64,000 nucleotides of DNA, taken from positions 1 to 64,000 of the forward strand of contig NZ_PYGE01000020.1 of NCBI RefSeq assembly GCF_003014555.1, written 5' to 3'. A program made the position numbers and the translations under genes. The notes under the pieces were generated by a model. It worked only from the letters and a program-made list of their open reading frames with translations, was not told the DNA's origin and did not search any database. The stretch comes from Haloactinopolyspora alba. Its GTDB lineage: Bacteria; Actinomycetota; Actinomycetes; Jiangellales; Jiangellaceae. Positions 1-64,000 of this stretch are shown one piece after another (the first letter of the stretch is position 1; each line of letters begins with the position of its first letter).

Positions 1-1
1 C

Positions 2-232
2 CACACCATCGTCTACCCCCTCGGCGGCACCGACGCATGCAACCTCGGCCTGTTCTGCCGCCACCACCACCTGCTCAAACACCACACCCGCTGGCGAGTC
101 GAACAACCCCACCCCGGCACCTTCGTCTGGACCAGCCCCACCGGCCGCACCACCACCATCACCCCCGAACAAACCCCCACCCCACAACCACACGACACCA
201 CCACCGACCCACCCGAGCCCCCACCGTTCTGA
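2..232 (+). CDS. HNH endonuclease of the 13E12/DUF222 type, C-terminal fragment
   Basis: The open frame enters from the left edge and ends at TGA 230-232, so only about 76 C-terminal residues are present. Visible are the second half of an HNH nuclease motif (CNLGLFCRHHHLLKH) and the typical following W-x-V-x-x-P-H-P-G-x-F-x-W-x-S-P-x-G-R segment of the DUF222/13E12 repeat family, then a Pro/Thr/His-rich tail. These proteins are abundant in actinobacteria, often in many genomic copies, and are thought to be mobile-associated nucleases; their substrate is not established. The N-terminal DUF222 part lies outside the window, so the true length and intactness cannot be judged. The family assignment rests on the HNH half-motif and on this tail pattern. 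Confidence 0.8.
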   Translation, partial: HTIVYPLGGTDACNLGLFCRHHHLLKHHTRWRVEQPHPGTFVWTSPTGRTTTITPEQTPTPQPHDTTTDPPEPPPF

Positions 233-253
233 CACCACGCACAGGAGCACGAC

Positions 254-316
254 ATGGGCTGGCACGATCGCAGGAGTGATCACTTGAGCCGCACCGTCGC
301 CGGATCTAGCGTTTGA
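254..316 (+). CDS. Possible 20-codon leader ORF before the YjbR gene
   Basis: An ATG at 254 is preceded by a good ribosome-binding site (AGGAG at 243-247) and opens a 20-residue frame ending in TGA 314-316, two bases before the probable ATG of the YjbR gene at 319. The downstream gene has no clear Shine-Dalgarno of its own, so translation of this short frame could deliver ribosomes to it. The peptide (begins MGWHDRRSDH) has no recognisable domain. The frame also contains the perfect 10-bp palindrome AGTGATCACT. The alternative is that the RBS match is fortuitous. Confidence 0.3.
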   Translation: MGWHDRRSDHLSRTVAGSSV

Positions 317-318
317 CG

Positions 319-699
319 ATGACCCATCCGCGCATGTACAGCGACGACGACCCGTACCTTGCGGAGCTGCGGCGCGTGTGCCTGGCGTTCCCGGAGGCCG
401 CCGAGGTCGAGGCGTGGGGACGGCCGACCTTCCGTGCCGGCAAGAAGATGTTCGCCCTGTTCGGTGGGGACGACGAACACCCGTATGCCGTCATCGTCAA
501 AGCCGACCCTGCGGAACGCCGCGCCCTGCTGGACGACGGGCGGTTCTACGTACCTCCGTACCACGGGCCCAGCGGATGGGTGGCTCTCGACTTCACCGCA
601 GCCGACGTCGACTGGGACGAGGTTCGCGAGCTGGTCGACGCGTCGTACCGGCAAGTAGCGCTGAAGCGGATGCTCACCGCTCTCGACTCGGCCGGCTGA
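319..699 (+). CDS. MmcQ/YjbR family DNA-binding-like protein
   Basis: The predicted 126-residue protein matches the MmcQ/YjbR (CyaY-like fold) family over its whole length: an N-terminal helix pair with LAFPEAAEVEAWGRPTFR, a central sheet with KKMFALFGG and YAVIVKAD, and the C-terminal PPYHGPSGWVALDF and DWDEVRELVDASYRQVA segments. E. coli YjbR is structurally related to DNA-binding folds, but the cellular role of the family is unknown. I start at ATG 319; an in-frame TTG at 313 and ATG at 334 are alternatives and none has a convincing ribosome-binding site. It stands alone between the HNH fragment and the antiporter pair, and nothing in the context suggests a pathway. Confidence 0.85.
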   Translation: MTHPRMYSDDDPYLAELRRVCLAFPEAAEVEAWGRPTFRAGKKMFALFGGDDEHPYAVIVKADPAERRALLDDGRFYVPPYHGPSGWVALDFTAADVDWDEVRELVDASYRQVALKRMLTALDSAG

Positions 700-766
700 C
701 CCGTGCGTCACCGATTCGGCCGGCTGCGCCACCGTCCGGCGAAGGCGCCGGGTACGCTCGGTTGAC

Positions 767-1261
767 GTGGGAGTTCGCGTAGAGCAGGTCGATCTTCCGG
801 GCATCGGTGTCCGGCACGACGTCGTCACCGAGGACGGCCGTCAGGTCAGCGTCGTCGCGCACCGCTCGGGTGAACGGACGCTCGGATTCACCGACGCCGA
901 CGATCCCGACGCTTGCACGGCTTCGGTGTCGTTGACCGAAGAAGAGGCCGCCGCGGTCGCCGACGTGCTCGGCGCCGCCGTCGTCCTCAGCCGGCTCTCC
1001 GAACTGCGCGACCAGGCCGCCGGGCTGTTCACCGAGCAGATTCAGGTCCCGACAGGGTCGCCGTACGTCGGGCGGCCGCTGAGCGCCACGCAGGCGCGCA
1101 CCCGCACCGGCGCCTCCGTCGTCGCACTTCTCCGCGACGACGACGTCATCGCTTCCCCGGGCCCGGACGTGGTGTTCGCCGCCGGCGACACGATCGTCGC
1201 GGTCGGGACGCGCTCCGGACTGGACGCACTCGCACAGATCGTCGCCGCCGGCCCGAGCTGA
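767..1261 (+). CDS. KhtT-like regulatory subunit of a cation/proton antiporter (TrkA-C domain)
   Basis: The 164-residue protein starts at GTG 767. Its N-terminal half (residues 1-80) resembles the KhtT N-terminal domain and its C-terminal half (about 95-162) is a TrkA-C/RCK-C ligand-binding domain, seen in the pattern VVALLRDDDVIASPGPDVVFAAGDTIVAVGT split over two strands. In Bacillus, KhtT is a peripheral subunit that gates the KhtU K+(NH4+)/H+ antiporter, with the RCK-C domain sensing a nucleotide or ions. The gene lies 15 bp upstream of the membrane subunit and is surely co-transcribed with it. The likely role is gating K+ efflux in alkaline or electrophile stress; ion specificity cannot be read from the sequence. 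Confidence 0.85.
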   Translation: MGVRVEQVDLPGIGVRHDVVTEDGRQVSVVAHRSGERTLGFTDADDPDACTASVSLTEEEAAAVADVLGAAVVLSRLSELRDQAAGLFTEQIQVPTGSPYVGRPLSATQARTRTGASVVALLRDDDVIASPGPDVVFAAGDTIVAVGTRSGLDALAQIVAAGPS

Positions 1262-1276
1262 CGGCCGCGGCGCCCC

Positions 1277-2461
1277 ATGCACGAAACAACGATGCTGCTC
1301 ATCGAGGTGGGCGCGCTGCTGCTCGGCATCGGGTTGCTGGGCCGCCTGGCCGGACGGATCGGCCTGTCCCCCATCCCGGTGTATCTGGCGGCAGGGCTGG
1401 CCTTCGGCCAGGGCGGGCTGGCGCCGCTGTCGGCGGGTGCCGAGTTCTTCGAGGTCGGTTCCGAGATCGGCGTGATCCTGCTGCTGGTCATGCTCGGCCT
1501 GGAGTACTCCGCGGACGAACTGGTGACGAACATCCGCCGCTCCGCCCTGGCCGGCGTGCTGGACGGGGTGCTCAACGCGCTGCCTGGCGCCGCGTTCGCG
1601 CTGCTGCTCGGCTGGGGCCCGGTCGCGGCGGTGGCCCTCGCCGGCATCACCTGGATCTCGTCCTCGGGCGTCATCGCGAAGGTCCTGCGCGACCTGGGGC
1701 GGCTGAGCAACCGCGAAACGCCGGTCGTGCTGTCCATCCTCGTGATCGAAGACCTCGCGATGGCCTTCTACCTGCCGGTGCTGTCCGCTTTGGTGGTCGG
1801 CGCCGGCCTCCTGGAAGGCACCCGGACGCTGGTGATCGCCGTCGCCGCGGTGGTGCTCATCCTTTACCTGGCGCTGCGGCACGGGCACCTCATCTCCACC
1901 CTGTTCAGCCCGAAGGAGCCGGAGTCGCTGCTGCTCGGAGTTCTGGGACTGACCATGCTGGTGGCCGGGCTCGCCGACCGGGTCAACGTGTCGGCGGCGG
2001 TCGGCGCCTTCCTGGTCGGCATCGCGATCTCCGGTCCGGTCGCGTTGCACGCATCGCAGGTGCTCACGCCGTTGCGTGATCTGTTCGCCGCGGTGTTCTT
2101 CGTGTTCTTCGGCCTGGCGACCGACCTGGGCGAAGTGGTGCCGGTTCTGGTGCCGGCGCTTGCGCTGGCTGTGGTGACCATGGCAACGAAGGTGCTCACC
2201 GGCTACTTCGCGGCTCGACGTGCCGGCATCGCGGTGCCCGGGCGCTGGCGTACCGGGCTCGTGCTGACGCCACGTGGCGAGTTCTCCGTGGTCATCGCCG
2301 GCTTGGCGGTCAGCGCCGGGGTGGAGCCGCGGCTGGCCGCGATGGCGACGGCATACGTGCTGATCACCGTGGTGGGTGGGCCGCTGCTGGCGCGGTTGCC
2401 GGACTCCGCGCGATTCAAGGCCGCCGTGCGTCGACGCCGCGAGGTGCGCGCGCTCACCTGA
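1277..2461 (+). CDS. CPA2-type cation:proton antiporter, KhtU-like membrane subunit
   Basis: A 394-residue integral membrane protein with about twelve hydrophobic segments and the Na+/H+ exchanger (CPA2) fold. Recognisable family features are [19 protein letters not shown] near the N-terminus, the discontinuous-helix region [12 protein letters not shown], the [11 protein letters not shown] segment, and the motif [13 protein letters not shown] carrying the ED pair characteristic of CPA2 transporters. It ends shortly after the last membrane helix with a basic tail and has no fused cytosolic RCK domain; that function is supplied by the KhtT-like gene just upstream. It ends in an 8-bp tail-to-tail overlap with the alcohol dehydrogenase gene on the other strand. 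Expected to exchange K+ for protons at the cytoplasmic membrane. Confidence 0.88.
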
Positions 2462-3476
2462 CCGGCGCCGGCACCAGCACGGCCGCACCGTGCACGGAAC
2501 CGGCGGCCAGGTCGGTCAGTGCACGCTCGGCGCCGTCGAGCGGATACTCGGTGGTACTCACGCGCAGCCGGTGCCGGCCGGCGAAGTCGAGGAAGCTGCG
2601 CGCGTCCGCGCGGGTGTTCGCCGTGACGCTGCGCACCTGCCGCTCCTGGAACAGGTGCCGCTGGTAGTCAAGCGACGGGATGTCGCTCAGATGGATGCCC
2701 GCGATGGACAGCGTGCCGCCGCGGTCGAGCGCCTCGAGAGCAGGTGGGACCAGTTCACCCACGGGCGCGAACAGTACGGCCGCGTCGAGCGGTTCCGGTG
2801 GCGGGTCGGTCGCGGCGCCGGCCGAGGCCGCGCCGAGTTCCAGCGCGAGCCGCTGTGCCTGCTCGCTGCGGGTCAGCACGTGCACGACGACGCCGTCGGC
2901 CAATGCGACCTGCGCGGCCAGATGGGCGCTGGCGCCGAAGCCGTAGATGCCCAGCCGGCCGCCTGACGGCACCTCGGCGCGCATCAACGCCCGATACCCG
3001 ATGATGCCGGCGCACAGTAGCGGCGCCAGCTCGACGTCGGTGTACCCGTCCGGCAACGCGAGCGCGTAGGCGGCCGGTACCGTCGCGAACTCCGCATAGC
3101 CGCCGTCGGCGTCCCAGCCGGTGTAGGCGGAATCCGGGCACAGGTTCTCGTCGCCGCGGGTGCAGTACCGGCACGCGCCACAGGTACCGCGCAGCCAGGC
3201 GATGCCGACCCGGTCGCCGGAGACGAACCCGGTGTCGTGGCCGCCCGGCTCGACCACCTCGCCGACGACCTCGTGACCGGGCACGACGTGCCGCCGGTGG
3301 ACCTGCAGGTCGCCTTCGGCGACATGCAGGTCAGTGCGGCAGACGCCGCAGGCCAGGACCCGGACCAGCAGTTCGTCAGGCCCCGGCCGCGGCGCCGGCT
3401 CGTCGGTGAGCTCCAGCGGATGCGAGGCCATCGGACCGGGTTCGCGCACCCGCCACGCTCGCTGCCGCGACGGCAT
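2454..3476 (-). CDS. Zinc-dependent alcohol dehydrogenase family protein
   Basis: A 340-residue MDR-superfamily protein. The catalytic zinc motif is present as GVC (C46) and PGHE (H68); the structural zinc site is complete with four cysteines at 99, 102, 105 and 113 ([15 protein letters not shown]). The Rossmann segment carries [12 protein letters not shown] near residue 185. The arrangement and the HLSDIPSL segment match the actinobacterial zinc-binding alcohol dehydrogenase subfamily that reduces or oxidises short alcohols/aldehydes with NAD(P). ATG at 3476. The gene is convergent with the antiporter and shares 8 bp with it; the degenerate Uma2 gene lies 3 bp upstream and ends just before it. 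The physiological substrate is unknown. Confidence 0.88.
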
Positions 3477-3479
3477 CGG

Positions 3480-3860
3480 TCAGTCCAGTCTCAGCAGCCC
3501 GCCGACGTCGACGGTCATCGGCGCCGGACGGCGCACCTCGGCGCTGTCACCGCCGCGCGCCGCCTCCACGTACACGCCGTCGACCAGGTCGTACGCGACG
3601 AAGCGCGCCTCGGCCGCGGCGTCCGGGTCGATGACCCAGTACGACGGGATGCCCGCCTCCTGATACTCGGCGAACTTCATGCCCGCATCGAGCATCGCCG
3701 CCAGCCGATACGCCGCGATCTGGTGCAAAGGCAGTGCGCGTGGACTCACCACGAGCACCCCGTCCACCAGCTCGTACTGCCTGCTGGCCTCGGACTCCTC
3801 GATGCCATCCCACTCGTCGACAGTCAGGAGGTGATCCGGCACCGGAAGGTCCGCCGTCAT
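3480..3860 (-). pseudogene. Uma2-family endonuclease gene with an internal in-frame deletion
   Basis: The 126-residue product has the N-terminal LTVDEWDGI and YELVDGVLVVSPRALPLHQ of the Uma2 (DUF820, PD-(D/E)XK) family and its C-terminal KFAEYQEAGIPSYWVIDP region, but jumps from RLAAMLDA directly to GMKFAEY. In full-length relatives about 60 residues lie between, including the Asp and the E-V-x-S strand of the nuclease active site, which are therefore missing. The frame stays open on both sides, so this is a clean in-frame loss rather than a frameshift. ATG 3860 has the Shine-Dalgarno GGAGG nine bases upstream; an in-frame ATG at 3887 is less likely. It may be translated but should be catalytically dead. 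The family comparison is from memory. Confidence 0.7.
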
Positions 3861-3966
3861 CTCGCCCTCCACCGTTCTCGCCCTCATGACTGCCGAGTAT
3901 GGGCCCAACGATACGCGCAGCTGCGGTGCGCACGGTTGCCCTGAGCGAGTGAGCGGTTGCCCTGCC

Positions 3967-4833
3967 TCAGCCGGCGTTCGGCCCGCCCCCGACGGACGAC
4001 CCGGGCAGCAGCACGTCCGCACTGACCGGCCGGTGGTCGGACGCGTCGGTGGCCACCACGGCCGCCGTGCGGGTCACCACGTCACCGGAGGTGAGGACGT
4101 AGTCGATGCGGGTCCGCGGATCGTCACCCGGGTAGGTGGAACCGTCACCGACACCCGCTTCCTCCCACGAGTCGACCAGGCCGTCCATCAGTTCGCCGAT
4201 CTCGGGCGACCGCGGCGTGGCGTTGAGGTCGCCGAGCAGGATCACCGACTCGTCGGGCTCGCCGATCAGCTCCTCGACCGCCGCGACCTGGTCCAGCCGT
4301 TCGGCGGCGTCATCGTGCTGCAGATGGGTGTTGTACACCTGGATCCAGATGCCGCGCACGTTGATGTGGGCCCGCAGCAGGCCACGCTGCTCGCTGCCTT
4401 CGTACTGCGGGAGGAACGTGTTGTCCCAGTCGCGGATCGGCCGTTCACTCAGGATGGCGGTGCCGTACTGCCGGCGCGGCGCTCCGGGCTCGCGCGGGTC
4501 GCGGTCGAGGTTGGCGCCGTAGACGACGTGCATGTTCAGCTCTCGGGCGAGCCAGGCGGCCTGGTCGACGAAGTCGCTGCGCTCGGACCAGTGCCGGTCG
4601 ACCTCCTGCAGCCCGACGACGTCCGCGCCCTCGGATTTCACCACGTCGGCGATGCGCTGCAGATCGAGCCGGCCGTCGGTGCCGACGCCGTGGTGGATGT
4701 TGAAGCTCATCACCGACAACGGCCGGTCCCGCGCTGACGGGTCGGCGGTTGCCGCGGGAGTGCTGGTCACTGTGGCGACCATAGCCGTCACCAGCGCGAC
4801 GATCGCGGCCAGGGCACTGCGTCGAATCCGCAT
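3967..4833 (-). CDS. Secreted endonuclease/exonuclease/phosphatase (EEP) family protein
   Basis: A 288-residue protein with a Sec signal peptide (residues 1 to about 31, MRIRRSALAAIVALVTAM then an Ala-rich cleavage region) followed by a complete EEP fold. All hallmark residues are visible: N in MSFNIHHG, E in GLQEVDRHW, H in VYNTHLQHD, D and N in LLGDLNATP, D in RIDYVLTSGD and the final DH in ASDHRPV. The family includes DNase I, exonuclease III and phosphodiesterases acting on sphingomyelin or inositol phosphates; the substrate cannot be chosen from sequence. Being exported, it may scavenge phosphate or nucleotides outside the cell. It stands downstream of the large caspase/helicase gene on the same strand, separated by 84 bp. 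Confidence 0.88.
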   Translation of the reverse strand: MRIRRSALAAIVALVTAMVATVTSTPAATADPSARDRPLSVMSFNIHHGVGTDGRLDLQRIADVVKSEGADVVGLQEVDRHWSERSDFVDQAAWLARELNMHVVYGANLDRDPREPGAPRRQYGTAILSERPIRDWDNTFLPQYEGSEQRGLLRAHINVRGIWIQVYNTHLQHDDAAERLDQVAAVEELIGEPDESVILLGDLNATPRSPEIGELMDGLVDSWEEAGVGDGSTYPGDDPRTRIDYVLTSGDVVTRTAAVVATDASDHRPVSADVLLPGSSVGGGPNAG

Positions 4834-4917
4834 GAGCGTCCTCTCGACGTCCGGACATGAGTGACGTCGATCTTGCCGGGCCGTGGTGACGAGCGGGAGA
4901 ACCGCGCCCGAACGGTC

Positions 4918-7900
4918 TCAGTCGATCAGTCCCGGCACGGCCCCGCCGGAACGCACCTGCCAGGCGGGCACCCGCAGTACACGCGTGACGGGGCCGAGCG
5001 CCGGTTCGGTCTCCGGCCGCACACCGTCGAGCAGCCGGCGGCGCCCGAACATGCGGCGCAGATGCCGTGCCGGATCCTCGTTCGGCGCCACGCCACGGTC
5101 GAGCAGCACCGCCGTCGTCCCGTCCTCCGTACCGACCAGCAGGTCGCACCGGTAGCCGTCGAGCACCGCGTTCGATTCGATCCGGGTGTAACCGGCGTCG
5201 GCCAGGCGCCGCGAGAGCAGTTCGGCCACCCCGTCGGCCGCCACCGGATCGTCCGCCGCCTCGGGCGGCAACGGCCGGACGTGGAAGGACCGCACCGAGG
5301 ACCTCCGCGCCAGGTCCCGCGCGATGCCCGCCCGAGAGGTCCAGAACGCGTGGTGGCCGACGGTCACCACGTGCGACCGCGCCCGGGTCAGCGCCGCGTT
5401 CCACAGCTGGGCGTGCGACTCGACCCAGCGCACGGTCTGCGTGGGCGCCTCGGCGCCGACGACGAGCGAGACGACGACGGCGTCGCACATACCGATCTCG
5501 GGGTCGTCCAACGACCCGACCGGCACCGGCTCGAACCGGAACATCGAGCGCAGCTCCGCCGCCTGGGCGCGGAACGGGGTCAGCACGCCGACCGTGGCAC
5601 CGTCCGGCAGCTGGTCGCGCAGCTCGTTCACCGCCCACACGACGCGGTCGATCTCGGCCTGGTTCCGCCACGACCCGCCGTTCGGACCACGCTCCGGCGT
5701 CCCGTGCACGTCCTCCCACAGCAGCAACGTCGACTGCCCGGTCTCCGGATCGTGCGCCCGCCGCAGCGTGCGGACGTCCGTGACGACGGTCAGACGGCCG
5801 TCGTAGAACACCTCGTCGACGATGCGGGCGATCCGCGGATGGCAGCCGTCGTGCTGGTCCAGCAGCGCCACCTCGCGCACGCGTGCCGCCGCGGCGTCGT
5901 AGGCGGAGTCGGTCCGGTGGGTGAGGCGGCGCTCCTCGAGCCAGCTCGCGCTCAGCCCGGCGTGCTCACGAGCGGCGCGCTGACGGTGATCGCCGATCGG
6001 TGCCGGTTCCCCGCGCCGCGCCGGGTCACCCAGGACCAGCGCGCGCCGGCCACGGAACAGCAGCGGCAGCATCGCCGCGACCGGCACGTCGTGCGCCTCG
6101 TCGACGATCACCAGGTCGAACAGGCCGGGCTCCATGGCCAGCTGGTCCGCCCCGTCGACCGTGACGGCCCACCCTCCGAGCGCGCCGGCCAGCTCCCGCT
6201 GACTCTTCCGCCGGTCGCGCCCGCCCGGCTCGAGCGCGGCCCGCCGGGCATCCAGCGCGGACCGTGCCCGGACGGTGCGTTCGGCCACGACCGCCGCGAC
6301 GAGCTCTTCGGACAACTCGGCACAGCGCCGCGTGAGCGCGTCGCCGGAACTCTCCATGTCCTCGTCCGACACCCGGGCGACAGCCGAGCGCACCTCGCGG
6401 ACGCGCAGCTCGGCCCGGGCGAACAGCAGCAGAGCGTCGAAGACGTCCGCGTCGTCGTGTGCCGCACGCAGCACGGACGGCTCCACCACGTCGGCGCCGG
6501 CGGCACGCAGGTACGCCGCCGCTGCACGACCGCGACGGCGATCGTGCAGCACCTTCGCGCTGCCCAGCGAGCGGGCGCGCTCGATCCACGCGCGCAGCGC
6601 CGCGTCGTCGTCGGGCCACGCGGACTCCAGCACGGCGACGTCCAGCCCGATCCGCTCGGCCGCGGCGGCCCGTGCGGAACAGGTCTTGCGCAGCGTCGCC
6701 TCGAGCTCCACCCGCTCGGCCAGGCCGGCACGCCACCCCTCGAGCTCGGCACGAGCGTCGGCGAGCTCGCCGGCCACGGCCGCCGCGGGCCGGTGGTCTC
6801 CGCCGGCACGGGACGAGCGCAGCAGCTCACGCAGCAACTGCTTCTCCTCCGCACGCGCCTGCGCGTCGCCGGTACGGATCAGCGTTCCCGGTGCGAGGGC
6901 GGCGCACCGGTCGACGACCCGGCGCAGCCGCTCGTCCGCGGAGACGAGCAGCACCCGCTGGCCGGCGGCGACCGCGGTGGCCACGGCCGCGACGAGCAGC
7001 CGCTCCTTGCCGGTCCCCGGTGGCGTCGTGGCGACCGTGAGCTGCTGCCTCATCGCGTCCTCGAGGACTGCCGACTGGCTGTCGCCCAGAACCTCCGGCG
7101 TGACCGCGACGGGAACGGAGCTGTCGGCCGGTGCCTCGGCGGCGGTGCGGCCGGCCGGCGCGCCCAGCGGCTCGAGCGCGGTGCCGGCGACGCGATGCGA
7201 CATGTCGGCCAGGGCAGTCAGCTCCGAGCTCGCCGTCGTGGCGCTCGCACGCGTCGACTCCACGTAGAGCACCGCTGCGGCGTTGTGCACGCCGGTCCTG
7301 GTCGCCGTGCCGACGTCGTCACCGGCCAGGACGGCCGGGTCCATCGGCGCCGTCTCGGCGAGCCCGAGGCGCTTCATCAGCTGCCGGACCGCGACGAGCA
7401 TCTGCGTGGTGTCGCCGGGCTCCCAGGTCTGGCGCCAGGACGACAGCACACCGGCCGCCTCCTGCTCGTCCAGACACGCCTGGAGCACCCCGGCATGCGG
7501 CATCACCGGTCCGGTCGGCCGCAGCGCCGCCGCACCTCGCGAGTCGACCGTCACCTCGACCCGCTGCACCAGCAGCGGCGCGACATGGGCGGTCGCCAGC
7601 GGGCTCTCCGAATGACGCCGCCCGCCCCCGGCCAGCGTCACCAGCGGGTACCCGTACCACAGCTCCCGCTCCTTCCAGTCGAACGTGTCCACGCCGTCCG
7701 GAGCGGGAGCGGTCGAATCGGCGCCGGACAGCAGCGTCTCGGCTCCGGAGCCGATCGGGACGTAGCGGTCGGGCGCGTCCCCGCGCGAAGGCAACGCCAC
7801 CGGCGACGGCGCGTCCGCGAGGCAGGCGCGGTAGTAGTGGACCAGGTCGCGCCATCCGGGCAGATCCGTCACACCGCTGCGGGACCAGCGCGTGGCCTTC

Positions 7901-8877
7901 GGCACGGCCGCCAGGGACCGTTCGGTGGTGTCACCGCCGAGCAGGCTCAACGGCCGCACGGCGGAACGGGCGATCACGTGGTTCCCCGGGACCGACAGCG
8001 TCGAGGTCGCGGCCGCGGCCCGCCGCGTCAGGTACTCGGCCAGGTCGTCGGCGGTGACCCACGGGCCCAGCCCGTCCTTCACCCGGCCGCTGCTCAGCCC
8101 TTCGACGACCTCGGCGGTGAACGCGGACGTCCCGATCGTGCCGGCCCCCGTCTCCGGCACTGCGGGCAGGCCCTCCGCGGCCGCGATGACGTACACGCCG
8201 GGTGGTTCCGGTAGCACGACGCCCGTGGTCACGGTGCCGGCCGTGCAGTAGTCCAGCAGCACCACCTTGCTCGGGGCGCGGCACTCCTGGAGCTGGCGGC
8301 GCAGGAAGTCCGCCGGCACGGCGGTGCGCTCGAGGTCCGCCGGGTCGGTGTCCTTGGCGACCAGGTACAGTCGCCCGTCCCGCTCGGACACCGCCGCGTA
8401 GCCGCTGAGATAGACGAGGACGGTGTCCGGGTACTCGCGCTCCTCCAGGAACGTTTCGATGCCGCGCATCATCTGCCCGCGGGTGGCGTCGCCGACCACC
8501 AGGCAGGTGTCCATCATGCCGACGTCCGGACGCTCGAGGACCTGCTTCATGTGCCGGATGCCGGCCCCGGCGGACGCCAGCTCGGGGAAGTCCTCGTGGT
8601 CGTGGACCGCGGTGCCGATCAGCAGCGCGGCGCGGTCACCGGCCGGCAGCTCGTCACGTCCCGCCGGCTCCGGGCGGGTGGCGCACTCCGGGGCCGGCCG
8701 CGGCTCGGGCGCCGGGGCCACCAGGGACGCGGTCGGGACCGGAAGGGTGGAGGCAGGCCGCACGGCGACGAACCGGCCCTCGGTCTGGTGGGTGTCCCGC
8801 AGCGTGCGATGCGGCGTGACAGATCGCGCGTCGCCGGTGTGGTCGGTGCGGACATTCGTCGGTGCCGGGTCGTTCAT
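4918..8877 (-). CDS. Caspase-like, SF1 helicase and nuclease-like fusion with degraded active sites
   Basis: A 1319-residue protein (ATG 8877, Shine-Dalgarno GAGGAG). Residues 80-220 are a caspase-like (C14) domain: the catalytic Cys position is kept (LLDYCTAG, C211) but the expected SGHG histidine is Tyr (YLSGYAAV, Y160). From about residue 600 comes a UPF1/Dna2-like SF1 helicase with a helical insert: Walker A reads PPGTGKERLL (Glu instead of Ser/Thr after the Lys), Walker B VIVDEAHD is intact, the GDPxQ motif reads GDPARRGEP, the QYR motif reads QHDGCHP, and ALTRAR is retained. The last 90 residues resemble a Vsr/DUF559-type nuclease (YRCDLLV) lacking the usual acidic VEcDG. Such fusions are associated with bacterial conflict systems. 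The reading frame is long and intact, so selection for a non-catalytic or altered role is possible. Confidence 0.8.
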   Translation of the reverse strand: MNDPAPTNVRTDHTGDARSVTPHRTLRDTHQTEGRFVAVRPASTLPVPTASLVAPAPEPRPAPECATRPEPAGRDELPAGDRAALLIGTAVHDHEDFPELASAGAGIRHMKQVLERPDVGMMDTCLVVGDATRGQMMRGIETFLEEREYPDTVLVYLSGYAAVSERDGRLYLVAKDTDPADLERTAVPADFLRRQLQECRAPSKVVLLDYCTAGTVTTGVVLPEPPGVYVIAAAEGLPAVPETGAGTIGTSAFTAEVVEGLSSGRVKDGLGPWVTADDLAEYLTRRAAAATSTLSVPGNHVIARSAVRPLSLLGGDTTERSLAAVPKATRWSRSGVTDLPGWRDLVHYYRACLADAPSPVALPSRGDAPDRYVPIGSGAETLLSGADSTAPAPDGVDTFDWKERELWYGYPLVTLAGGGRRHSESPLATAHVAPLLVQRVEVTVDSRGAAALRPTGPVMPHAGVLQACLDEQEAAGVLSSWRQTWEPGDTTQMLVAVRQLMKRLGLAETAPMDPAVLAGDDVGTATRTGVHNAAAVLYVESTRASATTASSELTALADMSHRVAGTALEPLGAPAGRTAAEAPADSSVPVAVTPEVLGDSQSAVLEDAMRQQLTVATTPPGTGKERLLVAAVATAVAAGQRVLLVSADERLRRVVDRCAALAPGTLIRTGDAQARAEEKQLLRELLRSSRAGGDHRPAAAVAGELADARAELEGWRAGLAERVELEATLRKTCSARAAAAERIGLDVAVLESAWPDDDAALRAWIERARSLGSAKVLHDRRRGRAAAAYLRAAGADVVEPSVLRAAHDDADVFDALLLFARAELRVREVRSAVARVSDEDMESSGDALTRRCAELSEELVAAVVAERTVRARSALDARRAALEPGGRDRRKSQRELAGALGGWAVTVDGADQLAMEPGLFDLVIVDEAHDVPVAAMLPLLFRGRRALVLGDPARRGEPAPIGDHRQRAAREHAGLSASWLEERRLTHRTDSAYDAAAARVREVALLDQHDGCHPRIARIVDEVFYDGRLTVVTDVRTLRRAHDPETGQSTLLLWEDVHGTPERGPNGGSWRNQAEIDRVVWAVNELRDQLPDGATVGVLTPFRAQAAELRSMFRFEPVPVGSLDDPEIGMCDAVVVSLVVGAEAPTQTVRWVESHAQLWNAALTRARSHVVTVGHHAFWTSRAGIARDLARRSSVRSFHVRPLPPEAADDPVAADGVAELLSRRLADAGYTRIESNAVLDGYRCDLLVGTEDGTTAVLLDRGVAPNEDPARHLRRMFGRRRLLDGVRPETEPALGPVTRVLRVPAWQVRSGGAVPGLID

Positions 8878-9045
8878 CGGGCTCCTCGCCTACGGCATGG
8901 CGGCGGTAGGCCGCGCACCTGCGGATCTCTCGCAGACTAAGTACGCAACGCGCCCTATGTCGGACCTTGGTGGAAATTGGGCCGAACACCCGATGGGGCC
9001 TCGGACGAGGGGCTCGGCGGTGCTCAGCGCCCCGTCCGGGATCCG

Positions 9046-9633
9046 TCAACCGTCACGATGACGGCGCGTGTGTCCTGCCATCCAGTGGTCGATGATCGGA
9101 CGCGGCCACAGCGGCAACCGACGGCTCAACGTCAGCGCGGGCGGGGGCATCTGCCCTCGCGAGTGGTACGCGTTGACCGTGCTTCTCGTCACACCGAGCA
9201 GGTGGGCGATCGCCGACGAAGTCAGCAGGTTCGCCGCCTCCAGCTCGGGGGCTGTCAGCCCGACCACGACCGATGCACGGCCGGCCAGCTCCTCGACCGG
9301 CACCGCGGCCGTCAGGCTGGGGTGCGCGTCGGTGATGCGCACCATGCACTGCAGGCACCATCCCAGCTCGGGCCGCGCCTGCGACCCGAGCAACCACCCG
9401 TCGTCCAGCAGGACGTACTCCCGCTCGTCGCGTTGCACTCTCGGCGCAGCCGCGTACCGTTGCCCGAGGGTGAGATCCGCGGCACCCGGGACGGGGTCGC
9501 CCGTCGCGGCGTACAACCAGCTGCCGGCGCTGCGGACGTAGTTACCGCCACCCGCCGTGAGCTCGGCGTTCGGGCGATCGGACGGCCGCAGGACGGCAGC
9601 GAGATCCGCGGCGGCATCAGGCATGCGCCACAC
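9046..9633 (-). CDS. HTH regulator with excisionase/MerR-like C-terminal domain
   Basis: A 195-residue protein whose last 55 residues form an AlpA/excisionase-type helix-turn-helix: LLTSSAIAHLLGVTRSTVNAYH, then a PPPALTLSRRLPLWPRPIIDHW wing typical of proteins that read a target with the recognition helix plus wing. The first 130 residues match nothing I recognise and may be a sensory or dimerisation part. I take GTG 9633 because a predicted promoter (TTGTCC 9663-9668, 17-bp spacer, TGTATC 9640-9645, read leftwards) would start transcription at that codon, making the mRNA leaderless; ATG 9624 is the alternative. It is transcribed divergently from the M23 peptidase gene across a region with two palindromes, so it probably regulates itself and that gene. 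Confidence 0.65.
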   Translation of the reverse strand: MWRMPDAAADLAAVLRPSDRPNAELTAGGGNYVRSAGSWLYAATGDPVPGAADLTLGQRYAAAPRVQRDEREYVLLDDGWLLGSQARPELGWCLQCMVRITDAHPSLTAAVPVEELAGRASVVVGLTAPELEAANLLTSSAIAHLLGVTRSTVNAYHSRGQMPPPALTLSRRLPLWPRPIIDHWMAGHTRRHRDG

Positions 9634-9639
9634 CCTAGG

Positions 9640-9682
9640 GATACAAGCATTGGTTGTAAATGGGACAATCGTCCCCTACAGT
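9640..9682. promoter_or_regulatory. Overlapping divergent promoters with two palindromic operators
   Basis: Rightward: TTGTAA 9654-9659, 17-bp spacer, TACAGT 9677-9682. Leftward: TTGTCC (complement of 9663-9668), 17-bp spacer, TGTATC (complement of 9640-9645). Two dyads lie inside: TACAA-N7-TTGTA at 9642-9658, covering the rightward -35 and leftward -10, and the perfect GGGAC-AATC-GTCCC at 9662-9675 in the rightward spacer. A dimer bound here would block both promoters. The likely ligand is the adjacent HTH regulator. Confidence 0.6.
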
Positions 9683-9716
9683 GGCCGACGATGACCGCAG
9701 ACAGAGAGGCGCCGGA

Positions 9717-10898
9717 GTGAGATCCAGAACTCTGGGCGCCATCATGCTAGCGGCCGCCATCGGAGGGGCGACATGGGGGGTTCCCGCACCGACCACCGCC
9801 TCCGGCCTGATCATTCGCACCGATGAGCAGCCGCCGTCCGTCGACGACGCCAAAAGTGATCTCGACGCGGCACGCGCCGAATTCGAAGCAGCACAGAAGA
9901 CCGAGGCCGCGGCACAGCGGCGGGCCGAGAAGGCCAGTCAGGCGGCACACGACGCCGAGAGGCGCGCGAACCGCGCCGAGGCGAGGGCCGAGCGTGCCCG
10001 CGCCGAGAGCAAGGACGCGGCCGCGAGCTCCAGCGACGCCCGTGAGGAACTGGGACGGCTGGCCGCACACGCGTACGCGAACAACGCCGAACTCGGCCGG
10101 CTCGCGGCTCTGGGCGCCGCGGTCGACCCGCAGCAGTTCCAGCGACGGTCCAACAGCATCTCCGAGCTGATGCGCGTGCAGGACACGCTGGTCCGTGAGG
10201 CAGCGGAGTCCAGGGCCAACGCCGCCAACGCCGCCCAGCGCGCACAGGGCCAGGCGGAGGCCGCCGCGGCCGCATCCGCCGACGCCCAGCAGTTGGAGCA
10301 GGAGGCGAAGGCCGCACTCGACGAGGCCGCCGCCGCGGCCCAGGACGCCGAGAGCGCCCTGGCCGAGGTCAAGCAGGTCTACGAGGCTGCGCAGGAAGCC
10401 GCACGCGAACGCGAGGCAGAGCGCGAACGAGAAGCGGCCGAGGAGAACCCGAGCCGTGGCGACCGCGGCGAGGAGCCCACGCAGGACGAACCGACGGGCA
10501 GCGGCGAGTTCATCATGCCGTCGAGCGGTCCGATCACCTCGCCGTACGGCATGCGGGTACACCCGCTGACCGGGGTGTACAAGCTGCACAGCGGCACCGA
10601 CTTCGGCGCGTCGTGCGGTGCGACCGTGAGCGCGGCGAGCGCGGGCACCGTCGAGTCGGCCGAGTACGCCGGCGCGTACGGCAACCAGGTCACCATCTCG
10701 CACGGTGTCATCAACGGCCTCGACGTCACGACGACCTACAACCACCTGTCGTCGTTCGCGGTGAGCGCCGGGCAGTCCGTCTCAACCGGCGACCAGATCG
10801 GCTCCGTCGGGACGACCGGCTCGTCCACCGGATGCCACCTGCACTTCGAGGTCCTGGTGAACGGCGAGTTCACCAACCCGATGTCCTGGCTCCCCTGA
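9717..10898 (+). CDS. Secreted coiled-coil M23 metallopeptidase (murein hydrolase)
   Basis: A 393-residue exported protein: signal peptide 1 to about 29 (MRSRTLGAIMLAAAIGG), a long Ala/Glu/Arg-rich coiled coil from about 35 to 245, and a C-terminal M23 (LytM) domain from about 265. The zinc ligands are visible in HSGTDFG and HLHFEV, together with SPYGMRVHPLTG. M23 enzymes cut peptide cross-links of peptidoglycan; coiled-coil versions such as RipA-like or EnvC-like proteins act in cell separation or as regulators of amidases. Here the zinc site is complete, so catalysis is expected. The start is GTG 9717, whose GTGA overlaps the stop of a 9-codon ORF (ATG 9691) that begins at the predicted transcription start. 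The gene is divergent from an HTH regulator. Confidence 0.85.
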   Translation: MRSRTLGAIMLAAAIGGATWGVPAPTTASGLIIRTDEQPPSVDDAKSDLDAARAEFEAAQKTEAAAQRRAEKASQAAHDAERRANRAEARAERARAESKDAAASSSDAREELGRLAAHAYANNAELGRLAALGAAVDPQQFQRRSNSISELMRVQDTLVREAAESRANAANAAQRAQGQAEAAAAASADAQQLEQEAKAALDEAAAAAQDAESALAEVKQVYEAAQEAAREREAEREREAAEENPSRGDRGEEPTQDEPTGSGEFIMPSSGPITSPYGMRVHPLTGVYKLHSGTDFGASCGATVSAASAGTVESAEYAGAYGNQVTISHGVINGLDVTTTYNHLSSFAVSAGQSVSTGDQIGSVGTTGSSTGCHLHFEVLVNGEFTNPMSWLP

Positions 10899-10913
10899 CC
10901 CTCGCCCCGGCAA

Positions 10914-10991
10914 GAATGATCACGTTCACCATGGAATTCCCTGCGTCACCACCCCTGCAAGCCTGGTGACGCGGGAGAAATCCTGGTGATG
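10914..10991 (+). repeat. 78-bp intergenic palindromic repeat, copy 1
   Basis: Full-length copy in head-to-tail orientation: head GAATGATCACGT, central GGAATTCC core inside CATGGAATTCC, hairpin GTCACCA-N12-TGGTGAC, tail ending CTGGTGATG. It begins 15 bp after the stop of the M23 gene and ends 23 bp before the stop of the convergent flavoprotein gene. Confidence 0.88.
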
Positions 10992-11014
10992 CCGGGGCCG
11001 GCCCGCGCGACGGC

Positions 11015-12379
11015 TCACCCGAGCGCGCGCAACGCGTCCTGGATGCCGCGGTGGATGGTCGGGTAGGCGTAGATCATGTGCCGAAGCGTCTCGACGGGCA
11101 CTCGGCCGTGCACGGACACCGACAGCGCACCGAGGACCTCACCACCGGTCGGGCCGGCGGACGTCGCACCGATCAGCACGCCCTCGTCGGCATCGGCGAC
11201 GAGCTTGATCACGCCGTCGTTGCCGGCCTTGTGGATCCAGCCGCGTGCCGTGGACGGCACCTGCGCGACGCCGACGCGCACGGCGCGGCCCGCGTCACGA
11301 GCCTGGGCCTCGGTCATGCCGACCGTGCCGATCTCGGGATCGGTGAACGTCACCCTGGGTACCGCCCGGTAGTCGGCCGGCGGGCCGTCCTGCCCGAGAA
11401 TCTCGCGGACGACGATGTCGGCCTGGTACGTCGCCATGTGCGTGAACGCGCCGTGCCCGGTGACGTCGCCGACGCCGTAGACCCCGTCGGCCGCCCGCAG
11501 CCGGTCGTCGACCTGCAACCATGCCGCCGACGGGTCGAGCCCGACGGTGTCCACGCCCAGCTCGGACAGCTGCGCACGCCGTCCCACCGACACCAGCAGC
11601 CGTGTGCCGCGCACCGACGTGCCGTCGCTCAGCGTCACCGTGAAGACGGATCCGTCGTGCGAGACCGACCCGGCCCGGCTGTCGGTGTGGATGTCGATGC
11701 CGTCGGCCTTCAGCGCCCGCTCGACGATCTGGGACGACTCCGGCTCCTCGCCCGGCAGCATCCGGTCCTGGGCCTCAATCACCGTGACCCGCGTACCGAA
11801 GCGCGCGAACCCCTGCGCCAGTTCGAGCCCGACAGCACCGCCACCGAGCACGATCAGCGACTCCGGTAGCTGATCCGCCTCGAGCGCTTCGTGATTGGTC
11901 CAGTACGGGGTGTCGCTCAGCCCGTCGATCGGCGGAATCACCGGCGTCGTGCCCGTGCCGACGACCACCGCCCGCCGCGCCTCGTACGTCGTCCCGTCGA
12001 CCTCGACCCGCCCGGGACCGGTCAGCCGGCCTCGCCCGCGGACCAGTCGGCCGCCCTTGCCGGTGAAGCGCTCGGCGGCGATCCGGTCGTCCCAGTCCGT
12101 GGTGGCCTCGTCGCGGATGCGTTTCGCCACCGGGGTCCAGTCCGGTGTGGCCTCGGCGTGCCCGGCCATGCCGTCCACCCGGCGTGCCTCCGCCAACAGG
12201 TCGGCCGCCCGGATGATCATCTTGCTGGGAATGCAGCCCCAGTACGGGCACTCGCCACCGACCAGGCGATTCTCGATGCCGATCACGTCGAGACCGGACT
12301 CGGCCAGCGAACCTGCGACGGATTCGCCGCCCACACCCATGCCCAGAACGACGACGTCGGCTTGCTCGTCCATTGTCAT
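11015..12379 (-). CDS. FAD-dependent pyridine nucleotide-disulfide oxidoreductase
   Basis: A 454-residue flavoprotein of the lipoamide dehydrogenase/mercuric reductase superfamily. The N-terminal FAD motif is VVVLGMGVGGESVA, the redox disulfide is C44 and C49 in GGECPYWGCIPSK, the NAD(P) Rossmann motif is VLGGGAVGLELAQ and the second FAD motif is VYGVGDVTG. The C-terminal active-site sequence that reads HPT..E in lipoamide dehydrogenase is YPTIHR here, so the His-Glu base pair is absent; it is therefore probably not a lipoamide dehydrogenase or glutathione reductase, and its acceptor is unknown. Start at ATG 12379, preceded by GGAAAGGACC; GTG 12391 is less likely. It is transcribed divergently from the DGPF/sigma pair. 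Confidence 0.85.
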   Translation of the reverse strand: MTMDEQADVVVLGMGVGGESVAGSLAESGLDVIGIENRLVGGECPYWGCIPSKMIIRAADLLAEARRVDGMAGHAEATPDWTPVAKRIRDEATTDWDDRIAAERFTGKGGRLVRGRGRLTGPGRVEVDGTTYEARRAVVVGTGTTPVIPPIDGLSDTPYWTNHEALEADQLPESLIVLGGGAVGLELAQGFARFGTRVTVIEAQDRMLPGEEPESSQIVERALKADGIDIHTDSRAGSVSHDGSVFTVTLSDGTSVRGTRLLVSVGRRAQLSELGVDTVGLDPSAAWLQVDDRLRAADGVYGVGDVTGHGAFTHMATYQADIVVREILGQDGPPADYRAVPRVTFTDPEIGTVGMTEAQARDAGRAVRVGVAQVPSTARGWIHKAGNDGVIKLVADADEGVLIGATSAGPTGGEVLGALSVSVHGRVPVETLRHMIYAYPTIHRGIQDALRALG

Positions 12380-12524
12380 GGTCCTTTCCACGATGCCGGC
12401 GCGATCGCGATCCTGGTGCCGAGACTACGCGTGCCGCCGAACTCGTCCGGCCGCGTTGTCGAATTCCGCTCCCGCCGTTCGTCAACAGTGGCCAGAAGCC
12501 GGCGACACGGAAAGGATGACGGCC

Positions 12525-12872
12525 ATGAAGTACATGCTGATGCTGTTCGAGAACGACACCGACTGGGACGCGGTCCCCGACGACCAGCGCGACGCCGCGC
12601 TGGACGAACATCGCACGTTCGTCGAGTTCCTGGAGGAGAGCGGGGCGGCGCACAGCGGCGAGGCCCTGCGGCCGGCGAACACCGCCACCACGCTGCGCCC
12701 GGACGGCGACGACGTGCTGGTCACCGACGGCCCGTATCTGGAGCTCAAGGAGAACCTGGCGGGGTTCTACATCATCGAAGCGCCCGATCTCGACAGGGCC
12801 ATCGACATCGCCCGGCGATGCCCGATCGGGACCGCGACCGAGATCCGTCCGATCTGGGACGTCTCGAGCTGA
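12525..12872 (+). CDS. DGPF/YCII-related domain protein linked to an ECF sigma factor
   Basis: A 115-residue protein with the YCII-related fold: KYMLMLFEND at the N-terminus, the central LRPDGDDVLVTDGPYLELKE containing the DGP(F/Y) signature, and FYIIEAPDLDRAIDIARRCP at the end. Such proteins are encoded next to ECF42-group sigma factors and are thought to belong to that regulatory module, although their biochemical role is not settled. ATG 12525 has GGAAAGG at a suitable distance; ATG 12516 sits on top of that site and is rejected. The stop lies one base before the GTG of the sigma gene, so the two were translationally coupled. The partner sigma gene is broken here, so this may be an orphan. 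Confidence 0.85.
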   Translation: MKYMLMLFENDTDWDAVPDDQRDAALDEHRTFVEFLEESGAAHSGEALRPANTATTLRPDGDDVLVTDGPYLELKENLAGFYIIEAPDLDRAIDIARRCPIGTATEIRPIWDVSS

Positions 12873-12873
12873 C

Positions 12874-13901
12874 GTGACGCACCGGTTGGACGAGGCCCTG
12901 GCCGACGCGCACCACCGGAGCCGGGCACGTGTGCTCGCGACCGTGGTGCGCGTCACCAGGGACTTCGATGCTGCCGAGGACGCGGTGCAGGAAGCGTTCG
13001 CCGAAGCGGCCCGGGCCTGGAGATCGAGCGGCGTGCCGGACGACCCGACCGCCTGGCTGACGACGGTCGCTCGCCGCAAGGCCCTGGACGGTCTGCGGCG
13101 GGAGCGGACGCTGGCGCGCAAGCTGCCGCTGCTGATCGTGCCGGAGGGCGACGTGACCGAGCAGTACGACCCGTTCCGTGACGAGCGGCTGCGGCTGATC
13201 TTCACCTGCTGCCATCCGGCGACGTGTCGTTGCTGTTCACCGAGGGTCATTCGGCCGCGTCGGGCAACCGGCCGGACCTGGTGGCCCGCGCGCGTGAGCT
13301 GGGAAGTGTCCTGGCCGAGCTGATGCCGGACGAGGCCGAGGTGCTGGGCCTGCTGGCCACGATCCGGCTCGCGGAGGGACGGCGCGCCGGCCGGCTGGAC
13401 GACGCGGGCGGCCTGATCCCGCTCGATCGCCAGGACCGGACCGCGTGGGACGCCGTCGCGCTGGCTGACGGTTGCGAGCTGGCCGCCCGCGCGATGCGGC
13501 GATCTCCGCCGGACCGTCCCGGCCCGTACGCTCTGCACGCGGCCGTCGCGGCGGTGCATTCCGAGTCGCCGTCGTACGACCAGACGGACTGGCCGCAGGT
13601 GGTGGCGCTGTACGACCTGTTGCTCGCCGTGCAGCCGTCACCGGTGACGGCGCTTGCCCGGGCAACCGCCCGGTCGATGGTCGACGGCCCGGCCGCTGCG
13701 CTCGCCGACGTGGACGAACTCGCGGCGGACCGGCGGCTCGCACGGTATCCGGGGGTGCCGGCGACGCGGGCGGATCTTCTGCGGCGCATGGAGCGCTACC
13801 ACGACGCTGCCGTCGAGTACGAGAGTGCGGCCGGGCTGACCGGCGACGCGGCGGAGCGGGCGTTCCTGCTCGACCGCGCCGAGCAGTGCCGGCGTGGCTA
13901 G
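12874..13901 (+). pseudogene. ECF42-type RNA polymerase sigma factor, broken by loss of region 4
   Basis: The N-terminal part (frame from GTG 12874) has a normal sigma-2 domain (RVTRDFDAAEDAVQEAFAEA, WLTTVARRKALDGLRRER) and the linker LRLIFTCCHPA. In this subfamily CCHPA is followed by about 65 residues of sigma-4. Here the next bases join, in another frame, to SLLFTEGHSAASG, the start of the C-terminal TPR-like domain, which then runs intact to 13901 (LMPDEAEVLGLLATIRL, AVAAVHSESPSYDQTDW, PVTALARATA). Region 4, needed for -35 recognition, is therefore gone and the frame is shifted near 13220. The first frame would read on to 13323 as nonsense. A sequencing error alone cannot explain it, because conserved sequence is missing as well. 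Confidence 0.8.
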
Positions 13902-13979
13902 ATGGCGGGCGCCTTCCTGCCTCGACCCGTTCGCCGTCGACGTTCGCTGTTCCGCAGCCGCGGGGATATCCTGCGGAAC

Positions 13980-14192
13980 GTGCCGACCTACGAGTTCCGC
14001 TGCCGCACCTGCGGCGACACCTTCGACCTGTCCCGCCCGATGGCCGAGTCGGGTGCGCCGGCCGCCTGCCCGTCCGGGCACGACGACACCGTCAAGCTGC
14101 TGACGACGGTCGGGGTCACCGGCCGCGAGGCCGAGGCGGCCGGGCCGTCCGGTGGGGGATGCTGCGGCGGAGCCTGCGGCTGCGGCAACTGA
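13980..14192 (+). CDS. FmdB-type zinc ribbon protein
   Basis: A 70-residue protein beginning MPTYEFRCRTCGDTFDL, the signature of the FmdB/CxxC zinc ribbon family: a CxxC (C9, C12), then the second half carries only one clear cysteine in AACPSGHDDT, so the usual second CxxC may be replaced by C-x3-H. It ends in a Cys/Gly-rich tail (GGGCCGGACGCGN), common in actinobacterial members. The function of the family is unknown; FmdB was named from formamidase regulation in Methylophilus. Start GTG 13980; an ORF extends in frame to 13902 but the conserved N-terminus fixes the start. It follows the broken sigma gene by 78 bp. Confidence 0.82.
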   Translation: MPTYEFRCRTCGDTFDLSRPMAESGAPAACPSGHDDTVKLLTTVGVTGREAEAAGPSGGGCCGGACGCGN

Positions 14193-14211
14193 AGCCGAGG
14201 CGCCACGGCGC

Positions 14212-14289
14212 CACCACGAGGCTTTCGCACGCGTCACCAGGCTTGCAGGGGTGGTGACGCAGGGAATTCCATGGTGAACGTGGTCATTC
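14212..14289 (-). repeat. 78-bp intergenic palindromic repeat, copy 2
   Basis: Full-length copy in reverse orientation, lying 19 bp after the FmdB stop with its tail towards that gene. It matches copy 1 exactly over the first 59 of 78 positions except for one base (GAATGACCACGT head), and the tail ends CTCGTGGTG. Confidence 0.88.
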
Positions 14290-14445
14290 TCGGCTCGACC
14301 GTGGGTGGCGGTTGGACGGAGAACGGGGACCGGGCACGCCGAACCGGGCTGTGACGTTGCACACTGGACAGCAGCGGATGGTGGCCCGGACACGGAGGCC
14401 GAGCCACCGGCACTGCGCCGCATCACCTCCGGGGGGAGAACACCC

Positions 14446-15357
14446 ATGGCCGCACCCGAGACCGCAACGCCCACACCGAAACCACGGCCCACACCGAAAC
14501 CACCGCACACACCGGGTCCGCCGCACGCGGGCACCGCACACGCACACGACGAGGACGCCCGCTGGTACGCCGACGTCGCCCGGAGCCTCGCCCGACCAGG
14601 CGACCGGCTGGCCGTGGACATCGGCTGCGGCGACGCGGGGATGTGCGTCGCGCTCGACGCCGCGTTGCCGCGCCGAGCGTTCGTCGTCGGCGTCGACCAC
14701 GACGGCGACGTGCTCGACGAGGCCCGCAGGCACATGAACGCCGACGGCATCGACGACGGGCACATCCGGCTGATCCGCGCCGACCTGGACACCGACCTCA
14801 CGCTGTTGCCGGAGGTGGTCCGTGGCGCCGACATCATCTGGGCGTCGGCGTCCATCCATCACCTCGCCGACCAGCAGGCGGCGGTCGACGCACTGTCGGC
14901 GCTGCTCGCGCCGGGCGGACGGCTCGCGCTCGCCGAGGGTGGGCTGCCCGGTCACCATCTGCCCTGGGACCTCGGCGTCGGCGAGCCCGGCATGGAGGCC
15001 CGGTTGCTGCAGGCGGAGGAGTGCTGGTTCACGGCGATGCGCGCGTCCATCCCGGGGTCGGTGCGCATGCCCTACGGATGGACGACCGCCCTGCGCAGAG
15101 CGGGTCTCACCGACGTCGAGAGCCGGACGTTCACGTTCGAGAAACCGGCGCCGTTGTGCGCCGAGGACCTGAGCACGGTGCTGGAGCGGCTCGCCCGCCG
15201 GGTCGACCGCACCCGCGACGACGCGACGCTGCCGGAACAGGACGCTGCGGCTTGGCAACGGCTGCTGGACCCCGCCGACGACGCCTACCTCGGCCGCCGC
15301 GAGGACATCTATTCGCTGCGGGCCCGCACCGTGCATCTGGGATATCGAGCAGAGTGA
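14446..15357 (+). CDS. SAM-dependent class I methyltransferase
   Basis: A 303-residue protein. After a Pro/Thr/His-rich disordered N-terminus (residues 1-35) comes a Rossmann methyltransferase domain: motif I LAVDIGCGDAGM, acidic end of strand 2 VGVDHDGDVL, motif around IRADLDTD, and IIWASASIHHL followed by LAPGGRLALAEGGLPGHHLPWD. The C-terminal third is not typical of a named subfamily. The substrate is unknown. ATG 14446 is preceded by GGGGGGAG at 8 bases; the open frame extends upstream through the 14.2 kb repeat but without conserved sequence. The stop codon overlaps the operator in front of the following tetR gene, so the three genes 14446-17000 may form a regulatory neighbourhood. Confidence 0.78.
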   Translation: MAAPETATPTPKPRPTPKPPHTPGPPHAGTAHAHDEDARWYADVARSLARPGDRLAVDIGCGDAGMCVALDAALPRRAFVVGVDHDGDVLDEARRHMNADGIDDGHIRLIRADLDTDLTLLPEVVRGADIIWASASIHHLADQQAAVDALSALLAPGGRLALAEGGLPGHHLPWDLGVGEPGMEARLLQAEECWFTAMRASIPGSVRMPYGWTTALRRAGLTDVESRTFTFEKPAPLCAEDLSTVLERLARRVDRTRDDATLPEQDAAAWQRLLDPADDAYLGRREDIYSLRARTVHLGYRAE

Positions 15358-15371
15358 GTGTATAGTCACTC
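15352..15371. promoter_or_regulatory. Candidate TetR operator O1 (GAGTGA-N8-TCACTC)
   Basis: A perfect inverted repeat overlapping the methyltransferase stop codon and ending 2 bp before the GTG of tetR. It encloses TATAGT (15361-15366), a plausible -10 box for a leaderless tetR mRNA. The same half-sites with the same spacing occur at 15997-16018 before the next gene, which supports autoregulation by the TetR protein. Confidence 0.7.
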
Positions 15372-15373
15372 AT

Positions 15374-15958
15374 GTGACACCCGGAACTCGCTCACTCTCC
15401 ACGGCCGACGCCCGTCGCGACGCGGTGATCGACAGCGCGGTCCACGTCTTCGCGCGCTCCGGGCTGTCCGGAACCACCGTCGCGGACGTCGCGGACCATG
15501 CCGGCATCTCCCCCGCGTACGTCTTCAAGCTCTTCTCCGGCAAGACGCCGCTGTTCGTCGCGGCACTCGAACACTGCTACGCGCGCATCCTCGACGTGCT
15601 CGAGGCGGCCGCGTCGCGGTCGCCCGACGCCACGCCGGCGGACGTGCTCGACCGGCTCGGCGCGGCCTACGCCGACCTGATCGCCGACCGTGACGTGCTG
15701 ATGCTGCAGGTGCACGCCCAGGCCGCCGTGGACGACCCGGCGATCGCGGAGACCGTGCGAGCCGGCATCGCGCGCATCACCGACCTCGCCGCGGCACGGT
15801 CACGAGCCGGCGACACCGAAGTCCAGCGGTTCATGGCCTACGGCCAACTGTGTCACCTGCTCACCGCGGTGGACGCTTTCACCATCGACGAACCCTGGGC
15901 CACGACCCTGACCGCCGCCATCCGGCACACCGAACCGACGCCGCCGCACCCGCACTGA
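15374..15958 (+). CDS. TetR family transcriptional regulator
   Basis: A 194-residue repressor. The N-terminal HTH is clear: RRDAVIDSAVHVFARSGLSG, TTVADVADHAGISPAYVFKLF, with the recognition helix ISPAYVFKLFSGK. The C-terminal ligand domain (residues 65-190) is of the common TetR_C type with no assignable ligand. GTG 15374 directly follows operator O1, with no room for a Shine-Dalgarno, so the mRNA is probably leaderless. The adjacent oxidoreductase gene carries a matching operator and is the likely regulated target; the inducer may be the substrate of that enzyme. Confidence 0.88.
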   Translation: MTPGTRSLSTADARRDAVIDSAVHVFARSGLSGTTVADVADHAGISPAYVFKLFSGKTPLFVAALEHCYARILDVLEAAASRSPDATPADVLDRLGAAYADLIADRDVLMLQVHAQAAVDDPAIAETVRAGIARITDLAAARSRAGDTEVQRFMAYGQLCHLLTAVDAFTIDEPWATTLTAAIRHTEPTPPHPH

Positions 15959-15996
15959 CGCCGTTGCCCATCGGCCGCGGCACGCACCTGACCATC

Positions 15997-16018
15997 TGAG
16001 TGATTGACTGGTCACTCA
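15997..16018. promoter_or_regulatory. Candidate TetR operator O2 (TGAGTGA-N8-TCACTCA)
   Basis: A perfect 7-8-7 inverted repeat located 17 bp upstream of the oxidoreductase ATG, identical in half-site and spacing to O1 in front of tetR. It contains TTGACT (16004-16009), a possible -35 element. Confidence 0.7.
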
Positions 16019-16034
16019 CGCGAATGGAGGAGAC

Positions 16035-17000
16035 ATGAACACACCCATCGACACCCCGGAACCGACCTCGGGCCTGCACGTCGTCCTGGGCGCCGGTCCC
16101 GCCGGCACGGCCATCGTCGCGGACCTCGCCGCTCGCGGCCTGCCGGTCCGGCACGTCTCCCGCGGCGAGATCACCGACGCCCCGGCCGGGGTCGAGACCG
16201 TCCGGGCGGACGTCTCCACACCGGCGGGCGCCATCGCCGCGACCGCGGACGCCGGCGTGATCCACCACGCGGTCAACGTCGCCTATCACCACCAGGTCGA
16301 CGCTCTGCCGGGCATCACGGACGCCGTCGTCACCGCGGCCGCCACCCACGACGCGCGGCTGGTCGTGCTGGACACGCTGTACCCCTACGGCAGCGCCGAC
16401 GGCGAGCACATCACCGAACAGACTCCGTGGGCGGCGACATCTCGGAAAGGCATGCTCAGGGCCGAGCTGGACCGCCGCTACCTGGAGGCGCACCGAACCG
16501 GACGGGCGCGCGTCGTCATCGGCCGCTCCGCCGACTTCTTCGGCCCCGGGGTCGTCAACTCCACGCTCGGCGGGGCCTTCTTCCCCGCCGCACTGACCGG
16601 CGAGCCGGCTTTGGCTCTCGGCGACACCACGCTGCCGCACAGCTACTCGTACGTGCCCGACGTCGCCCGTGCCCTCGTCCACCTCGGCGTGAGCGGCACC
16701 GGCGACGGACGGGTGTGGCACCTGCCGACGCCGCCGGCGGTCAGTACCGACGAGGTGCACCGCATCGCCGGCGAACTCCTGGGCGGGCCGCTGAAGGTCA
16801 CGGTGCTCGACGAGCCCGTCGCGTTCGGCCCGTTCGACGAGGTGTTGATGGCGGAGTACGCCGAGATGTTCTACCAGCACCGGATCCCGCAGAACATGGT
16901 CTCCACCGCTTTCGAGACGGCGTTCGACATCCGTCCCACACCGCTGCGGACCGCGCTGGCGGCCACCATCGAGTGGTATCGCCACGCGTTCCAGCTCTGA
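16035..17000 (+). CDS. NAD(P)-dependent epimerase/dehydratase-like oxidoreductase
   Basis: A 321-residue extended short-chain dehydrogenase. The nucleotide-binding motif is VVLGAGPAGTAIVADLAARG (residues 16-35), a G-x-G-x-x-G variant, and a DTLYPYG segment occupies the place of the catalytic Tyr region; no classical YxxxK is obvious, so the mechanism may differ. A conserved FFGPGVVNS and YVPDVARALV place it with NAD-dependent epimerase/dehydratase proteins that act on unknown substrates and are often controlled by TetR. ATG 16035 has the Shine-Dalgarno GGAGGAG. It lies 76 bp after tetR behind operator O2, consistent with derepression by its own substrate. Confidence 0.8.
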   Translation: MNTPIDTPEPTSGLHVVLGAGPAGTAIVADLAARGLPVRHVSRGEITDAPAGVETVRADVSTPAGAIAATADAGVIHHAVNVAYHHQVDALPGITDAVVTAAATHDARLVVLDTLYPYGSADGEHITEQTPWAATSRKGMLRAELDRRYLEAHRTGRARVVIGRSADFFGPGVVNSTLGGAFFPAALTGEPALALGDTTLPHSYSYVPDVARALVHLGVSGTGDGRVWHLPTPPAVSTDEVHRIAGELLGGPLKVTVLDEPVAFGPFDEVLMAEYAEMFYQHRIPQNMVSTAFETAFDIRPTPLRTALAATIEWYRHAFQL

Positions 17001-17110
17001 TTCGCCCACGGTGAACAGGGACGATGCCCGGAATTGAGCGAGGCCGGCTCAAGTTATAGACGGCAGAAGTGGTTACCGACGACCACCGACACAGAGTCGA
17101 AGGAGACACC

Positions 17111-17530
17111 ATGAGCCGCACACTCGTTCCGTACACCGACGTCGACCGTCTGTTCCGCTCGTTCTGGGACGTTCCCGCCGCGCGCGCCGCGACCTACGCC
17201 CCGGCCGCGGACGTCAGCCGCGACGGCGACGACCTCGTCGCCCGTTTCGACCTGCCGGGCATCGACCCCGAGCAGGACGTCACGGTCGAGCTCGAGGGCC
17301 GCAAGCTCGTCGTCCGTGGCGAGCGCCAGGACACACGCGAGCAGGACGGCGACGGCCGTCGCGTCCGCGAGGTCCGCTACGGCGGCTTCCGCCGGATCGT
17401 CACGCTGCCCGGCGTGGTCGACCCCGCGGCGGTCAGCGCCACCTACGACGCCGGCGTGCTGACCGTCACCGTCGCCGGCGCGTACTCCGGTTCGAACCCG
17501 ACCCGGATCGAGGTGGCCCGGGCGGCCTGA
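17111..17530 (+). CDS. Hsp20/alpha-crystallin family small heat-shock protein
   Basis: A 139-residue small heat-shock protein: N-terminal VDRLFRSFWD, then the alpha-crystallin domain with PAADVSRDGDDLVARFDLPG, LVVRGERQD, the GGFRRIVTLPGVVDPAAVSATYDAGVLTV core containing the family A-x-x-x-G-V-L motif, and a short C-terminal tail. Hsp20 proteins form oligomers that hold unfolding proteins for refolding by other chaperones. ATG 17111 with AAGGAGAC upstream. No HspR/HrcA (CIRCE) operator is apparent in the preceding 110 bp, which contains a weak AT-richer patch around 17050-17060. A strong stem-loop terminator follows. Confidence 0.92.
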   Translation: MSRTLVPYTDVDRLFRSFWDVPAARAATYAPAADVSRDGDDLVARFDLPGIDPEQDVTVELEGRKLVVRGERQDTREQDGDGRRVREVRYGGFRRIVTLPGVVDPAAVSATYDAGVLTVTVAGAYSGSNPTRIEVARAA

Positions 17531-17560
17531 CACCGCTCGCGGACACGAACACCACACGTC

Positions 17561-17586
17561 GGGGAGGCACGCCACCGTGCCTCCCC
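17561..17586 (+). terminator. Stem-loop terminator between hsp20 and the lipoprotein gene
   Basis: Perfect 11-bp stem GGGGAGGCACG / CGTGCCTCCCC with a 4-base loop, 31 bp after the hsp20 stop and followed by TTCGTGCGTT. It lies between convergent genes and may serve both. Confidence 0.8.
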
Positions 17587-17612
17587 TTCGTGCGTTCCGG
17601 GACCGGTGCCGT

Positions 17613-18050
17613 TCAGTCCACCGGCTCGACGCTCTCGACCCGGAACGCGATCCCCTGCTGACAGGTCGTCATCACGCCGCGCTCCACGTGGCCGGTGACG
17701 CGTAGCCGCCGGCCGGACGACAGCAGCGTCTCGTCGCCGCCGAGCAGCAGATACTCGTCGATCAGCCAGCACCCGCCCTCGACACCGGGTTGCGGCACCC
17801 CCACCAGTTCTCCGACGCCGATCCGCGTCGGCTGATCCGACGGTTCGGGCGGGCTGGGCTCAGGCGGGCTCGGTTCGGGCGGGCTCGGTTCGGGCGGGCT
17901 CGGTTCGGGCGGTGTCGGTTCGGGGGTGGACGACGAGGTCGGCGGCGCCGAGCCCTCGCCGTCCGCGTCCCCGCCGGCATCGGAGCCGCAGCCCGCCAGA
18001 GCGATCGCCACGGTGACGACGATCGGCACGACGGTCCGGGTGCCCCTCAT
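17613..18050 (-). CDS. Putative lipoprotein with PPEPS repeats and an OB-like domain
   Basis: A 145-residue protein with a lipobox (VAIALAGC; Cys near residue 20) and therefore predicted to be lipid-anchored outside the membrane. A Ser/Thr/Pro linker with five PPEPS units follows, then a C-terminal domain of about 70 residues: RIGVGELVGVPQPGVEGGCW, LLLGG, RLRVTGHVERGVMTTCQQG and FRVESVEPV. The strand pattern suggests a small OB-like barrel; its two cysteines (EGGCW and TTCQQG) could form a disulfide. The function is unknown. Start ATG 18050. A similar strand pattern is seen in the 88-residue protein at 19789. Confidence 0.7.
   Translation of the reverse strand: MRGTRTVVPIVVTVAIALAGCGSDAGGDADGEGSAPPTSSSTPEPTPPEPSPPEPSPPEPSPPEPSPPEPSDQPTRIGVGELVGVPQPGVEGGCWLIDEYLLLGGDETLLSSGRRLRVTGHVERGVMTTCQQGIAFRVESVEPVD
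17842..17916. repeat. Five tandem 15-bp units coding PPEPS
   Basis: Units of GGTTCGGGCGGGCTC (plus-strand reading) in register with codons, the third and fourth identical. They encode the linker of the lipoprotein and are expected to vary in number by slippage. Confidence 0.85.
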
Positions 18051-18161
18051 GCTGATCGGACGGCCCCGCACGAACGCCGGTTCCACCGCCCGACGAGCGC
18101 GACGCCAGGAGGTGTGCCGCCAATCGGCCGACGGTGCCCGGCCGGGCCGCCGGTAGGTATC

Positions 18162-18716
18162 GTGCAGGTCGTGATCTGGACCATCCCCACGGATTCCGGG
18201 CCGATCGTGGTCCGTGAGCAACTGGAACCGGAGGACGAGCCCGGCATCCTGGAGCTGTTCGCCGCCTGTGACGACTGGTTCGAGGCCGTCACCGGCGGAC
18301 CGTCCGGGCCCGGCGACGTGCAGAGCCTTTTCTACGCCCTCCCGGAGGGGACCGGGTTCGAGGACAAGCGGCTCTACACCGTCCGCGACGGCGAGAAGAT
18401 CGTCGGGCTCATCGACGTGGTGCTCGGCTTCCCGCACCGGCGCGCCTGCGCCGTCGGCACCTTCCTGCTCGCGCCCACGCACCGTGGCGCCGGGCTGGGT
18501 ACCGCCATCAGCCGCGTCCTGTTGGACGAAGCACGCCTCAGCGGCCTCGACGAGGTGACGGCTGCGGCCACCGACGCCTGGCAATCGGGCATGTCGTTCC
18601 TGCGCTCGATCGGGTTCGCCATCGGCGACGCGGACCCCTCGCGCGAACCCCAGCACACGCGTGCCTCGGGCGCCGCGCTCCGGCGAGCCACGCTCACCCT
18701 GACGTCGTCGCCCTAG
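18162..18716 (+). CDS. GNAT family N-acetyltransferase
   Basis: A 184-residue protein with the GNAT fold: strand and turn KIVGLIDVVLGFPHR, the acetyl-CoA pyrophosphate-binding segment LLAPTHRGAGLGTAISRVLLDEA (R/Q-x-x-G-x-G/A version HRGAGLG), and the C-terminal SGMSFLRSIGFA. The substrate is unknown. No ATG is available; GTG 18162 or GTG 18171 are the possible starts. It is divergent from the lipoprotein gene across about 110 bp. Confidence 0.8.
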   Translation: MQVVIWTIPTDSGPIVVREQLEPEDEPGILELFAACDDWFEAVTGGPSGPGDVQSLFYALPEGTGFEDKRLYTVRDGEKIVGLIDVVLGFPHRRACAVGTFLLAPTHRGAGLGTAISRVLLDEARLSGLDEVTAAATDAWQSGMSFLRSIGFAIGDADPSREPQHTRASGAALRRATLTLTSSP

Positions 18717-18768
18717 CGACGCTGTAACGACACCCGCCTACCCCGCCTGACCAGGATGGATCCGTCAC

Positions 18769-19713
18769 ATGCGAGAGATCGCCGTGTTCAGCGGCAGCGC
18801 TCACCCGGAGCTCGCCGCCGAGATCTGCGCCCAGCTCGACGTCCCGCTGCACCCCGCGCACGTACAGCGCTTCGCCAACGACTGCCTGCAGGTCCAGCTC
18901 CAGGCCAACTGCCGCGAGCACGACGTGTTCCTGATCCAGCCGATCGTCACGCCGGTGCAGGAGCATCTCGTCGAATTGCTGCTCATGCTCGACGCCGCCC
19001 GTGGCGCCTCGGCCGCGCGGACCACCGTCGTGATGCCGCACTACGCCTACGCCCGCTCGGACAAGAAGGACGCTCCGCGTATCTCGATCGGCGGCCGCCT
19101 GGTCGCCGACCTGATGGTCACCGCCGGCGCGGACCGTGTCCTGGCGATGACGCTGCACTCCCCGCAGGTGCACGGCTTCTTCAGCGTCCCGGTGGACCAG
19201 CTGCACGCGCTGCGCGAACTGGCCGCGCACTTCCGCGGGCGGGACCTCACCGACACGGTGGTGGTCTCGCCGGATCTCGGCAACGCCAAACCGGCCTCGG
19301 CGTTCGCGCGGATGCTCGGCGTGCCCGTCGCCGCCGGGGCCAAACAGCGCTTCGCCGACGATCAGGTCGCCATCAGCGCGATCATCGGTGACGTCGCCGG
19401 GCGCGACATCATCGTCCTCGACGACGAGATCGCCAAGGGAAGCACCGTCGTCGAGCTGATCGAGCGGCTGCGCGAGCAGGGGGCGAAATCGATCCGGATC
19501 GCGTGCACGCACGGCCTGTTCGCCGCCGACGCACTCGACCGGCTCGGCGACCAGCCGGACGTCACCGAGATCGTCTGCACGAACACCGTGTCGATCCCCG
19601 CCGCCGCCCGGCACCCCAAGCTGACGATCCTGTCGGTGGCTCCGCTGCTCGCGGAGGCGATCCGTCGCATCCACCACGGGGAGTCGGTCAGCGCGCTGTT
19701 CCACGACACGTGA
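18769..19713 (+). CDS. Ribose-phosphate pyrophosphokinase-like protein (PRPP synthetase family)
   Basis: A 314-residue protein with the two-domain phosphoribosyltransferase fold of PRPP synthetases. Family features are IAVFSGSAHPELA, VQLQANCREHDVFLIQP, the flexible-loop and ATP region YAYARSDKKDAPRISIGGRLVADLM, SPDLGNAKPASAFARMLG and the C-terminal HGLF. The PRPP loop, DDxIdTGGT in housekeeping enzymes, reads DDEIAKGSTVVEL, and the HSPQVHGFF segment differs from the usual D-L-H-x-x-Q-I-Q-G-F-F. It would make PRPP from ribose 5-phosphate and ATP, but the variant loop leaves open a different substrate or a regulatory role. A main copy elsewhere in the genome is likely. Confidence 0.82.
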   Translation: MREIAVFSGSAHPELAAEICAQLDVPLHPAHVQRFANDCLQVQLQANCREHDVFLIQPIVTPVQEHLVELLLMLDAARGASAARTTVVMPHYAYARSDKKDAPRISIGGRLVADLMVTAGADRVLAMTLHSPQVHGFFSVPVDQLHALRELAAHFRGRDLTDTVVVSPDLGNAKPASAFARMLGVPVAAGAKQRFADDQVAISAIIGDVAGRDIIVLDDEIAKGSTVVELIERLREQGAKSIRIACTHGLFAADALDRLGDQPDVTEIVCTNTVSIPAAARHPKLTILSVAPLLAEAIRRIHHGESVSALFHDT

Positions 19714-19788
19714 GATCTTCACCACGGAGCGTGACGAATCCGGCGGTTTCCGGGGCACGGCGGGCGCAAACCGTCCATACTCGGGGCC

Positions 19789-20055
19789 ATGACGACGAGC
19801 GAGACCGAGACACGCACCATGTCGGAGTTCAGCGACCCCCTCACCGCTGTCACGCGGCGCGGGCGGCTCGTCCCGGCGCACCGTGAAGGGTTCGTCGAGC
19901 TCGACGCCGCCGGTGAACGTTTCGAACTTCTCGGGCCGTTCGACAACGCGGCCGAGCCCGGCGACGACGTCGAGGTCGTCGGCGTGGTGGCTCCCGGGGC
20001 GCGTGCCGAAGAGAAGGCCCAGGCGATGCTGGTGCGCCACGTGCACCGGCTGTAG
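19789..20055 (+). CDS. Small conserved-looking protein with OB-like strand pattern
   Basis: An 88-residue protein with no recognised domain. The core reads RRGRLVPAHREGFVELDA, ERFELLGPF, GDDVEVVGVVAP and MLVRHVHRL, a run of short beta strands like a small barrel and similar in order to the C-terminal domain of the lipoprotein at 17613. No signal peptide. ATG 19789 lies 8 bases after CATACT, a plausible -10, suggesting a leaderless mRNA. Whether the two proteins are truly homologous cannot be settled by eye. Confidence 0.6.
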   Translation: MTTSETETRTMSEFSDPLTAVTRRGRLVPAHREGFVELDAAGERFELLGPFDNAAEPGDDVEVVGVVAPGARAEEKAQAMLVRHVHRL

Positions 20056-20084
20056 CCCAGCTGTCACCGACCCCCGAACCTGCC

Positions 20085-20129
20085 GTCGGCCGGTCACCCG
20101 CAGCGTCGAGGACGCGGGGCCCGGCCGAC
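20085..20129. terminator. Hairpin between convergent genes
   Basis: GTCGGCCGG / CCGGCCGAC 9-bp outer stem with an inner CCCGC/GCGGG pairing, placed between the stops of the 88-residue protein gene and the rhodanese gene. No U-run follows in either direction. Confidence 0.6.
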
Positions 20130-20151
20130 GTGTGCGTTCGTGGCGACGCGC

Positions 20152-20475
20152 TCAGGACTCCGGCGCCCCGGTGTCGACCGGGTGACCTGCACGGATCCAC
20201 GCGAGGGTGCCGCCGGAGACGTTGCGCGCGTCCACGCCCTGTGCGCTGAGGAACTCCGCCACCTGGGCGCTGCGTCCGCCGACCGCGCACACGACGTAGA
20301 CCGGCCGGTCACGCGGCACCCGCTCGTGTTCGGTGACGACGCCGCCCATCGGGATCAGCTCGGCTCCCGGGATGTGCGCCTGCTCGTACTCCTCGGGCTC
20401 GCGGACGTCGACGACGAACGCGCCGTCGTTCCACTGCACCGCGAGCTCGTCGACGGAGACCTCGGCGGCGCTCAC
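20152..20475 (-). CDS. Single-domain rhodanese-like protein
   Basis: A 107-residue rhodanese domain: FVVDVREPEEYEQAHIPGAE at the N-terminal half, the active-site loop VYVVCAVGGRSAQVAEFL with the catalytic Cys followed by AVGGRS, and the C-terminal VSGGTLAWIRAGHPVD. Such proteins transfer sulfane sulfur to an acceptor. The GTG start (20475) overlaps the TGA of the DtxR gene by 4 bp (GTGA), so the two are translationally coupled, suggesting a link between sulfur transfer and iron regulation, for instance in Fe-S metabolism; this is inference from position only. Confidence 0.9.
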   Translation of the reverse strand: MSAAEVSVDELAVQWNDGAFVVDVREPEEYEQAHIPGAELIPMGGVVTEHERVPRDRPVYVVCAVGGRSAQVAEFLSAQGVDARNVSGGTLAWIRAGHPVDTGAPES

Positions 20476-21155
20476 GACACGCTCACGAAGATGTGCGCGG
20501 CGTCGGCCTCGGACAGCTCGACCACCTCGGAGCTGCGCAGCTGCACCCCGGCGTCGGTGACGACGGCCCGCACCGTGCGGCCGGGCGTGATCTCGGCCTG
20601 CCGCAGCGCGGCCAGCAACTTCTCGTCCACCTGGAGCGGCTCGCCGATGTGACGCAGCGTGACCTCGGTACCCTCGGTGGTGCCGGCCTGACGCAGCTGT
20701 GTGACACCGGCGCGGAACTCCTCGACCTCGATCTGGCTGCCCAGCTCGCCGAGCCCGGGAATCGGGTTGCCGTAGGGATCGGACGCGGGTTCGTGCAGCA
20801 GCGCGACGAGGCGCCGCTCGACCGCCTCGGAGACGACGTGCTCCCAGCGGCAGGCTTCGTTGTGCACCAGCTCCCAGTCGAGGCCGATGACGTCGACCAG
20901 CAGCCGCTCCACCAGCCGGTGCTTGCGCATGACCCTGGTGGCCAGCAGGCTGCCCTTCTCCGACAGCTCGAGATGGCGGTCCTCGTCGACGTGCAGCAAT
21001 CCGTCGCGCTCCATGCGGGCCACGGTCTGACTCACGGTCGGACCGGACTGGTGCAGACGCTCGGCGATGCGCGCACGAAGGGGGACGATCCCCTCCTCCT
21101 CGAGCTCGAAGATCGTCTTGAGGTACATCTCTGTCGTATCGATGAGGTCACTCAC
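20472..21155 (-). CDS. DtxR/IdeR family iron-dependent repressor
   Basis: A 227-residue metalloregulator: N-terminal winged helix (LIDTTEMYLKTIFELEEEG, RIAERLHQSGPTVSQTVARM, DGLLHVDEDRHLELSEKG), the metal-binding dimerisation domain with HRLVERLLVDVIGLDWELVHNEACRWEH and the conserved NPIPGLGEL, and a C-terminal SH3-like domain (VTLRHIGEPLQVDEKLL). Length and motifs match actinobacterial IdeR/DmdR-type repressors that bind Fe(II) and silence siderophore and iron-uptake genes. The start is GTG 21155 with AAGGAG nine bases upstream. It is the first gene of an operon with the rhodanese gene. Confidence 0.92.
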   Translation of the reverse strand: MSDLIDTTEMYLKTIFELEEEGIVPLRARIAERLHQSGPTVSQTVARMERDGLLHVDEDRHLELSEKGSLLATRVMRKHRLVERLLVDVIGLDWELVHNEACRWEHVVSEAVERRLVALLHEPASDPYGNPIPGLGELGSQIEVEEFRAGVTQLRQAGTTEGTEVTLRHIGEPLQVDEKLLAALRQAEITPGRTVRAVVTDAGVQLRSSEVVELSEADAAHIFVSVS

Positions 21156-21340
21156 CGGACCGCACTCCTTGCTCGAACTGATGTGCCGAGCGTATCTCGA
21201 CACGAGCCCGCGCACCGTGACCCACCCGCTCGGAGCCGGCCGGGCGCGACCCACCCGGCAACGCGCACGCCACCCACTCGTGCCCAACTGTCAGTGTACT
21301 GATTCTCAACAACCGGTGTCGCGCACACGCACGACGCGCG

Positions 21341-22471
21341 CTACGCCACCCACTCCCCGCGCGCGAGCACGGCGGACACCTGCAGGTCCGCGTCGAGCAC
21401 CACCGCGTCGGCGGCCAGCCCTTCCTTCAACGCGCCCACGCGATCGCCGATTCCCAGCGTCCGGGCCGGCGTCGCCGACGTCGCCCGCACCGCGTCGACC
21501 ATCGAGAAGCCGGCGTGGCGCACGGCGAAGCGGAACGCGGAGTCCATGGTCAGCGTGCTTCCGGCGATGGACCCGCCCTCGACCAGGCGGGCCACGCCGT
21601 CCTGCACGCGGACGGCCAGGCCGCCGAGCACGTACTCGCCGTCGCCGACGTCCGTCGCCTCCATGGCGTCGGTGACCAGCGCCACCCGTTCGGCACCCGC
21701 CGAGGCGCGGACATGCGCGGCGATGGCCGGGTGCAGGTGTGCGCCGTCGAGAATCAGCTCCAATGTCACCCGTTCGTCCTCCAGCAGCGCCATGATCGGG
21801 CCCGGCGAGCGATGGTGCAGTGGTGTCATGGCGTTGAACAGGTGGGTCGCGACGGTCGCTCCCGCCTGGACCGCTTCGGTCACGACCTCGTAGGGCGCGT
21901 CGGTGTGGCCCACCGCCGCGACAGCTCCGGCCGCGGCGACCGTGCGCACCGCATCAAGGCCGTGCTCGAGCTCCGGTGCCAGCGTCACCATCCGCACCGC
22001 GCCGCCGCCGGCGTCCAGCAGCCGCCGGACGTCGGCCGGGTCGGGCGCAGTGAGCACGTTCTCGTCGTGCGCACCCTTCCGCGCCGCGGAGATCCACGGT
22101 CCCTCCAGGTGGACACCGGCGATCAGGCCGTCCGCGGCCAGCTCGGCGAGCGCGCGGACGTCGCGCTCGAGCTGGTCCACCGGGCCGGAGACCAGGCTGG
22201 CCATCAGCGTCGTCGTCCCGCGCCGGCGGTGCGTGGCGCCGAACGTCTGCACCTGCCCGGCGTCCGCCCCCATGACGGTGGCGCCGCCGCCTCCGTGGCT
22301 GTGCATGTCGACGAAGCCCGGCACCAGCCACTGCCCGGTGAGGTCACGGTCGGGCGTGCGCGGCGGCGGGCCGGAGCCCAGCCCGGCGATCCGGCCGTCC
22401 TGGACCTCGAGCCACCCCTCGTCGAGCACGCCGTCGGGCGTGACCATCGAGGCACCGGCGATCATCGACAT
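21341..22471 (-). CDS. nagA: N-acetylglucosamine-6-phosphate deacetylase
   Basis: A 376-residue amidohydrolase with the full NagA signature: VPGFVDMHSHGGGG (metal ligands), GVHLEGPWI (metal-binding Glu), AVGHTDAP, THLFNAMTPLHHR, DGAHLHPA and the catalytic Asp in LVTDAMEATD. It removes the acetyl group from N-acetylglucosamine 6-phosphate; many relatives also accept GalNAc 6-phosphate. ATG 22471 has GAGAGGAG upstream. It sits apart from the hexosamine locus at 48-64 kb in this window, but that locus has no deacetylase of its own in view, so this enzyme may serve it. The neighbouring dtxR is on the same strand 185 bp downstream. Confidence 0.93.
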   Translation of the reverse strand: MSMIAGASMVTPDGVLDEGWLEVQDGRIAGLGSGPPPRTPDRDLTGQWLVPGFVDMHSHGGGGATVMGADAGQVQTFGATHRRRGTTTLMASLVSGPVDQLERDVRALAELAADGLIAGVHLEGPWISAARKGAHDENVLTAPDPADVRRLLDAGGGAVRMVTLAPELEHGLDAVRTVAAAGAVAAVGHTDAPYEVVTEAVQAGATVATHLFNAMTPLHHRSPGPIMALLEDERVTLELILDGAHLHPAIAAHVRASAGAERVALVTDAMEATDVGDGEYVLGGLAVRVQDGVARLVEGGSIAGSTLTMDSAFRFAVRHAGFSMVDAVRATSATPARTLGIGDRVGALKEGLAADAVVLDADLQVSAVLARGEWVA

Positions 22472-22535
22472 GCACGTCTCCTCTCGTCCGCCGCTGGCTG
22501 CGGCCGACGCCGACGGTACCGCTACTGTCGGCGGC

Positions 22536-23228
22536 ATGACGCTGACGGTTGGGACCCGGTTCCGCGGCCCCGCGGACTCCGGAAACGGTGGATACGTCGC
22601 CGGTCTGCTCGCCGACGGGCTCGGCACCGGACCGGTGACGGTGACCCTGCGTCACCCGCCGCCGCTGGAGACCTCGCTGGAGACGACGCGCGACGACGGC
22701 GGCGTCCGGCTGCACGACGGCGCGACACTCGTCGCCGAGGCGGTGGCCGAACGGGAGGACGGCGACCTCGTCTCCGTGCCTCCGGTGCCGGTCGACGAGG
22801 CACGCGCGGCCGCCCGGACCTACCCCGGGCACACCAAGCATCCGTTTCCCGAGTGCTTCGTGTGCGGAACCACGCGGGCGCACGGTGACGGCATGCGGCT
22901 GTTCCCGGGACGTCTCGGGGACGGCCGGACGGCCTGCGTGTGGGACGTCGAGCCCACCGAGGCGCGGGCACGCGAATTCGTGTGGGCCGCTCTGGACTGT
23001 CCCGGCGGCTGGGCGGCCCCGCTCGAGGGACGGCCGATGGTGCTGGGCCGGCTCACCGCACAGGTCCTCGACACCGCAGCGGCCGCGGAGGCGTGCGTGG
23101 CCATGGGCGACTACCAGGGCACGGAGGGCCGCAAGACGTGGACGACGTCGTCGGTCTACGGCGCGGACGGGCGGCTGCTGGGACGCGCCAGAGCAACCTG
23201 GATCGCGCTGCCCCAGCCGCCGCGCTAG
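22536..23228 (+). CDS. Predicted hotdog-fold (thioesterase-like) protein
   Basis: A 230-residue protein typical of an actinobacterial family usually annotated as hypothetical or thioesterase-like. Features are RFRGPADSGNGGYVAGLLAD, VTVTLRHPPPLETSLE, HPFPECFVCGTTRAHGDGMR with a C-x-x-C pair, and VWAALDCPGGWA. The GNGGY segment and the central W-A-A-L-D-C-P-G helix resemble two joined hotdog halves. The substrate is unknown, probably an acyl-CoA or similar. ATG 22536; divergent from nagA with only 64 bp between the two starts, so shared control is possible. Confidence 0.65.
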   Translation: MTLTVGTRFRGPADSGNGGYVAGLLADGLGTGPVTVTLRHPPPLETSLETTRDDGGVRLHDGATLVAEAVAEREDGDLVSVPPVPVDEARAAARTYPGHTKHPFPECFVCGTTRAHGDGMRLFPGRLGDGRTACVWDVEPTEARAREFVWAALDCPGGWAAPLEGRPMVLGRLTAQVLDTAAAAEACVAMGDYQGTEGRKTWTTSSVYGADGRLLGRARATWIALPQPPR

Positions 23229-23257
23229 CGTCCCGCGTTCACCGGAGGAAAACCCCA

Positions 23258-23286
23258 TTGCCCCCGGAACGGGCGCCGCATACCGT
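23258..23286 (+). promoter_or_regulatory. Promoter of the small structured transcript
   Basis: TTGCCC (23258-23263), spacer of exactly 17 bp, TACCGT (23281-23286). Placed 30 bp after the upstream stop codon and about 14 bp before the extended Shine-Dalgarno of the 12-codon ORF. Confidence 0.6.
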
Positions 23287-23318
23287 AGTGGCACACGGGA
23301 AAGGAGGTGGTCCGCACA

Positions 23319-23357
23319 GTGAATAGCTATCGGACTCGTGAGGTGGCTGCTCGCTAG
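23319..23357 (+). CDS. 12-codon ORF with an extended Shine-Dalgarno (MNSYRTREVAAR)
   Basis: GTG 23319 to TAG 23355-23357. The upstream AAAGGAGGTGGTCC (23300-23313) is complementary to the 3' end of 16S rRNA over 14 positions, with one G-U pair, far beyond a normal ribosome-binding site. The peptide MNSYRTREVAAR is charged and has no domain. It is the only frame on a transcript of about 220 nt bounded by a promoter (23258-23286) and a branched terminator (23433-23513). Possible roles are a leader peptide, a small functional peptide or an RNA acting on ribosomes. I recall similar tiny frames with this very strong site in other actinobacteria but no established function. Confidence 0.6.
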   Translation: MNSYRTREVAAR

Positions 23358-23432
23358 CCACGTGCTCGACGCAGGACCAAGGGTGACCCCTTCGTTCGCC
23401 GGCCGCCGGCTGGCAATTCCGAGCAGTCACCC

Positions 23433-23513
23433 GGCCCGTGGGCTCCCGGGACTCAGTCCACCCGGGCCACGTCTCTCGACGTGGAACCAGCCCACGGGCC
23501 GTTTCTCTTTTCC
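23433..23513 (+). terminator. Three-way-junction terminator with U-rich tail
   Basis: Outer stem GGCCCGTGGGCT (23433-23444) / AGCCCACGGGCC (23489-23500), 12 perfect pairs, encloses two smaller hairpins, CCCGGG/CCCGGG (23445-23450 and 23461-23466) and CCACGTC/GACGTGG (23467-23484). GTTTCTCTTTTCC follows directly, the only clear U-rich terminator tail I found in the window. Confidence 0.85.
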
Positions 23514-23515
23514 AG

Positions 23516-23593
23516 GAATGATCACGTCCCGCATGGAATTCCATGCGTCACCACCCTTGCAGGCCTCGTGACGCATGCGAACGCCTGGTGATG
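23516..23593 (+). repeat. 78-bp intergenic palindromic repeat, copy 3
   Basis: Full-length copy with head GAATGATCACGT starting 3 bp after the terminator tail of the small transcript. The central palindrome is the perfect 16-mer GCATGGAATTCCATGC; the hairpin is GTCAC-N16-GTGAC and the tail ends CTGGTGATG. It ends 105 bp before the stop of the convergent pdxH gene. Confidence 0.88.
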
Positions 23594-23698
23594 TGCCCCA
23601 CCGACACGGCGCCCGTCCGTCGCTTTGTTGTATGTCGAGCGCTCACGTGCACCTCGAGCGCAGCGGCGCCCCGCGCACAGCGGCGATCCCGGCTCCCG

Positions 23699-24346
23699 TC
23701 AGGGGGCGAGGCGCTGCACCGTCCAGCCGTCGCCGTCGCGCAGATAGCACAGCCGGTCGTGCAACCGAGCCGGACCGCCCTGCCAGAACTCGACCGAGAC
23801 CGGCGCCACCCGGTACCCGCCCCAGAACTGCGGCAACGGGACCTCGTCCGGGTAGCGTCCGGCCACCGCGGCCGCCGCGGCCTCGAGTTCCTCGCGGGAG
23901 CCGATGACCGACGACTGCCGGCTCGCCCAAGCACTGATCTGCGACTCCCGCGGCCTGGTCACCCAGTACGCCTCGCTGTCGGCACGCGAGACCGGTGTCG
24001 CCGTGCCGCACACCAGCACCTGCCGTTCCATCGCGATCCACGGGAAGCACAACGACACCCGGGGATTGGCCTCGATCTCGACGGCCTTGCGCGAGGCCTG
24101 ATTGGTGTAGAACACGAAGCCGTCCGCGTCGACGCCCTTGAGCAGCACGTTCCTGGTGCTGGGCTGTCCCTCGGCGCTGACGGTCGCCAGCACCATCGCG
24201 TTCGGCTCCGGCAGACCGGACGCGACGGCGTCGTGCAGCCAGACCCGGAACTCCTCGAACGGATCGGCCGCGAGATCCGCTTCGAGCAGCCGTCCGGCCG
24301 TGTACCGGCGGCGCATCCGCGACAGTCCCTCGTCCACGCGCACCAC
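23699..24346 (-). CDS. pdxH: Pyridoxamine 5'-phosphate oxidase
   Basis: About 215 residues with the complete PNPOx signature: MRRRYTAGRLLEADLAADPF, MVLATVSAEGQPSTRNVLLKG, FVFYTNQASRK, the FMN/PLP-binding SRADSEAYWVTRPRESQISA, WASRQSSVI, and the C-terminal VEFWQGGPARLHDRLCY. It oxidises pyridoxamine or pyridoxine 5'-phosphate to pyridoxal 5'-phosphate with FMN and O2. No ATG is available; I choose GTG 24346, which gives the usual N-terminal length, although GTG 24343, 24337 and 24385 are in frame. It is divergent from the citrate synthase gene, an arrangement also found in Streptomyces. Confidence 0.93.
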   Translation of the reverse strand: MVRVDEGLSRMRRRYTAGRLLEADLAADPFEEFRVWLHDAVASGLPEPNAMVLATVSAEGQPSTRNVLLKGVDADGFVFYTNQASRKAVEIEANPRVSLCFPWIAMERQVLVCGTATPVSRADSEAYWVTRPRESQISAWASRQSSVIGSREELEAAAAAVAGRYPDEVPLPQFWGGYRVAPVSVEFWQGGPARLHDRLCYLRDGDGWTVQRLAP

Positions 24347-24589
24347 TGTGACACCGGCGGCCCGGACATGCGCCGTTGCGCCCACTCAGTGGTACGAACA
24401 CCCCACGTCCGAAGGGGCGTATGTTCGCGTACCGTGACTGTGAGGTCCACTGTGGGAAACCGCACATTCACCGCATCGGAACTTGTGGACACCAACCAGT
24501 TGGGAGGCATGATAGAGGCTCGCCTGACGGCCAACCCGTCCCGTCGGCACATCGATGCAGGCCACGAGCGGCACACGAATGGAGAATGA

Positions 24590-25693
24590 ATGTCGGAGGT
24601 CAAGCATGGCCTTGAAGGTGTCGTAGCGTTCGAGACGCAGATCGCCGAACCCGACAAAGAAGGCGGTGCGCTGCGATATCGCGGTGTGGACATCGATGAC
24701 CTCGTCGGCCGGGTGCCGTTCGAGAACGTCTGGGGGCTGCTGGTCGACGGCCGGTTCAGCCCGGGCCTGCCGCCCGCCGAACCCTTCCCGCTGCCCGTGC
24801 ACTCCGGCGACGTCCGGGTCGACGTCCAGAGCGCGCTCGCCATGCTCGCCCCCGCCTGGGGTCTTCAGCCGCTGCTTGACACCACCGATGACGACGCTCG
24901 CGACCAGCTGGCCCGCACCGCGGTCATGGGCCTGTCGTTCGTGGCGCAGTCGGCTCGCGGATCCGGTCTGCCGATGGTCCCCGAGCACGAGGTGGACAAG
25001 GCCGAGTCCGTCGTCGAACGGTTCATGATCCGCTGGCGCGGCGACCCGGACCCGAGGCACGTCAAGGCCGTCGACGCGTACCTGACCTCCGCCGCCGAGC
25101 ACGGCATGAACGCCTCCACGTTCACCGGACGTGTCGTGGCGTCCACCGGCGCCGACGTCGCGGCCTCGTTGTCCGCAGCGGTCGGCGCCATGAGCGGCCC
25201 CCTGCACGGCGGCGCGCCGTCGCGGGTGCTCGCGATGATCGAGGAGATCGAGCGCACCGGCGACGCGGCGGCGTACGTCAAGCGCATGCTCGACAGCGGC
25301 GAACGGCTGATGGGTTTCGGTCACCGGGTCTACCGCGCCGAGGATCCGCGGGCGCGCACCCTGCGCCGGGTGGCCCGCGAGCTCGACGCCCCTCGCTACG
25401 AGGTGGCCGAGGCTTTCGAGAAGGCCGCGCTGGCCGAGCTCGCCGAGCGCAAGCCGGACCGGGTGCTGGCCACGAACGTCGAGTTCTGGGCGGCCATCGT
25501 GCTGGACTTCGCCGAAGTGCCCGCCTCGATGTTCACCTCGATGTTCACGTGTGCGCGCACCGCGGGGTGGAGCGCGCACATCCTCGAGCAGAAGAAGACC
25601 GGGCGGCTGGTGCGACCGTCCGCGATGTACGCCGGCCCGGCGCCGCGCACCCCCGACACGGTGGCCGGCTGGCAGCCGCAGTGGGCGGCCTGA
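24590..25693 (+). CDS. Citrate synthase, second actinobacterial type
   Basis: A 367-residue citrate synthase lacking the N-terminal extension of the large type. Catalytic residues are H in AEHGMNAST, H in MGFGHRVYRAEDPRA and an acidic residue that is Glu in NVEFWAAIV where most citrate synthases have Asp (NVDFY). As far as I remember, Glu is normal in this actinobacterial subgroup, together with MFTSMFTCARTAGWSAHI and ILEQKKTGRLVRPSA. It condenses oxaloacetate and acetyl-CoA. The start at ATG 24590 is set by the conserved VKHGLEGVVAFETQIAEPD. The 243 bp between it and pdxH contain the small palindrome CCAAC-CA-GTTGG near 24495. Confidence 0.92.
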   Translation: MSEVKHGLEGVVAFETQIAEPDKEGGALRYRGVDIDDLVGRVPFENVWGLLVDGRFSPGLPPAEPFPLPVHSGDVRVDVQSALAMLAPAWGLQPLLDTTDDDARDQLARTAVMGLSFVAQSARGSGLPMVPEHEVDKAESVVERFMIRWRGDPDPRHVKAVDAYLTSAAEHGMNASTFTGRVVASTGADVAASLSAAVGAMSGPLHGGAPSRVLAMIEEIERTGDAAAYVKRMLDSGERLMGFGHRVYRAEDPRARTLRRVARELDAPRYEVAEAFEKAALAELAERKPDRVLATNVEFWAAIVLDFAEVPASMFTSMFTCARTAGWSAHILEQKKTGRLVRPSAMYAGPAPRTPDTVAGWQPQWAA

Positions 25694-25802
25694 GCGCCGT
25701 CCGTGAGCTGGGCGGGGGCGGCACCGCCCGCCCCTGCCTTCGCGCCGCCGCCGTGGATGCGGCACAATGACGGGACCTGACAGTGTCGTCACATGCCCTT
25801 AA

Positions 25803-26963
<1,161 letters not shown>

Positions 26964-26984
26964 CCCGGACAACCACCACGGACA

Positions 26985-27031
26985 CGACAACGCCCGGCCG
27001 CGATTCGATTCAGCGGCCGGGCGCGTTGTCG
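26985..27031 (+). terminator. Long GC-rich terminator hairpin after serC
   Basis: CGACAACGCCCGGCCGC pairs with GCGGCCGGGCGCGTTGTCG (one bulged base) around the loop GATTCGATTCA. No U-run. A second smaller stem, GGTTCCG/CGGAACC, follows at 27031-27052. Confidence 0.8.
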
Positions 27032-27166
27032 GTTCCGGCTGAAAGCGGAACCTCATTCCCCCGTCGTGTTTCCGGTCTCCAGATTAGAAGCGCGGAACGG
27101 GCCGTGGGAATCATCCGTTCGGCCCCTCTGCGAGATCCGCGCGGCCTACCCGGGTGAATTGTTCCG

Positions 27167-28372
27167 TCATTTCATACGGGTATCGAGTTCTTGTCGCAAT
27201 CGCGGGACCAACGCCGGTTCGACGTTCCATTCGTCGGTCATCCGGCGGTATTCGGCGATGGTCGCGGGATCGGGCGCTCCGCCGGTGCGCACGGCCCGCA
27301 GCAACGTGTTTCGCGGGGTATGCGCGGAATCGACGAACTCGATGACCTCGACCCGGTACCCGAGGATCCGCAGGACCGTCGCCCGGAACGCGTCGGTCAG
27401 CACGTCCGCGAACCGCTCCCGCAGAATGCCGTGCCGGGCGAGCAGGCCGTACGGCTGCGGCCACGACGTCGCCCGTCCGATGCGGCGCTGCAGGTCGTGA
27501 TGGCAGCACGGCGCGGCCAGGATCACCGGCGCGTCCCAGCGCACCGCACGCGCCAGCGCGTCGTCGGTGGCGGTGTCGCAGGCGTGCAGCGCGAACACGA
27601 CGTGCGGGCGCTGGTCGAGCTCGACGCTCGCGATGGGCTCGCGGACGAACGCCATCGTCGACGACCACCCGAGCCGTTCGGCCAATTCCTCGTTGCGCGT
27701 CCGTGACTGCTCCTTGACATCCACGCCGGTGACGTTGATCTTCAAGTCAGGTTGCCGGTCAAGCCACGCGTGCGCGCCGAAGGTCAGGTACGCGTTGCCG
27801 CAGCCGAGATCGGTCACCCGTAACGGTGCGGATCCGGCCTCCTCGTGGGCCCGGTCGAGCACCGGAGCGAACGCGCGGAGAAATTCGTCGACCTGCCGGT
27901 ACTTGGCGGACCGGCTCGGCTTGACCCGGCCGTCGGGGCCGCTGATGCCGACCTCGGCGAGGAACGGGTCGTCCGGCTCGAGCATCCGCGCCTTGCGCCG
28001 ATCGTGGCTGCGGTCGACGCCGCCGGTGCGACCCGCGCGGTGCACCTGCGCGTCGCCCTTCTTGGTCACCCGCAGCTGGATCTCCTCGTCCGTCGTGTCG
28101 ATGTGCCAGTTGCCGTAGGGCTCGGCGAGGACCTCGTCCACCGCGGCGCCCGCCTCGTCCGCGGCGACGTTGCGGGTGAAGCTCTGCTGCTCGTCGTAGG
28201 TGACGACCTGGAGCCGGCGGCCGGCACGCAGGTCGACCCACCGCAGCTCGGTCCGGCGGAACCGGGGGGTAGCCGAACGCCGCCGTCCGGACGCGACCGC
28301 GCGGACCAGGCGGTCGGCGTCGAGCAGGCTCGCGCGTAGGCTGTCCAGGGCGGTCGGGAGGTTCTGGGGCAC
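27167..28372 (-). CDS. SAM-dependent methyltransferase (Methyltransf_32 type)
   Basis: A 401-residue protein. Its N-terminal half (1-170) is an actinobacterial extension with RRTELRWVDLRAGRRLQV and RMLEPDDPFLAEVGISG; the C-terminal half is a class I methyltransferase: RVTDLGCGNAYLTFGAHAWL (motif I), VTGVDVKEQS (end of strand 2), VVFALHACDTATDDALARAV and VILAAPCCHHDLQ. This pattern belongs to the family that also contains eukaryotic GSTCD-like and METTL25-like methyltransferases; the substrate, perhaps RNA or ribosomal, is unknown. The start is GTG 28372 by conservation. It is convergent with serC across two hairpins. Confidence 0.85.
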   Translation of the reverse strand: MPQNLPTALDSLRASLLDADRLVRAVASGRRRSATPRFRRTELRWVDLRAGRRLQVVTYDEQQSFTRNVAADEAGAAVDEVLAEPYGNWHIDTTDEEIQLRVTKKGDAQVHRAGRTGGVDRSHDRRKARMLEPDDPFLAEVGISGPDGRVKPSRSAKYRQVDEFLRAFAPVLDRAHEEAGSAPLRVTDLGCGNAYLTFGAHAWLDRQPDLKINVTGVDVKEQSRTRNEELAERLGWSSTMAFVREPIASVELDQRPHVVFALHACDTATDDALARAVRWDAPVILAAPCCHHDLQRRIGRATSWPQPYGLLARHGILRERFADVLTDAFRATVLRILGYRVEVIEFVDSAHTPRNTLLRAVRTGGAPDPATIAEYRRMTDEWNVEPALVPRLRQELDTRMK

Positions 28373-28447
28373 CCGGCCATTGTCGCTCGTGCCGGTCTCG
28401 CTGCGGAACGGGCCGGGTGCGACGACGACGGAGGAAGCGAGGCGAGG

Positions 28448-28531
28448 TTGCGCCCGAAGACGACGCGTCAACTGGTGACGGCGGCACTGGTGGTCATGGT
28501 CATCATCGTTGCGCTGGCGGCGGTGTGGTGA
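28448..28531 (+). CDS. Possible 27-residue single-membrane-helix protein
   Basis: A TTG at 28448 opens a 27-codon frame: a basic start (MRPKTTRQ) followed by a strongly hydrophobic stretch (VTAALVVMVIIVALAAVW) long enough to span the membrane. GAGGCGAGG lies directly upstream. The stop overlaps the end of thpR on the other strand by 29 bp. Start codon and ribosome-binding site are weak, so this may be chance. Confidence 0.3.
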   Translation: MRPKTTRQLVTAALVVMVIIVALAAVW

Positions 28532-29072
28532 CGTCGCCCAGCGGGAACCGCCCGACGACGTCGTAGCGCGGCCCGGCGCCGGGCTCGGTGTCCAGATCGG
28601 AACGGACCAGCGCCACCTCGGTGACCGTCCAGGCCGGCCCCTGATAGCCCGCCAGCTGCTCGACGTACCATCGCAGGTCACGTGGCCGCCGCGACCGTGC
28701 CAGCGTCACGTGCGGGCGGAACTTCGAGTCGTCCGGCGGGACACCGACGCGTCGCCCCACGGCGCGCATCGACTGCGCGCACCGGCGCACCGCCGCGACG
28801 TCACCCTGCACGCCGGCCCACAGCACCGCCTTGCCGAACCGTCCGGCACCGGCCAGTGTCAGCTCGACCGCCGGGTGTCTGCGCGCGGCCCGGGCCACCC
28901 GCGCCGTGACGTCGTCCAGGACGCTGTCCGGCAGTTCGCCGTAGAACGCGAGCGTGACGTGCCAGGCGTCGGTGCCCGCCCAGCGCAGGACGTCGTCGCG
29001 CAACGGCTCCACCGCCGCCGCCAGGTGCTCGACGGCGGCGCGCGGCGGCAGCAGCGCGACGAACAGCCTCAT
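28503..29072 (-). CDS. thpR: RNA 2',3'-cyclic phosphodiesterase (2H family, LigT/ThpR)
   Basis: A 189-residue 2H phosphoesterase with both catalytic H-x-T-x motifs: WHVTLAFYGEL (about residues 37-47) and RPHVTLARSRR (about 124-134). ThpR hydrolyses 2',3'-cyclic phosphates on RNA ends and can ligate 2'-5' ends in vitro. The N-terminus MRLFVALLPP is typical, so ATG 29072 is the start; no Shine-Dalgarno precedes it. Its ATG overlaps the TGA of a 33-codon ORF (ATGA), which itself overlaps the cupin stop, so translation is probably by reinitiation from upstream genes. Confidence 0.9.
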   Translation of the reverse strand: MRLFVALLPPRAAVEHLAAAVEPLRDDVLRWAGTDAWHVTLAFYGELPDSVLDDVTARVARAARRHPAVELTLAGAGRFGKAVLWAGVQGDVAAVRRCAQSMRAVGRRVGVPPDDSKFRPHVTLARSRRPRDLRWYVEQLAGYQGPAWTVTEVALVRSDLDTEPGAGPRYDVVGRFPLGDVTTPPPAQR

Positions 29073-29170
29073 TGCGTCGCCAGGGGCAGCTCGACGTAAC
29101 GCTCGTAGCTGTGCCGCATGGCGTTCACTGTCGCATGCAGTGACTCTCGCGGGCACGCCCGTCGGGTCAT
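29069..29170 (-). CDS. 33-residue ORF wedged between cupin and thpR by ATGA overlaps
   Basis: ATG 29170 overlaps the TGA of the cupin gene and its own TGA overlaps the ATG of thpR, both as four-base ATGA junctions. It begins MTRRACPRESLHATV and ends RYVELPLATQ, basic in the first half, without a recognisable domain, signal or membrane segment. Removing it would uncouple thpR, which has no ribosome-binding site of its own. Two exact overlaps in one short frame argue that it is translated, either for its product or to carry ribosomes across the gap. Confidence 0.55.
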   Translation of the reverse strand: MTRRACPRESLHATVNAMRHSYERYVELPLATQ

Positions 29171-29544
29171 GCCGTCCAGGGCGGCACGCCGCGATCGGTA
29201 CCGTCGGGCAGGCTCGCCCGGGCCTCCGGCGCACCGGCGACGATCATCGTGGCGCGTTCGCCGTCGGCCGCCGCGATCCGGCGGAGCACGCCGCCGGCGA
29301 CCACCGCGGTGTCGCCCACCTCCAGTATCGTGACCGAACCGCCGACCTCGACCGTGGCCGCTCCGCTGATCACGGTCAGCACCTGTTCGGCGTCCATCTC
29401 GTGCTGCGGACCGGACTGTCCGTGTTCCATGTCGACGCGCCACACCGGCCACGGCGCGCCGCCCTGGGTCGGCGAGGCCAGCGTGGTCATGACGGCGTTC
29501 GGGGTCTCGGTGCGGCGGCCATCCGCCTGGCGGATCACGGGCAC
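29167..29544 (-). CDS. Cupin-domain protein
   Basis: A 125-residue single cupin: TPNAVMTTLASPTQGGAP, WRVDMEHGQSGPQHEMDAEQVLTVISG (cupin motif 1 region, with H and E but not the full G-x5-H-x-H), TVEVGGSVTILEVGDTAVVAGGVLRRI (motif 2, in which the usual histidine is replaced by Arg), so metal binding may be weak. The start is GTG 29544. It is the first gene of the cupin / 33-aa ORF / thpR unit and is divergent from a MarR-type regulator, with the dyad at 29571-29585 between them, so the regulator probably controls it. Confidence 0.78.
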   Translation of the reverse strand: MPVIRQADGRRTETPNAVMTTLASPTQGGAPWPVWRVDMEHGQSGPQHEMDAEQVLTVISGAATVEVGGSVTILEVGDTAVVAGGVLRRIAAADGERATMIVAGAPEARASLPDGTDRGVPPWTA

Positions 29545-29570
29545 GGTGCGGCTCCTCGCTCGATACGATA

Positions 29571-29585
29571 GACAATGTAGTTGTC
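29571..29585. promoter_or_regulatory. Candidate operator GACAA-N5-TTGTC between cupin and marR
   Basis: Perfect 5-5-5 inverted repeat in the 125-bp divergent region. It lies inside a leftward promoter candidate (TTGGAC, 17-bp spacer, TATCGA, ending near 29561), so binding would block the cupin operon. Confidence 0.5.
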
Positions 29586-29669
29586 CAAATACAGTGAACC
29601 AGGTTGTCTTTTATGTAAACGCAGACCCAGGGTTTCGAGCTGCCGCTGCGGCTCTTCCTCGGCTTCCGC

Positions 29670-30083
29670 GTGCTCGTCGACGCCCTGCACACCGAACTGG
29701 CGCGCCAGGGCCATCCCGACGCCCGCCCGATGCACGGCTTCGCCCTCCAGGCCCTGGGCCCGGACGGCGCCACGGCCGCTGAGCTGGGCCGACGGCTCGG
29801 CGTGTCGAAACAGGCGGCGGGAAAGACCGTCGACGCCCTCGAACGGCTCGGCTACCTCGAGCGTGTCACCGATGCGCACGACGCCCGGCGCAGAGTCGCA
29901 CGCCGGACCGAGCGAGGCGTCGACCTCCTACGACGCTCGGCCCGGATCTTCGACGAGCTCCGCGCCGACTGGGCACGCACGATCGGCCCCGGCCGGCTGG
30001 ACGAACTCGAGGACGACCTGCGGCGGGTCACCCCGGCGGACGTGTGGCGCATCGACGTGCCCGGGTGGTTCGGCGCACCGTGA
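29670..30083 (+). CDS. MarR-like winged-helix regulator with an anomalous 5' end
   Basis: A winged-helix regulator: HGFALQALGPDGATAAELGRRL, GVSKQAAGKTVDALERLGYLERV, then DAHDARRRVARRTERGVDLL (the wing). The first usable start is GTG 29670, but coding similarity appears to begin about 17 codons earlier: the in-frame upstream bases read TQTQGFELPLRLFLGFR, which matches the usual N-terminus of this family as I remember it (MxTQGFELPL). At the expected start there is ACG (29619), and just before it ATG TAA (29613-29618). So the gene may begin at ACG, at GTG with a shortened N-terminus, or be damaged. It is divergent from the cupin operon. Confidence 0.7.
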   Translation: MLVDALHTELARQGHPDARPMHGFALQALGPDGATAAELGRRLGVSKQAAGKTVDALERLGYLERVTDAHDARRRVARRTERGVDLLRRSARIFDELRADWARTIGPGRLDELEDDLRRVTPADVWRIDVPGWFGAP

Positions 30084-30103
30084 AGTTCGTGATCGGCCAG
30101 CGA

Positions 30104-31483
30104 TCAGGCGGCCCGTTCGCCCTCGGGAGCGGCGTCAGCACGGCGGTGCCCGGCGGCGCCACCGGCGCCGGCACGCGCGCCCGTGCTGGTTTCGTGGGAT
30201 TCCGCCGTGTCGACCGCCGGTCCGGTCGACGTGGCCACCAGGCGAGGGAACGGCCGCATCCGCGCTCGCACGGCGATGCCGCTGCGTGGCGCCAGCAGAA
30301 CGAACCCGGCGACGGTGCAACCGATGGTCAGCAGCCCGCCACCCAGCAACGACCAGCGCGCGCCGAACTGGTCGGCGACCCAGCCGATGATCGGCGCGCC
30401 CGCGGGCGTACCGCCCATGAGGATCATGATGTACAGCGACAGCACCCGCCCCCGGACGTACGTCGGCACCGTCGTCTGGATGTACGCGTTCGCTGCCGTC
30501 AGCACGGTCATCGCCACCACCCCGATGGGCACCAGCGACGCCGCGAACAGCAGGTAGGTCGGCATCGTCCCGGCCAGCACCTCCAACGCGCCGAACACGA
30601 CCGCGCCGCCGACGATCAGCCGCCGCCGTGGCACCCGCCGCCGCGCCGCGATCAGTGCGCCGGACAGCGTGCCGATGGCCATGATCGAGCCCAGGACGCC
30701 GTACTCGTGCGGGCCCTTGTCGTAGATCTCGGTGGCCATCAACGCCATCGTCATCTGGAAGTTCATCCCGAACGTGCCGACGCCGAACATCACGACGAGC
30801 ACCATCACGAGGTCCGGTCGCGAGCGGATGTAGGCCACGCCCTCGCGCAGCCGCGACAGCGCACCGGGCTGATCGTCGTCGGACGTCGCTGCCGCCACCG
30901 CGATGGTCCGCAACACGATCAGCGCGATGATCGGTGACGCGAACGACACGCCGTTGATGACGAACACCCAGCCGGTGCCGACGAGCGCGATCAGACCACC
31001 AGCCACCGCCGGACCGATCAGGCGCGCGGCATTGAACGAGGCGCTGTTCAGCGCGATCGCGTTGGTCAGGTCGTCCGGACCGACCAGCTCGGACACGAAC
31101 GCCTGGCGCGCAGGGTTGTCCAGCGCCGTCCCGACGCCGAGCAGAAACGCCAGCACGTAGACGTGCCAGATCTCGGCCAGCCCGGTCAGGGCGAGCACGC
31201 CAAGGGCCAGGCCCACCGCGCCCATGAACGCGTTGGTGAAGACCAGCAGCTTCCGTTTCGGCAGCTTGTCGGCGAGCAGCCCGCCGAACGGCGCCACCAG
31301 CAGGAACGGCAGGAACTGCAGCCCGGTCGTAATGCCGACGGCCTGGCCGCCGCCGTGCAGCACCTCGAGGACGAGCCAGTCCTGCGCGACCCGCTGCATC
31401 CACGTCCCCACGTTGGAGACGAACATGCCGGACCAGTAGAGCCGGAAGTCGCGATGTCGGAGGGAGTGGAACGTAGGGCTCAC
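30104..31483 (-). CDS. MFS transporter, EntS/MFS_3-like exporter
   Basis: A 459-residue membrane protein with about twelve helices, beginning FHSLRHRDFRLYWSGMFVSNVGTWMQRVAQDWLV split over the first helix, typical of the MFS_3 (enterobactin exporter-like) group, and LPKRKLLVFTN after helix 3, FVSELVGPDDLTNAIALNS and RLIGPAVAGGL in the middle. It probably exports a small toxic or siderophore-like compound. The GTG start (31483) overlaps the TGA of the marR gene by 4 bp, so regulator and pump are one operon and are co-induced. The C-terminal 45 residues are hydrophilic and Ala/Gly-rich. Confidence 0.88.
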   Translation of the reverse strand: MSPTFHSLRHRDFRLYWSGMFVSNVGTWMQRVAQDWLVLEVLHGGGQAVGITTGLQFLPFLLVAPFGGLLADKLPKRKLLVFTNAFMGAVGLALGVLALTGLAEIWHVYVLAFLLGVGTALDNPARQAFVSELVGPDDLTNAIALNSASFNAARLIGPAVAGGLIALVGTGWVFVINGVSFASPIIALIVLRTIAVAAATSDDDQPGALSRLREGVAYIRSRPDLVMVLVVMFGVGTFGMNFQMTMALMATEIYDKGPHEYGVLGSIMAIGTLSGALIAARRRVPRRRLIVGGAVVFGALEVLAGTMPTYLLFAASLVPIGVVAMTVLTAANAYIQTTVPTYVRGRVLSLYIMILMGGTPAGAPIIGWVADQFGARWSLLGGGLLTIGCTVAGFVLLAPRSGIAVRARMRPFPRLVATSTGPAVDTAESHETSTGARAGAGGAAGHRRADAAPEGERAA

Positions 31484-31950
31484 GAGCGAGCCAGCTTCTC
31501 GAGCACGGGGAGCACCGCGCGGAGCTTCTCGCGCTCGTCTGGGGTGAGCTCACGCAGGCGGTACGTCAGCCAGGCGTCGCGGCGCCGCCGGTCGGCCGCG
31601 GTACGGCTGAGCCCGGCCTCGGTGATGCGGACGACGGCCAGCCGCCGGTCGACCGGGTGCGGTTCACGCACGGCGAGTCCGAGCGTCTCGAGTGCCGACA
31701 CCGTGCGGGTCATGGACGGCGGCCGCACCCGCTCGTACGCGGCGAGCTCGCCGACGGGCATGGGCCCGTGCCGTTCGAGGATGCCGAGCGCCGAGAGCTG
31801 GTTGAGCGTCAGCGACTCGTCCTCGCGCTCGTTGCGGATACGCCGGTTGAGACGGCCGACGGCGATGCGCAGTGAACTGGCGAGCCCGGCCTGGGTACGC
31901 GGGCGATCAGTGCCGGAGGACGGGTGGAGAGGTGGGTTCTCAGTTGACAC
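31480..31950 (-). CDS. MarR family transcriptional regulator
   Basis: A 156-residue MarR protein: LRIAVGRLNRRIRNEREDES, LTLNQLSALGILERHGPMPVGELA, RVRPPSMTRTVSALETLGLAVREP (HTH), HPVDRRLAVVRITEAG (wing with the D-x-R motif) and a C-terminal helix LPVLEKLARS. GTG 31950 lies about 8 bases after TAGGCT, a plausible -10, so the mRNA may be leaderless. The inverted repeat TTAGCC-N14-GGCTAA overlaps this promoter. It probably represses itself and the downstream MFS exporter gene, releasing on ligand binding. Confidence 0.9.
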   Translation of the reverse strand: MSTENPPLHPSSGTDRPRTQAGLASSLRIAVGRLNRRIRNEREDESLTLNQLSALGILERHGPMPVGELAAYERVRPPSMTRTVSALETLGLAVREPHPVDRRLAVVRITEAGLSRTAADRRRRDAWLTYRLRELTPDEREKLRAVLPVLEKLARS

Positions 31951-31955
31951 TGTCG

Positions 31956-31981
31956 TTAGCCTAGCTCGTTACCCTGGCTAA
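31956..31981. promoter_or_regulatory. Candidate MarR operator TTAGCC-N14-GGCTAA
   Basis: Perfect 6-bp arms around the predicted leaderless promoter of the marR-MFS operon. Two related copies of (G)GTAACGA/GGCTAACGA can also be seen reading leftwards through it. Confidence 0.5.
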
Positions 31982-32031
31982 GTGCCAGTCGCGTCGGTTC
32001 ACCACGGTGCTGGCAAAGGCAGCGTGCCGCC

Positions 32032-32101
32032 GACTTCGATACCGCCAGCGGCGCCGAGCGGCCGGAATCAGGCTCGCCGTGCGACCGGCGGTATCGAAGT
32101 C
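32032..32101. repeat. 15-bp perfect inverted repeat with 40-bp spacer
   Basis: GACTTCGATACCGCC at 32032-32046 and its complement at 32087-32101, in the gap between marR and the DUF2530 gene. No U-run follows, and it is 78 bp beyond the DUF2530 stop. It could be a terminator-like hairpin or the relic of a small element. Confidence 0.7.
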
Positions 32102-32178
32102 CCGGCAGACCTGGCCGAGCGGGCAGTGCCGGCGACTCCGGCAGCCCTGGCAACGCCGGCGTTCGAAACAGCCTCCGG

Positions 32179-33372
32179 TCAGGCGCTGTCGGAACGGCGT
32201 GCGCGCCGTCCCCGGTACTGCCGCCCGCCACCGGCGGTGGTCTCGTCGGACTCGTCCGTCACGTCCTCGGGGCGACGGGCCCGGCGGCTGCCGAGGGTGG
32301 TGTCGAGCAGTGGCTCGTCGTCGTCCACGACGCCGGTGTCCTCCGGCGCGGCCGTCGGCTCCGGCGCAGGCTCCGGCTGGGGCGTGGGCGTCGGCTCGGG
32401 CGCACGGGTCGACTCCGCCGCGGCGGTCGGCCCCGCCGACGCCGCCGGGGTGTCGGACCCGTCCGCGGCCACCTGGTCTCGCCCGGAACGGGATCCGCCA
32501 CGCGAGCCGTCAGTGCCGGAGTCGCCGGGCTGTTGACCCATCAGGTCGTCGAACGCGCGCCACTCTGCCGTGGCGGCACCACCCGCGGGCCACGACGGCC
32601 GCGAACCGCGAGCCGACGGCTGCCCGGCCGGTTGACCGGGTTCCGGCCGCTGCCGAGGCGGTTGCTGCTCGGGCGACCGGTCCGGCCGCTGCTGGGACGC
32701 CTGGTCCGGCTGCTGCTGGGACGACTGGTCCGGTTGCTGGTCGAGCCGTCGTCCGGCGTCCGTGTCCTGCCGCGACACCGGTTCCAGCCCGGCGCCGGTG
32801 TCGATCGGGCGCGTCACGGCGTTCGGGCTGCTCTGCTGCATCGACGGTGGCATGGCCGACGGACCGTCGTCCTGCGCGTCGTGGACCTGCACCGGTCGAT
32901 CGTCGTCCTCCGGGACGTCGGCGGCCTCGGCAGCGTCAGCGTCCCCCGCATGATCGGCGTCCTCCGCGTGATCCGCGGCTTCGGCGTCCTCGAGAGCCTC
33001 CTGGATCGCGTCGCGACGCTTCCGTGTGTACTCGAGCCCCAGCAGGCCGAGACCGACACCCGCGAGGCACGCCCACAGCCACCACCCGCGTCCCTCGGCC
33101 TCGAGCGTGTCGGCGCGCAGCGCGAGCAGCACGAACGCCACGGCCCACAGCACGGTCAGCACGGCGACGGTGCGTACCCCGTCCACGTCGACCGGCTGAA
33201 CGTCGACATCCGAGCCCGCGTCTGCAGGGTCCGCGTCGGCACCGGGCGACCCTGCGTCGGCACCGTCGGCACGGGGCGGATCCGCATCGGCCGGAGCCGT
33301 CCGGTGCACGGGCGCCTCGACCGCCCGGTCCTGCCCGGACGTGTCGCGCGAACGCCGTCGCCCCTTCGCCAT
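32179..33372 (-). CDS. DUF2530-like membrane protein with a long disordered C-terminus
   Basis: A 397-residue protein. After a 60-residue Asp/Ala/Pro-rich start come two membrane helices (VRTVAVLTVLWAVAFVLLAL and WWLWACLAGVGLGLLGLEYT) followed by RKRRDAIQEA, a pattern that matches actinobacterial DUF2530. The remaining 280 residues are low-complexity: acidic, then Gln/Pro-rich (QQPDQSSQQQPDQASQQRP), then Thr/Pro-rich, ending RRARRSDSA. The function is unknown. Typical DUF2530 proteins are under 100 residues, so the tail is an addition. ATG 33372; divergent from the purine permease gene. Confidence 0.7.
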   Translation of the reverse strand: MAKGRRRSRDTSGQDRAVEAPVHRTAPADADPPRADGADAGSPGADADPADAGSDVDVQPVDVDGVRTVAVLTVLWAVAFVLLALRADTLEAEGRGWWLWACLAGVGLGLLGLEYTRKRRDAIQEALEDAEAADHAEDADHAGDADAAEAADVPEDDDRPVQVHDAQDDGPSAMPPSMQQSSPNAVTRPIDTGAGLEPVSRQDTDAGRRLDQQPDQSSQQQPDQASQQRPDRSPEQQPPRQRPEPGQPAGQPSARGSRPSWPAGGAATAEWRAFDDLMGQQPGDSGTDGSRGGSRSGRDQVAADGSDTPAASAGPTAAAESTRAPEPTPTPQPEPAPEPTAAPEDTGVVDDDEPLLDTTLGSRRARRPEDVTDESDETTAGGGRQYRGRRARRSDSA

Positions 33373-33535
33373 GAGGCCAGGCTAGTCCTGACCGCTGTGG
33401 CCGGGCGAACCCATCACGATCATCGTCACAAGATCGCCACGGACGCGGCGGGCACCCTCGTCACACGGCTGACACCCGCTGTCTGGCATTCTCACGCAGT
33501 CAGCCGAGGTACGACCGCATCGACCGGAGGGCCGC

Positions 33536-34987
33536 ATGGCGTCCATGTCCACGACCACCCCGGGGATCGACAGGTTCTTCCGGATCTCCGAACGTGGCTC
33601 GACCATCGGCCGCGAGATCCGCGGCGGCGTCGTGACGTTCTTCACGATGGCCTACATCATCGTGCTCAACCCGCTGATCATCGGCACCGTGCCGGACGTC
33701 GACGGCGCTTTCCTCGGTGGCGGGGCCGAACCCGACCTGGCCCAGGTGGCCGCGGTGACCGCGCTCGTCGCCGGCGTGCTGACCATCGCGATGGGGCTGG
33801 TCGCGAACTATCCGCTGGCACTGGCGGCCGGGCTGGGGCTCAACGCGTTCGTCGCGTTCGGCCTGGCCAGCCAGATGAGCTGGGCCGACGCCATGGGCCT
33901 CGTGGTCCTCGAGGGCCTGGTGATCCTCGTGCTGGTGCTCACGGGGTTCCGCCAGGCGGTGTTCGCGGCGGTTCCCCGCCAGCTCAAGACGGCCATCAGC
34001 GTGGGTATCGGGCTGTTCATCGCTCTGGTCGGGTTCGTGAACGCCGGGTTCGTGCGGTCGACCGGGAACCCGTCACCGCCCATCGGCCTGGGTATCGGCG
34101 ACCGGCTGCAGACGTGGCCGGTCGCGGTGTTCGCCGTCGGGTTGATCGCCGTCATCGTGCTCTACTCGATGAAGGTCCGCGGCGCGATCCTGTGGACCAT
34201 CGTCGGCACCGCCGTGCTGGCCGTCGTCGTCGAGACCGTTGCCGATCTCGGCACCACGCCGGACAACCCGCACGGCTGGAACCTGAACGCTCCGGACATC
34301 CCGGACCGCGTGGTCGACGTGCCGGACTTCTCGCTGATCGGCGAGTTCAGCCTGCTGGGCTCGTGGGAGTCGGTGGGCGTGGTCGCCGTGCTGCTGTTCG
34401 TGTTCACCCTGATGCTCGCCGACTTCTTCGACACGATGGGGACGATGGTCGCCGTCGGCGCCGAGGGCAACCTGCTGGACGAGCAGGGCAACCCGCCGCG
34501 CACCGCGCAGATCCTCGTCGTCGATTCGCTGGCCGCCACCGCCGGCGGCGCCGCGTCGGTGTCCAGCAACACGTCCTACATCGAGTCCGCGTCAGGTGTC
34601 GGTGAGGGCGCACGCACCGGTCTCGCCAGCGTCGTGACCGGTGCGTGCTTCCTACTGTCCACCCTGTTCGCGCCGTTGGTGGGCATGGTGCCGAACGAGG
34701 CCGCCGCCCCGGCGCTGGTGCTCGTGGGATTCCTGATGATGTCGCAGGTCAAGGAGATCCCGTGGGACGACGTCGAGTTCGCGCTGCCGGCCTTCCTCAC
34801 CATGGTGCTGATGCCGTACACGTACTCGATCAGCACCGGCATCGGTGCCGGCTTCCTCGCCTACGTGATCATCAAGATCGCCCGGGGCAAGGCGAAGCAG
34901 GTGCACCCGCTGCTGTGGCTGGTCGGCGCGCTGTTCATCATCTACTTCGCGATCGCGCCGATCGAGGACCTGCTCGGCGTGAGCTGA
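33536..34987 (+). CDS. NCS2 family nucleobase (hypoxanthine/guanine/adenine) permease
   Basis: A 483-residue membrane protein of the AzgA/PbuG branch of NCS2: REIRGGVVTFFTMAYIIVLNP, ALAAGLGLNAFVAFGLA, AVPRQLKTAISVGIGLFIALVGF, LADFFDTMGTMVAVG with the DFFDT motif, and SSNTSYIESASGVGEGARTG. It imports purine bases by proton symport. Helices number about 12 to 14. ATG 33536 with the Shine-Dalgarno CGGAGGG. No purine riboswitch-like structure is obvious in the 163 bp upstream. It stands alone between the DUF2530 gene and the sacsin-like gene. Confidence 0.93.
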   Translation: MASMSTTTPGIDRFFRISERGSTIGREIRGGVVTFFTMAYIIVLNPLIIGTVPDVDGAFLGGGAEPDLAQVAAVTALVAGVLTIAMGLVANYPLALAAGLGLNAFVAFGLASQMSWADAMGLVVLEGLVILVLVLTGFRQAVFAAVPRQLKTAISVGIGLFIALVGFVNAGFVRSTGNPSPPIGLGIGDRLQTWPVAVFAVGLIAVIVLYSMKVRGAILWTIVGTAVLAVVVETVADLGTTPDNPHGWNLNAPDIPDRVVDVPDFSLIGEFSLLGSWESVGVVAVLLFVFTLMLADFFDTMGTMVAVGAEGNLLDEQGNPPRTAQILVVDSLAATAGGAASVSSNTSYIESASGVGEGARTGLASVVTGACFLLSTLFAPLVGMVPNEAAAPALVLVGFLMMSQVKEIPWDDVEFALPAFLTMVLMPYTYSISTGIGAGFLAYVIIKIARGKAKQVHPLLWLVGALFIIYFAIAPIEDLLGVS

Positions 34988-35070
34988 GGCGGCGCGCTGG
35001 TGTGAACGTACGGAGGGGCCTGCGCGCTGTCGACGCGTGGGTGCTGAGCTTTCTCGACGAGCCGTCCTGA

Positions 35071-38052
35071 TCATTCGTAGGCGTCCTCGACGACCAGGCC
35101 CGGCGCGGCGGCAGGGTCGCGCAGCACCTCGGCGAGCAGCCAGCGGCGATCCCACCGGCCCGTCACCCAGGCGATCCCCCGCGCGAGCCCGTCGAGCGTG
35201 CTCGCATGCACGGTGTCGCCCTCGACCCACCAGCCGACGGACACGTCGTCGACGCGCAGATCGTCGTGCTTCCCGTACTGGGACGGCGCCTGCGCGAGGA
35301 CGGCACGGGCCACGTCGGGGACGGGCCTGCGGCGTCCGGCCGTCGTGACGCGCCCCTCCCACACCTCCGACGCCAGGTCGAGGTCGAGCACGTCCGCCAG
35401 GGCCGCCGGCGCCGGCAACGCCTCCGGCCGTCCGAGCTGCAGCCAGTACGGCGCGTCGCAGACCACGGCGTCGCCGGCCGCCAAGACGCGGGTGCCGGTG
35501 CCGTCCGGAACCCGCACCGACGCGGGCGGCGTCACCGTCACCGGGTCCCGCCGGGCGAGCGACTCGTACACGCGGGCCAGCTGCGCGGCGTCGAGCACCA
35601 CATCGTCGTCAGCCAGGCGCTCGAGCAGCAGGTCCGCGTCGACGTCGTCGACCGTGCGCGCGAGACCGACGGCGGTGGCGAACGCGTCGTCGACGCCGAC
35701 CTCCGCGACCGGCAGCAGCGAACGCAGCACCGGCTCGGCCGTGGACGCGCACAGGCCGCGCAGCCGCGTCCCGCCGACGCGGGCGTGCCGATGCAGCCAC
35801 CACGCCGTGTACGACGGGACGGGCACCCGCCCGCCCCCGGCGAGCAGCAGCATCGTCGGTTCCACCACGGCCGCACGGGCCGCGGGGTCGTCGGCCAGCC
35901 GCGGCAGCACCTCGCTCCAGCGATCCTCCCGGACCAGGTCCAGGTCGCGGACGCCGACGAACTCGGTCACCACCGGCGCCGGCTCGTCGTCCGGAACCCG
36001 CGCCGACGCCGCCTCCGCCCAGCCGTCCTCGTCGTCGAGGTCGTGCCACAGGTCCGCGTCGAGCGGCGCGTCCGCGTCGGTGACGACGTCGAACCCGCGG
36101 CGCACGCCGACGGCCGTCACGGTCTCGTCACCGAAACGCCGGACCACGTCGGAGGCGACGGTGAACTCGGCCGGGTCGCCGTCGAGCACCGCGAGCACCG
36201 GCGAGTCCGGCAGCAGCAACTCGCCGGCCGGAACCGGCGTGCCGGTGTCGTCGGGAAGCAGCAGCCCGGTCAGCCACGGCTCGTCCGCGACCGTCACCCC
36301 GGCCTCGGCCACCAGGCCGAGCACCGCCTCGGCGACCGGCCACGGGTCGGCGTCGTCGTCCGCCGCCTGCGCGACCGCGGCGCCGACCTGCGGGTCACGC
36401 AGCACCGACGCCGGCGACGCCTCGACGGCACCGAGCCGTCGCAGCAGCGGATGCGCGGCCTCCGGCGCGACGACGCGCAGCGCGAACGGCGCCATCAGCG
36501 CGGGATCGACGTCGCCGGGCAGCAGCAGGCCACGCGGGCCGCGCACCGTCCTGCCGTCCGCCAGCGGCACCGGCAGCGAGCCGAGCGCCTCGCGGTCCGC
36601 ACCGTCCAGAGCCGCGTACAGCTCCCGCCAGCCGGACGGGTCCAGCCGGAGCGCGGACAGCTCGTCGACCACGTCCGCCAGCGCACGCTCGGCAGCGCCC
36701 AGGCCGGTCAGCACGTCACGATTCCACCAACCGGACGCGGGCAGGCCACCGATGACCGCCGCCAGCGCCTGCGGGTCCGCCGCCACGCCGAGACCGTCGA
36801 CCAGAACCACGTCGCGAGGCCGCATCCGGGCACCGTCGGCCGACGGCACGAACGGCGTCTCGCCCAGCGCCGCGCGCACGGCCCGGTGCAGGCCGGCGTC
36901 GAGATCACCGGTGCCCAGCGGACCCGGCACCAGGCTCAGCACGGCCCGGCCGGATTCGGCGCTGCCGGCCGGGGCGAACGACGCGACGAGCGCGGCGTAC
37001 ACCTCCCCGAGCCGTTCGACGAGCTCGTCCGTCAACCGCCCCGGCGCCACCCTGCGGCGCTGCGAGTCCAGCGGCAGCGAGGCGATCACCAGCGCCGGCA
37101 GCTCCGTCCGGTCGTCGGTCGGGGTCGGGGCGTGCACGACGCCGGCGGGCGGTGCCGGCGCCGGCACCGGCAGACCGTCATGCACCGGAACGGCGACGCT
37201 CGCCGACCAGCCGGGACGCATCCGCTCCTCGAACGGGCGCTCGGCCAGCGCTTCGGCGGGTGCCGTGCCGCTCGTGGTGCACAGCCGCCAGGTCCGCTCA
37301 CCGATCCGCCGCTCGGTCACGGCGTGCCCGTCGCCGCCGCCGGGCACCGGTGTGGACGGTCCGCCGCGCAGCTCGCGCCGCTCGCCGTCCGTCTCGATGA
37401 CGATCTCGGCCAGATCCGGCAGCGCCAGCAGCAACGCGTCGTCGACGTCGGCCAGCAGCCGGCGCACCAGCCGTTCGGCGTCGTCGTCGCGCAGCGGCAG
37501 CAGCACGGCGGTGTCGTAGCCGTCCGGCAGGTCCGAGGACTCGCCCGGGCCGAGCGGGAACGGCAGCCGCAACACCGGCAGGGCGGTGCCGCGGACGTCC
37601 AGCTCGTCGGCGATCTCGCCGACACTCGCCGCCGCTGCGTGAGCGTCGGTCCGTGACCATCGCACACCACCGTCGGCGCTGACGAGCGCCGGCTCGTCGG
37701 AGACCGCCAGCACCGCCGCGAACCCGACCCCGAACCGGCCGACCGCACCGTCGCCGCGCTTGCCCGACGCGCGCAGTGTCGACAGTCCTTCGACGCCCGC
37801 GCTGTCCAGGGGCGCACCGGTGTTGGCGGCGACCAGGGTGCGGCCGTCCAGGCGCAGCAGCAGCCGGGCCGGCTCGCCCGCACGCGTGCCCGCGTCGGCG
37901 GCGTTCTGCGCCAGCTCGACGATCACCCGGTCGCGGTAGGCACCACGGGCCAGCTCGTCCTCGGCGTTCGCGTCCTCGCGGAACCGCGCCGGTGAGGCGG
38001 CCCACGCCGCGAGGACGCGAGTCCGCAACGCTGCGGTGTCGAAGACGTCCAC
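35071..38052 (-). CDS. Sacsin-type GHKL ATPase (Hsp90-like N-terminal domain), large actinobacterial protein
   Basis: A 993-residue protein. Residues 20-170 form a GHKL/Hsp90-like ATPase: the N box ARGAYRDRVIVELAQNAADAG with E46 and N50, the D-x-G region shifted to LVAANTGAPLDSAGVEGL, and the lid motif GDGAVGRFGVGFAAV (about 101-114). The other 800 residues are Asp/Ala/Leu-rich without a recognisable enzyme domain. Such proteins, related to the sacsin N-terminal repeat, occur next to DUF3027 genes in many actinobacteria; a chaperone role is suggested by homology only. The start is GTG 38052. The DUF3027 gene lies 59 bp upstream on the same strand. Confidence 0.82.
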   Translation of the reverse strand: MDVFDTAALRTRVLAAWAASPARFREDANAEDELARGAYRDRVIVELAQNAADAGTRAGEPARLLLRLDGRTLVAANTGAPLDSAGVEGLSTLRASGKRGDGAVGRFGVGFAAVLAVSDEPALVSADGGVRWSRTDAHAAAASVGEIADELDVRGTALPVLRLPFPLGPGESSDLPDGYDTAVLLPLRDDDAERLVRRLLADVDDALLLALPDLAEIVIETDGERRELRGGPSTPVPGGGDGHAVTERRIGERTWRLCTTSGTAPAEALAERPFEERMRPGWSASVAVPVHDGLPVPAPAPPAGVVHAPTPTDDRTELPALVIASLPLDSQRRRVAPGRLTDELVERLGEVYAALVASFAPAGSAESGRAVLSLVPGPLGTGDLDAGLHRAVRAALGETPFVPSADGARMRPRDVVLVDGLGVAADPQALAAVIGGLPASGWWNRDVLTGLGAAERALADVVDELSALRLDPSGWRELYAALDGADREALGSLPVPLADGRTVRGPRGLLLPGDVDPALMAPFALRVVAPEAAHPLLRRLGAVEASPASVLRDPQVGAAVAQAADDDADPWPVAEAVLGLVAEAGVTVADEPWLTGLLLPDDTGTPVPAGELLLPDSPVLAVLDGDPAEFTVASDVVRRFGDETVTAVGVRRGFDVVTDADAPLDADLWHDLDDEDGWAEAASARVPDDEPAPVVTEFVGVRDLDLVREDRWSEVLPRLADDPAARAAVVEPTMLLLAGGGRVPVPSYTAWWLHRHARVGGTRLRGLCASTAEPVLRSLLPVAEVGVDDAFATAVGLARTVDDVDADLLLERLADDDVVLDAAQLARVYESLARRDPVTVTPPASVRVPDGTGTRVLAAGDAVVCDAPYWLQLGRPEALPAPAALADVLDLDLASEVWEGRVTTAGRRRPVPDVARAVLAQAPSQYGKHDDLRVDDVSVGWWVEGDTVHASTLDGLARGIAWVTGRWDRRWLLAEVLRDPAAAPGLVVEDAYE

Positions 38053-38111
38053 GCAGCGGAGTCTAGGGTGCGTTCCGGCCGGCGCTCGTGAGGCGCGCGA
38101 ACCGCCGACGG

Positions 38112-38879
38112 TCAGGAGGCGTCCATCGGGACGAGCTCGTGAGCGACGGTGTCGACCACCGGCTCGGCGCTGTCGTCGCCCGACTCGGGCAGGCGGACGT
38201 CGCTGTGACCACCGCAGCCGTGATCGTGAGCGACCACGGTGCCGTCGAACGGGGTGCGCTCGTTGGTGCACACGGCGAACCCCTGCCCGAGCGAACCCGC
38301 GATGGGCACGGCGAAGCCGCAGCTGGCGCACTGCGCCGGCGCGGACTTCGCGATGTCGGTGTGCGGGCCGCCCTCGCCCTCGTACCAGCGGGTCGCCGCC
38401 TCGCCGCGGCCCTCGCGGGACAGCACCCACTCGCGGCCGAGCCCCAGCTCGTCGACGACGTTCTGGGTGTGTGGATCGTCGACCGACGTGTACCCGGGCT
38501 CGAGCCGCGGATCGTCGGCGGCGACCGGCAGCAGGTCGCCAGGGCCGAGGTCCTCGGGCTTGACGCGGTCCTCCCACGGCACCCAGGCCGGCGCCAGCAC
38601 CGCGTCGGCGCCCGGCAGCAGGACGCACTCGCTGACCGTCACCGTCTTCGCCCGGGACGCGCGAGCGACGGTGACCGCCCAGCGCCACCCGACATAGCCA
38701 CTCAGCAGGCAGGCGAAGTAGTGCGTGACGACGCGTTCGGCCTCGGCGTCGTGGCCGAGGTGCTCGCCGACGGCGTCAGCGCCGCCGACCTCTACGGCGG
38801 CTGTGCGGGCGTCGTCGACCGCCTTGACGGCGGCGGCGTCGGCCTTGGGCGCACGGGAACGAGTGGATGCGGGGGTCAC
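38112..38879 (-). CDS. DUF3027 family protein
   Basis: A 255-residue actinobacterial protein of unknown function matching DUF3027: AKTVTVSECVLLPGADAVLAP, APAWVPWEDRVKPEDLGPGD and LLPVAADDPRLEPGYTS are family hallmarks. The C-terminal part carries cysteines and histidines (CASCGFAVPIAG, CTNERTPFDG, VVAHDHGCGGHSD) that look like a zinc ribbon. The start is GTG 38879. It is co-directional with and just upstream of the sacsin-like ATPase gene, an arrangement I regard as conserved in actinobacteria, which suggests a joint function. Confidence 0.88.
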   Translation of the reverse strand: MTPASTRSRAPKADAAAVKAVDDARTAAVEVGGADAVGEHLGHDAEAERVVTHYFACLLSGYVGWRWAVTVARASRAKTVTVSECVLLPGADAVLAPAWVPWEDRVKPEDLGPGDLLPVAADDPRLEPGYTSVDDPHTQNVVDELGLGREWVLSREGRGEAATRWYEGEGGPHTDIAKSAPAQCASCGFAVPIAGSLGQGFAVCTNERTPFDGTVVAHDHGCGGHSDVRLPESGDDSAEPVVDTVAHELVPMDAS

Positions 38880-38940
38880 GGGACGATTCTTGCAAACTCG
38901 GGTCCATGATCGACACTCTCCGGCGCACGCTGTCGCCGTT

Positions 38941-38998
38941 CCCGTGATCATCAACGGTTTGCCACACGATGACGTGATGAATCGTCGACGATCACGGG
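38941..38998. repeat. Imperfect palindrome CCCGTGATC...GATCACGGG in the DUF3027-MFS gap
   Basis: CCCGTGATCATCAACG (38941-38956) pairs with CGTCGACGATCACGGG (38983-38998) with two mismatches; an inner ACGAT/ATCGT stem lies between. It sits in a divergent promoter region and its arm resembles the arm of the 57835-57901 hairpin (CCCGTTGATCGTCG). Confidence 0.6.
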
Positions 38999-39050
38999 GA
39001 GCCGGGGGCCGCGACGTCACCGCCACCTGTGTCACCGTTCCAGGGGCGGA

Positions 39051-40622
39051 ATGCGATTGGATGGGACCGTGCCAGAGACGGATCCGCAGCACGACCCGGA
39101 CGGGGCAACCGACCCGGGCGGCGTTCGCGGCTCGCTGCCACCTGGCAGTGACGCGGGCGAGAGCGCTCGCGCAGCCGACGCCGACGGCCCGGGTACCGGC
39201 GAGCCCGGTCCGGGTGCGTCGGGCGCGTCCGGCGCCGGCGCCGGGACCGGGCAGGAACGGCCGGGAGACGCCGCGCGGAACGAGCGGATGCGTAAGGCCG
39301 CCGGGACGTCCGCCCGCGCCGCCCGCACTGCCGCGTCCGGAACCTCGCGTGCGGCCAGGGCCAGCGCCAACCGGCTGCACCGCGCTGCCGAGGCCAAGGG
39401 GGCCGGGCAGACCGGCCTGTCCCGGCTGATCGAGCTCAACGCCGCGAGCGCGTTCGCCGACGCTCTGGTCACCATGGCGCTGGCCGGCACGTTGTTCTTC
39501 TCGGTGCCGACGGGGGAAGCGCGCGGCAACGTCGCCCTGTACCTGGCGCTGACCATGGCGCCGTTCGCCGTCGTCGCACCGGTCATCGGGCCGTTCCTGG
39601 ACCGGTTCGGGCACGGCCGGCGATGGGCCATCGGCCTCACCGCCGCCGCCCGTGGGTTCCTCGCCTGGGTCGCCGCCGATGCCGTCATCGACGGCGGGGT
39701 CTGGCTGTACCCGGCGGCGCTCGGCGTGCTGGTCGGCCAGAAGGCCTATGCCGTCACCCGCGCCGCCGCGGTGCCACGACTGCTCCCCGAGGGCTGGACG
39801 CTGGTCACCGCGAACTCCCGGCTGCAGCTCGCGGCGACGTTCGGCACCGCGCTCGGCGCGCCTCTCGGCATCGGACTGGCCCAAATCAGCGACGACTGGC
39901 CGCTGCGGGCAGCGTTCTTCGCGTACTGCGGCACGACGGTCCTGGCCATCCTGCTGTCCAAGTCGGTGGACTCGGCCGCCGGTGAGGCGCCCACGACCAT
40001 CCTCGAGGACGGGTCCAAGGGGCGGTTCCGGGTCGGGCGCAGCGTCGTGCGTGCGCTGCGCGCCAACGCGACACTGCGGTGGTTCTCCGGGTTCATGACG
40101 CTGTTCATGGCGTTCGTGCTGCGCGAGGAACCGGTGGCGGGCCTGTCCGGGCTGGTGCTGCTGGGCTTCGTGGCCGCGGCGGCGTGGCTGGGCAGCACCG
40201 CCGGATCGGCGGTCGGCGCGCTCGTCCGCTCGCGCAGCCCGGACCGGACGGTGCTGGCGCTGGTCGGGTTCGTGGTCGTGTGCGCCGTCGTGGCGATGGT
40301 GTTCTGGAACCTGCTGACGGTGGTGCTGGTGGGCCTGGCCGCCGGGTTCGGCCAGCAGCTGGGGCGGCTGTCGCTGGACGCGATCGTGCAGCGTGACGTG
40401 CCCGAGCGGAACCGGTCCAACGCGTTCGCGCGCTCGGAGACGCTGCTGCAGCTCGGATGGGTGGTCGGCGGCGGCGTCGGCATCGTGCTGCCGCTGATCC
40501 CGTGGGTCGGCATGCTGGTCGCCGCGCTCGTCATGGCCGTCGGCCTCGTCGCTGCGCTCCGCGTCCGCCCCGACGACCCCGCCCCGCCCCCACCTCCCGA
40601 CGAGAATGACCACGTTCAGTAG
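39051..40622 (+). CDS. MFS transporter with a disordered N-terminus
   Basis: A 523-residue protein: the first 120 residues are Gly/Ala/Asp-rich and disordered, then about twelve membrane helices beginning LIELNAASAFADALVTMALAG. Recognisable MFS features are GPFLDRFGHGRRWAIGLTA (loop 2-3) and VGQKAYAVTRAAAVPRLLPEG. The substrate is unknown; this protein is regularly linked to DUF3027 and cold-shock genes in actinobacteria. ATG 39051 or GTG 39069 may be the start. Oddly, the last six codons and the TAG stop come from the intergenic repeat copy 4 (head GAATGACCACGTTCAGTAG), so the C-terminus ENDHVQ is repeat-derived. Confidence 0.8.
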   Translation: MRLDGTVPETDPQHDPDGATDPGGVRGSLPPGSDAGESARAADADGPGTGEPGPGASGASGAGAGTGQERPGDAARNERMRKAAGTSARAARTAASGTSRAARASANRLHRAAEAKGAGQTGLSRLIELNAASAFADALVTMALAGTLFFSVPTGEARGNVALYLALTMAPFAVVAPVIGPFLDRFGHGRRWAIGLTAAARGFLAWVAADAVIDGGVWLYPAALGVLVGQKAYAVTRAAAVPRLLPEGWTLVTANSRLQLAATFGTALGAPLGIGLAQISDDWPLRAAFFAYCGTTVLAILLSKSVDSAAGEAPTTILEDGSKGRFRVGRSVVRALRANATLRWFSGFMTLFMAFVLREEPVAGLSGLVLLGFVAAAAWLGSTAGSAVGALVRSRSPDRTVLALVGFVVVCAVVAMVFWNLLTVVLVGLAAGFGQQLGRLSLDAIVQRDVPERNRSNAFARSETLLQLGWVVGGGVGIVLPLIPWVGMLVAALVMAVGLVAALRVRPDDPAPPPPPDENDHVQ

Positions 40623-40649
40623 GGAATTCCATGCGTCACGTGATCATTC
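40604..40649. repeat. 46-bp mirror-image form of the intergenic repeat (copy 4)
   Basis: Two heads face each other: GAATGACCACGT (40604-40615) and ACGTGATCATTC (40638-40649), flanking the GGGAATTCC core. The hairpin and tail of the 78-bp form are missing. It lies between convergent genes: the MFS stop is inside it and the cold-shock gene stop is 14 bp beyond. Confidence 0.8.
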
Positions 40650-40663
40650 CCGGCAGGGAGTGG

Positions 40664-41047
40664 TCAGGTTTCCAGGTCGTCCGCGACGGCGCGCAGGACG
40701 CCGGCGACCTTCTTGGCGGTCTTCTGGTCCGGGTGCCGCCCACGCCGGTACGAGTTGGAGATACCGTCGAGCAGCTTGATCAGGTCCTCGGTGATGGTGG
40801 CCATCTCGTCGGGCTTCTTGCGCGTGGCCGCCGACACCGACGGCAACGGGTCCAGTACCCGCACCGACAGTGCCTGCTCGCCGCGCCGGCCCTCGGCGAC
40901 ACCGAACTCCACACGCTGGCCCGGCTTGAGCGCGGTCACGCCAGCCGGCAGCGCCGAGGTGTGGACGAAGACGTCGCCGCCGTCGTCCTTGGAGAGGAAG
41001 CCGAAGCCCTTCTCGGTGTCGAAAAACTTGACCTTGCCCGTTGGCAC
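40664..41047 (-). CDS. Cold-shock domain protein with a C-terminal extension
   Basis: A 127-residue protein: residues 1-66 are a cold-shock domain with RNP1 EKGFGFL and RNP2 VFVHTS, which binds single-stranded nucleic acid; residues 67-127 form a charged helical extension (MATITEDLIKLLDGISNSY, DQKTAKKVAGVLRAVADDLE) normal for the 127-residue actinobacterial CspB type. It probably acts as an RNA chaperone. The start is GTG 41047 with GAGG upstream. It ends 14 bp from the mirror-form repeat, opposite the MFS gene. Confidence 0.92.
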   Translation of the reverse strand: MPTGKVKFFDTEKGFGFLSKDDGGDVFVHTSALPAGVTALKPGQRVEFGVAEGRRGEQALSVRVLDPLPSVSAATRKKPDEMATITEDLIKLLDGISNSYRRGRHPDQKTAKKVAGVLRAVADDLET

Positions 41048-41171
41048 GGCGGACCTCGTTCGTCGTCGGTTTACTCGGACCCGTCCCCGTCGTCGGGAGA
41101 CGTCACAAGCCTACGGCCGATCACCGGGCCGGGACATCCCTGGGCCGCATGCCACTGTGAACGATCTGCGC

Positions 41172-41786
41172 TCACGTGGGCGTGCCGACGAAGTCGGCGA
41201 GCCAGTACGGGAAGTCCAGCAGGTCGGAGAAGACGACGTCGGCTCCGGCTTCGCGCAGCGCGACACCGTCGTGCGAGCCGGTGGTGACGCCCATGGCGTA
41301 GGCGCCCGCCGACCTCGCGCCGATCATGTCGCCGGGGTGGTCGCCCACGAACACGTCGGCGCCGTGCTCGCGCAGCACCTCGCCCTTCGTCTCGGCGAAC
41401 TTCTCGCCGACGACGTGGTCGACCGGCAGTTCGACGTGGTCGAGCACCGCCCGCACGGCGGACGCGATCTTGGCGCTGACCACCAGCACCCGGCCGCGGT
41501 GGTCGTGGATGGACTCGACGGCCTCGCGCGCGCCGGGGAGGGTCTTGGTGGCGGGCACGCCGATGCCGGGGTAAAGCTCCCGGTACAGGGCCATCATCTC
41601 GGCGACGCGGCTCTCGTCGACGAAGTGCCGGACGGTGACGTCCAGCGGCAGCCCAAGCAGCGGCCGCAGCGTCTCGGGCTCGACGGTCGCGCCCATCTGC
41701 CGGCCGGCCTCGACCAGCGCAGCGGTGATGCCGTCAGCGGAGTCCACGAGTGTCAGGTCGAGGTCGAATCCGATGACGAGTCCCAC
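41172..41786 (-). CDS. HAD-superfamily hydrolase (phosphoglycolate phosphatase-like)
   Basis: A 204-residue HAD phosphatase: motif 1 GFDLDLTLVDS (D-x-D-x-T), an alpha-helical cap (residues 15-85), motif 2 in VLVVSAKI, motif 3 Lys in AETKGEVLREHG and motif 4 FVGDHPGDM. Relatives dephosphorylate small metabolites. The frame is open upstream to GTG 41810; GTG 41786 has AAGGTG at a good distance and gives the expected N-terminus VIGFDLD. It is 46 bp beyond the CHAT gene stop on the same strand, downstream of it, with its own possible promoter not visible. Confidence 0.85.
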   Translation of the reverse strand: MGLVIGFDLDLTLVDSADGITAALVEAGRQMGATVEPETLRPLLGLPLDVTVRHFVDESRVAEMMALYRELYPGIGVPATKTLPGAREAVESIHDHRGRVLVVSAKIASAVRAVLDHVELPVDHVVGEKFAETKGEVLREHGADVFVGDHPGDMIGARSAGAYAMGVTTGSHDGVALREAGADVVFSDLLDFPYWLADFVGTPT

Positions 41787-41831
41787 GGGCGACACCTTAC
41801 GCGGAGTCACGTGACAGCTGTGTAACGCAGA

Positions 41832-44438
41832 TCACGCCGCGCCCAGCGCGAGGAACGACCACGCCGTCGCGGTCGCGACCGGTGTCGTGGCCTGCTGCCG
41901 CGTCGCGCGCAGCGCCGTACTCAGGTCGTCGCCCGCGCGCAGGCGTTCGTGCACGGCGAGGCTGACGTCGACGCTGCCGGCGTCGCTGACGGGGACGACG
42001 CTCGCCATCAGCCCCGCCGTGCCCAGCGCCGACAACGACGTGGTCAGCCCCAGCAGCTCATCGGCCCCGGTGGGCGACCCGACGCCGGACTCGCAGGCGG
42101 TGAGCAGCATCCGGTACGGCGGCGTGCGCAGACGCTCGAAGTCGTAGACGGTCAGCGGCCCGTCGGCCAGCTCGAGCGCCGAGAACATCGGATTGTCGCC
42201 GCGGTAACGGCAGTGCGCACCGATGTGCGCGAGCCAGGACCCCTCCAGCGCCCCCAGCGTCGCCTCAGCGGACGCGTCCTGCCCGGTCAACACCGTCGCG
42301 TCCGGATATACGCCGGCCAGGGCGTCGACCTCCGCCGCGGACGTCGACAGCCCGCTGCCCGCGATCAGCGCGACCCGTTCGGACTCCGGCTGCACGCTCT
42401 GCCGGGCGCGCATCCAGGCCGCCGCCGACGGCGCCACGGTCACGTCCCGATCGCGCAGCGCGGGCAGCGCGCCCCACGGCACCGCCTGCAGCGTCGACGG
42501 CGGCACCAGCACGACGGGCCCGTCGCCCAGCTCACGGACAGCCGGGCCGAGTAACGTCTCCTGCAACCGGGCCAGACCCGGCTCGGCCGCGGTGAGCAGG
42601 GCCGACGCGACGGCGTCGTTCGCCAGCGCGGCGCCCCGCAACGCGAACCGCGCGTAGTCGACCTCGCTGCGGATGTCACCGACGTGTCCGGCGGCCATCC
42701 GCTGCACCCGGCCGCGACGGGCGACGACGACGTGGAACCGCTCGCCCTTGACGCCGACGATGCTGACCAGGGTGCGGTCGTCACCGAGGTGGTCCAGCAA
42801 CGCGGGCACCTCGAACCGGGCGCGGCGCCGGCTGGTGTCGCCGTAGCGGCCGTGCACGTGCCGGCGGATCCGTTCCTCGATGCGCCGCCGGTCGGTCTCG
42901 TCCGTGCCGCCGGTGCCCAGCACGTTCTCGGCGGCGCGCAATCGGCCCAGCTCGGCCGCCAGCACCGGGTCGTGCTCGGCCTCCGGCCAGGGCAGCGCGT
43001 GCAGGCTGGACCGCCAGCGCTCGGTCCAGCGCAGCAGCTCGCGGGCGGTCCCGTCGAAAGCGACCGTGCGCGTCGCCAGGATCGCGAGGTCGCTGCCGTG
43101 CACCGTCGCTCGCGCCCGCAGCTCGGTGGCGCCGAGCGACAGCGCGTGCGTGTCCAGGACGTCCAGGCCACGAGAACAGGCGCGCAGCATCGCGGTGCGA
43201 TCGCCGTCGGCCCGCGCCCGCAGTGCCTGCGCGTACCAGGCGGTGGCGCGGCGCAGCGACGAACCGCGGTTGCGCTCGGCCGCCGCGGCGCTCAGGTTCT
43301 GCTCGGCGACCTCCGGCAGGCCGGTGTCCAGCGCCATCCGCCCCGCCAGCACGAGCGCGTCGAGCCGTTCGGACGAGTAGCGGTCCTTCAGCTCCGTGGC
43401 CAGCTCCGCCGCCGCCCGCGCGTGACGCTTGGTGACGTTGCCGGTCGCGGCCTGGGCGCGCAGCAGGACGACGCGGGCGTGCCGCTCGACGTCGACGTGG
43501 CCCTGTCGCTTGCTGGACCGGGCGGCGCTGCGCGCCAGCTCGACGGCGCGCTCCGGGGTCCCGGCAGCCAGGTGCACCGTGGCCGCGGCGATGAACCCGT
43601 CCGCACGGCGCAGTGCCGCGTCCCGAGCGTCCCGCAGCATCGCGACCATCTCGTCCGCCGTCTGCGCCGCCTCGTCCGGCAGCCCAGCGGCGAGCTGCAC
43701 GACGGCGAGGTCGCGAACCACCTCCGGCGGCACGACGCCGAGCTCGTCGTACCTGCGACGGGCGTCGTAGAGCAGTTCCAACGCCCGTGGCAGGTCCCCC
43801 ATCCGATAAGCACACGCACCCCGGACATGAAGTGTGACCGTAGCGTCGAAGTGCTCCTGCTGTCCTTGTGCAAGCTCTTGGACCCGCACAAGCTGCTCAT
43901 CTGCCTCCTGGAATCGCCCCATGCCCATAAGGGCGGTACCGGCGTTGTGTCTGGCGTTCGCTTCCCAGCGCCGGTCGCTCGCACGGGCGAGTACCGCGGC
44001 GGCGAAGATGCAATCCTCGTACGCGCCGACATGGTCGCCGAGGTGCATCTTGGCGGCACCTCGACGCACCAAGACACGCGCGGACTCGAGTTCCGTCGAC
44101 CTGAGCAGTGCCTCGTCGAACGCTTCGGTCATCGCCCTTCTACGGCCGGCCAGGGCAAGAGCGGTGCCCAAGCTAGCCGCGAGATCCCCGATCCGCGCCG
44201 ACAGCACGGCGCTCTTACTCAGAGCGATCCCCTGCCTGAATTTCTGAATCGCTGCCCCAACGTCCCCCGAGTCGCGGGCCACGATGCCTAGCGTTTGGAG
44301 TGCATATGAACGGTCGAGCGCCGTGGCCTGCTGCGAAAGCACAGCACGAGCGTGGTGACGCGCTTCTCGAGGGCGTTCCATCGCCAGGCTCGGCAGCATT
44401 GCCGCCGATACCGGAGCGTCGGACTTCACCTTGACCAC
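41832..44438 (-). CDS. TPR-CHAT protease (caspase-like), cytoplasmic
   Basis: An 868-residue protein. The N-terminal two thirds are TPR-like helical repeats (for example SYALQTLGIVARDSGDVGAA, ARHNAGTALMGMGRFQEAD). Residues from about 600 form a CHAT protease domain: the catalytic His in WLAHIGAHCRYRG (H742) and catalytic Cys in MLLTACESGVG (C782), both intact, with the conserved FSALELADGPLTVYD between them. CHAT proteases cut protein targets once a sensor (here TPR) is triggered; TPR-CHAT is also the protease of craspase. No CRISPR genes are nearby. The start is GTG 44438, next to TAGCAT, so probably leaderless. It is divergent from a subtilase gene across 54 bp. Confidence 0.88.
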   Translation of the reverse strand: MVKVKSDAPVSAAMLPSLAMERPREARHHARAVLSQQATALDRSYALQTLGIVARDSGDVGAAIQKFRQGIALSKSAVLSARIGDLAASLGTALALAGRRRAMTEAFDEALLRSTELESARVLVRRGAAKMHLGDHVGAYEDCIFAAAVLARASDRRWEANARHNAGTALMGMGRFQEADEQLVRVQELAQGQQEHFDATVTLHVRGACAYRMGDLPRALELLYDARRRYDELGVVPPEVVRDLAVVQLAAGLPDEAAQTADEMVAMLRDARDAALRRADGFIAAATVHLAAGTPERAVELARSAARSSKRQGHVDVERHARVVLLRAQAATGNVTKRHARAAAELATELKDRYSSERLDALVLAGRMALDTGLPEVAEQNLSAAAAERNRGSSLRRATAWYAQALRARADGDRTAMLRACSRGLDVLDTHALSLGATELRARATVHGSDLAILATRTVAFDGTARELLRWTERWRSSLHALPWPEAEHDPVLAAELGRLRAAENVLGTGGTDETDRRRIEERIRRHVHGRYGDTSRRRARFEVPALLDHLGDDRTLVSIVGVKGERFHVVVARRGRVQRMAAGHVGDIRSEVDYARFALRGAALANDAVASALLTAAEPGLARLQETLLGPAVRELGDGPVVLVPPSTLQAVPWGALPALRDRDVTVAPSAAAWMRARQSVQPESERVALIAGSGLSTSAAEVDALAGVYPDATVLTGQDASAEATLGALEGSWLAHIGAHCRYRGDNPMFSALELADGPLTVYDFERLRTPPYRMLLTACESGVGSPTGADELLGLTTSLSALGTAGLMASVVPVSDAGSVDVSLAVHERLRAGDDLSTALRATRQQATTPVATATAWSFLALGAA

Positions 44439-44492
44439 CGCATGATGCTAGACATTGATCCGGATTTGCCGCGATCGAACGGGGGGAACCAC

Positions 44493-45734
44493 ATGCCGGT
44501 GGGACCGGATGGCCACGACGCGACGACGCTCGCGAGCGAAGTCGAACGTCTGCAGCGCAACGCTCGGGCTCGGAGTCAGAACCGGGCTTTCCCCCTGGGC
44601 GCGAAGTGGGACAGCACTGAACGGCATGTCGAGTATCTCTATCGCGACGACCAACTCATCTGCGAAGGACGCGATCTGAACGCAGCGCTCGAAGCTTTTG
44701 ATCTCGCTGGCGAAGCCCGCCCGGACGATGTTTCGGACGGCCCGCTGGGACTCAAGGTGCTACACGTCGGTGAGCGCGACGCCGCACGTATCGCCGATTC
44801 ACTCGCAGACATCGTGGGTGAGGACACCGTCACACCCAACCACGTCCTCGATTCGCAGGGATACACACGCATGTGCCCAGCGACAGAGCCGCTGCCTCAC
44901 TCGGGGCCGGTTCCTCAGTTGGCGGAGCCGCATGGCCCCGGGCACGCTCGTCTTGCCGTTGTCGATACCGGCTATTCAAGTGAAGTTGCCCGAGACTCCG
45001 CCTACGGTCGGCTGCTTGCCGTCGAAGACACGTCAGAGATCGACGACGAGATCTACGGCAGTGACGGTCAGATCCTGCCCTACGGCGGCCACGGCACAGC
45101 GACCACGGCCCGGCTGTTGTCCGTGTCGGGAATCGAGTCGACGTCTGTTCAGGTCCGCGACTGCCTCGTGGGTGGCGCTGTCGACGAGTTGACCATCGTG
45201 GAGGATCTGGCGACGGTCATCCGCGACGGTGCAGACATCGTGACCCTTCAGGCGGGGCTGTTCACCCGAGCTGGTCGGGCACCGAAATCATTCGACGCCC
45301 TCCGCCGGAAGATCTTGCGCGACCACCCGACGACCGTGATTGTGGCCGCCGCCGGCAACAACGGAACCGAGCGTCCCTTCTGGCCCGCAGCCTATGACTG
45401 GACGACGGCTGTGGGCGCGCTGACCTACGGCGGCGATGCCCGCGCGCCATGGTCCAGTGTCGGCCACTGGGTGAACGTCTACGCCTCGGGCGAGAACGTG
45501 GTCGTTCCGTTCCTCAACGGCTACTACGAGTACCTGGACGGCTTCTCGGCAGAGTTCACCGGGGGCCACGCGGTGTGGTCGGGGACGTCGTTCGCGGCCC
45601 CGGTCGTCGCCGGCATGATCGCCCGCCGGATGATCGAGCGCGGAGTGGACGCTCCGACCGCTCGCGACATCGTGCTGCGCGAGGCTGCCGTCGCAGCCCT
45701 GCCCGCGACCGGCCCGCGGGTGCTCAGCGTCTGA
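44493..45734 (+). CDS. Cytoplasmic S8 (subtilisin-like) serine protease paired with the CHAT gene
   Basis: A 413-residue subtilase without signal peptide or membrane helix. The catalytic triad is complete: D158 in RLAVVDTGY, H200 in YGGHGTATT and S366 in VWSGTSFAAP, with the oxyanion Asn in IVAAAGNNG. The first 145 residues are a family-specific domain (AKWDSTERHVEYLY, GLKVLHVGERDAARI), perhaps an inhibitory or sensing part. ATG 44493 has GGGGGG eight bases upstream; an earlier in-frame ATG (44442) lies in the promoter region. Divergent transcription with the TPR-CHAT gene suggests a two-protease module in which one may activate or degrade the other. The intergenic repeat copy 7 begins 9 bp after the stop. 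Confidence 0.85.
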   Translation: MPVGPDGHDATTLASEVERLQRNARARSQNRAFPLGAKWDSTERHVEYLYRDDQLICEGRDLNAALEAFDLAGEARPDDVSDGPLGLKVLHVGERDAARIADSLADIVGEDTVTPNHVLDSQGYTRMCPATEPLPHSGPVPQLAEPHGPGHARLAVVDTGYSSEVARDSAYGRLLAVEDTSEIDDEIYGSDGQILPYGGHGTATTARLLSVSGIESTSVQVRDCLVGGAVDELTIVEDLATVIRDGADIVTLQAGLFTRAGRAPKSFDALRRKILRDHPTTVIVAAAGNNGTERPFWPAAYDWTTAVGALTYGGDARAPWSSVGHWVNVYASGENVVVPFLNGYYEYLDGFSAEFTGGHAVWSGTSFAAPVVAGMIARRMIERGVDAPTARDIVLREAAVAALPATGPRVLSV

Positions 45735-45743
45735 GACTCCGGC

Positions 45744-45834
45744 CGTCACGAGGCGTTCCTCCGCGTCACCACCGCCGCAAGACTCGTGGTGCTCGCGGTC
45801 GCCTCGTGACGGCCGCGAGTGACGATGATCATTG
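45744..45834 (-). repeat. Diverged 91-bp member of the intergenic repeat family (copy 7)
   Basis: Reverse orientation, tail towards the subtilase stop. It keeps the head-like CAATGATCA, the GGTGGTGACGCGGAGG hairpin arm and the CCTCGTGACG tail, but has lost the GGAATTCC core and is 13 bp longer. Its ends form an extra perfect 14-bp stem, GGCCGTCACGAGGC / GCCTCGTGACGGCC (45741-45813). Confidence 0.65.
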
Positions 45835-45905
45835 CCCGAATCGTCACCACGAACCACCCGCATCCCCCATTGGCTCGGCGAACCGTGGACGGTAATGTCC
45901 CGCCT

Positions 45906-46046
45906 GTGACGGTCGAACGACGTAAACCTCGCGAAGTACCTGTGGACCCCGACATCACCGACGAGCTGCGGGCCGCCGACGCCGAGGCCCGCGACGAGGT
46001 CGCCGAACGCAGCTCCGAGCTGCTGGAACGTCTGCGCCAGCTCTGA
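45906..46046 (+). CDS. Small charged helical protein (46 residues)
   Basis: GTG 45906 opens a 46-residue frame, MTVERRKPREVPVDPDITDE followed by a long acidic/amphipathic helix LRAADAEARDEVAERSSELL, then ERLRQL. No domain is recognised. Composition and codon use are those of a real gene, and similar tiny proteins next to the XPB-N/WYL gene occur in actinobacteria as far as I recall. It ends 45 bp before the next start, so the two are likely co-transcribed. Confidence 0.55.
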   Translation: MTVERRKPREVPVDPDITDELRAADAEARDEVAERSSELLERLRQL

Positions 46047-46091
46047 CGCACGGTTCGCGTCGTGACCGGCGCAGGCCGTACCGTAGGGCGG

Positions 46092-48482
46092 GTGACCGGC
46101 AACGACTCGGCTCCCCGTAGTCTCGCCGACGACCTGCGCGCGCGGGCTGACGACGAGCTCGCGGCGCTGTTGCGCTCCCGGCCCGACCTGCTGGTCCCCG
46201 TCCCCGTCGACGTCGCCCAGCTCGCGACCCGGGCCACCACACGCGCTTCGGCGCAGCGAGCCGTGGACCGGCTCGACCGCTTCACGCTGCAGGTCGTCGA
46301 CGCGCTCATGGTCGCGTCCGCGCCGGCTACGCCCAGTGCCGTCCAGGCGCTGCTCGGCACGGCTTCCGCACCGGTCGCCGAGGCCGTCGCCCGGCTGCGC
46401 GAACAGGCGCTGCTGTGGGGGCCGGACGACGACCTGCGGCTGCCGCGGGTGGTGCACGAGATCATCGGCCCGCACCCGGCCGGACTCGGCCCACCGGCCG
46501 AGCAGGCGCTGCTGGCGCTGTCGCCGAACCGGCTGGTCGCTGTCATGCGCGGGCTCGGGCTGACCCCCGGCGGCGATCACGCCACGAACGCGCACACGGT
46601 CGCCGGCCGCCTGGCCGACGGCCCCACCGTCGACGCCCTGATCGAGACGCTGCCCGAAGACGCCCGCTCCGCCCTGTACGCGCTCGTACCCGGCCCGCCG
46701 ACCGGACGCATCGACGGTGCCATGCGCGAGGTCACCCGCGACAGCGCCCGCTCGGCCATCGACCACCTGCTGGCCACCGGACTCTTCGTGCCGGTCGACG
46801 ACGCCACGGTGGTGTTACCCCGCGAGGTCGCGCTGCACCTGCGCGGAGGCGTGGTCCACGCCGACGTGCACACCGGTGCACCCGTCCCGTCGACGACGGA
46901 ACGCGCACCGGACACGGTCGACCGCACGGCCGGAGCCGGGGCGTTCGACATCGTCCGCAAGATCGAACTGCTGCTGGACACCTGGGCGACGGCTCCGCCG
47001 CCGGTACTGCGCACCGGCGGGCTCGGCGTCCGCGACCTGCGCAGACTCCCCGACCTGCTGGACACCGACGAGGCCGGCGCCGGGCTCGTCGCCGAACTGG
47101 CCTACGCCGCGGGACTACTGGCGCCGAGCAACGACGTCGACGACAACGACGTCTGGCTGCCCACAGCCGACTACGACACCTGGCGCCGTGACGAGCACGC
47201 ACACCGGTGGGCCAGCCTCACCCGCACCTGGCTGGACACCAGCCGCGTCGCCGGGCTCATCGGCACCCGCGACGACCGCGACCGGCCCGTCGCGCCGCTG
47301 GGCGCCGAGCTGGACCGGCCGGTGGCGCCCGAGCTGCGCCGCCTCGTTCTCGACGAGCTTGCCGCGCTGCCGGCCGGCGCCGCGCCGGAGCTGACCGGGG
47401 TGCTCACGTCCGCGCAGTGGCGGCGCCCGCGCCGCGGCGGGCGGATCCGCGACGAGATGGTCCGCTGGTTCCTCCGCGAGGCGGAAATGCTCGGCGTCAC
47501 CGGGATGGGCGCGCTCGCCTCGTTCGTGCGCCCGCTGCTGGATCGCAACGACGAGAAGGCGGTCGACGCCGCCGCCGAGGCCGCCCAAGCGTGTCTGCCG
47601 GAGCCGCTCGACCACATCCTGTTGCAGGCCGACCTCACCGCCGTCGCGCCCGGGCCGCTGCGGCCGGACCTCGAACGTGAGCTCGCGCTGATCTCCGACG
47701 TCGAGAGCCGCGGCGGCGCCTCGGTGCACCGGTTCTCCGACGCCTCGCTGCGCCGCGCCCTCGACGCCGGGTACTCCGCCGACGACGTGCACACGTTCCT
47801 CTCCACCGTCTCGCGCACGCCAGTGCCGCAGCCGCTCACGTACCTCGTCGACGACGTCGCCCGCCGGCACGGGCATCTACGGGTCGGTAGCGCGTCGTCG
47901 TTCGTGCGCTGCGACGACGAGACGGTGCTGACCGAGATCCTCGCCGACTCCCGCGCCGCCGGGCTCGGTGCGCGACGCCTCGCACCGACGGTGCTGGTCT
48001 CGTCGCTGACGGCGAACCTGCTGCTGGACCGGCTGCGCCGGATGGGGTTCAGCCCGGTCGCCGAGGCGGCGGACGGGTCGCTGGTGGTGGGCCGGGCGGA
48101 AGTGCGCCGGGCGGCCGCGCGACCGGCCCCGCAGCCGCTGGTCACCGAACACGCGGCGCCCGAAGAGACGCTGCTGGGCGCCGCCGTGCGCGCGGTCCGC
48201 GCCGGAGAGCGATCCCGGGAGGAGCGCCCCGCGGCGGCCGCGCCGGGCAACCTCGGACGCACCGGCCCCGGGCAGACGCTCGCCGACCTGCGCGAGGCGC
48301 TGCAGGCGGCCAACACGGTCTGGATCGGCTACGTCGACCAGCACGGCGCGACCACCGAACGGCTGGTCGACCCGGCCCGCCTCGAGGGCGGCTGGCTGTC
48401 CGCGTTCGACCATCGCAGCGGCGAGGTCCGCACCTTCGCCGTGCACCGCATCAGCGGCGTGTCGCCCGTCGACGCGGCCTGA
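46092..48482 (+). CDS. Helicase-associated (XPB/Ssl2 N-terminal-like) protein with WYL domain
   Basis: A 796-residue protein. The N-terminal part (1-120) and the middle (400-680) match the actinobacterial helicase C-terminal-associated family known as XPB/Ssl2-like N-terminal domain: PSALADDL-like start, QALLALSPNRLVAVMRGLGL, LLQADLTAVAPGPL, ELALISDVESRGGASVHRFSD and YLVDDVARRHGHLRVG. The last 60 residues are a WYL domain (TVWIGYVDQHGATTERLVDP, GGWLSAFDHRSGEVRTFAVHR), a ligand-sensing module often tied to DNA damage or phage defence. No helicase motor is present. It may partner an XPB-type helicase encoded elsewhere. GTG 46092 is chosen over 46062 from spacing to AGGGCGG. Confidence 0.82.
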   Translation: MTGNDSAPRSLADDLRARADDELAALLRSRPDLLVPVPVDVAQLATRATTRASAQRAVDRLDRFTLQVVDALMVASAPATPSAVQALLGTASAPVAEAVARLREQALLWGPDDDLRLPRVVHEIIGPHPAGLGPPAEQALLALSPNRLVAVMRGLGLTPGGDHATNAHTVAGRLADGPTVDALIETLPEDARSALYALVPGPPTGRIDGAMREVTRDSARSAIDHLLATGLFVPVDDATVVLPREVALHLRGGVVHADVHTGAPVPSTTERAPDTVDRTAGAGAFDIVRKIELLLDTWATAPPPVLRTGGLGVRDLRRLPDLLDTDEAGAGLVAELAYAAGLLAPSNDVDDNDVWLPTADYDTWRRDEHAHRWASLTRTWLDTSRVAGLIGTRDDRDRPVAPLGAELDRPVAPELRRLVLDELAALPAGAAPELTGVLTSAQWRRPRRGGRIRDEMVRWFLREAEMLGVTGMGALASFVRPLLDRNDEKAVDAAAEAAQACLPEPLDHILLQADLTAVAPGPLRPDLERELALISDVESRGGASVHRFSDASLRRALDAGYSADDVHTFLSTVSRTPVPQPLTYLVDDVARRHGHLRVGSASSFVRCDDETVLTEILADSRAAGLGARRLAPTVLVSSLTANLLLDRLRRMGFSPVAEAADGSLVVGRAEVRRAAARPAPQPLVTEHAAPEETLLGAAVRAVRAGERSREERPAAAAPGNLGRTGPGQTLADLREALQAANTVWIGYVDQHGATTERLVDPARLEGGWLSAFDHRSGEVRTFAVHRISGVSPVDAA

Positions 48483-48497
48483 CGCCTGACCCTCCGA

Positions 48498-48575
48498 GAA
48501 TGATCACGTCCCGCATGGAATTCCATGCGGGACCACCCCTGCATCCCTGGTGACGTGTGTATTCGCCTGGTGATG
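48498..48575 (+). repeat. 78-bp intergenic palindromic repeat, copy 5
   Basis: Full-length copy starting 15 bp after the WYL gene stop. Here the central palindrome is extended to 26 perfect bases (48508-48533, half-site GTCCCGCATGGAA), because the usual CGTCACC is changed to CGGGACC. The hairpin is reduced to ACCA/TGGT. Confidence 0.88.
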
Positions 48576-48621
48576 GACGGCGCACCGAGACGGACACCCG
48601 GACGAAGCGGTCAGACCGCTC

Positions 48622-48700
48622 TTGACACGGACACAACCGGACGACCATGGTCAGCCTTGCGTGAAGGTGAACGTGTTGCTCGCCAATCGAGCCTGATCGA
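48622..48700 (+). promoter_or_regulatory. Promoter/operator region of the GH84 gene, shared with GH31
   Basis: CTCTTGACAC (-35 TTGACA at 48622-48627), then 30 bp later a 43-bp block (48658-48700) beginning TGCGTGAA and ending CCTGATCGA. The same block, same internal length, with 32 of 43 positions identical, lies before the GH31 gene, which also has CTCTTGACAC upstream. Probably the binding site of a common regulator. Confidence 0.65.
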
Positions 48701-48712
48701 TCAGGAGCCGCC

Positions 48713-51172
48713 GTGTTGTCCGACTGTCTGCGCCGCGCGGGCGCCGCCACCGCCACCGTCGCCACGGCCACCGTCGTCGCCGTCGCCCTGACCACCTCCA
48801 TGGCCGCTGCCGGCCCGCCCCTCGCCGGCAGCGGCCCTCCCGCCTCGCCACCCGGCCAGCCCGGCCAGCCCGGTCCGCCCGGTCCGGCCGGGCCACCGTC
48901 GTCGACGCCGGTCGTGTCGCCCACGCCACAGTCGATGGAGCGCATCGGCCCCGACGTCGTCGTCCCCGGCCGCGTCGAGGTCGTGACCGGCGAGCACACC
49001 GACGGCCCCGCACTCGACACGCTGGTCGACCTGCTGCGTGAGCACGGCGCCGGCCGGGTCGACGTCGTCGACGAGCCACACGGGCGCACACCGCTGACGG
49101 TGCACCTCGGCCGGGCCGGCCGGCCCGACATCGACGCGGCCCTGGCGGACACGCGAGCACCAGACTCCGCCGAGGGCTACGCGCTCCGGGTCGACCGTGC
49201 CGGCGGCCGGCTCGGCAGCGTCGCCCTCGGCGGTTCGGACGCCGCAGGGCAGTACTACGCCGTGCAGACCCTCCGGCAGCTGTTCGTCACCACCGACGAC
49301 GGCGATCACCGGCTGGCCGGGGTCGCGGTCAGCGACCACCCGTCGATGCCCCTGCGCGGCACGATCGAGGGCTTCTACGGGCAGCCGTGGAGCCACCAGG
49401 ACCGACTCGACCAGCTCGAGTTCTACGGCGACGTCAAAGCGAACACGTACATCTACGCGCCCAAGGACGATCCCTACCACCGCGAACGCTGGCGCGAGCC
49501 CTACCCGCCCGAGAAGCGAGCCCAGCTCGCCGAGCTCGTCGACACCGCGACCGCCAACCACGTCCGGTTCACGTTCGCGCTGTCCCCGGGCAACACGATC
49601 TGCTACTCCGGCGCCGACGACCGAGCCGCGCTGCTGGAGAAGTTCCAGTCGATGTACGACATCGGCGTCCGCGCGTTCTCGATCCCGCTGGACGACATCG
49701 AGCTGCAGTTCGGCTGCGCCGAAGACCGCGAACGCTACGGCGAGGCCACCCAGGCGACGGTCGGCCGCGCTCAGGCCGAGCTGCTGTCGTACGTGCAGCG
49801 CGAGTTCGTCGCGACCCACGACGGCGCCCGGGCACTGCAGACGGTGCCCACCCAGTACGGCGACCTGAAGGAGACGCCCTACAAGCAGGCGTGGCGCGAG
49901 CACCTCGACCAGGCGGTCGTCGTGATGTGGACCGGCAACGCGGTCGTCCCCCGGCGCATCACCGTCGAGCAGGCCGAACGGATCTCCGAGCTGTACGGAC
50001 GCGAGGTCTTCGTCTGGGACAACTATCCGGTCAACGACTACGGCAACACCCGCGGCCGACTGCTGCTGGCGCCGTACGACAACCGCGAACCGGGCCTGTC
50101 CGACCACTTGGCGGGCATCGTCTCCAACCCGATGAACCAGGCCGCCGCGAGCAAGGTCGCGATCTTCGGATTCGCCGACTTCACCTGGAACGACCGCGGA
50201 TACGACGCGCGCTCGTCCTGGCGCGAGGCGATGCGCTATCTCGCCGACGACGATCCCGCCGCCACCGAGGCGCTGCTCGTCTTCGGCGACCTGAACCACC
50301 TGGCGCCGAGCTTCGGCGAGCCCTGGCAGCCGCAGGCGCCGGCACTGGCCGCCGAGATCGACCGATTCTGGCAGCGCTGGTCGGACGGCGACCGTGCGGA
50401 CGCCGTCGCCGATCTGCGCGCCTACGCGGAGAAGATCGAGGCCGCTCCGGCGACGATCCGGGCCGGAGCCGTCGACCCGCGGTTCGTCGCCGAGGCGGCG
50501 CCGTGGCTGGACGCGACCGAGCTGTGGGGCCGCGCGACGCTGCGGATGCTGGACGCGTTGCAGGCACGGTTGGACGGTGCTGCCGGTGACGCAGTCAGGC
50601 TCAAGGCCGAGTCCGACGCACTCGCGGAGGATGCCGCCGCCGTCGTCGTCGACCCGCCGGTCAACAGGTGGGGACGCGCCCCGGTGCGCATCGCCGACGG
50701 CGTCCTCGACACGTTCCTGGTCGAGCTCGGTCTGCGGGTGGAGTTCTGGGACGTGGTCGGAGACGCCCGCAACCTCGCTCCCGCCGGGACGGCGTCGGCG
50801 TCGAGCGTCGAACAGGACCTCGACCGGCTGGCGGCGCGGCACGTCAACGACGACGACCCGAACACCCGCTGGGCGTCGGGTTACGACGACGACTCGTGGG
50901 TGCAGGTCGAACTGCCGTCGCCTTCGGACGTGGTTGCCGTGACGGTGTCGTGGGAGTCGGCGTGCGCGGACAGCTACCGGATCGAGACATCCGCGGACGG
51001 AAAGACGTTCACGACCGCGGCCGAGGTCACCGACTCGACCTGTGGGCTCGACGTGATCCGGCTGGACACCGACGAGCCGGTTCGCTACGTGCGGATGCAA
51101 GGCGTGCAGCGGGCAACCGACTGGGGCTATTCGATCTGGGAGATGGGCATCTACGGCACCCCCGCCGAGTGA
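48713..51172 (+). CDS. Secreted GH84 beta-N-acetylhexosaminidase with F5/8-type C-terminal domain
   Basis: An 819-residue exported enzyme: signal peptide 1 to about 33, a Pro/Gly-rich linker (35-70), a GH20/84 N-terminal domain (70-205), the GH84 catalytic barrel from about 213 with RGTIEGFYGQPWSHQDRLDQ, YIYAPKDDPYHRERWREPYP and the catalytic Asp pair D327-D328 in IPLDDIELQFG, a helical domain, and a C-terminal discoidin-like (F5/8 C) domain from about 680 (HVNDDDPNTRWASG). GH84 enzymes release terminal beta-linked GlcNAc (or GalNAc) by substrate-assisted catalysis. GTG 48713 with CAGGAG upstream. First exported enzyme of the hexosamine locus; the promoter region is shared in design with GH31. 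Confidence 0.92.
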   Translation: MLSDCLRRAGAATATVATATVVAVALTTSMAAAGPPLAGSGPPASPPGQPGQPGPPGPAGPPSSTPVVSPTPQSMERIGPDVVVPGRVEVVTGEHTDGPALDTLVDLLREHGAGRVDVVDEPHGRTPLTVHLGRAGRPDIDAALADTRAPDSAEGYALRVDRAGGRLGSVALGGSDAAGQYYAVQTLRQLFVTTDDGDHRLAGVAVSDHPSMPLRGTIEGFYGQPWSHQDRLDQLEFYGDVKANTYIYAPKDDPYHRERWREPYPPEKRAQLAELVDTATANHVRFTFALSPGNTICYSGADDRAALLEKFQSMYDIGVRAFSIPLDDIELQFGCAEDRERYGEATQATVGRAQAELLSYVQREFVATHDGARALQTVPTQYGDLKETPYKQAWREHLDQAVVVMWTGNAVVPRRITVEQAERISELYGREVFVWDNYPVNDYGNTRGRLLLAPYDNREPGLSDHLAGIVSNPMNQAAASKVAIFGFADFTWNDRGYDARSSWREAMRYLADDDPAATEALLVFGDLNHLAPSFGEPWQPQAPALAAEIDRFWQRWSDGDRADAVADLRAYAEKIEAAPATIRAGAVDPRFVAEAAPWLDATELWGRATLRMLDALQARLDGAAGDAVRLKAESDALAEDAAAVVVDPPVNRWGRAPVRIADGVLDTFLVELGLRVEFWDVVGDARNLAPAGTASASSVEQDLDRLAARHVNDDDPNTRWASGYDDDSWVQVELPSPSDVVAVTVSWESACADSYRIETSADGKTFTTAAEVTDSTCGLDVIRLDTDEPVRYVRMQGVQRATDWGYSIWEMGIYGTPAE

Positions 51173-51288
51173 CCGTCGAGGACTCGCCCTCGACCGACCC
51201 TGATCGGCGCTCTTTTCCGCCACTCTTCCGATCAGCTGACACATTCGGCTGATCTTCGATCCGCCCGGGTCGCGTCCGAGATGGCCTC

Positions 51289-51370
51289 TTGACACACGCC
51301 TCGAAGGACGGGAGTGTCAGGGCAAGCTGCGTGAAAGTGAGCGATTTGATCGCTTATCAGTCCTGATCGA
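51289..51370 (+). promoter_or_regulatory. Promoter/operator region of the GH31 gene
   Basis: TTGACA at 51289-51294 within CTCTTGACAC, then the 43-bp block 51328-51370 (TGCGTGAA to CCTGATCGA). Inside it AGCGAT-TTG-ATCGCT is a perfect 6-3-6 palindrome, the likely operator core; the corresponding GH84 copy is less symmetrical. Confidence 0.65.
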
Positions 51371-51394
51371 GCATCACGACGAGATGAGGTCAGC

Positions 51395-54300
51395 GTGAGC
51401 AGAGCCCGACACCGCATCTTCGGAGCGCTCGGCGCGGCGGCCGCCGTGATCACGAGCACCCTGCCTATGATCACCACCTCCGCGGCCGCCGACACGTCCC
51501 GGCTCGGAGCCGTGGACGACGTGCGCACCGACGGCGCCACCACCACGTTCACCTCCGGCGAAGCCCGGCTCCGGGTCACCTTCGTGCACGACGACGTCTT
51601 CCGTGTCGAGATGGCGCCGGACGGCGAGTTCACCGACCCCGCGTCGACACCGCCGGAGGACCCCGACGCACCGGACGCGCCGATCGTGGTGGGTGACGAC
51701 GGCGGCAACGCCCCCACCCCGGACGTGGTCGAGACCGACGACGCCTGGCGGCTCACCACCGACGCGGCCGTCGTCACCGTCGGCAAGGACCCGATCCTGC
51801 TGTCGGCGGCCACCCCCGACGGCACCACGCTCTTCACCGAGACCGCGCCGCTGGCCTGGGACGACGACTCGACCACCCAGACACTCGCCCGCCGCGAACA
51901 GGAGCAGTTCCTCGGCGGCGGCATGCAGAACGGCCGGTTCTCCCACCGCGGCGACACGATCAACGTCGCACGGAACTTCAACTGGGAGGACGGCGGATAC
52001 CCGAACGCGGTGCCGTGGTACATGAGCTCGGCCGGTTACGGCGTACTGCGTAACACGTTCGCGCCGGGCAGCTACGCCTTCGATCAGCCGGTCGCCGCGA
52101 CCCACGAGGAGCGGCGCTTCGACGCGTACTACGTCGTCGGCGACTACTACGAAGCACTGGACGGCTACACCGAGCTGACCGGGCGGCCGATGATGCCGCC
52201 GATCTACGGCCTCGAGCTGGGTGATGCCGACTGCTACAACACCAGCAGCGACACGTACAACGGCGACCCCAAGCCGGGCAAGCTGGTCACGCCGGACGCC
52301 ATCAACGTCGCCGAGGCCTACGACGAGCACGACATGCCGCGCGGCTGGATGCTCGTCAACGACGGGTACGGCTGCGAGTACGTCGACCTGAAGGAGACCG
52401 GCGACGGGCTGCGCGAACACGACATCCAACTCGGGCTCTGGACCGAGCGCAACCTGACCGAGCAGGAGTTCGAGGTCGGCGAAGCAGGCGTGCGCGTGCG
52501 GAAGCTCGACGTCGCCTGGGTCGGCGAGGGCTACCGGCACGCGCTCACCGCCTGCGAGGACGCCCACGCCGGCATCGAGAACAACAGCGACGCCCGCGGC
52601 TACGTCTGGATGGTCGAAGGCTGGGCCGGGTCACAGCGCTGCGGCGTGCAGTGGACCGGCGACCACGCCGGGACGCTGGACGCGATCCGTTGGCAGATCC
52701 CGGCCATCCACGGCTCGGGCAACTCCGGGATGCCGTTCACCGCCGGCGACATCGATGGAATCTACGGCGGCAGCGCCGAGTCGTACGTCCGCGACCTGCA
52801 ATGGAAGGCGTTCACGCCGGCAATGATCGCGATGAGCGGCTGGGCCGGATACGACAAGCAGCCCTGGACCCGCGGCGAGCCGTACACCTCGATCAACCGG
52901 AAGTACCTCAAGCTGCGTGAGCGGTTGCTGCCGTACCTGTACACCTACGCCGCCGAGGCGCACGCCACCGGCGCGCCGGTGAACCGGTCCCTGATCCTCG
53001 AGTATCCCGACGACCCGAAGACCTGGGACGACACGACCGCGCAGCAGTTCCTCGCCGGCGAGGACTTCCTGGTCGCGCCGGTGTACGAGGACGCCGACGT
53101 CCGCGACGGCATCTACCTGCCCGAGGGCACCTGGGTGGACTACTGGAGCGGGCGGACCTACACGGGGCCGATGACGCTCGACGGCTACGAGGCGCCGCTG
53201 GACACGCTGCCTCTGTTCGTCAAGGCCGGGGCCGTCGTGCCGATGTGGCCCGAGGGCATCAACAACCACTCCGACGTCGCGCCGGACGACCGGGTCACGC
53301 TGGACGTCTACCCCTGGGGCGAGGGCTCGTTCGAGCTGTACGAGGACGACGGCGTGACCCGCGCCTACGCCGAGGGGGCCTCGTCGCGGCAGGACTTCAC
53401 CGTGACCGCGCCGGAGGGCAACCGGGGCGACGTCGAGATCGTCATCGGTGCCCGGAAGGGCAACTACGAGGGCAAGTCCGACACCCGTCCGTATGAGGTC
53501 GTCGCGCACACGGGAACCGAGCCCGGTGCCGTGCTCGCCGGCGGATCGCCGTTGCCGAAGCTGCATTCGCGCGCGTCCTACGACGCCGCCGACACCGGCT
53601 GGTTCTACGACCCCGACGAGAAGGCCGGAGTGGTCCGGGTCAAGACCGCCACGGTGTCCTCGCAGGACACGTTGACGGTCACGCTCAAGGGCACCAGCTC
53701 GGTCGGCGGTGCACATCCGTCGGCCGACGACGGCCGGGTCGCGATCGAGGCGCCGGCCGAACTGTTCCCCGGCGAGCCGGGTGAGGTGACGATGTCGTTC
53801 ACCAACGCCACCGAGCGGCCGATCCCGCGCACGACGCTCACCGTCGACGCGCCAGACGGCTGGACCGCCGGCGAGGCCACGACCGGCCTCGTCCAGCCCG
53901 GCGACACCGTCGAGCGGACGGTCACCGTGACCCCGCCGGCCGAGGGCGCCGCCGGAGGCTCGACGGTCACCGCCGTCGCCACCTGGAAGTCCGCGCGTGA
54001 GCAGCTCGAGTCGCGCGCCGGCACGACCGTGACCGTGCCCTACGGCAGCCTGGCCGAAGCGTTCAACGTCGTCGCCGTCACCGACGACGACAACCCCGAA
54101 CCCGGCAACTTCGACGGCGGCGGCAACTCGTACTCCGCGCAGGCGCTGGCCGAGGCCGGAGCCACCCCGGGCGCCACGGTGACCACCGACGGCGTCGACT
54201 TCACCTGGCCGTCCGCCGAGCCGGGCACGCCGAACGGGGTACGCACCGCCGAGCAGGTGATCGAGATGCGCGGCCAGGGAACCCACCTGGCGTTCCTCGG

Positions 54301-55048
54301 CGCGGAGGCAGGCTCCGAGGTCGGCGAGTTCGAGATCCGCTACGCCGACGGGACGGTCGACCACCAGAGCATGCAGCTACCGAACTGGTGCTGCGCGGCG
54401 ACGGACGCCGGCGGATCGACGATCGCGCTGGAAACCAGCTATCGGAACACACAGGAAGGACCGGCCAACCACGGGACCGCCTACCGGGTGTTCGCCAACG
54501 AGATCCGGCTGCTGCCGGACAAGCAGGTCGAGTCGGTCGTGCTGCCGGACTCGTCGGCGATCACGCTGTTCGCCGCCGAGTTCACCGAGCGGGAGCTGCC
54601 GGACGCGCCTGCGGGTGACGTCTGGGTCAGCGACCTGGACTGGCTGTCCGCAAGCAACGGCTGGGGCCCGGTCGAGCGCGACACGAGCAACGGCGAGAAC
54701 GACGCCGGCGACGGCACCACGATCAGCGTCGACGGCGTCCAGCACGACAAGGGTCTCGGGGTGCACGCCGAGTCCACCGTGTCGCTGTACACGGGCGCCT
54801 CGTGTGACCGGTTCACGGCCACGGTCGGCGTCGACGACGAGATCCCCGACTACGGATCGGTGCGGTTCTCGGTGGTGGGCGACGGTGAGCGGCTGTACCG
54901 CTCGGAGGTGCTGACCGGCGAGTCGGCCGCTGTCGACGTCGATGTCGACGTCTCCGGGGTGAACTATCTCGACCTGGTGGTGGACGGCGCCGGCGACGGG
55001 GTCAGCGGTGATCACGCCGACTGGGCCAGCGCACGGCTCACCTGCTGA
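51395..55048 (+). CDS. Secreted GH31 glycosidase with NEW3 and NPCBM-like domains
   Basis: A 1217-residue exported protein: signal peptide 1-32, an N-terminal beta domain, a GH31 barrel (about 265-560) with YGLELGDADCYN, WTERNLTEQEF, the nucleophile in RKLDVAWVGEGY (D372) and FTAGDIDGIYGG, proximal and distal beta domains (FVKAGAVVPMWPEG), a NEW3/alpha-galactosidase-associated domain (about 790-890, GEVTMSFTNATERPIPRTTL), a further carbohydrate-binding-like part and an NPCBM domain at the end (VSDLDWLSASNGWGPVERD, DKGLGVHAESTVSLYTG). The KLDVAWVGxGY nucleophile context recalls GH31 alpha-N-acetylgalactosaminidases, which fits the locus, but alpha-glucosidase activity cannot be excluded. GTG 51395. 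Confidence 0.85.
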   Translation: MSRARHRIFGALGAAAAVITSTLPMITTSAAADTSRLGAVDDVRTDGATTTFTSGEARLRVTFVHDDVFRVEMAPDGEFTDPASTPPEDPDAPDAPIVVGDDGGNAPTPDVVETDDAWRLTTDAAVVTVGKDPILLSAATPDGTTLFTETAPLAWDDDSTTQTLARREQEQFLGGGMQNGRFSHRGDTINVARNFNWEDGGYPNAVPWYMSSAGYGVLRNTFAPGSYAFDQPVAATHEERRFDAYYVVGDYYEALDGYTELTGRPMMPPIYGLELGDADCYNTSSDTYNGDPKPGKLVTPDAINVAEAYDEHDMPRGWMLVNDGYGCEYVDLKETGDGLREHDIQLGLWTERNLTEQEFEVGEAGVRVRKLDVAWVGEGYRHALTACEDAHAGIENNSDARGYVWMVEGWAGSQRCGVQWTGDHAGTLDAIRWQIPAIHGSGNSGMPFTAGDIDGIYGGSAESYVRDLQWKAFTPAMIAMSGWAGYDKQPWTRGEPYTSINRKYLKLRERLLPYLYTYAAEAHATGAPVNRSLILEYPDDPKTWDDTTAQQFLAGEDFLVAPVYEDADVRDGIYLPEGTWVDYWSGRTYTGPMTLDGYEAPLDTLPLFVKAGAVVPMWPEGINNHSDVAPDDRVTLDVYPWGEGSFELYEDDGVTRAYAEGASSRQDFTVTAPEGNRGDVEIVIGARKGNYEGKSDTRPYEVVAHTGTEPGAVLAGGSPLPKLHSRASYDAADTGWFYDPDEKAGVVRVKTATVSSQDTLTVTLKGTSSVGGAHPSADDGRVAIEAPAELFPGEPGEVTMSFTNATERPIPRTTLTVDAPDGWTAGEATTGLVQPGDTVERTVTVTPPAEGAAGGSTVTAVATWKSAREQLESRAGTTVTVPYGSLAEAFNVVAVTDDDNPEPGNFDGGGNSYSAQALAEAGATPGATVTTDGVDFTWPSAEPGTPNGVRTAEQVIEMRGQGTHLAFLGAEAGSEVGEFEIRYADGTVDHQSMQLPNWCCAATDAGGSTIALETSYRNTQEGPANHGTAYRVFANEIRLLPDKQVESVVLPDSSAITLFAAEFTERELPDAPAGDVWVSDLDWLSASNGWGPVERDTSNGENDAGDGTTISVDGVQHDKGLGVHAESTVSLYTGASCDRFTATVGVDDEIPDYGSVRFSVVGDGERLYRSEVLTGESAAVDVDVDVSGVNYLDLVVDGAGDGVSGDHADWASARLTC

Positions 55049-55065
55049 CGCTTCGTCAGACGACG

Positions 55066-55110
55066 CGTGGGCGCGTTCCGGCTGCCGCCGTCGGCCGGTT
55101 CGCGCCCACG
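55066..55110 (+). terminator. Hairpin after the GH31 gene
   Basis: CGTGGGCGCG (55066-55075) / CGCGCCCACG (55101-55110), 10 perfect pairs, with an inner CCGG/CCGG stem. It begins 17 bp after the stop; no U-run. Confidence 0.7.
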
Positions 55111-55182
55111 GTCACGTCGCGTTCGGCTCGTCGCCGCGCGGATACCCGGGGGCGGCGGTCTCGTCCCGCCGATGATGCGGTG

Positions 55183-55260
55183 CACCACGAGGCTTTTGCA
55201 CGCCTCACGAGGCCTGCAAGGGTGGTGACGCATGGAATTTCATGCGGGACGTGATCATTC
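55183..55260 (-). repeat. 78-bp intergenic palindromic repeat, copy 6
   Basis: Full-length copy in reverse orientation; its head GAATGATCACGT lies 7 bp beyond the stop of the DUF6114 gene (minus strand). The core is GCATGAAATTCCATGC, one base off the perfect palindrome of copy 3. Confidence 0.88.
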
Positions 55261-55267
55261 CCGGGAG

Positions 55268-56914
55268 TCAGTCCGGGAAGAACTGGCGCATCGTGTCCGC
55301 GGTCAGCGAGTCACTGTCGATGTACACGAGGTTGATGTCCGGGTCACCGAAGGTCATGTTCGGCAGCACCAACGGCGGCGGAAAGTCCGGCGTGAACGTC
55401 AGCGGGATGCCGAGCAGCCGTCCGGAGAAACGGTTCGTGTAGAACTTGACATCTCCCGACACGGTGAGCTGGTTGGACAGGGTCAGCAGGTCGTGCCCGT
55501 CGGAGCTCGGCACCAGCAGCGAGAAGTCGTCGACCACGGACTTGTCCATCGAGAACTGCAGCGATCGGATGCTGCCGCTGTCGGTGGGCACCTCCACGAT
55601 CCCGTCGTAGGACAGCCCGCTCATCGTCAGCTGTGAGCCGGTCAGGTGCGCGGGCTCCTCGCCGGCCGGCTTGTCCGGTGTCTCGAGCTCGCGCGGCTCC
55701 GCCGGAGTCTCACCCTCGGGCACCTCGATGACCGGCGACTCCGTGGGTGACGGCGTCGGGTCCGGTGACGCTGTGCCGCTCGGATCCGGGGACTCGCTGG
55801 GCGACGGCGACGGATCGGGCGGCTGGGCCCCGCTCGGGTCCGGCGACGTCGGCTCGTCCGTCGGCTCCGGCGGCTCGCCGGTCGGATCAGTGGTGGGCTC
55901 GTCCGTCGGGTCCGGCGGCAGCGTGGGCACCGGCTCGCCGGTCGGCTCCGGCGGCTCGCCCGGCTCGCCCGGCTCGTCCGGGTCGGGCGACGGGGACTCG
56001 GTCGGCCACGGCAGCGGCAACGGCGGCAGGATCGACGACGAGGTGTCCGCGACGCTGGGAGCGGCGAACGCCGACACCGCCAGGACGGTCGCGCCCGCCC
56101 CCGCAGCGACCGAACGCAGCGCCGGGCCGCGCCGGCGGTCCCTCCAGCGGCCGGATCGATGCCGGGCGCCGGACCCGGCCGGCTCGGACTCGTCCGCCCC
56201 GGTGTCGTCCGGTTCGGTGTCGTCCGGTCCGACGTCGGCCGGCTCGACGTCGTCCGGTTCGGCGTCGTCCGCCTCCGGCTCCCGGACCGCTGCGTCCCGC
56301 TCGCCGTCGCGGGCCCGGCGGTCGCCGCCGTCCAGCAGCTCGTCCACCGACACCGTGCCCTGCTCGTCGGAGCCCGTCCCGCCGGAGCGCGGGTACGAGT
56401 CCGAGCCGCTGTCCGAGCCGCTGTCCGTGCCCGCGTCCGTGCGGTGCCCGGCGTCGTCGCCGTCCCTGGCCGGCGCGCCGTCACCGTCGTCGGAACCTGA
56501 GCCTGCGTGATCGGGGACGTCACCTGAACGCGGCGCCCACGCGATGGCCAGCGCGCCGCCGGCGATGCCGAGGAGCAGACCGATCAGGAACCCGCCCAGG
56601 TTGACGCCCACCAGCGAGTACACGGCGACGACCAGCGCGATCACGCCGTAGAACACCCGGTGGTCCGGCATGAACCAGATCAGCAGGCCGGCCAGCAGCA
56701 GGATGATCGGGATGACGATGCTCTGCAGTCCCTCGACGCCGACGCGGACCTGCATGCTGCCGAGGGTGAGCTGGGTGCTGGCGAAGACCTGGAGCCCGGA
56801 CAGCACCGTGAGCATGCCGCCCCAGAACGGCCGTCGGTGACGCCACTTCCGGAACCGGCGCCGCGCATCCGCGGCCCGCGCGCGCCACCCGCCGTCCGCG
56901 TCCGTCTCCGCCAC
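55268..56914 (-). CDS. DUF6114-type membrane protein with a long Pro-rich extracellular region
   Basis: A 548-residue protein. Residues 25-140 hold about four membrane helices (FWGGMLTVLSGLQVFAS, IVIPIILLLAGLLIWFM, VFYGVIALVVAVYSLVG, GFLIGLLLGIAGGALAIAW) matching DUF6114. Then come an acidic Asp/Ser/Glu-rich stretch, a further hydrophobic segment (SVAAGAGATVLAVSAFA), a Pro/Ser/Glu/Thr-rich region, and a C-terminal domain of 130 residues (LTMSGLSYDGIVEVPT, LQFSMDKSVVDDFSLLVP) with a strand-rich pattern. The function is unknown. The start GTG 56914 has GAGGGAG at 8 bases. Its partner DUF6230 gene is 107 bp upstream; the two occur together in actinobacteria. Confidence 0.75.
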   Translation of the reverse strand: MAETDADGGWRARAADARRRFRKWRHRRPFWGGMLTVLSGLQVFASTQLTLGSMQVRVGVEGLQSIVIPIILLLAGLLIWFMPDHRVFYGVIALVVAVYSLVGVNLGGFLIGLLLGIAGGALAIAWAPRSGDVPDHAGSGSDDGDGAPARDGDDAGHRTDAGTDSGSDSGSDSYPRSGGTGSDEQGTVSVDELLDGGDRRARDGERDAAVREPEADDAEPDDVEPADVGPDDTEPDDTGADESEPAGSGARHRSGRWRDRRRGPALRSVAAGAGATVLAVSAFAAPSVADTSSSILPPLPLPWPTESPSPDPDEPGEPGEPPEPTGEPVPTLPPDPTDEPTTDPTGEPPEPTDEPTSPDPSGAQPPDPSPSPSESPDPSGTASPDPTPSPTESPVIEVPEGETPAEPRELETPDKPAGEEPAHLTGSQLTMSGLSYDGIVEVPTDSGSIRSLQFSMDKSVVDDFSLLVPSSDGHDLLTLSNQLTVSGDVKFYTNRFSGRLLGIPLTFTPDFPPPLVLPNMTFGDPDINLVYIDSDSLTADTMRQFFPD

Positions 56915-57021
56915 CAGGCCAGCTCCCTCTTCGGATCCCACAGCCACCTCGTCCACCCGGCACGCGCGGCGCACGCCCGGCCCGTGCCGGGCCGTCGCGC
57001 ACGCCGCGCGTCACCGATGTG

Positions 57022-57615
57022 TCACCAGTCGAAGCACTCCTCGCCGGACAGGCTGACCTTCATGGACAGCCCGTTCAGGGTGAAGGTGCCGGCGTGTGTG
57101 CTGTACGCCTTCTGCTGCAGGTTCTCGATGCGGACGGAGTCCGCCTCCTGGCCGATGTCTCCGGGGCGCCCGGAGCCGCCGCCCTTGGTGAGCTGGGACG
57201 CGTCGACGCCGATGTCGATGTTCTCGAAGGTCGCGTCGCCGCGCAGCTCGTTCATGCCGATGGTCAGGTTGGTGGCCTCGACCGGCTCGTCACCACCACC
57301 GGCGCGGATGACCAGCGTGAACGGGAGCCCCGGCGTCGGGACGGACTGGCACAGGTTGGTGAGCTCGGCGGACTTGATGTCGGAGACGGCGACCGGGATC
57401 TCCTCGCCCTCGGCCGTGACGACCATGCTGCCGTACTGGTCGAACCCGTCGCCGACCAGCCGGTCGGCGGAGACCTTGAACGTCTGGCCGGAGACGTTCA
57501 ACGCCACGGGTACGGCGCCGTTGGCGATACCGGCCATGACTACGGCGGTGACTGCTGTAGCCGGAACGGCGGCCACGGCAAACCGCCGCCACCTCGTACG
57601 GGTGCGCTTCCTCAC
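57022..57615 (-). CDS. DUF6230 family exported protein
   Basis: A 197-residue protein with an N-terminal signal or anchor segment (MRKRTRTRWRRFAVAAVPAT then TAVTAVVMAGIANGAVPVA) and a beta-rich domain typical of DUF6230: LNVSGQTFKVSADRLVGDGF, YGSMVVTAEG, SDIKSAELTNLCQSV and LNGLSMKVSLSGEECFDW. The function is unknown; it is regularly followed by a DUF6114 gene, as here, suggesting a surface complex. GTG 57615 with the Shine-Dalgarno GAGGAGG. An open frame continues upstream to 57735 but without conserved features. Confidence 0.82.
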   Translation of the reverse strand: MRKRTRTRWRRFAVAAVPATAVTAVVMAGIANGAVPVALNVSGQTFKVSADRLVGDGFDQYGSMVVTAEGEEIPVAVSDIKSAELTNLCQSVPTPGLPFTLVIRAGGGDEPVEATNLTIGMNELRGDATFENIDIGVDASQLTKGGGSGRPGDIGQEADSVRIENLQQKAYSTHAGTFTLNGLSMKVSLSGEECFDW

Positions 57616-57834
57616 CGAATCCTCCTCGATCCGTGGTGCCTTGGCCGAGCATGCTGCACCCATTGCGCACACAACCACAAGAGCTTTGCTACTCGTGCGT
57701 AACATCGCCATCCGCGACATTCCGGACAAGATCATCGACCCCGATGCACCGGAACGAGAACAGCGCAGGTCACGGCATTACTCGAGGAAAGAATCAGCCG
57801 ACCGACACCGACGTTACGATTCAGTAACAAGGAG
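57616..57834. other. Non-coding region upstream of DUF6230
   Basis: With the hairpin that follows, this makes up the 301-bp gap 57616-57916. It is less GC-rich than its surroundings. I see only a weak dyad, GCTAC-N6-GTAAC at 57688-57703, that could be a regulator site for the leftward DUF6230 promoter, and no ORF worth calling. Confidence 0.4.
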
Positions 57835-57901
57835 CGTCCCCGTTGATCGTCGGCACTTTTCGGCCACATGGCGCGGAAAGTGCCGACGATCAACGGGGAC
57901 G
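57835..57901. terminator. 25-bp perfect hairpin after the GH109 gene
   Basis: The arm at 57835-57859 (CGTCCCCGTTGATCGTCG then GCACTTT) is fully complementary to 57877-57901, with a 17-base loop. It starts 15 bp beyond the stop of the leftward GH109 gene. No U-run follows. The stem is unusually long and AT-containing for a terminator here and may be a dispersed palindromic element. Confidence 0.65.
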
Positions 57902-57916
57902 GGAGACGCGACAGCC

Positions 57917-59356
57917 TCAGGCGTCGAGCCAGGGATCCTCCGGACGCTCCCGGTCGAAGCTCGGCCGCGTGTCCTGCCAGTAGCCGCGGGTGAAGTCGGG
58001 CACGTGCACCGGCCGCAGCTTGCCCGTCTTCAACGACTCGTGGCTCAACGGGATCACCGAGCACCATGCCGCCGAGTCGTAGACGTCGATGTCCGGCGTC
58101 ATCCCGAGCCGCATCAGCTGCACGGTGCGGAAGATCGCGACGAAGTCGCCGCCGCCGTGCCCGCCGTAGTCGCCGGCGAGGTCCTCCAGGGCGGGCCAGA
58201 GCCAGTGGTCACGCTGCGCCCGGATGGCGTCGTACTCGCTACCGGTACGCCACGAGTGGTTGTCGTGCCCGAGCGACTCGAGGTAGACGCGGCTGTTGTC
58301 CAGCTCGATCGAGCCACGGGTTCCGGTCAGCGTCGTCTCGCGGCTGTACGGGTGCGGCGAGTTCGTGTCGTGCTCCACGCGGATGAACCGGCCGTTGGCG
58401 GTCGTCACGAAGCAGGTGTTGCGGTCGCCGGAGATGTACTCGTCGTCGTCCCAGGACGGGTGGTCCGGGCCGACCCGGGGGTCCTCCTCGCGGAACAGCG
58501 CGAGGTTTCCCGGCGTGTGCGACACCGACACGAGCTCTTCGAACCGGTCGCCGCGGTTGATGCCCATGGCCGCGGACACCGGTCCGAGCCCGTGCATCGG
58601 GTAGTGCGCCGCGTTCATCCGGGTCTGCCACCGGCGCCGCCAGTACTCCGGCGAGTAACCGTAGCCGAAGAAGTACGGCCAGCGCAGGTCGTGCACGTAC
58701 CCGCCGGACGCGTGCTGCAGCTCGCCGAACAGCCCTTCGTGCACCATGTTGAACATCTGCATCTCGGGCCGGAAGTAGTTGACGTTCTCCAGCAGCATGC
58801 AGTGCTTGCCGGTCCGCTCGGACGTGCGCACCAGGTCCCAGATCTCGTCCAGGTGGGGCGCGATGGGCAGCTCGACGGCCACGTGCTTGCCGTGCTCCAT
58901 GGCGGCCTTGGCCTGCGGGTAGTGCCACTCCCACGGCGTCGCGATGTAGATCAGGTCGATGTCGTCGCGGCGGACGAGGTTCAGGAAGTCCTCGTCGCCG
59001 CCGGAGTAGCCGACCGGCTCGACGTCCTGCAGGCCCTGGTCCCTGATCCGGCTGATGGTGCGGTTCACCCGCTCGGCGCGGACGTCGCACACGGCGGTCA
59101 CGGTCGACACCGCCGCCCAGCGCAGGTCCTGGCTGCCGCCCCTGTTGCCGAGGCCGATCAGCCCGACGCGGACCTCGTCGAAGCCTTCGAACGGGACGTC
59201 GGTCATGGAGCGCTCACGACCGGGAATGCGTGGTGGTTCGCGGTGGGCCGCGGAGGCGGCCTCGGCGCCGGCGGTTCCGACACCTGCGGCGGCACCGATT
59301 GCGGCGCCGGTTCTGATGACGTCGCGACGCGAGGGGCGGTACTGGGACGAGGACAT
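57917..59356 (-). CDS. GH109-type alpha-N-acetylgalactosaminidase (Gfo/Idh/MocA fold), Tat-exported
   Basis: A 479-residue protein with a twin-arginine signal ([20 protein letters not shown]) and a Gfo/Idh/MocA fold: NAD-binding [14 protein letters not shown], then [38 protein letters not shown] and the segment [19 protein letters not shown], which matches GH109 glycosidases rather than free dehydrogenases. GH109 enzymes hydrolyse alpha-GalNAc (blood group A, mucin) using tightly bound NAD+; Tat export of the folded, cofactor-loaded enzyme is in keeping with that. The start is ATG 59356. A promoter (TTGCAC, 17 bp, AATACT) lies 54 bp upstream. It is part of the hexosamine locus. Confidence 0.85.
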
Positions 59357-59409
59357 CCGGGGGATCATCTCCTCTGATCGAAGCTGCAATTTCCGATCGA
59401 ATAACGAGC

Positions 59410-59438
59410 AGTATTGGTCACGCAGGCCGGAAGTGCAA
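59410..59438 (-). promoter_or_regulatory. Promoter of the GH109 gene
   Basis: Read leftwards: TTGCAC (complement of 59433-59438), 17-bp spacer containing TGCGTGA, AATACT (complement of 59410-59415). TGCGTGA and a following TGCTCG recur in the GH84 regulatory block, hinting at shared control. Confidence 0.6.
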
Positions 59439-59544
59439 GGGGTCACACCGGGTGAATCGGCTGACATTCCACGGGTGGCCGCGCCGGGCGGCCGGGCCCG
59501 CGCCGTCGGCTACTCTCGGTTCCACACCGACGAGGAGGGACGAC

Positions 59545-60630
59545 GTGCCCGGCACCGGCACCGCCAGTTCACGGAACTGGGTCACCGAAGCCATCCGGAT
59601 CATCGAGGCCGACGGCAACCGCAGCGCCGACACGCACCTGCACGTGTTCCCGCTGCCGCCCGAGTGGGGCATCGACCTGTATCTCAAGGACGAGTCGGTG
59701 CATCCGACCGGCTCGCTCAAGCACCGCCTCGCCCGTTCGTTGCTGCTGTACGGGCTCGTCAACGGGCAGATCGGCCCGACGACGACGCTGATCGAAGCGT
59801 CCAGCGGCTCGACAGCGGTGTCCGAGGCGTACTTCGCCCGGATGCTGGGTCTGAGGTTCGTGACGGTCGTCCCGGCGGCCACCAGCAAGGAGAAGATCGA
59901 ACTGATCGAGTTCTACGGTGGCCGGTGTCATTACGTCGAGACCGCACCGGAGATGTACCCGGAGGCGGAGCGGCTGGCCGCCGAGTGCGACGGGCACTTC
60001 CTCGACCAGTTCACCTACGCCGAACGGGCCACCGACTGGCGCGGCAACAACAACATCGCCGAGTCCGTGTTCACCCAGATGCGCGAGGAACGCCACCCCG
60101 TCCCGGCGTGGATCGTCGTCGGCGCCGGCACCGGCGGCACCAGCGCCACCTTCGGGCGGTACGTGCGCTACCGCCGGCACGACACGCGCGTCGCCGTGGT
60201 CGACCCGGAGAACTCGGCCTTCTACGACGGCTGGAAGAACGCCGACCCCGCCCACACCACCGGGCTCGCGTCGCGGATCGAGGGCATCGGCCGGCCGCGG
60301 GTCGAGCCGTCGTTCGTGCCGTCCGTGATCGACGAGATGTTCCGGGTCCCCGACGCCGCATCGGTCGCGGCGATCCGGTCACTGCGCGAGAGCACCGGCT
60401 ACTGGGCCGGCGGATCCACCGGAACCAACCTGTGGGGCGCGTTCCAGCTGATCGCCCGGATGCGCGCGGCGGGAGAGCAGGGCAGCGTGGTCACCCTGCT
60501 GTGTGACGGCGGCGAACGCTACACGAACACCTACTACGACGACGCGTGGGTCGCCGAGCACGGCCTCGACATCGCGCCGTACCGCGGCGTGATCGACGAC
60601 TTCCTGCGCACCGGGCACTGGCCGGCCTGA
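59545..60630 (+). CDS. PLP-dependent cysteine synthase-family enzyme
   Basis: A 361-residue fold-type II PLP enzyme: [19 protein letters not shown] with the PLP lysine K59, the substrate loop [33 protein letters not shown] (phosphate-binding GTGGT) and [14 protein letters not shown] near the end. The length and [10 protein letters not shown] pattern match the actinobacterial PLP-dependent cysteine synthase/L-cysteine desulfhydrase (Cds1-like) group rather than CysK; it may degrade cysteine to sulfide, pyruvate and ammonia. GTG 59545 with GAGGAGGG upstream. It is convergent with the aldolase operon and divergent from GH109. Confidence 0.85.
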
Positions 60631-60666
60631 GCGAAGCGCCCTCAACGGTGGTCCGTGCCTGTCACT

Positions 60667-60720
60667 GTGATCGGGGTGTGGTTACTGGGGTCATGGCACC
60701 ACTGACCACGCCCCCATCAC
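60667..60720. terminator. Bidirectional hairpin between PLP enzyme and aldolase genes
   Basis: GTGAT plus GGGGTGTGGTTA pair with TGACCACGCCCC plus ATCAC, about 17 pairs with some G-U. It overlaps the stop codon of the aldolase gene and lies 36 bp after the PLP enzyme stop. Confidence 0.7.
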
Positions 60721-61562
60721 GCCGTCCGGGTGGCCCGCAGCACGCCGAGCAGGCGCGCCGTCTCGGCGGTGACGGCGTCACGGCCGGCCCGCACGTACTT
60801 CCGGGGGTCGACGAGCTCCGGGGCGGCAGCCAGCCGGTCCCGCACCGCCGCGGTGAACACGCCGTTCAGATGCGTCGAGATGTTCACCTTGACCATCCCG
60901 CTGTCCACGGCGCGAGTGAGCTGCTCGTCGGGGACGCCGGAGGATCCGTGCAGCACCAGCGGCACCGGGACCGCGTCACGCAGCCGCCGGATCAGGTCGT
61001 GGTCGACGGCCGCGTCACGGGTCAGCATCGCGTGCGAGGTCCCCACCGCCACCGCCAGCGAGTCCACGCCGGTCGCCGCGACGTAGGCCGCAGCCTCGGC
61101 CGGGTCGGTGCGGGCGCCCGGCGCGTGCACGCCGTCCTTGCCGCCGACCTCGCCGAGCTCCGCCTCGACGGCGACACCACGCTCGTGGCAGTACGCGACG
61201 ACGTCGGCTGTCGAGGCCACGTTGGCTTCGTAGTCCAGCGCCGAGGCATCGAACATGACGCTGCGGACACCGAGCCGGACCGCCTCGTGGACCAGCGACA
61301 CGTCGTCGGCGTGGTCCAGGTGCACGACGGCCGGGATCTCGGCAGCCGCGGCGACCGCGAGGGTCGCCCGGGTGATCGGCTCCAGCGCGCCGTGGTAACG
61401 CACACAGTTCTGGCTGATCTGCAACACGACCGGCGCACCGGCGCTCTCGGCGCCCGCCACCAGTGCCTCGGCGTGCTCGAGCAGGATCACGTTGAACGCG
61501 CCGACGCCGCCGCCACGCGCCGTCGCCCGGTCGAACAGGTCGTGGACGCTCAGCTGAGTCAT
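60717..61562 (-). CDS. Class II fructose/tagatose-bisphosphate aldolase
   Basis: A 281-residue class II aldolase: GAFNVILLEHAEALV, AVVHLDHADD with the zinc and catalytic residues (H81, D83, H84), EAELGEVGGKDG, VAVGTSHAM and LVLHGSSGVPDEQL, KVNISTHLN. Size and HLDHADD resemble GatY/KbaY-type tagatose-1,6-bisphosphate aldolases as well as short FbaA; the operon favours the tagatose type, which ends GalNAc or galactosamine breakdown by giving dihydroxyacetone phosphate and glyceraldehyde 3-phosphate. ATG 61562 overlaps the stop of the pfkB gene (ATGA). Last gene of the operon. Confidence 0.88.
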   Translation of the reverse strand: MTQLSVHDLFDRATARGGGVGAFNVILLEHAEALVAGAESAGAPVVLQISQNCVRYHGALEPITRATLAVAAAAEIPAVVHLDHADDVSLVHEAVRLGVRSVMFDASALDYEANVASTADVVAYCHERGVAVEAELGEVGGKDGVHAPGARTDPAEAAAYVAATGVDSLAVAVGTSHAMLTRDAAVDHDLIRRLRDAVPVPLVLHGSSGVPDEQLTRAVDSGMVKVNISTHLNGVFTAAVRDRLAAAPELVDPRKYVRAGRDAVTAETARLLGVLRATRTA

Positions 61563-62476
61563 TCGAATCGCTCCGCGGTCAGAGTGGGCAGGAATCGTGC
61601 GTAGGCGCCGAGGTCGATCTTGCCGGCCGCGTCGGCCGGCACCGCCGCCGCTCCGCACGCCGTCGCGCGCACCAGAGCATCGGGCCACGGCGTGCCGTCC
61701 GACATCGACAGCGCCAGGGCGGCGACGACGGCGTCACCAGCGCCGGTCGGGTTGCCCGCGAGGCCGGGCACTGGAGCCACCCGCCACGCGGCCGTCCCGT
61801 CGAACCCGGCGAGCCCGTCCGCGCCGAGCGAGACGACGACGCTGCGGGCTCCCCGGTCGAGCAGTATGTGCGCCGCCGTCGTCACGTCCGGCTCACCCGT
61901 CGCCTCTCGCAACTCGTCCGCGTTCGGTTTCACCAGTGCCGGCGCGGCCTCCGCGGCGGCCAGCAGGGACGGACCCGACGTGTCGACGACGGTGGCCGCA
62001 CCGGCAAGACGTGCCCGCTCGATCAGCCGCGCGTGCAGATCACGCGGCGCGTCCCGGGGCGTGCTACCGGAGATCACCGCGACGTCGCCGGCGACAGCCG
62101 CGTCCGCGACGGCGTTCTCGACCGCGACCCACTCCTCGGGCGCGAGTGCTCGCCCGGGCTCGTTCAACGCGGTGGCCTCGCCGTCGGCGACGACCGTGAC
62201 GGTCCGGCGGGTCTGCGCGGCCACCGGCACCGGCCGGACGTCGAAACCGTCGGCGCGCAGCGACGTCTCCAGCGCCGAACCCGTCACACCGCCGAACGGC
62301 GCGACGACCACGGCGTTCCCGTCCAGGGCCCGGACCACCCGGGCGACGTTGACGCCTTTGCCGCCGGCGCGTTCGATCACCCGGTGCACCCGATGCGACC
62401 GGCCCACCCGCAGCGCATCGACCTGGTACGTCACGTCCAGCGCCGGGTTCGGTGTTACCGTCACGACCGTGCTCAT
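61559..62476 (-). CDS. 1-phosphofructokinase/tagatose-6-phosphate kinase family (PfkB)
   Basis: A 305-residue PfkB sugar kinase: MSTVVTVTPNPALDVTYQVD, the GGKGVNVARVVRALDGNAVV signature, a substrate loop FGGVTGS, VKPNADELREATGE and the catalytic GNPTGAGDAVVAALAL. Members phosphorylate fructose 1-phosphate or tagatose 6-phosphate. Between an aldolase and a ROK kinase with a SIS isomerase, tagatose 6-phosphate is the more likely substrate. ATG 62476 overlaps the ROK stop (ATGA), and its own stop overlaps the aldolase start, so the three are translationally coupled. Confidence 0.88.
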   Translation of the reverse strand: MSTVVTVTPNPALDVTYQVDALRVGRSHRVHRVIERAGGKGVNVARVVRALDGNAVVVAPFGGVTGSALETSLRADGFDVRPVPVAAQTRRTVTVVADGEATALNEPGRALAPEEWVAVENAVADAAVAGDVAVISGSTPRDAPRDLHARLIERARLAGAATVVDTSGPSLLAAAEAAPALVKPNADELREATGEPDVTTAAHILLDRGARSVVVSLGADGLAGFDGTAAWRVAPVPGLAGNPTGAGDAVVAALALSMSDGTPWPDALVRATACGAAAVPADAAGKIDLGAYARFLPTLTAERFE

Positions 62477-63372
62477 CGCTCGCCCGCCAGGTCCCGGGCC
62501 AGCAGGCCGGCGCCGACGCACCCGGCGCCGTCGCCGAGCTGCGCCGGGACGAGCCTGGGCACCCGGTGGAAGGTCAGCCGTGACCGCAGCCGCCGTTCCA
62601 GCGGTTCGATCACCAGCTCACCCGACTCACCCAGCCCGCCGCCGATGGCGATCACCTCCGGCGCGACCAGTCCCACCAGGCTCGCCAGCCCACGGGCCAG
62701 CGCGTCCAGCGCCTCGTCCCACACCTCGACGGCGACCGCGTCCCCCAGCCGAACGCGGTCGGCGACGTCGCGACTGCCTGACACGCCGGCGCCGGTGCGC
62801 TGCGCATACCGCCGTGTGACCGCCGCGGCCGACGCGATCGCCTCCAGGCACCCCTGGCCGCCGCACGCGCACGGCAGGTCGTGCCCGACGTCGATGTGCC
62901 CGACCTCGCCCGCGTAGCCGTCGCCGCGGCACAACACGCCGTCGACGACGAGCGCCGCCGCGATCCCCGTGCCGACCGGAACGAACGCGGCGTTCGCGAC
63001 GCCACGGCAGGCGCCCACCCGCTGCTCGGCCAGGCCGCCGGCGCGGACGTCGTGCCCGACAGCCACCGGGCAGCCGAGCCGCTCGGCCAGCACGGCGCCG
63101 ACGGGGACGTCGTGCCACGCCAGGTTCTCCGACATCACGGCCACCCCGGCGTTCTCGTCCACCACTCCGGGCACCACGACGCCGACCGCCGCCGGCGGAT
63201 GCGGCCCGCGCAGCTTCTCGACCACGCCCACGACGGCGTCCAGGACGGCCGCGCCGTCGGCGCCGGTAGGCGGCGTCTCGGCACGGTGCTCACGGCTCAG
63301 CCGGCCGGCACGGTCGACGACACCACTCTTGATGGACGTGCCGCCGACGTCGACGGCGATCACCTCGGACAT
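62473..63372 (-). CDS. ROK family sugar kinase
   Basis: A 299-residue ROK kinase: VIAVDVGGTSIKSGVVD (phosphate-binding), VGTGIAAALVVDG, and the ROK zinc motif GHIDVGHDLPCACGGQGC with H-x-C-x-C-x4-C arrangement, then LEAIASAAAV. No DNA-binding domain, so it is an enzyme and not a repressor. Substrates of this group are glucose, GlcNAc or ManNAc; here N-acetylhexosamine phosphorylation would fit, feeding NagA (21.3 kb). ATG 63372; the SIS gene stop is 2 bp upstream. Confidence 0.88.
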   Translation of the reverse strand: MSEVIAVDVGGTSIKSGVVDRAGRLSREHRAETPPTGADGAAVLDAVVGVVEKLRGPHPPAAVGVVVPGVVDENAGVAVMSENLAWHDVPVGAVLAERLGCPVAVGHDVRAGGLAEQRVGACRGVANAAFVPVGTGIAAALVVDGVLCRGDGYAGEVGHIDVGHDLPCACGGQGCLEAIASAAAVTRRYAQRTGAGVSGSRDVADRVRLGDAVAVEVWDEALDALARGLASLVGLVAPEVIAIGGGLGESGELVIEPLERRLRSRLTFHRVPRLVPAQLGDGAGCVGAGLLARDLAGER

Positions 63373-63374
63373 GG

Positions 63375-64000
63375 TCAGGCTCCCGGCAGGACGACGGACC
63401 GGGTCAGGTTACGCGGCCGGTCCGCGTTCATCCCCCGGTCGTCGGCCAGCACGGCCGCCAGCCGCTGCGCCACGATCAGGTGCGCCATCGGATCGAGGTC
63501 GCTGGTGACGAAGTCCGCTCCGGTCGCGGCGACGTCGTCGTCGAGACCGGAGGGCGGCGTTCCGAACGACCAGACCGTGCGGCCGGGCTCCGCGATCGCG
63601 ATCGGCCCGTGCCGGTAGTCCATGGCCGGGTAGGCCTCGGCCCACATCTGCGCGGACTCGCGCAGCTTGAGGGCCGCCTCGTGCGCCAGGCCGACCGTCC
63701 AGCCGGTGCCGACGAAGCTGAACTGTCCGCTCTCGCGCAGCCCGTCCAGCGGCTCGGCCAGGGCCTTCTCGGCGTCGGCGATCGGCACGGACAGGTCCTG
63801 ACCCAGGTGGGCACGCAGCAACGCCAGGGTGCTGGTGGCCGAGCGGGTCTGCACGACCGACTCCTCGTCGGCGAAGTCGAGCACGACGGAGTGCTCCGCG
63901 GCCTCGGTGACCGGCGAGGCGGGGACGGCGGTCAGCGCGACCGTGCGGGCGGCATCGACGCCGGCCAGCAACCGCAGCACCTCGGTGGTGGTACCGGAAC
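63375..64000 (-). CDS. SIS-domain sugar phosphate isomerase/deaminase, incomplete at window edge
   Basis: About 208 C-terminal residues of a double-SIS protein are present; the N-terminus lies beyond 64000. Visible are the SGTTTEVLRLL sugar-phosphate motif at the edge, VALTAVPASPVTEAAEHSVVL, STLALLRAHLGQ, FVGTGWTVGLAHEAALKLRESAQMWAEA and YRHGPIAIAEPG. This fits AgaS- or GlmS-like isomerase/deaminases acting on galactosamine- or glucosamine-6-phosphate. It is the most upstream visible gene of the operon, two bases before the ROK gene; a regulator or transporter probably lies beyond. Confidence 0.85.
   Translation of the reverse strand, partial: SGTTTEVLRLLAGVDAARTVALTAVPASPVTEAAEHSVVLDFADEESVVQTRSATSTLALLRAHLGQDLSVPIADAEKALAEPLDGLRESGQFSFVGTGWTVGLAHEAALKLRESAQMWAEAYPAMDYRHGPIAIAEPGRTVWSFGTPPSGLDDDVAATGADFVTSDLDPMAHLIVAQRLAAVLADDRGMNADRPRNLTRSVVLPGA

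Follow-up and report, generated by a model that had tools for sequence, protein, structure and literature searches.

The RNA encoded at positions 23293-23507 on the plus strand of the window, i.e., the whole 64,000-nucleotide stretch of Haloactinopolyspora alba DNA analysed here, is shown by sequence comparison to be Ms_IGR-5 (RF02471) as it occurs in the Jiangellaceae, a structured RNA that is probably transcribed on its own. It combines a long site complementary to the 3' end of 16S rRNA, a 12-codon open reading frame (mini-ORF), and a fold of which the mini-ORF itself forms the core strand. This anatomy can be given with high confidence, whereas gating of the fold by ribosomes is proposed with moderate confidence, and we infer that the product of Ms_IGR-5 is the RNA and not the peptide. 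Ms_IGR-5 has been a catalogue entry since about 2013 with no function assigned, and its anatomy is newly recognised. The initial annotation of this DNA had the core features right; the RF02471 identity, the 5' helix, the long-range helix, and the pseudoknot had escaped it. The features are listed below.

23258-23286 (+), promoter: -35 element TTGCCC (23258-23263), 17-nt spacer, -10 element TACCGT (23281-23286)
23294-23297 / 23337-23340 (+), helix P1, CACG / CGTG, the latter inside the ORF; from pairing and covariation
23298-23313 (+), anti-16S site GGAAAGGAGGTGGTCC, pairing with the last 16 nt of 16S rRNA (GGAUCACCUCCUUUCU), G-U pairs included
23319-23357 (+), mini-ORF MNSYRTREVAAR: GTG start, 12 codons, TAG stop
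23332-23336 (+), 5' strand of the pseudoknot, GGACT (ORF codons 5-6); covaries with 23455-23459
23342-23352 (+), 5' strand of helix P3, GGTGGCTGCTC (ORF codons 8-12); from unguided RNAalifold and pair counts
23353-23359 / 23408-23414 (+), helix P3b, GCTAGCC (stop codon within) / GGCTGGC; 81% paired
23415-23420 (+), internal loop AATTCC (consensus CGAAUYC) between P3b and P3; from column counts
23421-23431 (+), 3' strand of helix P3, GAGCAGTCACC; from pair counts and RNAalifold
23432-23501 (+), P4, outer terminator stem of 13 bp (23432-23444 / 23489-23501) enclosing two hairpins
23445-23466 and 23467-23484 (+), the hairpins inside P4
23455-23459 (+), 3' strand of the pseudoknot, AGTCC, in the inner terminator hairpin loop; GUC invariant in 130 of 130 homologues, with covariation
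23502-23511 (+), U-rich run TTTCTCTTTT past P4, read from the sequence

Family membership and distribution

The match covers the full RF02471 model (1-184) with a score of 101.8 bits (E 9.6e-22), well over the curated gathering score of 45 bits, and is the only copy in this genome. Chance or artefact is ruled out by this match together with the conserved ORF and the conserved 16S pairing. The Rfam scan of the window gave no match to 6C RNA, Ms1 / 6S-like RNA, or tmRNA, and no tRNA or tmRNA was found in the window. In one Jiangellaceae genome (G344), a weak second RF02471 match (L075, 27.9 bits) that lacks the anti-16S site is probably due to chance.

In the class, 249 of 394 genomes have an RF02471 match, and in the phylum 57 of 296, nearly always one per genome. 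Among the carriers are Mycobacterium, Amycolatopsis, Micromonospora, Nocardioides, Blastococcus, Cellulomonas, and Rhodococcus. Sampled genomes without an Rfam match appear to be truly empty of Ms_IGR-5; the RNA is missing from whole families and is therefore not indispensable to the phylum. A DNA pattern matched 114 of 396 phylum genomes, some of them by chance, including families overlooked by the Rfam model. In those families (L316-L331 and L373), UGAC or CGAC replaces GGAC and the terminator loop matches the change, and RF02471 could be extended to these lineages. The exact pattern was absent from IMG/VR, on which ground a phage origin was rejected.

Promoter and genomic context

The promoter described in the initial annotation (TTGCCC, 17 nt, TACCGT) is present and, judging from the homologues, is conserved: in 218 of 236, a -10 TANNNT lies at the same distance from the anti-16S site, accompanied by a TTG-like -35 element. 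A generic sigma-70 scan does not pick up the promoter of the window RNA. Transcription is supported by published data in relatives, as transcripts of the family have been reported in S. lividans and S. avermitilis (PMC8079986, PMC8780764) and in M. smegmatis (PMC10454040).

Upstream of the RNA in the window lies a same-strand ORF (22536-23225, +, 230 aa) without a Pfam match; it was found in Jiangellaceae only among the loci compared, a weak observation given that the query was partly out of frame or stop-containing. Downstream lie a convergent pdxH and then citrate synthase. Between the terminator and the pdxH stop, a perfect palindrome (23530-23547, CGCATGGAATTCCATGCG) is overlapped by a 10-bp inverted repeat (23542-23551 / 23568-23577), and this region (23530-23577) could be an operator or the pdxH terminator. 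The flanking genes change between clades, being pdxH/citrate synthase, aminotransferase IV/THAP4-like, PMSR/metallo-beta-lactamase, Fpg-like/GNAT, or gyrase A/luciferase-like genes, and the RNA is thus independent of its neighbours.

This context bears on whether Ms_IGR-5 acts as a translation attenuator or leader peptide serving a downstream gene. A Shine-Dalgarno (SD) sequence, a short ORF, alternative pairings, and a terminator do make up an attenuator-like anatomy. However, the regulated same-strand gene that such a device would serve is not found: pdxH is convergent in the window, as the initial annotation implied in reporting no downstream gene on this strand, and of the 222 loci where the crude gene caller finds a next gene, 138 have it on the opposite strand. 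Since the gene that follows is convergent in most cases and the flanking genes are clade-specific, the attenuator reading, already dismissed in that annotation, is rejected as very improbable.

Pairing with 16S rRNA

The host 16S gene ends in GGATCACCTCCTTTCT. The anti-16S site contains the 14 complementary nucleotides with one G-U pair that had been noticed initially (23300-23313), and it extends to 16 nt (23298-23313) if another G-U pair is counted. Pairing at all 16 positions is found in 116 of 125 distinct Rfam-derived homologues and at 14 or 15 positions in the others; when the test was slid by a few bases as a control, the number never exceeded 12. The long pairing is thus conserved across the phylum. 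The parser demanded GGAGGTG[GAT]T, which biases positions 0 to +8 and leaves the remaining positions unbiased. Where the filter did not apply, almost every change still permits pairing with 16S rRNA: positions -4 to -1 and +9 vary only by A/G opposite U or C/T opposite G, position -5 deviates in 8 of 125 homologues and position +10 in one of 125. A pattern search of the 5.5-Mb genome for sites with at most one mismatch to the perfect 14-mer returned three, namely, the rRNA operon, the window site, and C14:57273 (L257; G000:C14:57273-57286, ACAGGAGGTGATCC).

The predicted duplex with the 16S tail reaches -29.9 kcal/mol, compared with -11.2 for an ordinary AAGGAGG. A duplex of this strength, in a site whose 16-nt pairing is conserved, would suit a decoy that holds small subunits and thereby titrates or stores initiation-competent 30S, the weak start (TTG being the commonest, in 127 of 232 homologues) and the short ORF merely permitting slow release. 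However, a single-copy RNA could titrate ribosomes only if it were very abundant, the conserved stop and pseudoknot would be unneeded, and G at +7 is retained in 119 of 125 homologues even though A would pair better with 16S rRNA. A role as a 30S decoy is thus considered rather unlikely. The +7 G can also pair with the C of GGAC and therefore hints at a third, P2-like state (see below).

The mini-ORF and its peptide

The ORF predicted by the initial annotation is present with its GTG start, and an in-frame mini-ORF is kept in all 232 distinct homologues, its length ranging from 10 to 17 codons across actinobacteria. In all 232 distinct 5' regions, the start lies 13-18 nt past the first G of GGAGG; the position of the stop, counted from the first G of the second GAGGTG (h), is fixed at h+15 in 231 and at h+14 in one. 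Starts are TTG (127), ATG (62), GTG (27), CTG (7), ATT (5), ATC (3), and ACG (1), and the stop position holds TAG (212), TGA (13), or TAA (7) and never a sense codon. In the start window, NTG is in frame in 216 cases versus 29 and 14 in the other frames, and only the mini-ORF frame is open in all 232 sequences. About half of these sequences come from a pattern that fixes nucleotides, but neither the start nor the stop; in the Rfam-derived subset, NTG is in frame in 110 cases versus 25 and 7, and the ORF is found in 125 of 125.

The ORF also occurs in 60 of 60 deep-branching loci in a search that allowed near-cognate starts, which are easily met by chance and on which nine of these loci depend. 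In eight deep-branching loci (L116, L117, L120, L125, L350, L360, L361, and L365), the homologous start is AUU or AUC. Codons 2-4 are 66% A/T, compared with 34% overall in the segments, as would be expected of an open initiation region. Taken over the 232 homologues and 60 deep loci, the comparative evidence that Ms_IGR-5 contains a translated ORF is strong. Moreover, ribosome footprints on Ms_IGR-5 have been published for M. abscessus and M. smegmatis, although the authors caution that footprints are common on many classical noncoding RNAs (PMC4974804). In mycobacteria, given a good SD sequence, TTG and ATT initiate, whereas CTG hardly does (PMC4633059).

The conserved ORF and strong SD sequence would also be expected of an mRNA for a functional micropeptide whose expression is tuned by RNA structure. 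The motif ...T-R-E-V-A/T... is common in Actinomycetes, and a crude dN/dS lies below 1 (0.64 and 0.48). However, conservation of the peptide is confined to residues encoded within P1, the pseudoknot, and P3, the loop codons 2-4 are highly variable, and deep lineages retain the start and stop with a peptide replaced by ...SGGGSS. In particular, measured against GAGGTG, both start and stop are shifted by one base in L344-L346, L371, and L372, giving an SGGGSS-like peptide. As start and stop shift jointly with an unrelated peptide, translation rather than the peptide seems to be conserved. In two further frame-shifted deep loci (L355 and L370), the stop is at h+17 and the start is uncertain; their arrangement may differ.

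Conservation that tracks RNA helices and replacement of the peptide in deep lineages argue, at the level of sequence, against a function of the peptide's own, and a micropeptide as the main product is judged improbable. Accordingly, the heavily made micropeptide that the initial annotation had offered as one reading is unsupported, whereas its other two, a ribosome-binding small RNA or a dual-function RNA, gain support from the 16S pairing, start, and stop, which persist phylum-wide while the neighbours change. It had named the lack of conservation of both the peptide and the long 16S pairing as evidence against its proposal; the pairing is conserved and the peptide is not.

RNA fold

The minimum free energy (MFE) of the window RNA has a z-score of -5.2 against dinucleotide shuffles. 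The main test of the fold used a sequence-only MAFFT alignment of 130 homologues, in which the fraction of double changes exceeded the shuffled maximum for P1 (98% paired; 0.235 versus 0.043), P3 (0.106 versus 0.028), P3b (0.088 versus 0.031), and P4 (0.191 versus 0.052). In a separate alignment of 38 sequences, RNAalifold recovered P3 and P4 unaided, and pair counts gave a covariation score of 0.338 versus 0.159 in shuffles (reached in 0 of 500) and no more than 0.111 in slid controls. Helix P1 and the pseudoknot were proposed by hand and then counted; neither came from RNAalifold. P4 largely agrees with the terminator described initially, its two hairpins and U-run being as stated and its outer stem having 13 rather than 12 bp.

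The outer pseudoknot pairs were counted in 274 sequences and were Watson-Crick in 232 (shuffled maximum 196) and 155 (93), in shuffles that ignore relatedness; the loop was located by its GUC, and the count is hence informative on the outer pairs alone. No covariation was found further out in the flanks, save a weaker excess at GAC-2:GTC+4 (97 versus 92). On a tree built without the pseudoknot bases, clean double changes numbered four and three at the outer pairs compared with one and zero in controls, numbers that are small because changes passing through intermediates are not scored as double. The GUC rule mislabels some loops, which adds noise to both the 274-sequence and the tree-based counts.

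Covariation thus supports a fold, comprising P1, P3, and the pseudoknot, that is absent from the Rfam structure. In the RF02471 consensus, model positions 14-19 pair with 55-60 and GcAGuCACC is unpaired; this helix clashes with P3, which is backed by RNAalifold and pair counts. A further hairpin, P2 (GGUCC/GGAC), appears in the MFE structure and was rejected as part of the conserved fold: it is 95% paired with zero compensatory changes, and where UGAC, CGAC, or AGAC replaces GGAC, it is the terminator loop, and not GGUCC, that changes to match. P2 is possibly an alternative state, as suggested by the conserved +7 G. The CGAAUYC internal loop (23415-23420) is conserved outside any assigned pairing and is a possible site of protein or tertiary contact.

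It may also be asked whether Ms_IGR-5 is an ordinary base-pairing small RNA in which translation merely stabilises the RNA or clears its 5' end. Its seed would be an unpaired conserved stretch, e.g., the CGAAUYC loop, or the anti-SD-like 3' strand of P3 (GCAGUCACC). A stand-alone transcription unit with its own terminator, the conserved internal loop, and relatives catalogued as small RNAs are all in keeping with such a role; nevertheless, the 3' strand of P3 is accounted for by its pairing with the ORF, and the retained start, frame, and stop are left unexplained. We regard this explanation as unlikely.

Proposed mechanism

The reading that we prefer, tentatively and at somewhat below an even chance, is that Ms_IGR-5 acts in trans as a riboregulator: ribosome loading would gate its active fold, and the peptide would be a by-product. 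The 16-nt anti-16S site and the start codon are predicted to sit in an A/U-rich, largely unpaired 5' stretch. The pseudoknot would take up codons 5-6 of the ORF, P1 codons 7-8, P3 codons 8-12, and P3b the stop; the ORF strand would therefore pass without a break through the entire core. To initiate and reach the stop, a ribosome would have to strip this strand from every partner, and upon its departure the core could refold. Since an elongating ribosome must displace the ORF strand, folding and translation would be alternatives; this strand is probably contested between ribosomes and folding. We infer that ribosome passage and folding alternate in vivo; the RNA would report or respond to initiation capacity. 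However, the unfolding argument fits any structured mRNA, and use of the alternation as a signal by the cell would be a further step.

It is also conceivable, though we hold this more tentatively, that Ms_IGR-5 represents a phylum-wide class of ribosome-gated RNAs in which loading at a maximal anti-16S site sets folding, translation is the input, and the peptide is irrelevant. If ribosome loading does gate the fold, translation capacity would be sensed directly by a regulatory RNA, and "noncoding" RNA families could be selected for being translated without a conserved peptide. IF3 discriminates against starts of the AUU and AUC type; the lineages that use them would, if the ribosome-gated reading is true, carry a sensor of initiation conditions. 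In any case, the conserved ORF, 16S pairing, and pseudoknot are precise, testable parts in hosts that include Streptomyces and mycobacteria.

Comparison with known systems

Ms_IGR-5 is known from M. smegmatis as IGR-5 or ncMSMEG15794c. The window RNA is a member, being intergenic, single copy, and matched over its full length, with its own terminator; prior descriptions, as far as searchable, differ in that they contain no ORF, 16S pairing, or pseudoknot. In the literature searched, which did not include the discovery paper (Li et al. 2013), no description of the ORF or fold of Ms_IGR-5 was found.

Like 6C RNA, Ms1 / 6S-like RNA, and tmRNA, Ms_IGR-5 is a structured, widely conserved RNA of the actinobacterial housekeeping kind, and tmRNA, too, combines pseudoknots with a short reading frame. 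The trp, erm, and whiB7 leaders are ribosome-controlled attenuators or leader peptides. As in these leaders, translation of a short ORF in Ms_IGR-5 must remodel downstream pairings beside a terminator; in contrast to them, Ms_IGR-5 has no dependent downstream gene, and its neighbours depend on the clade. SgrS/SgrT and RNAIII/hld are dual-function small RNAs, both coding and regulatory, with a functional peptide. Ms_IGR-5 shares with them an ORF and a conserved RNA fold in a single transcript, but in this case the ORF is retained even where another peptide takes over, and it doubles as the core strand of the fold.
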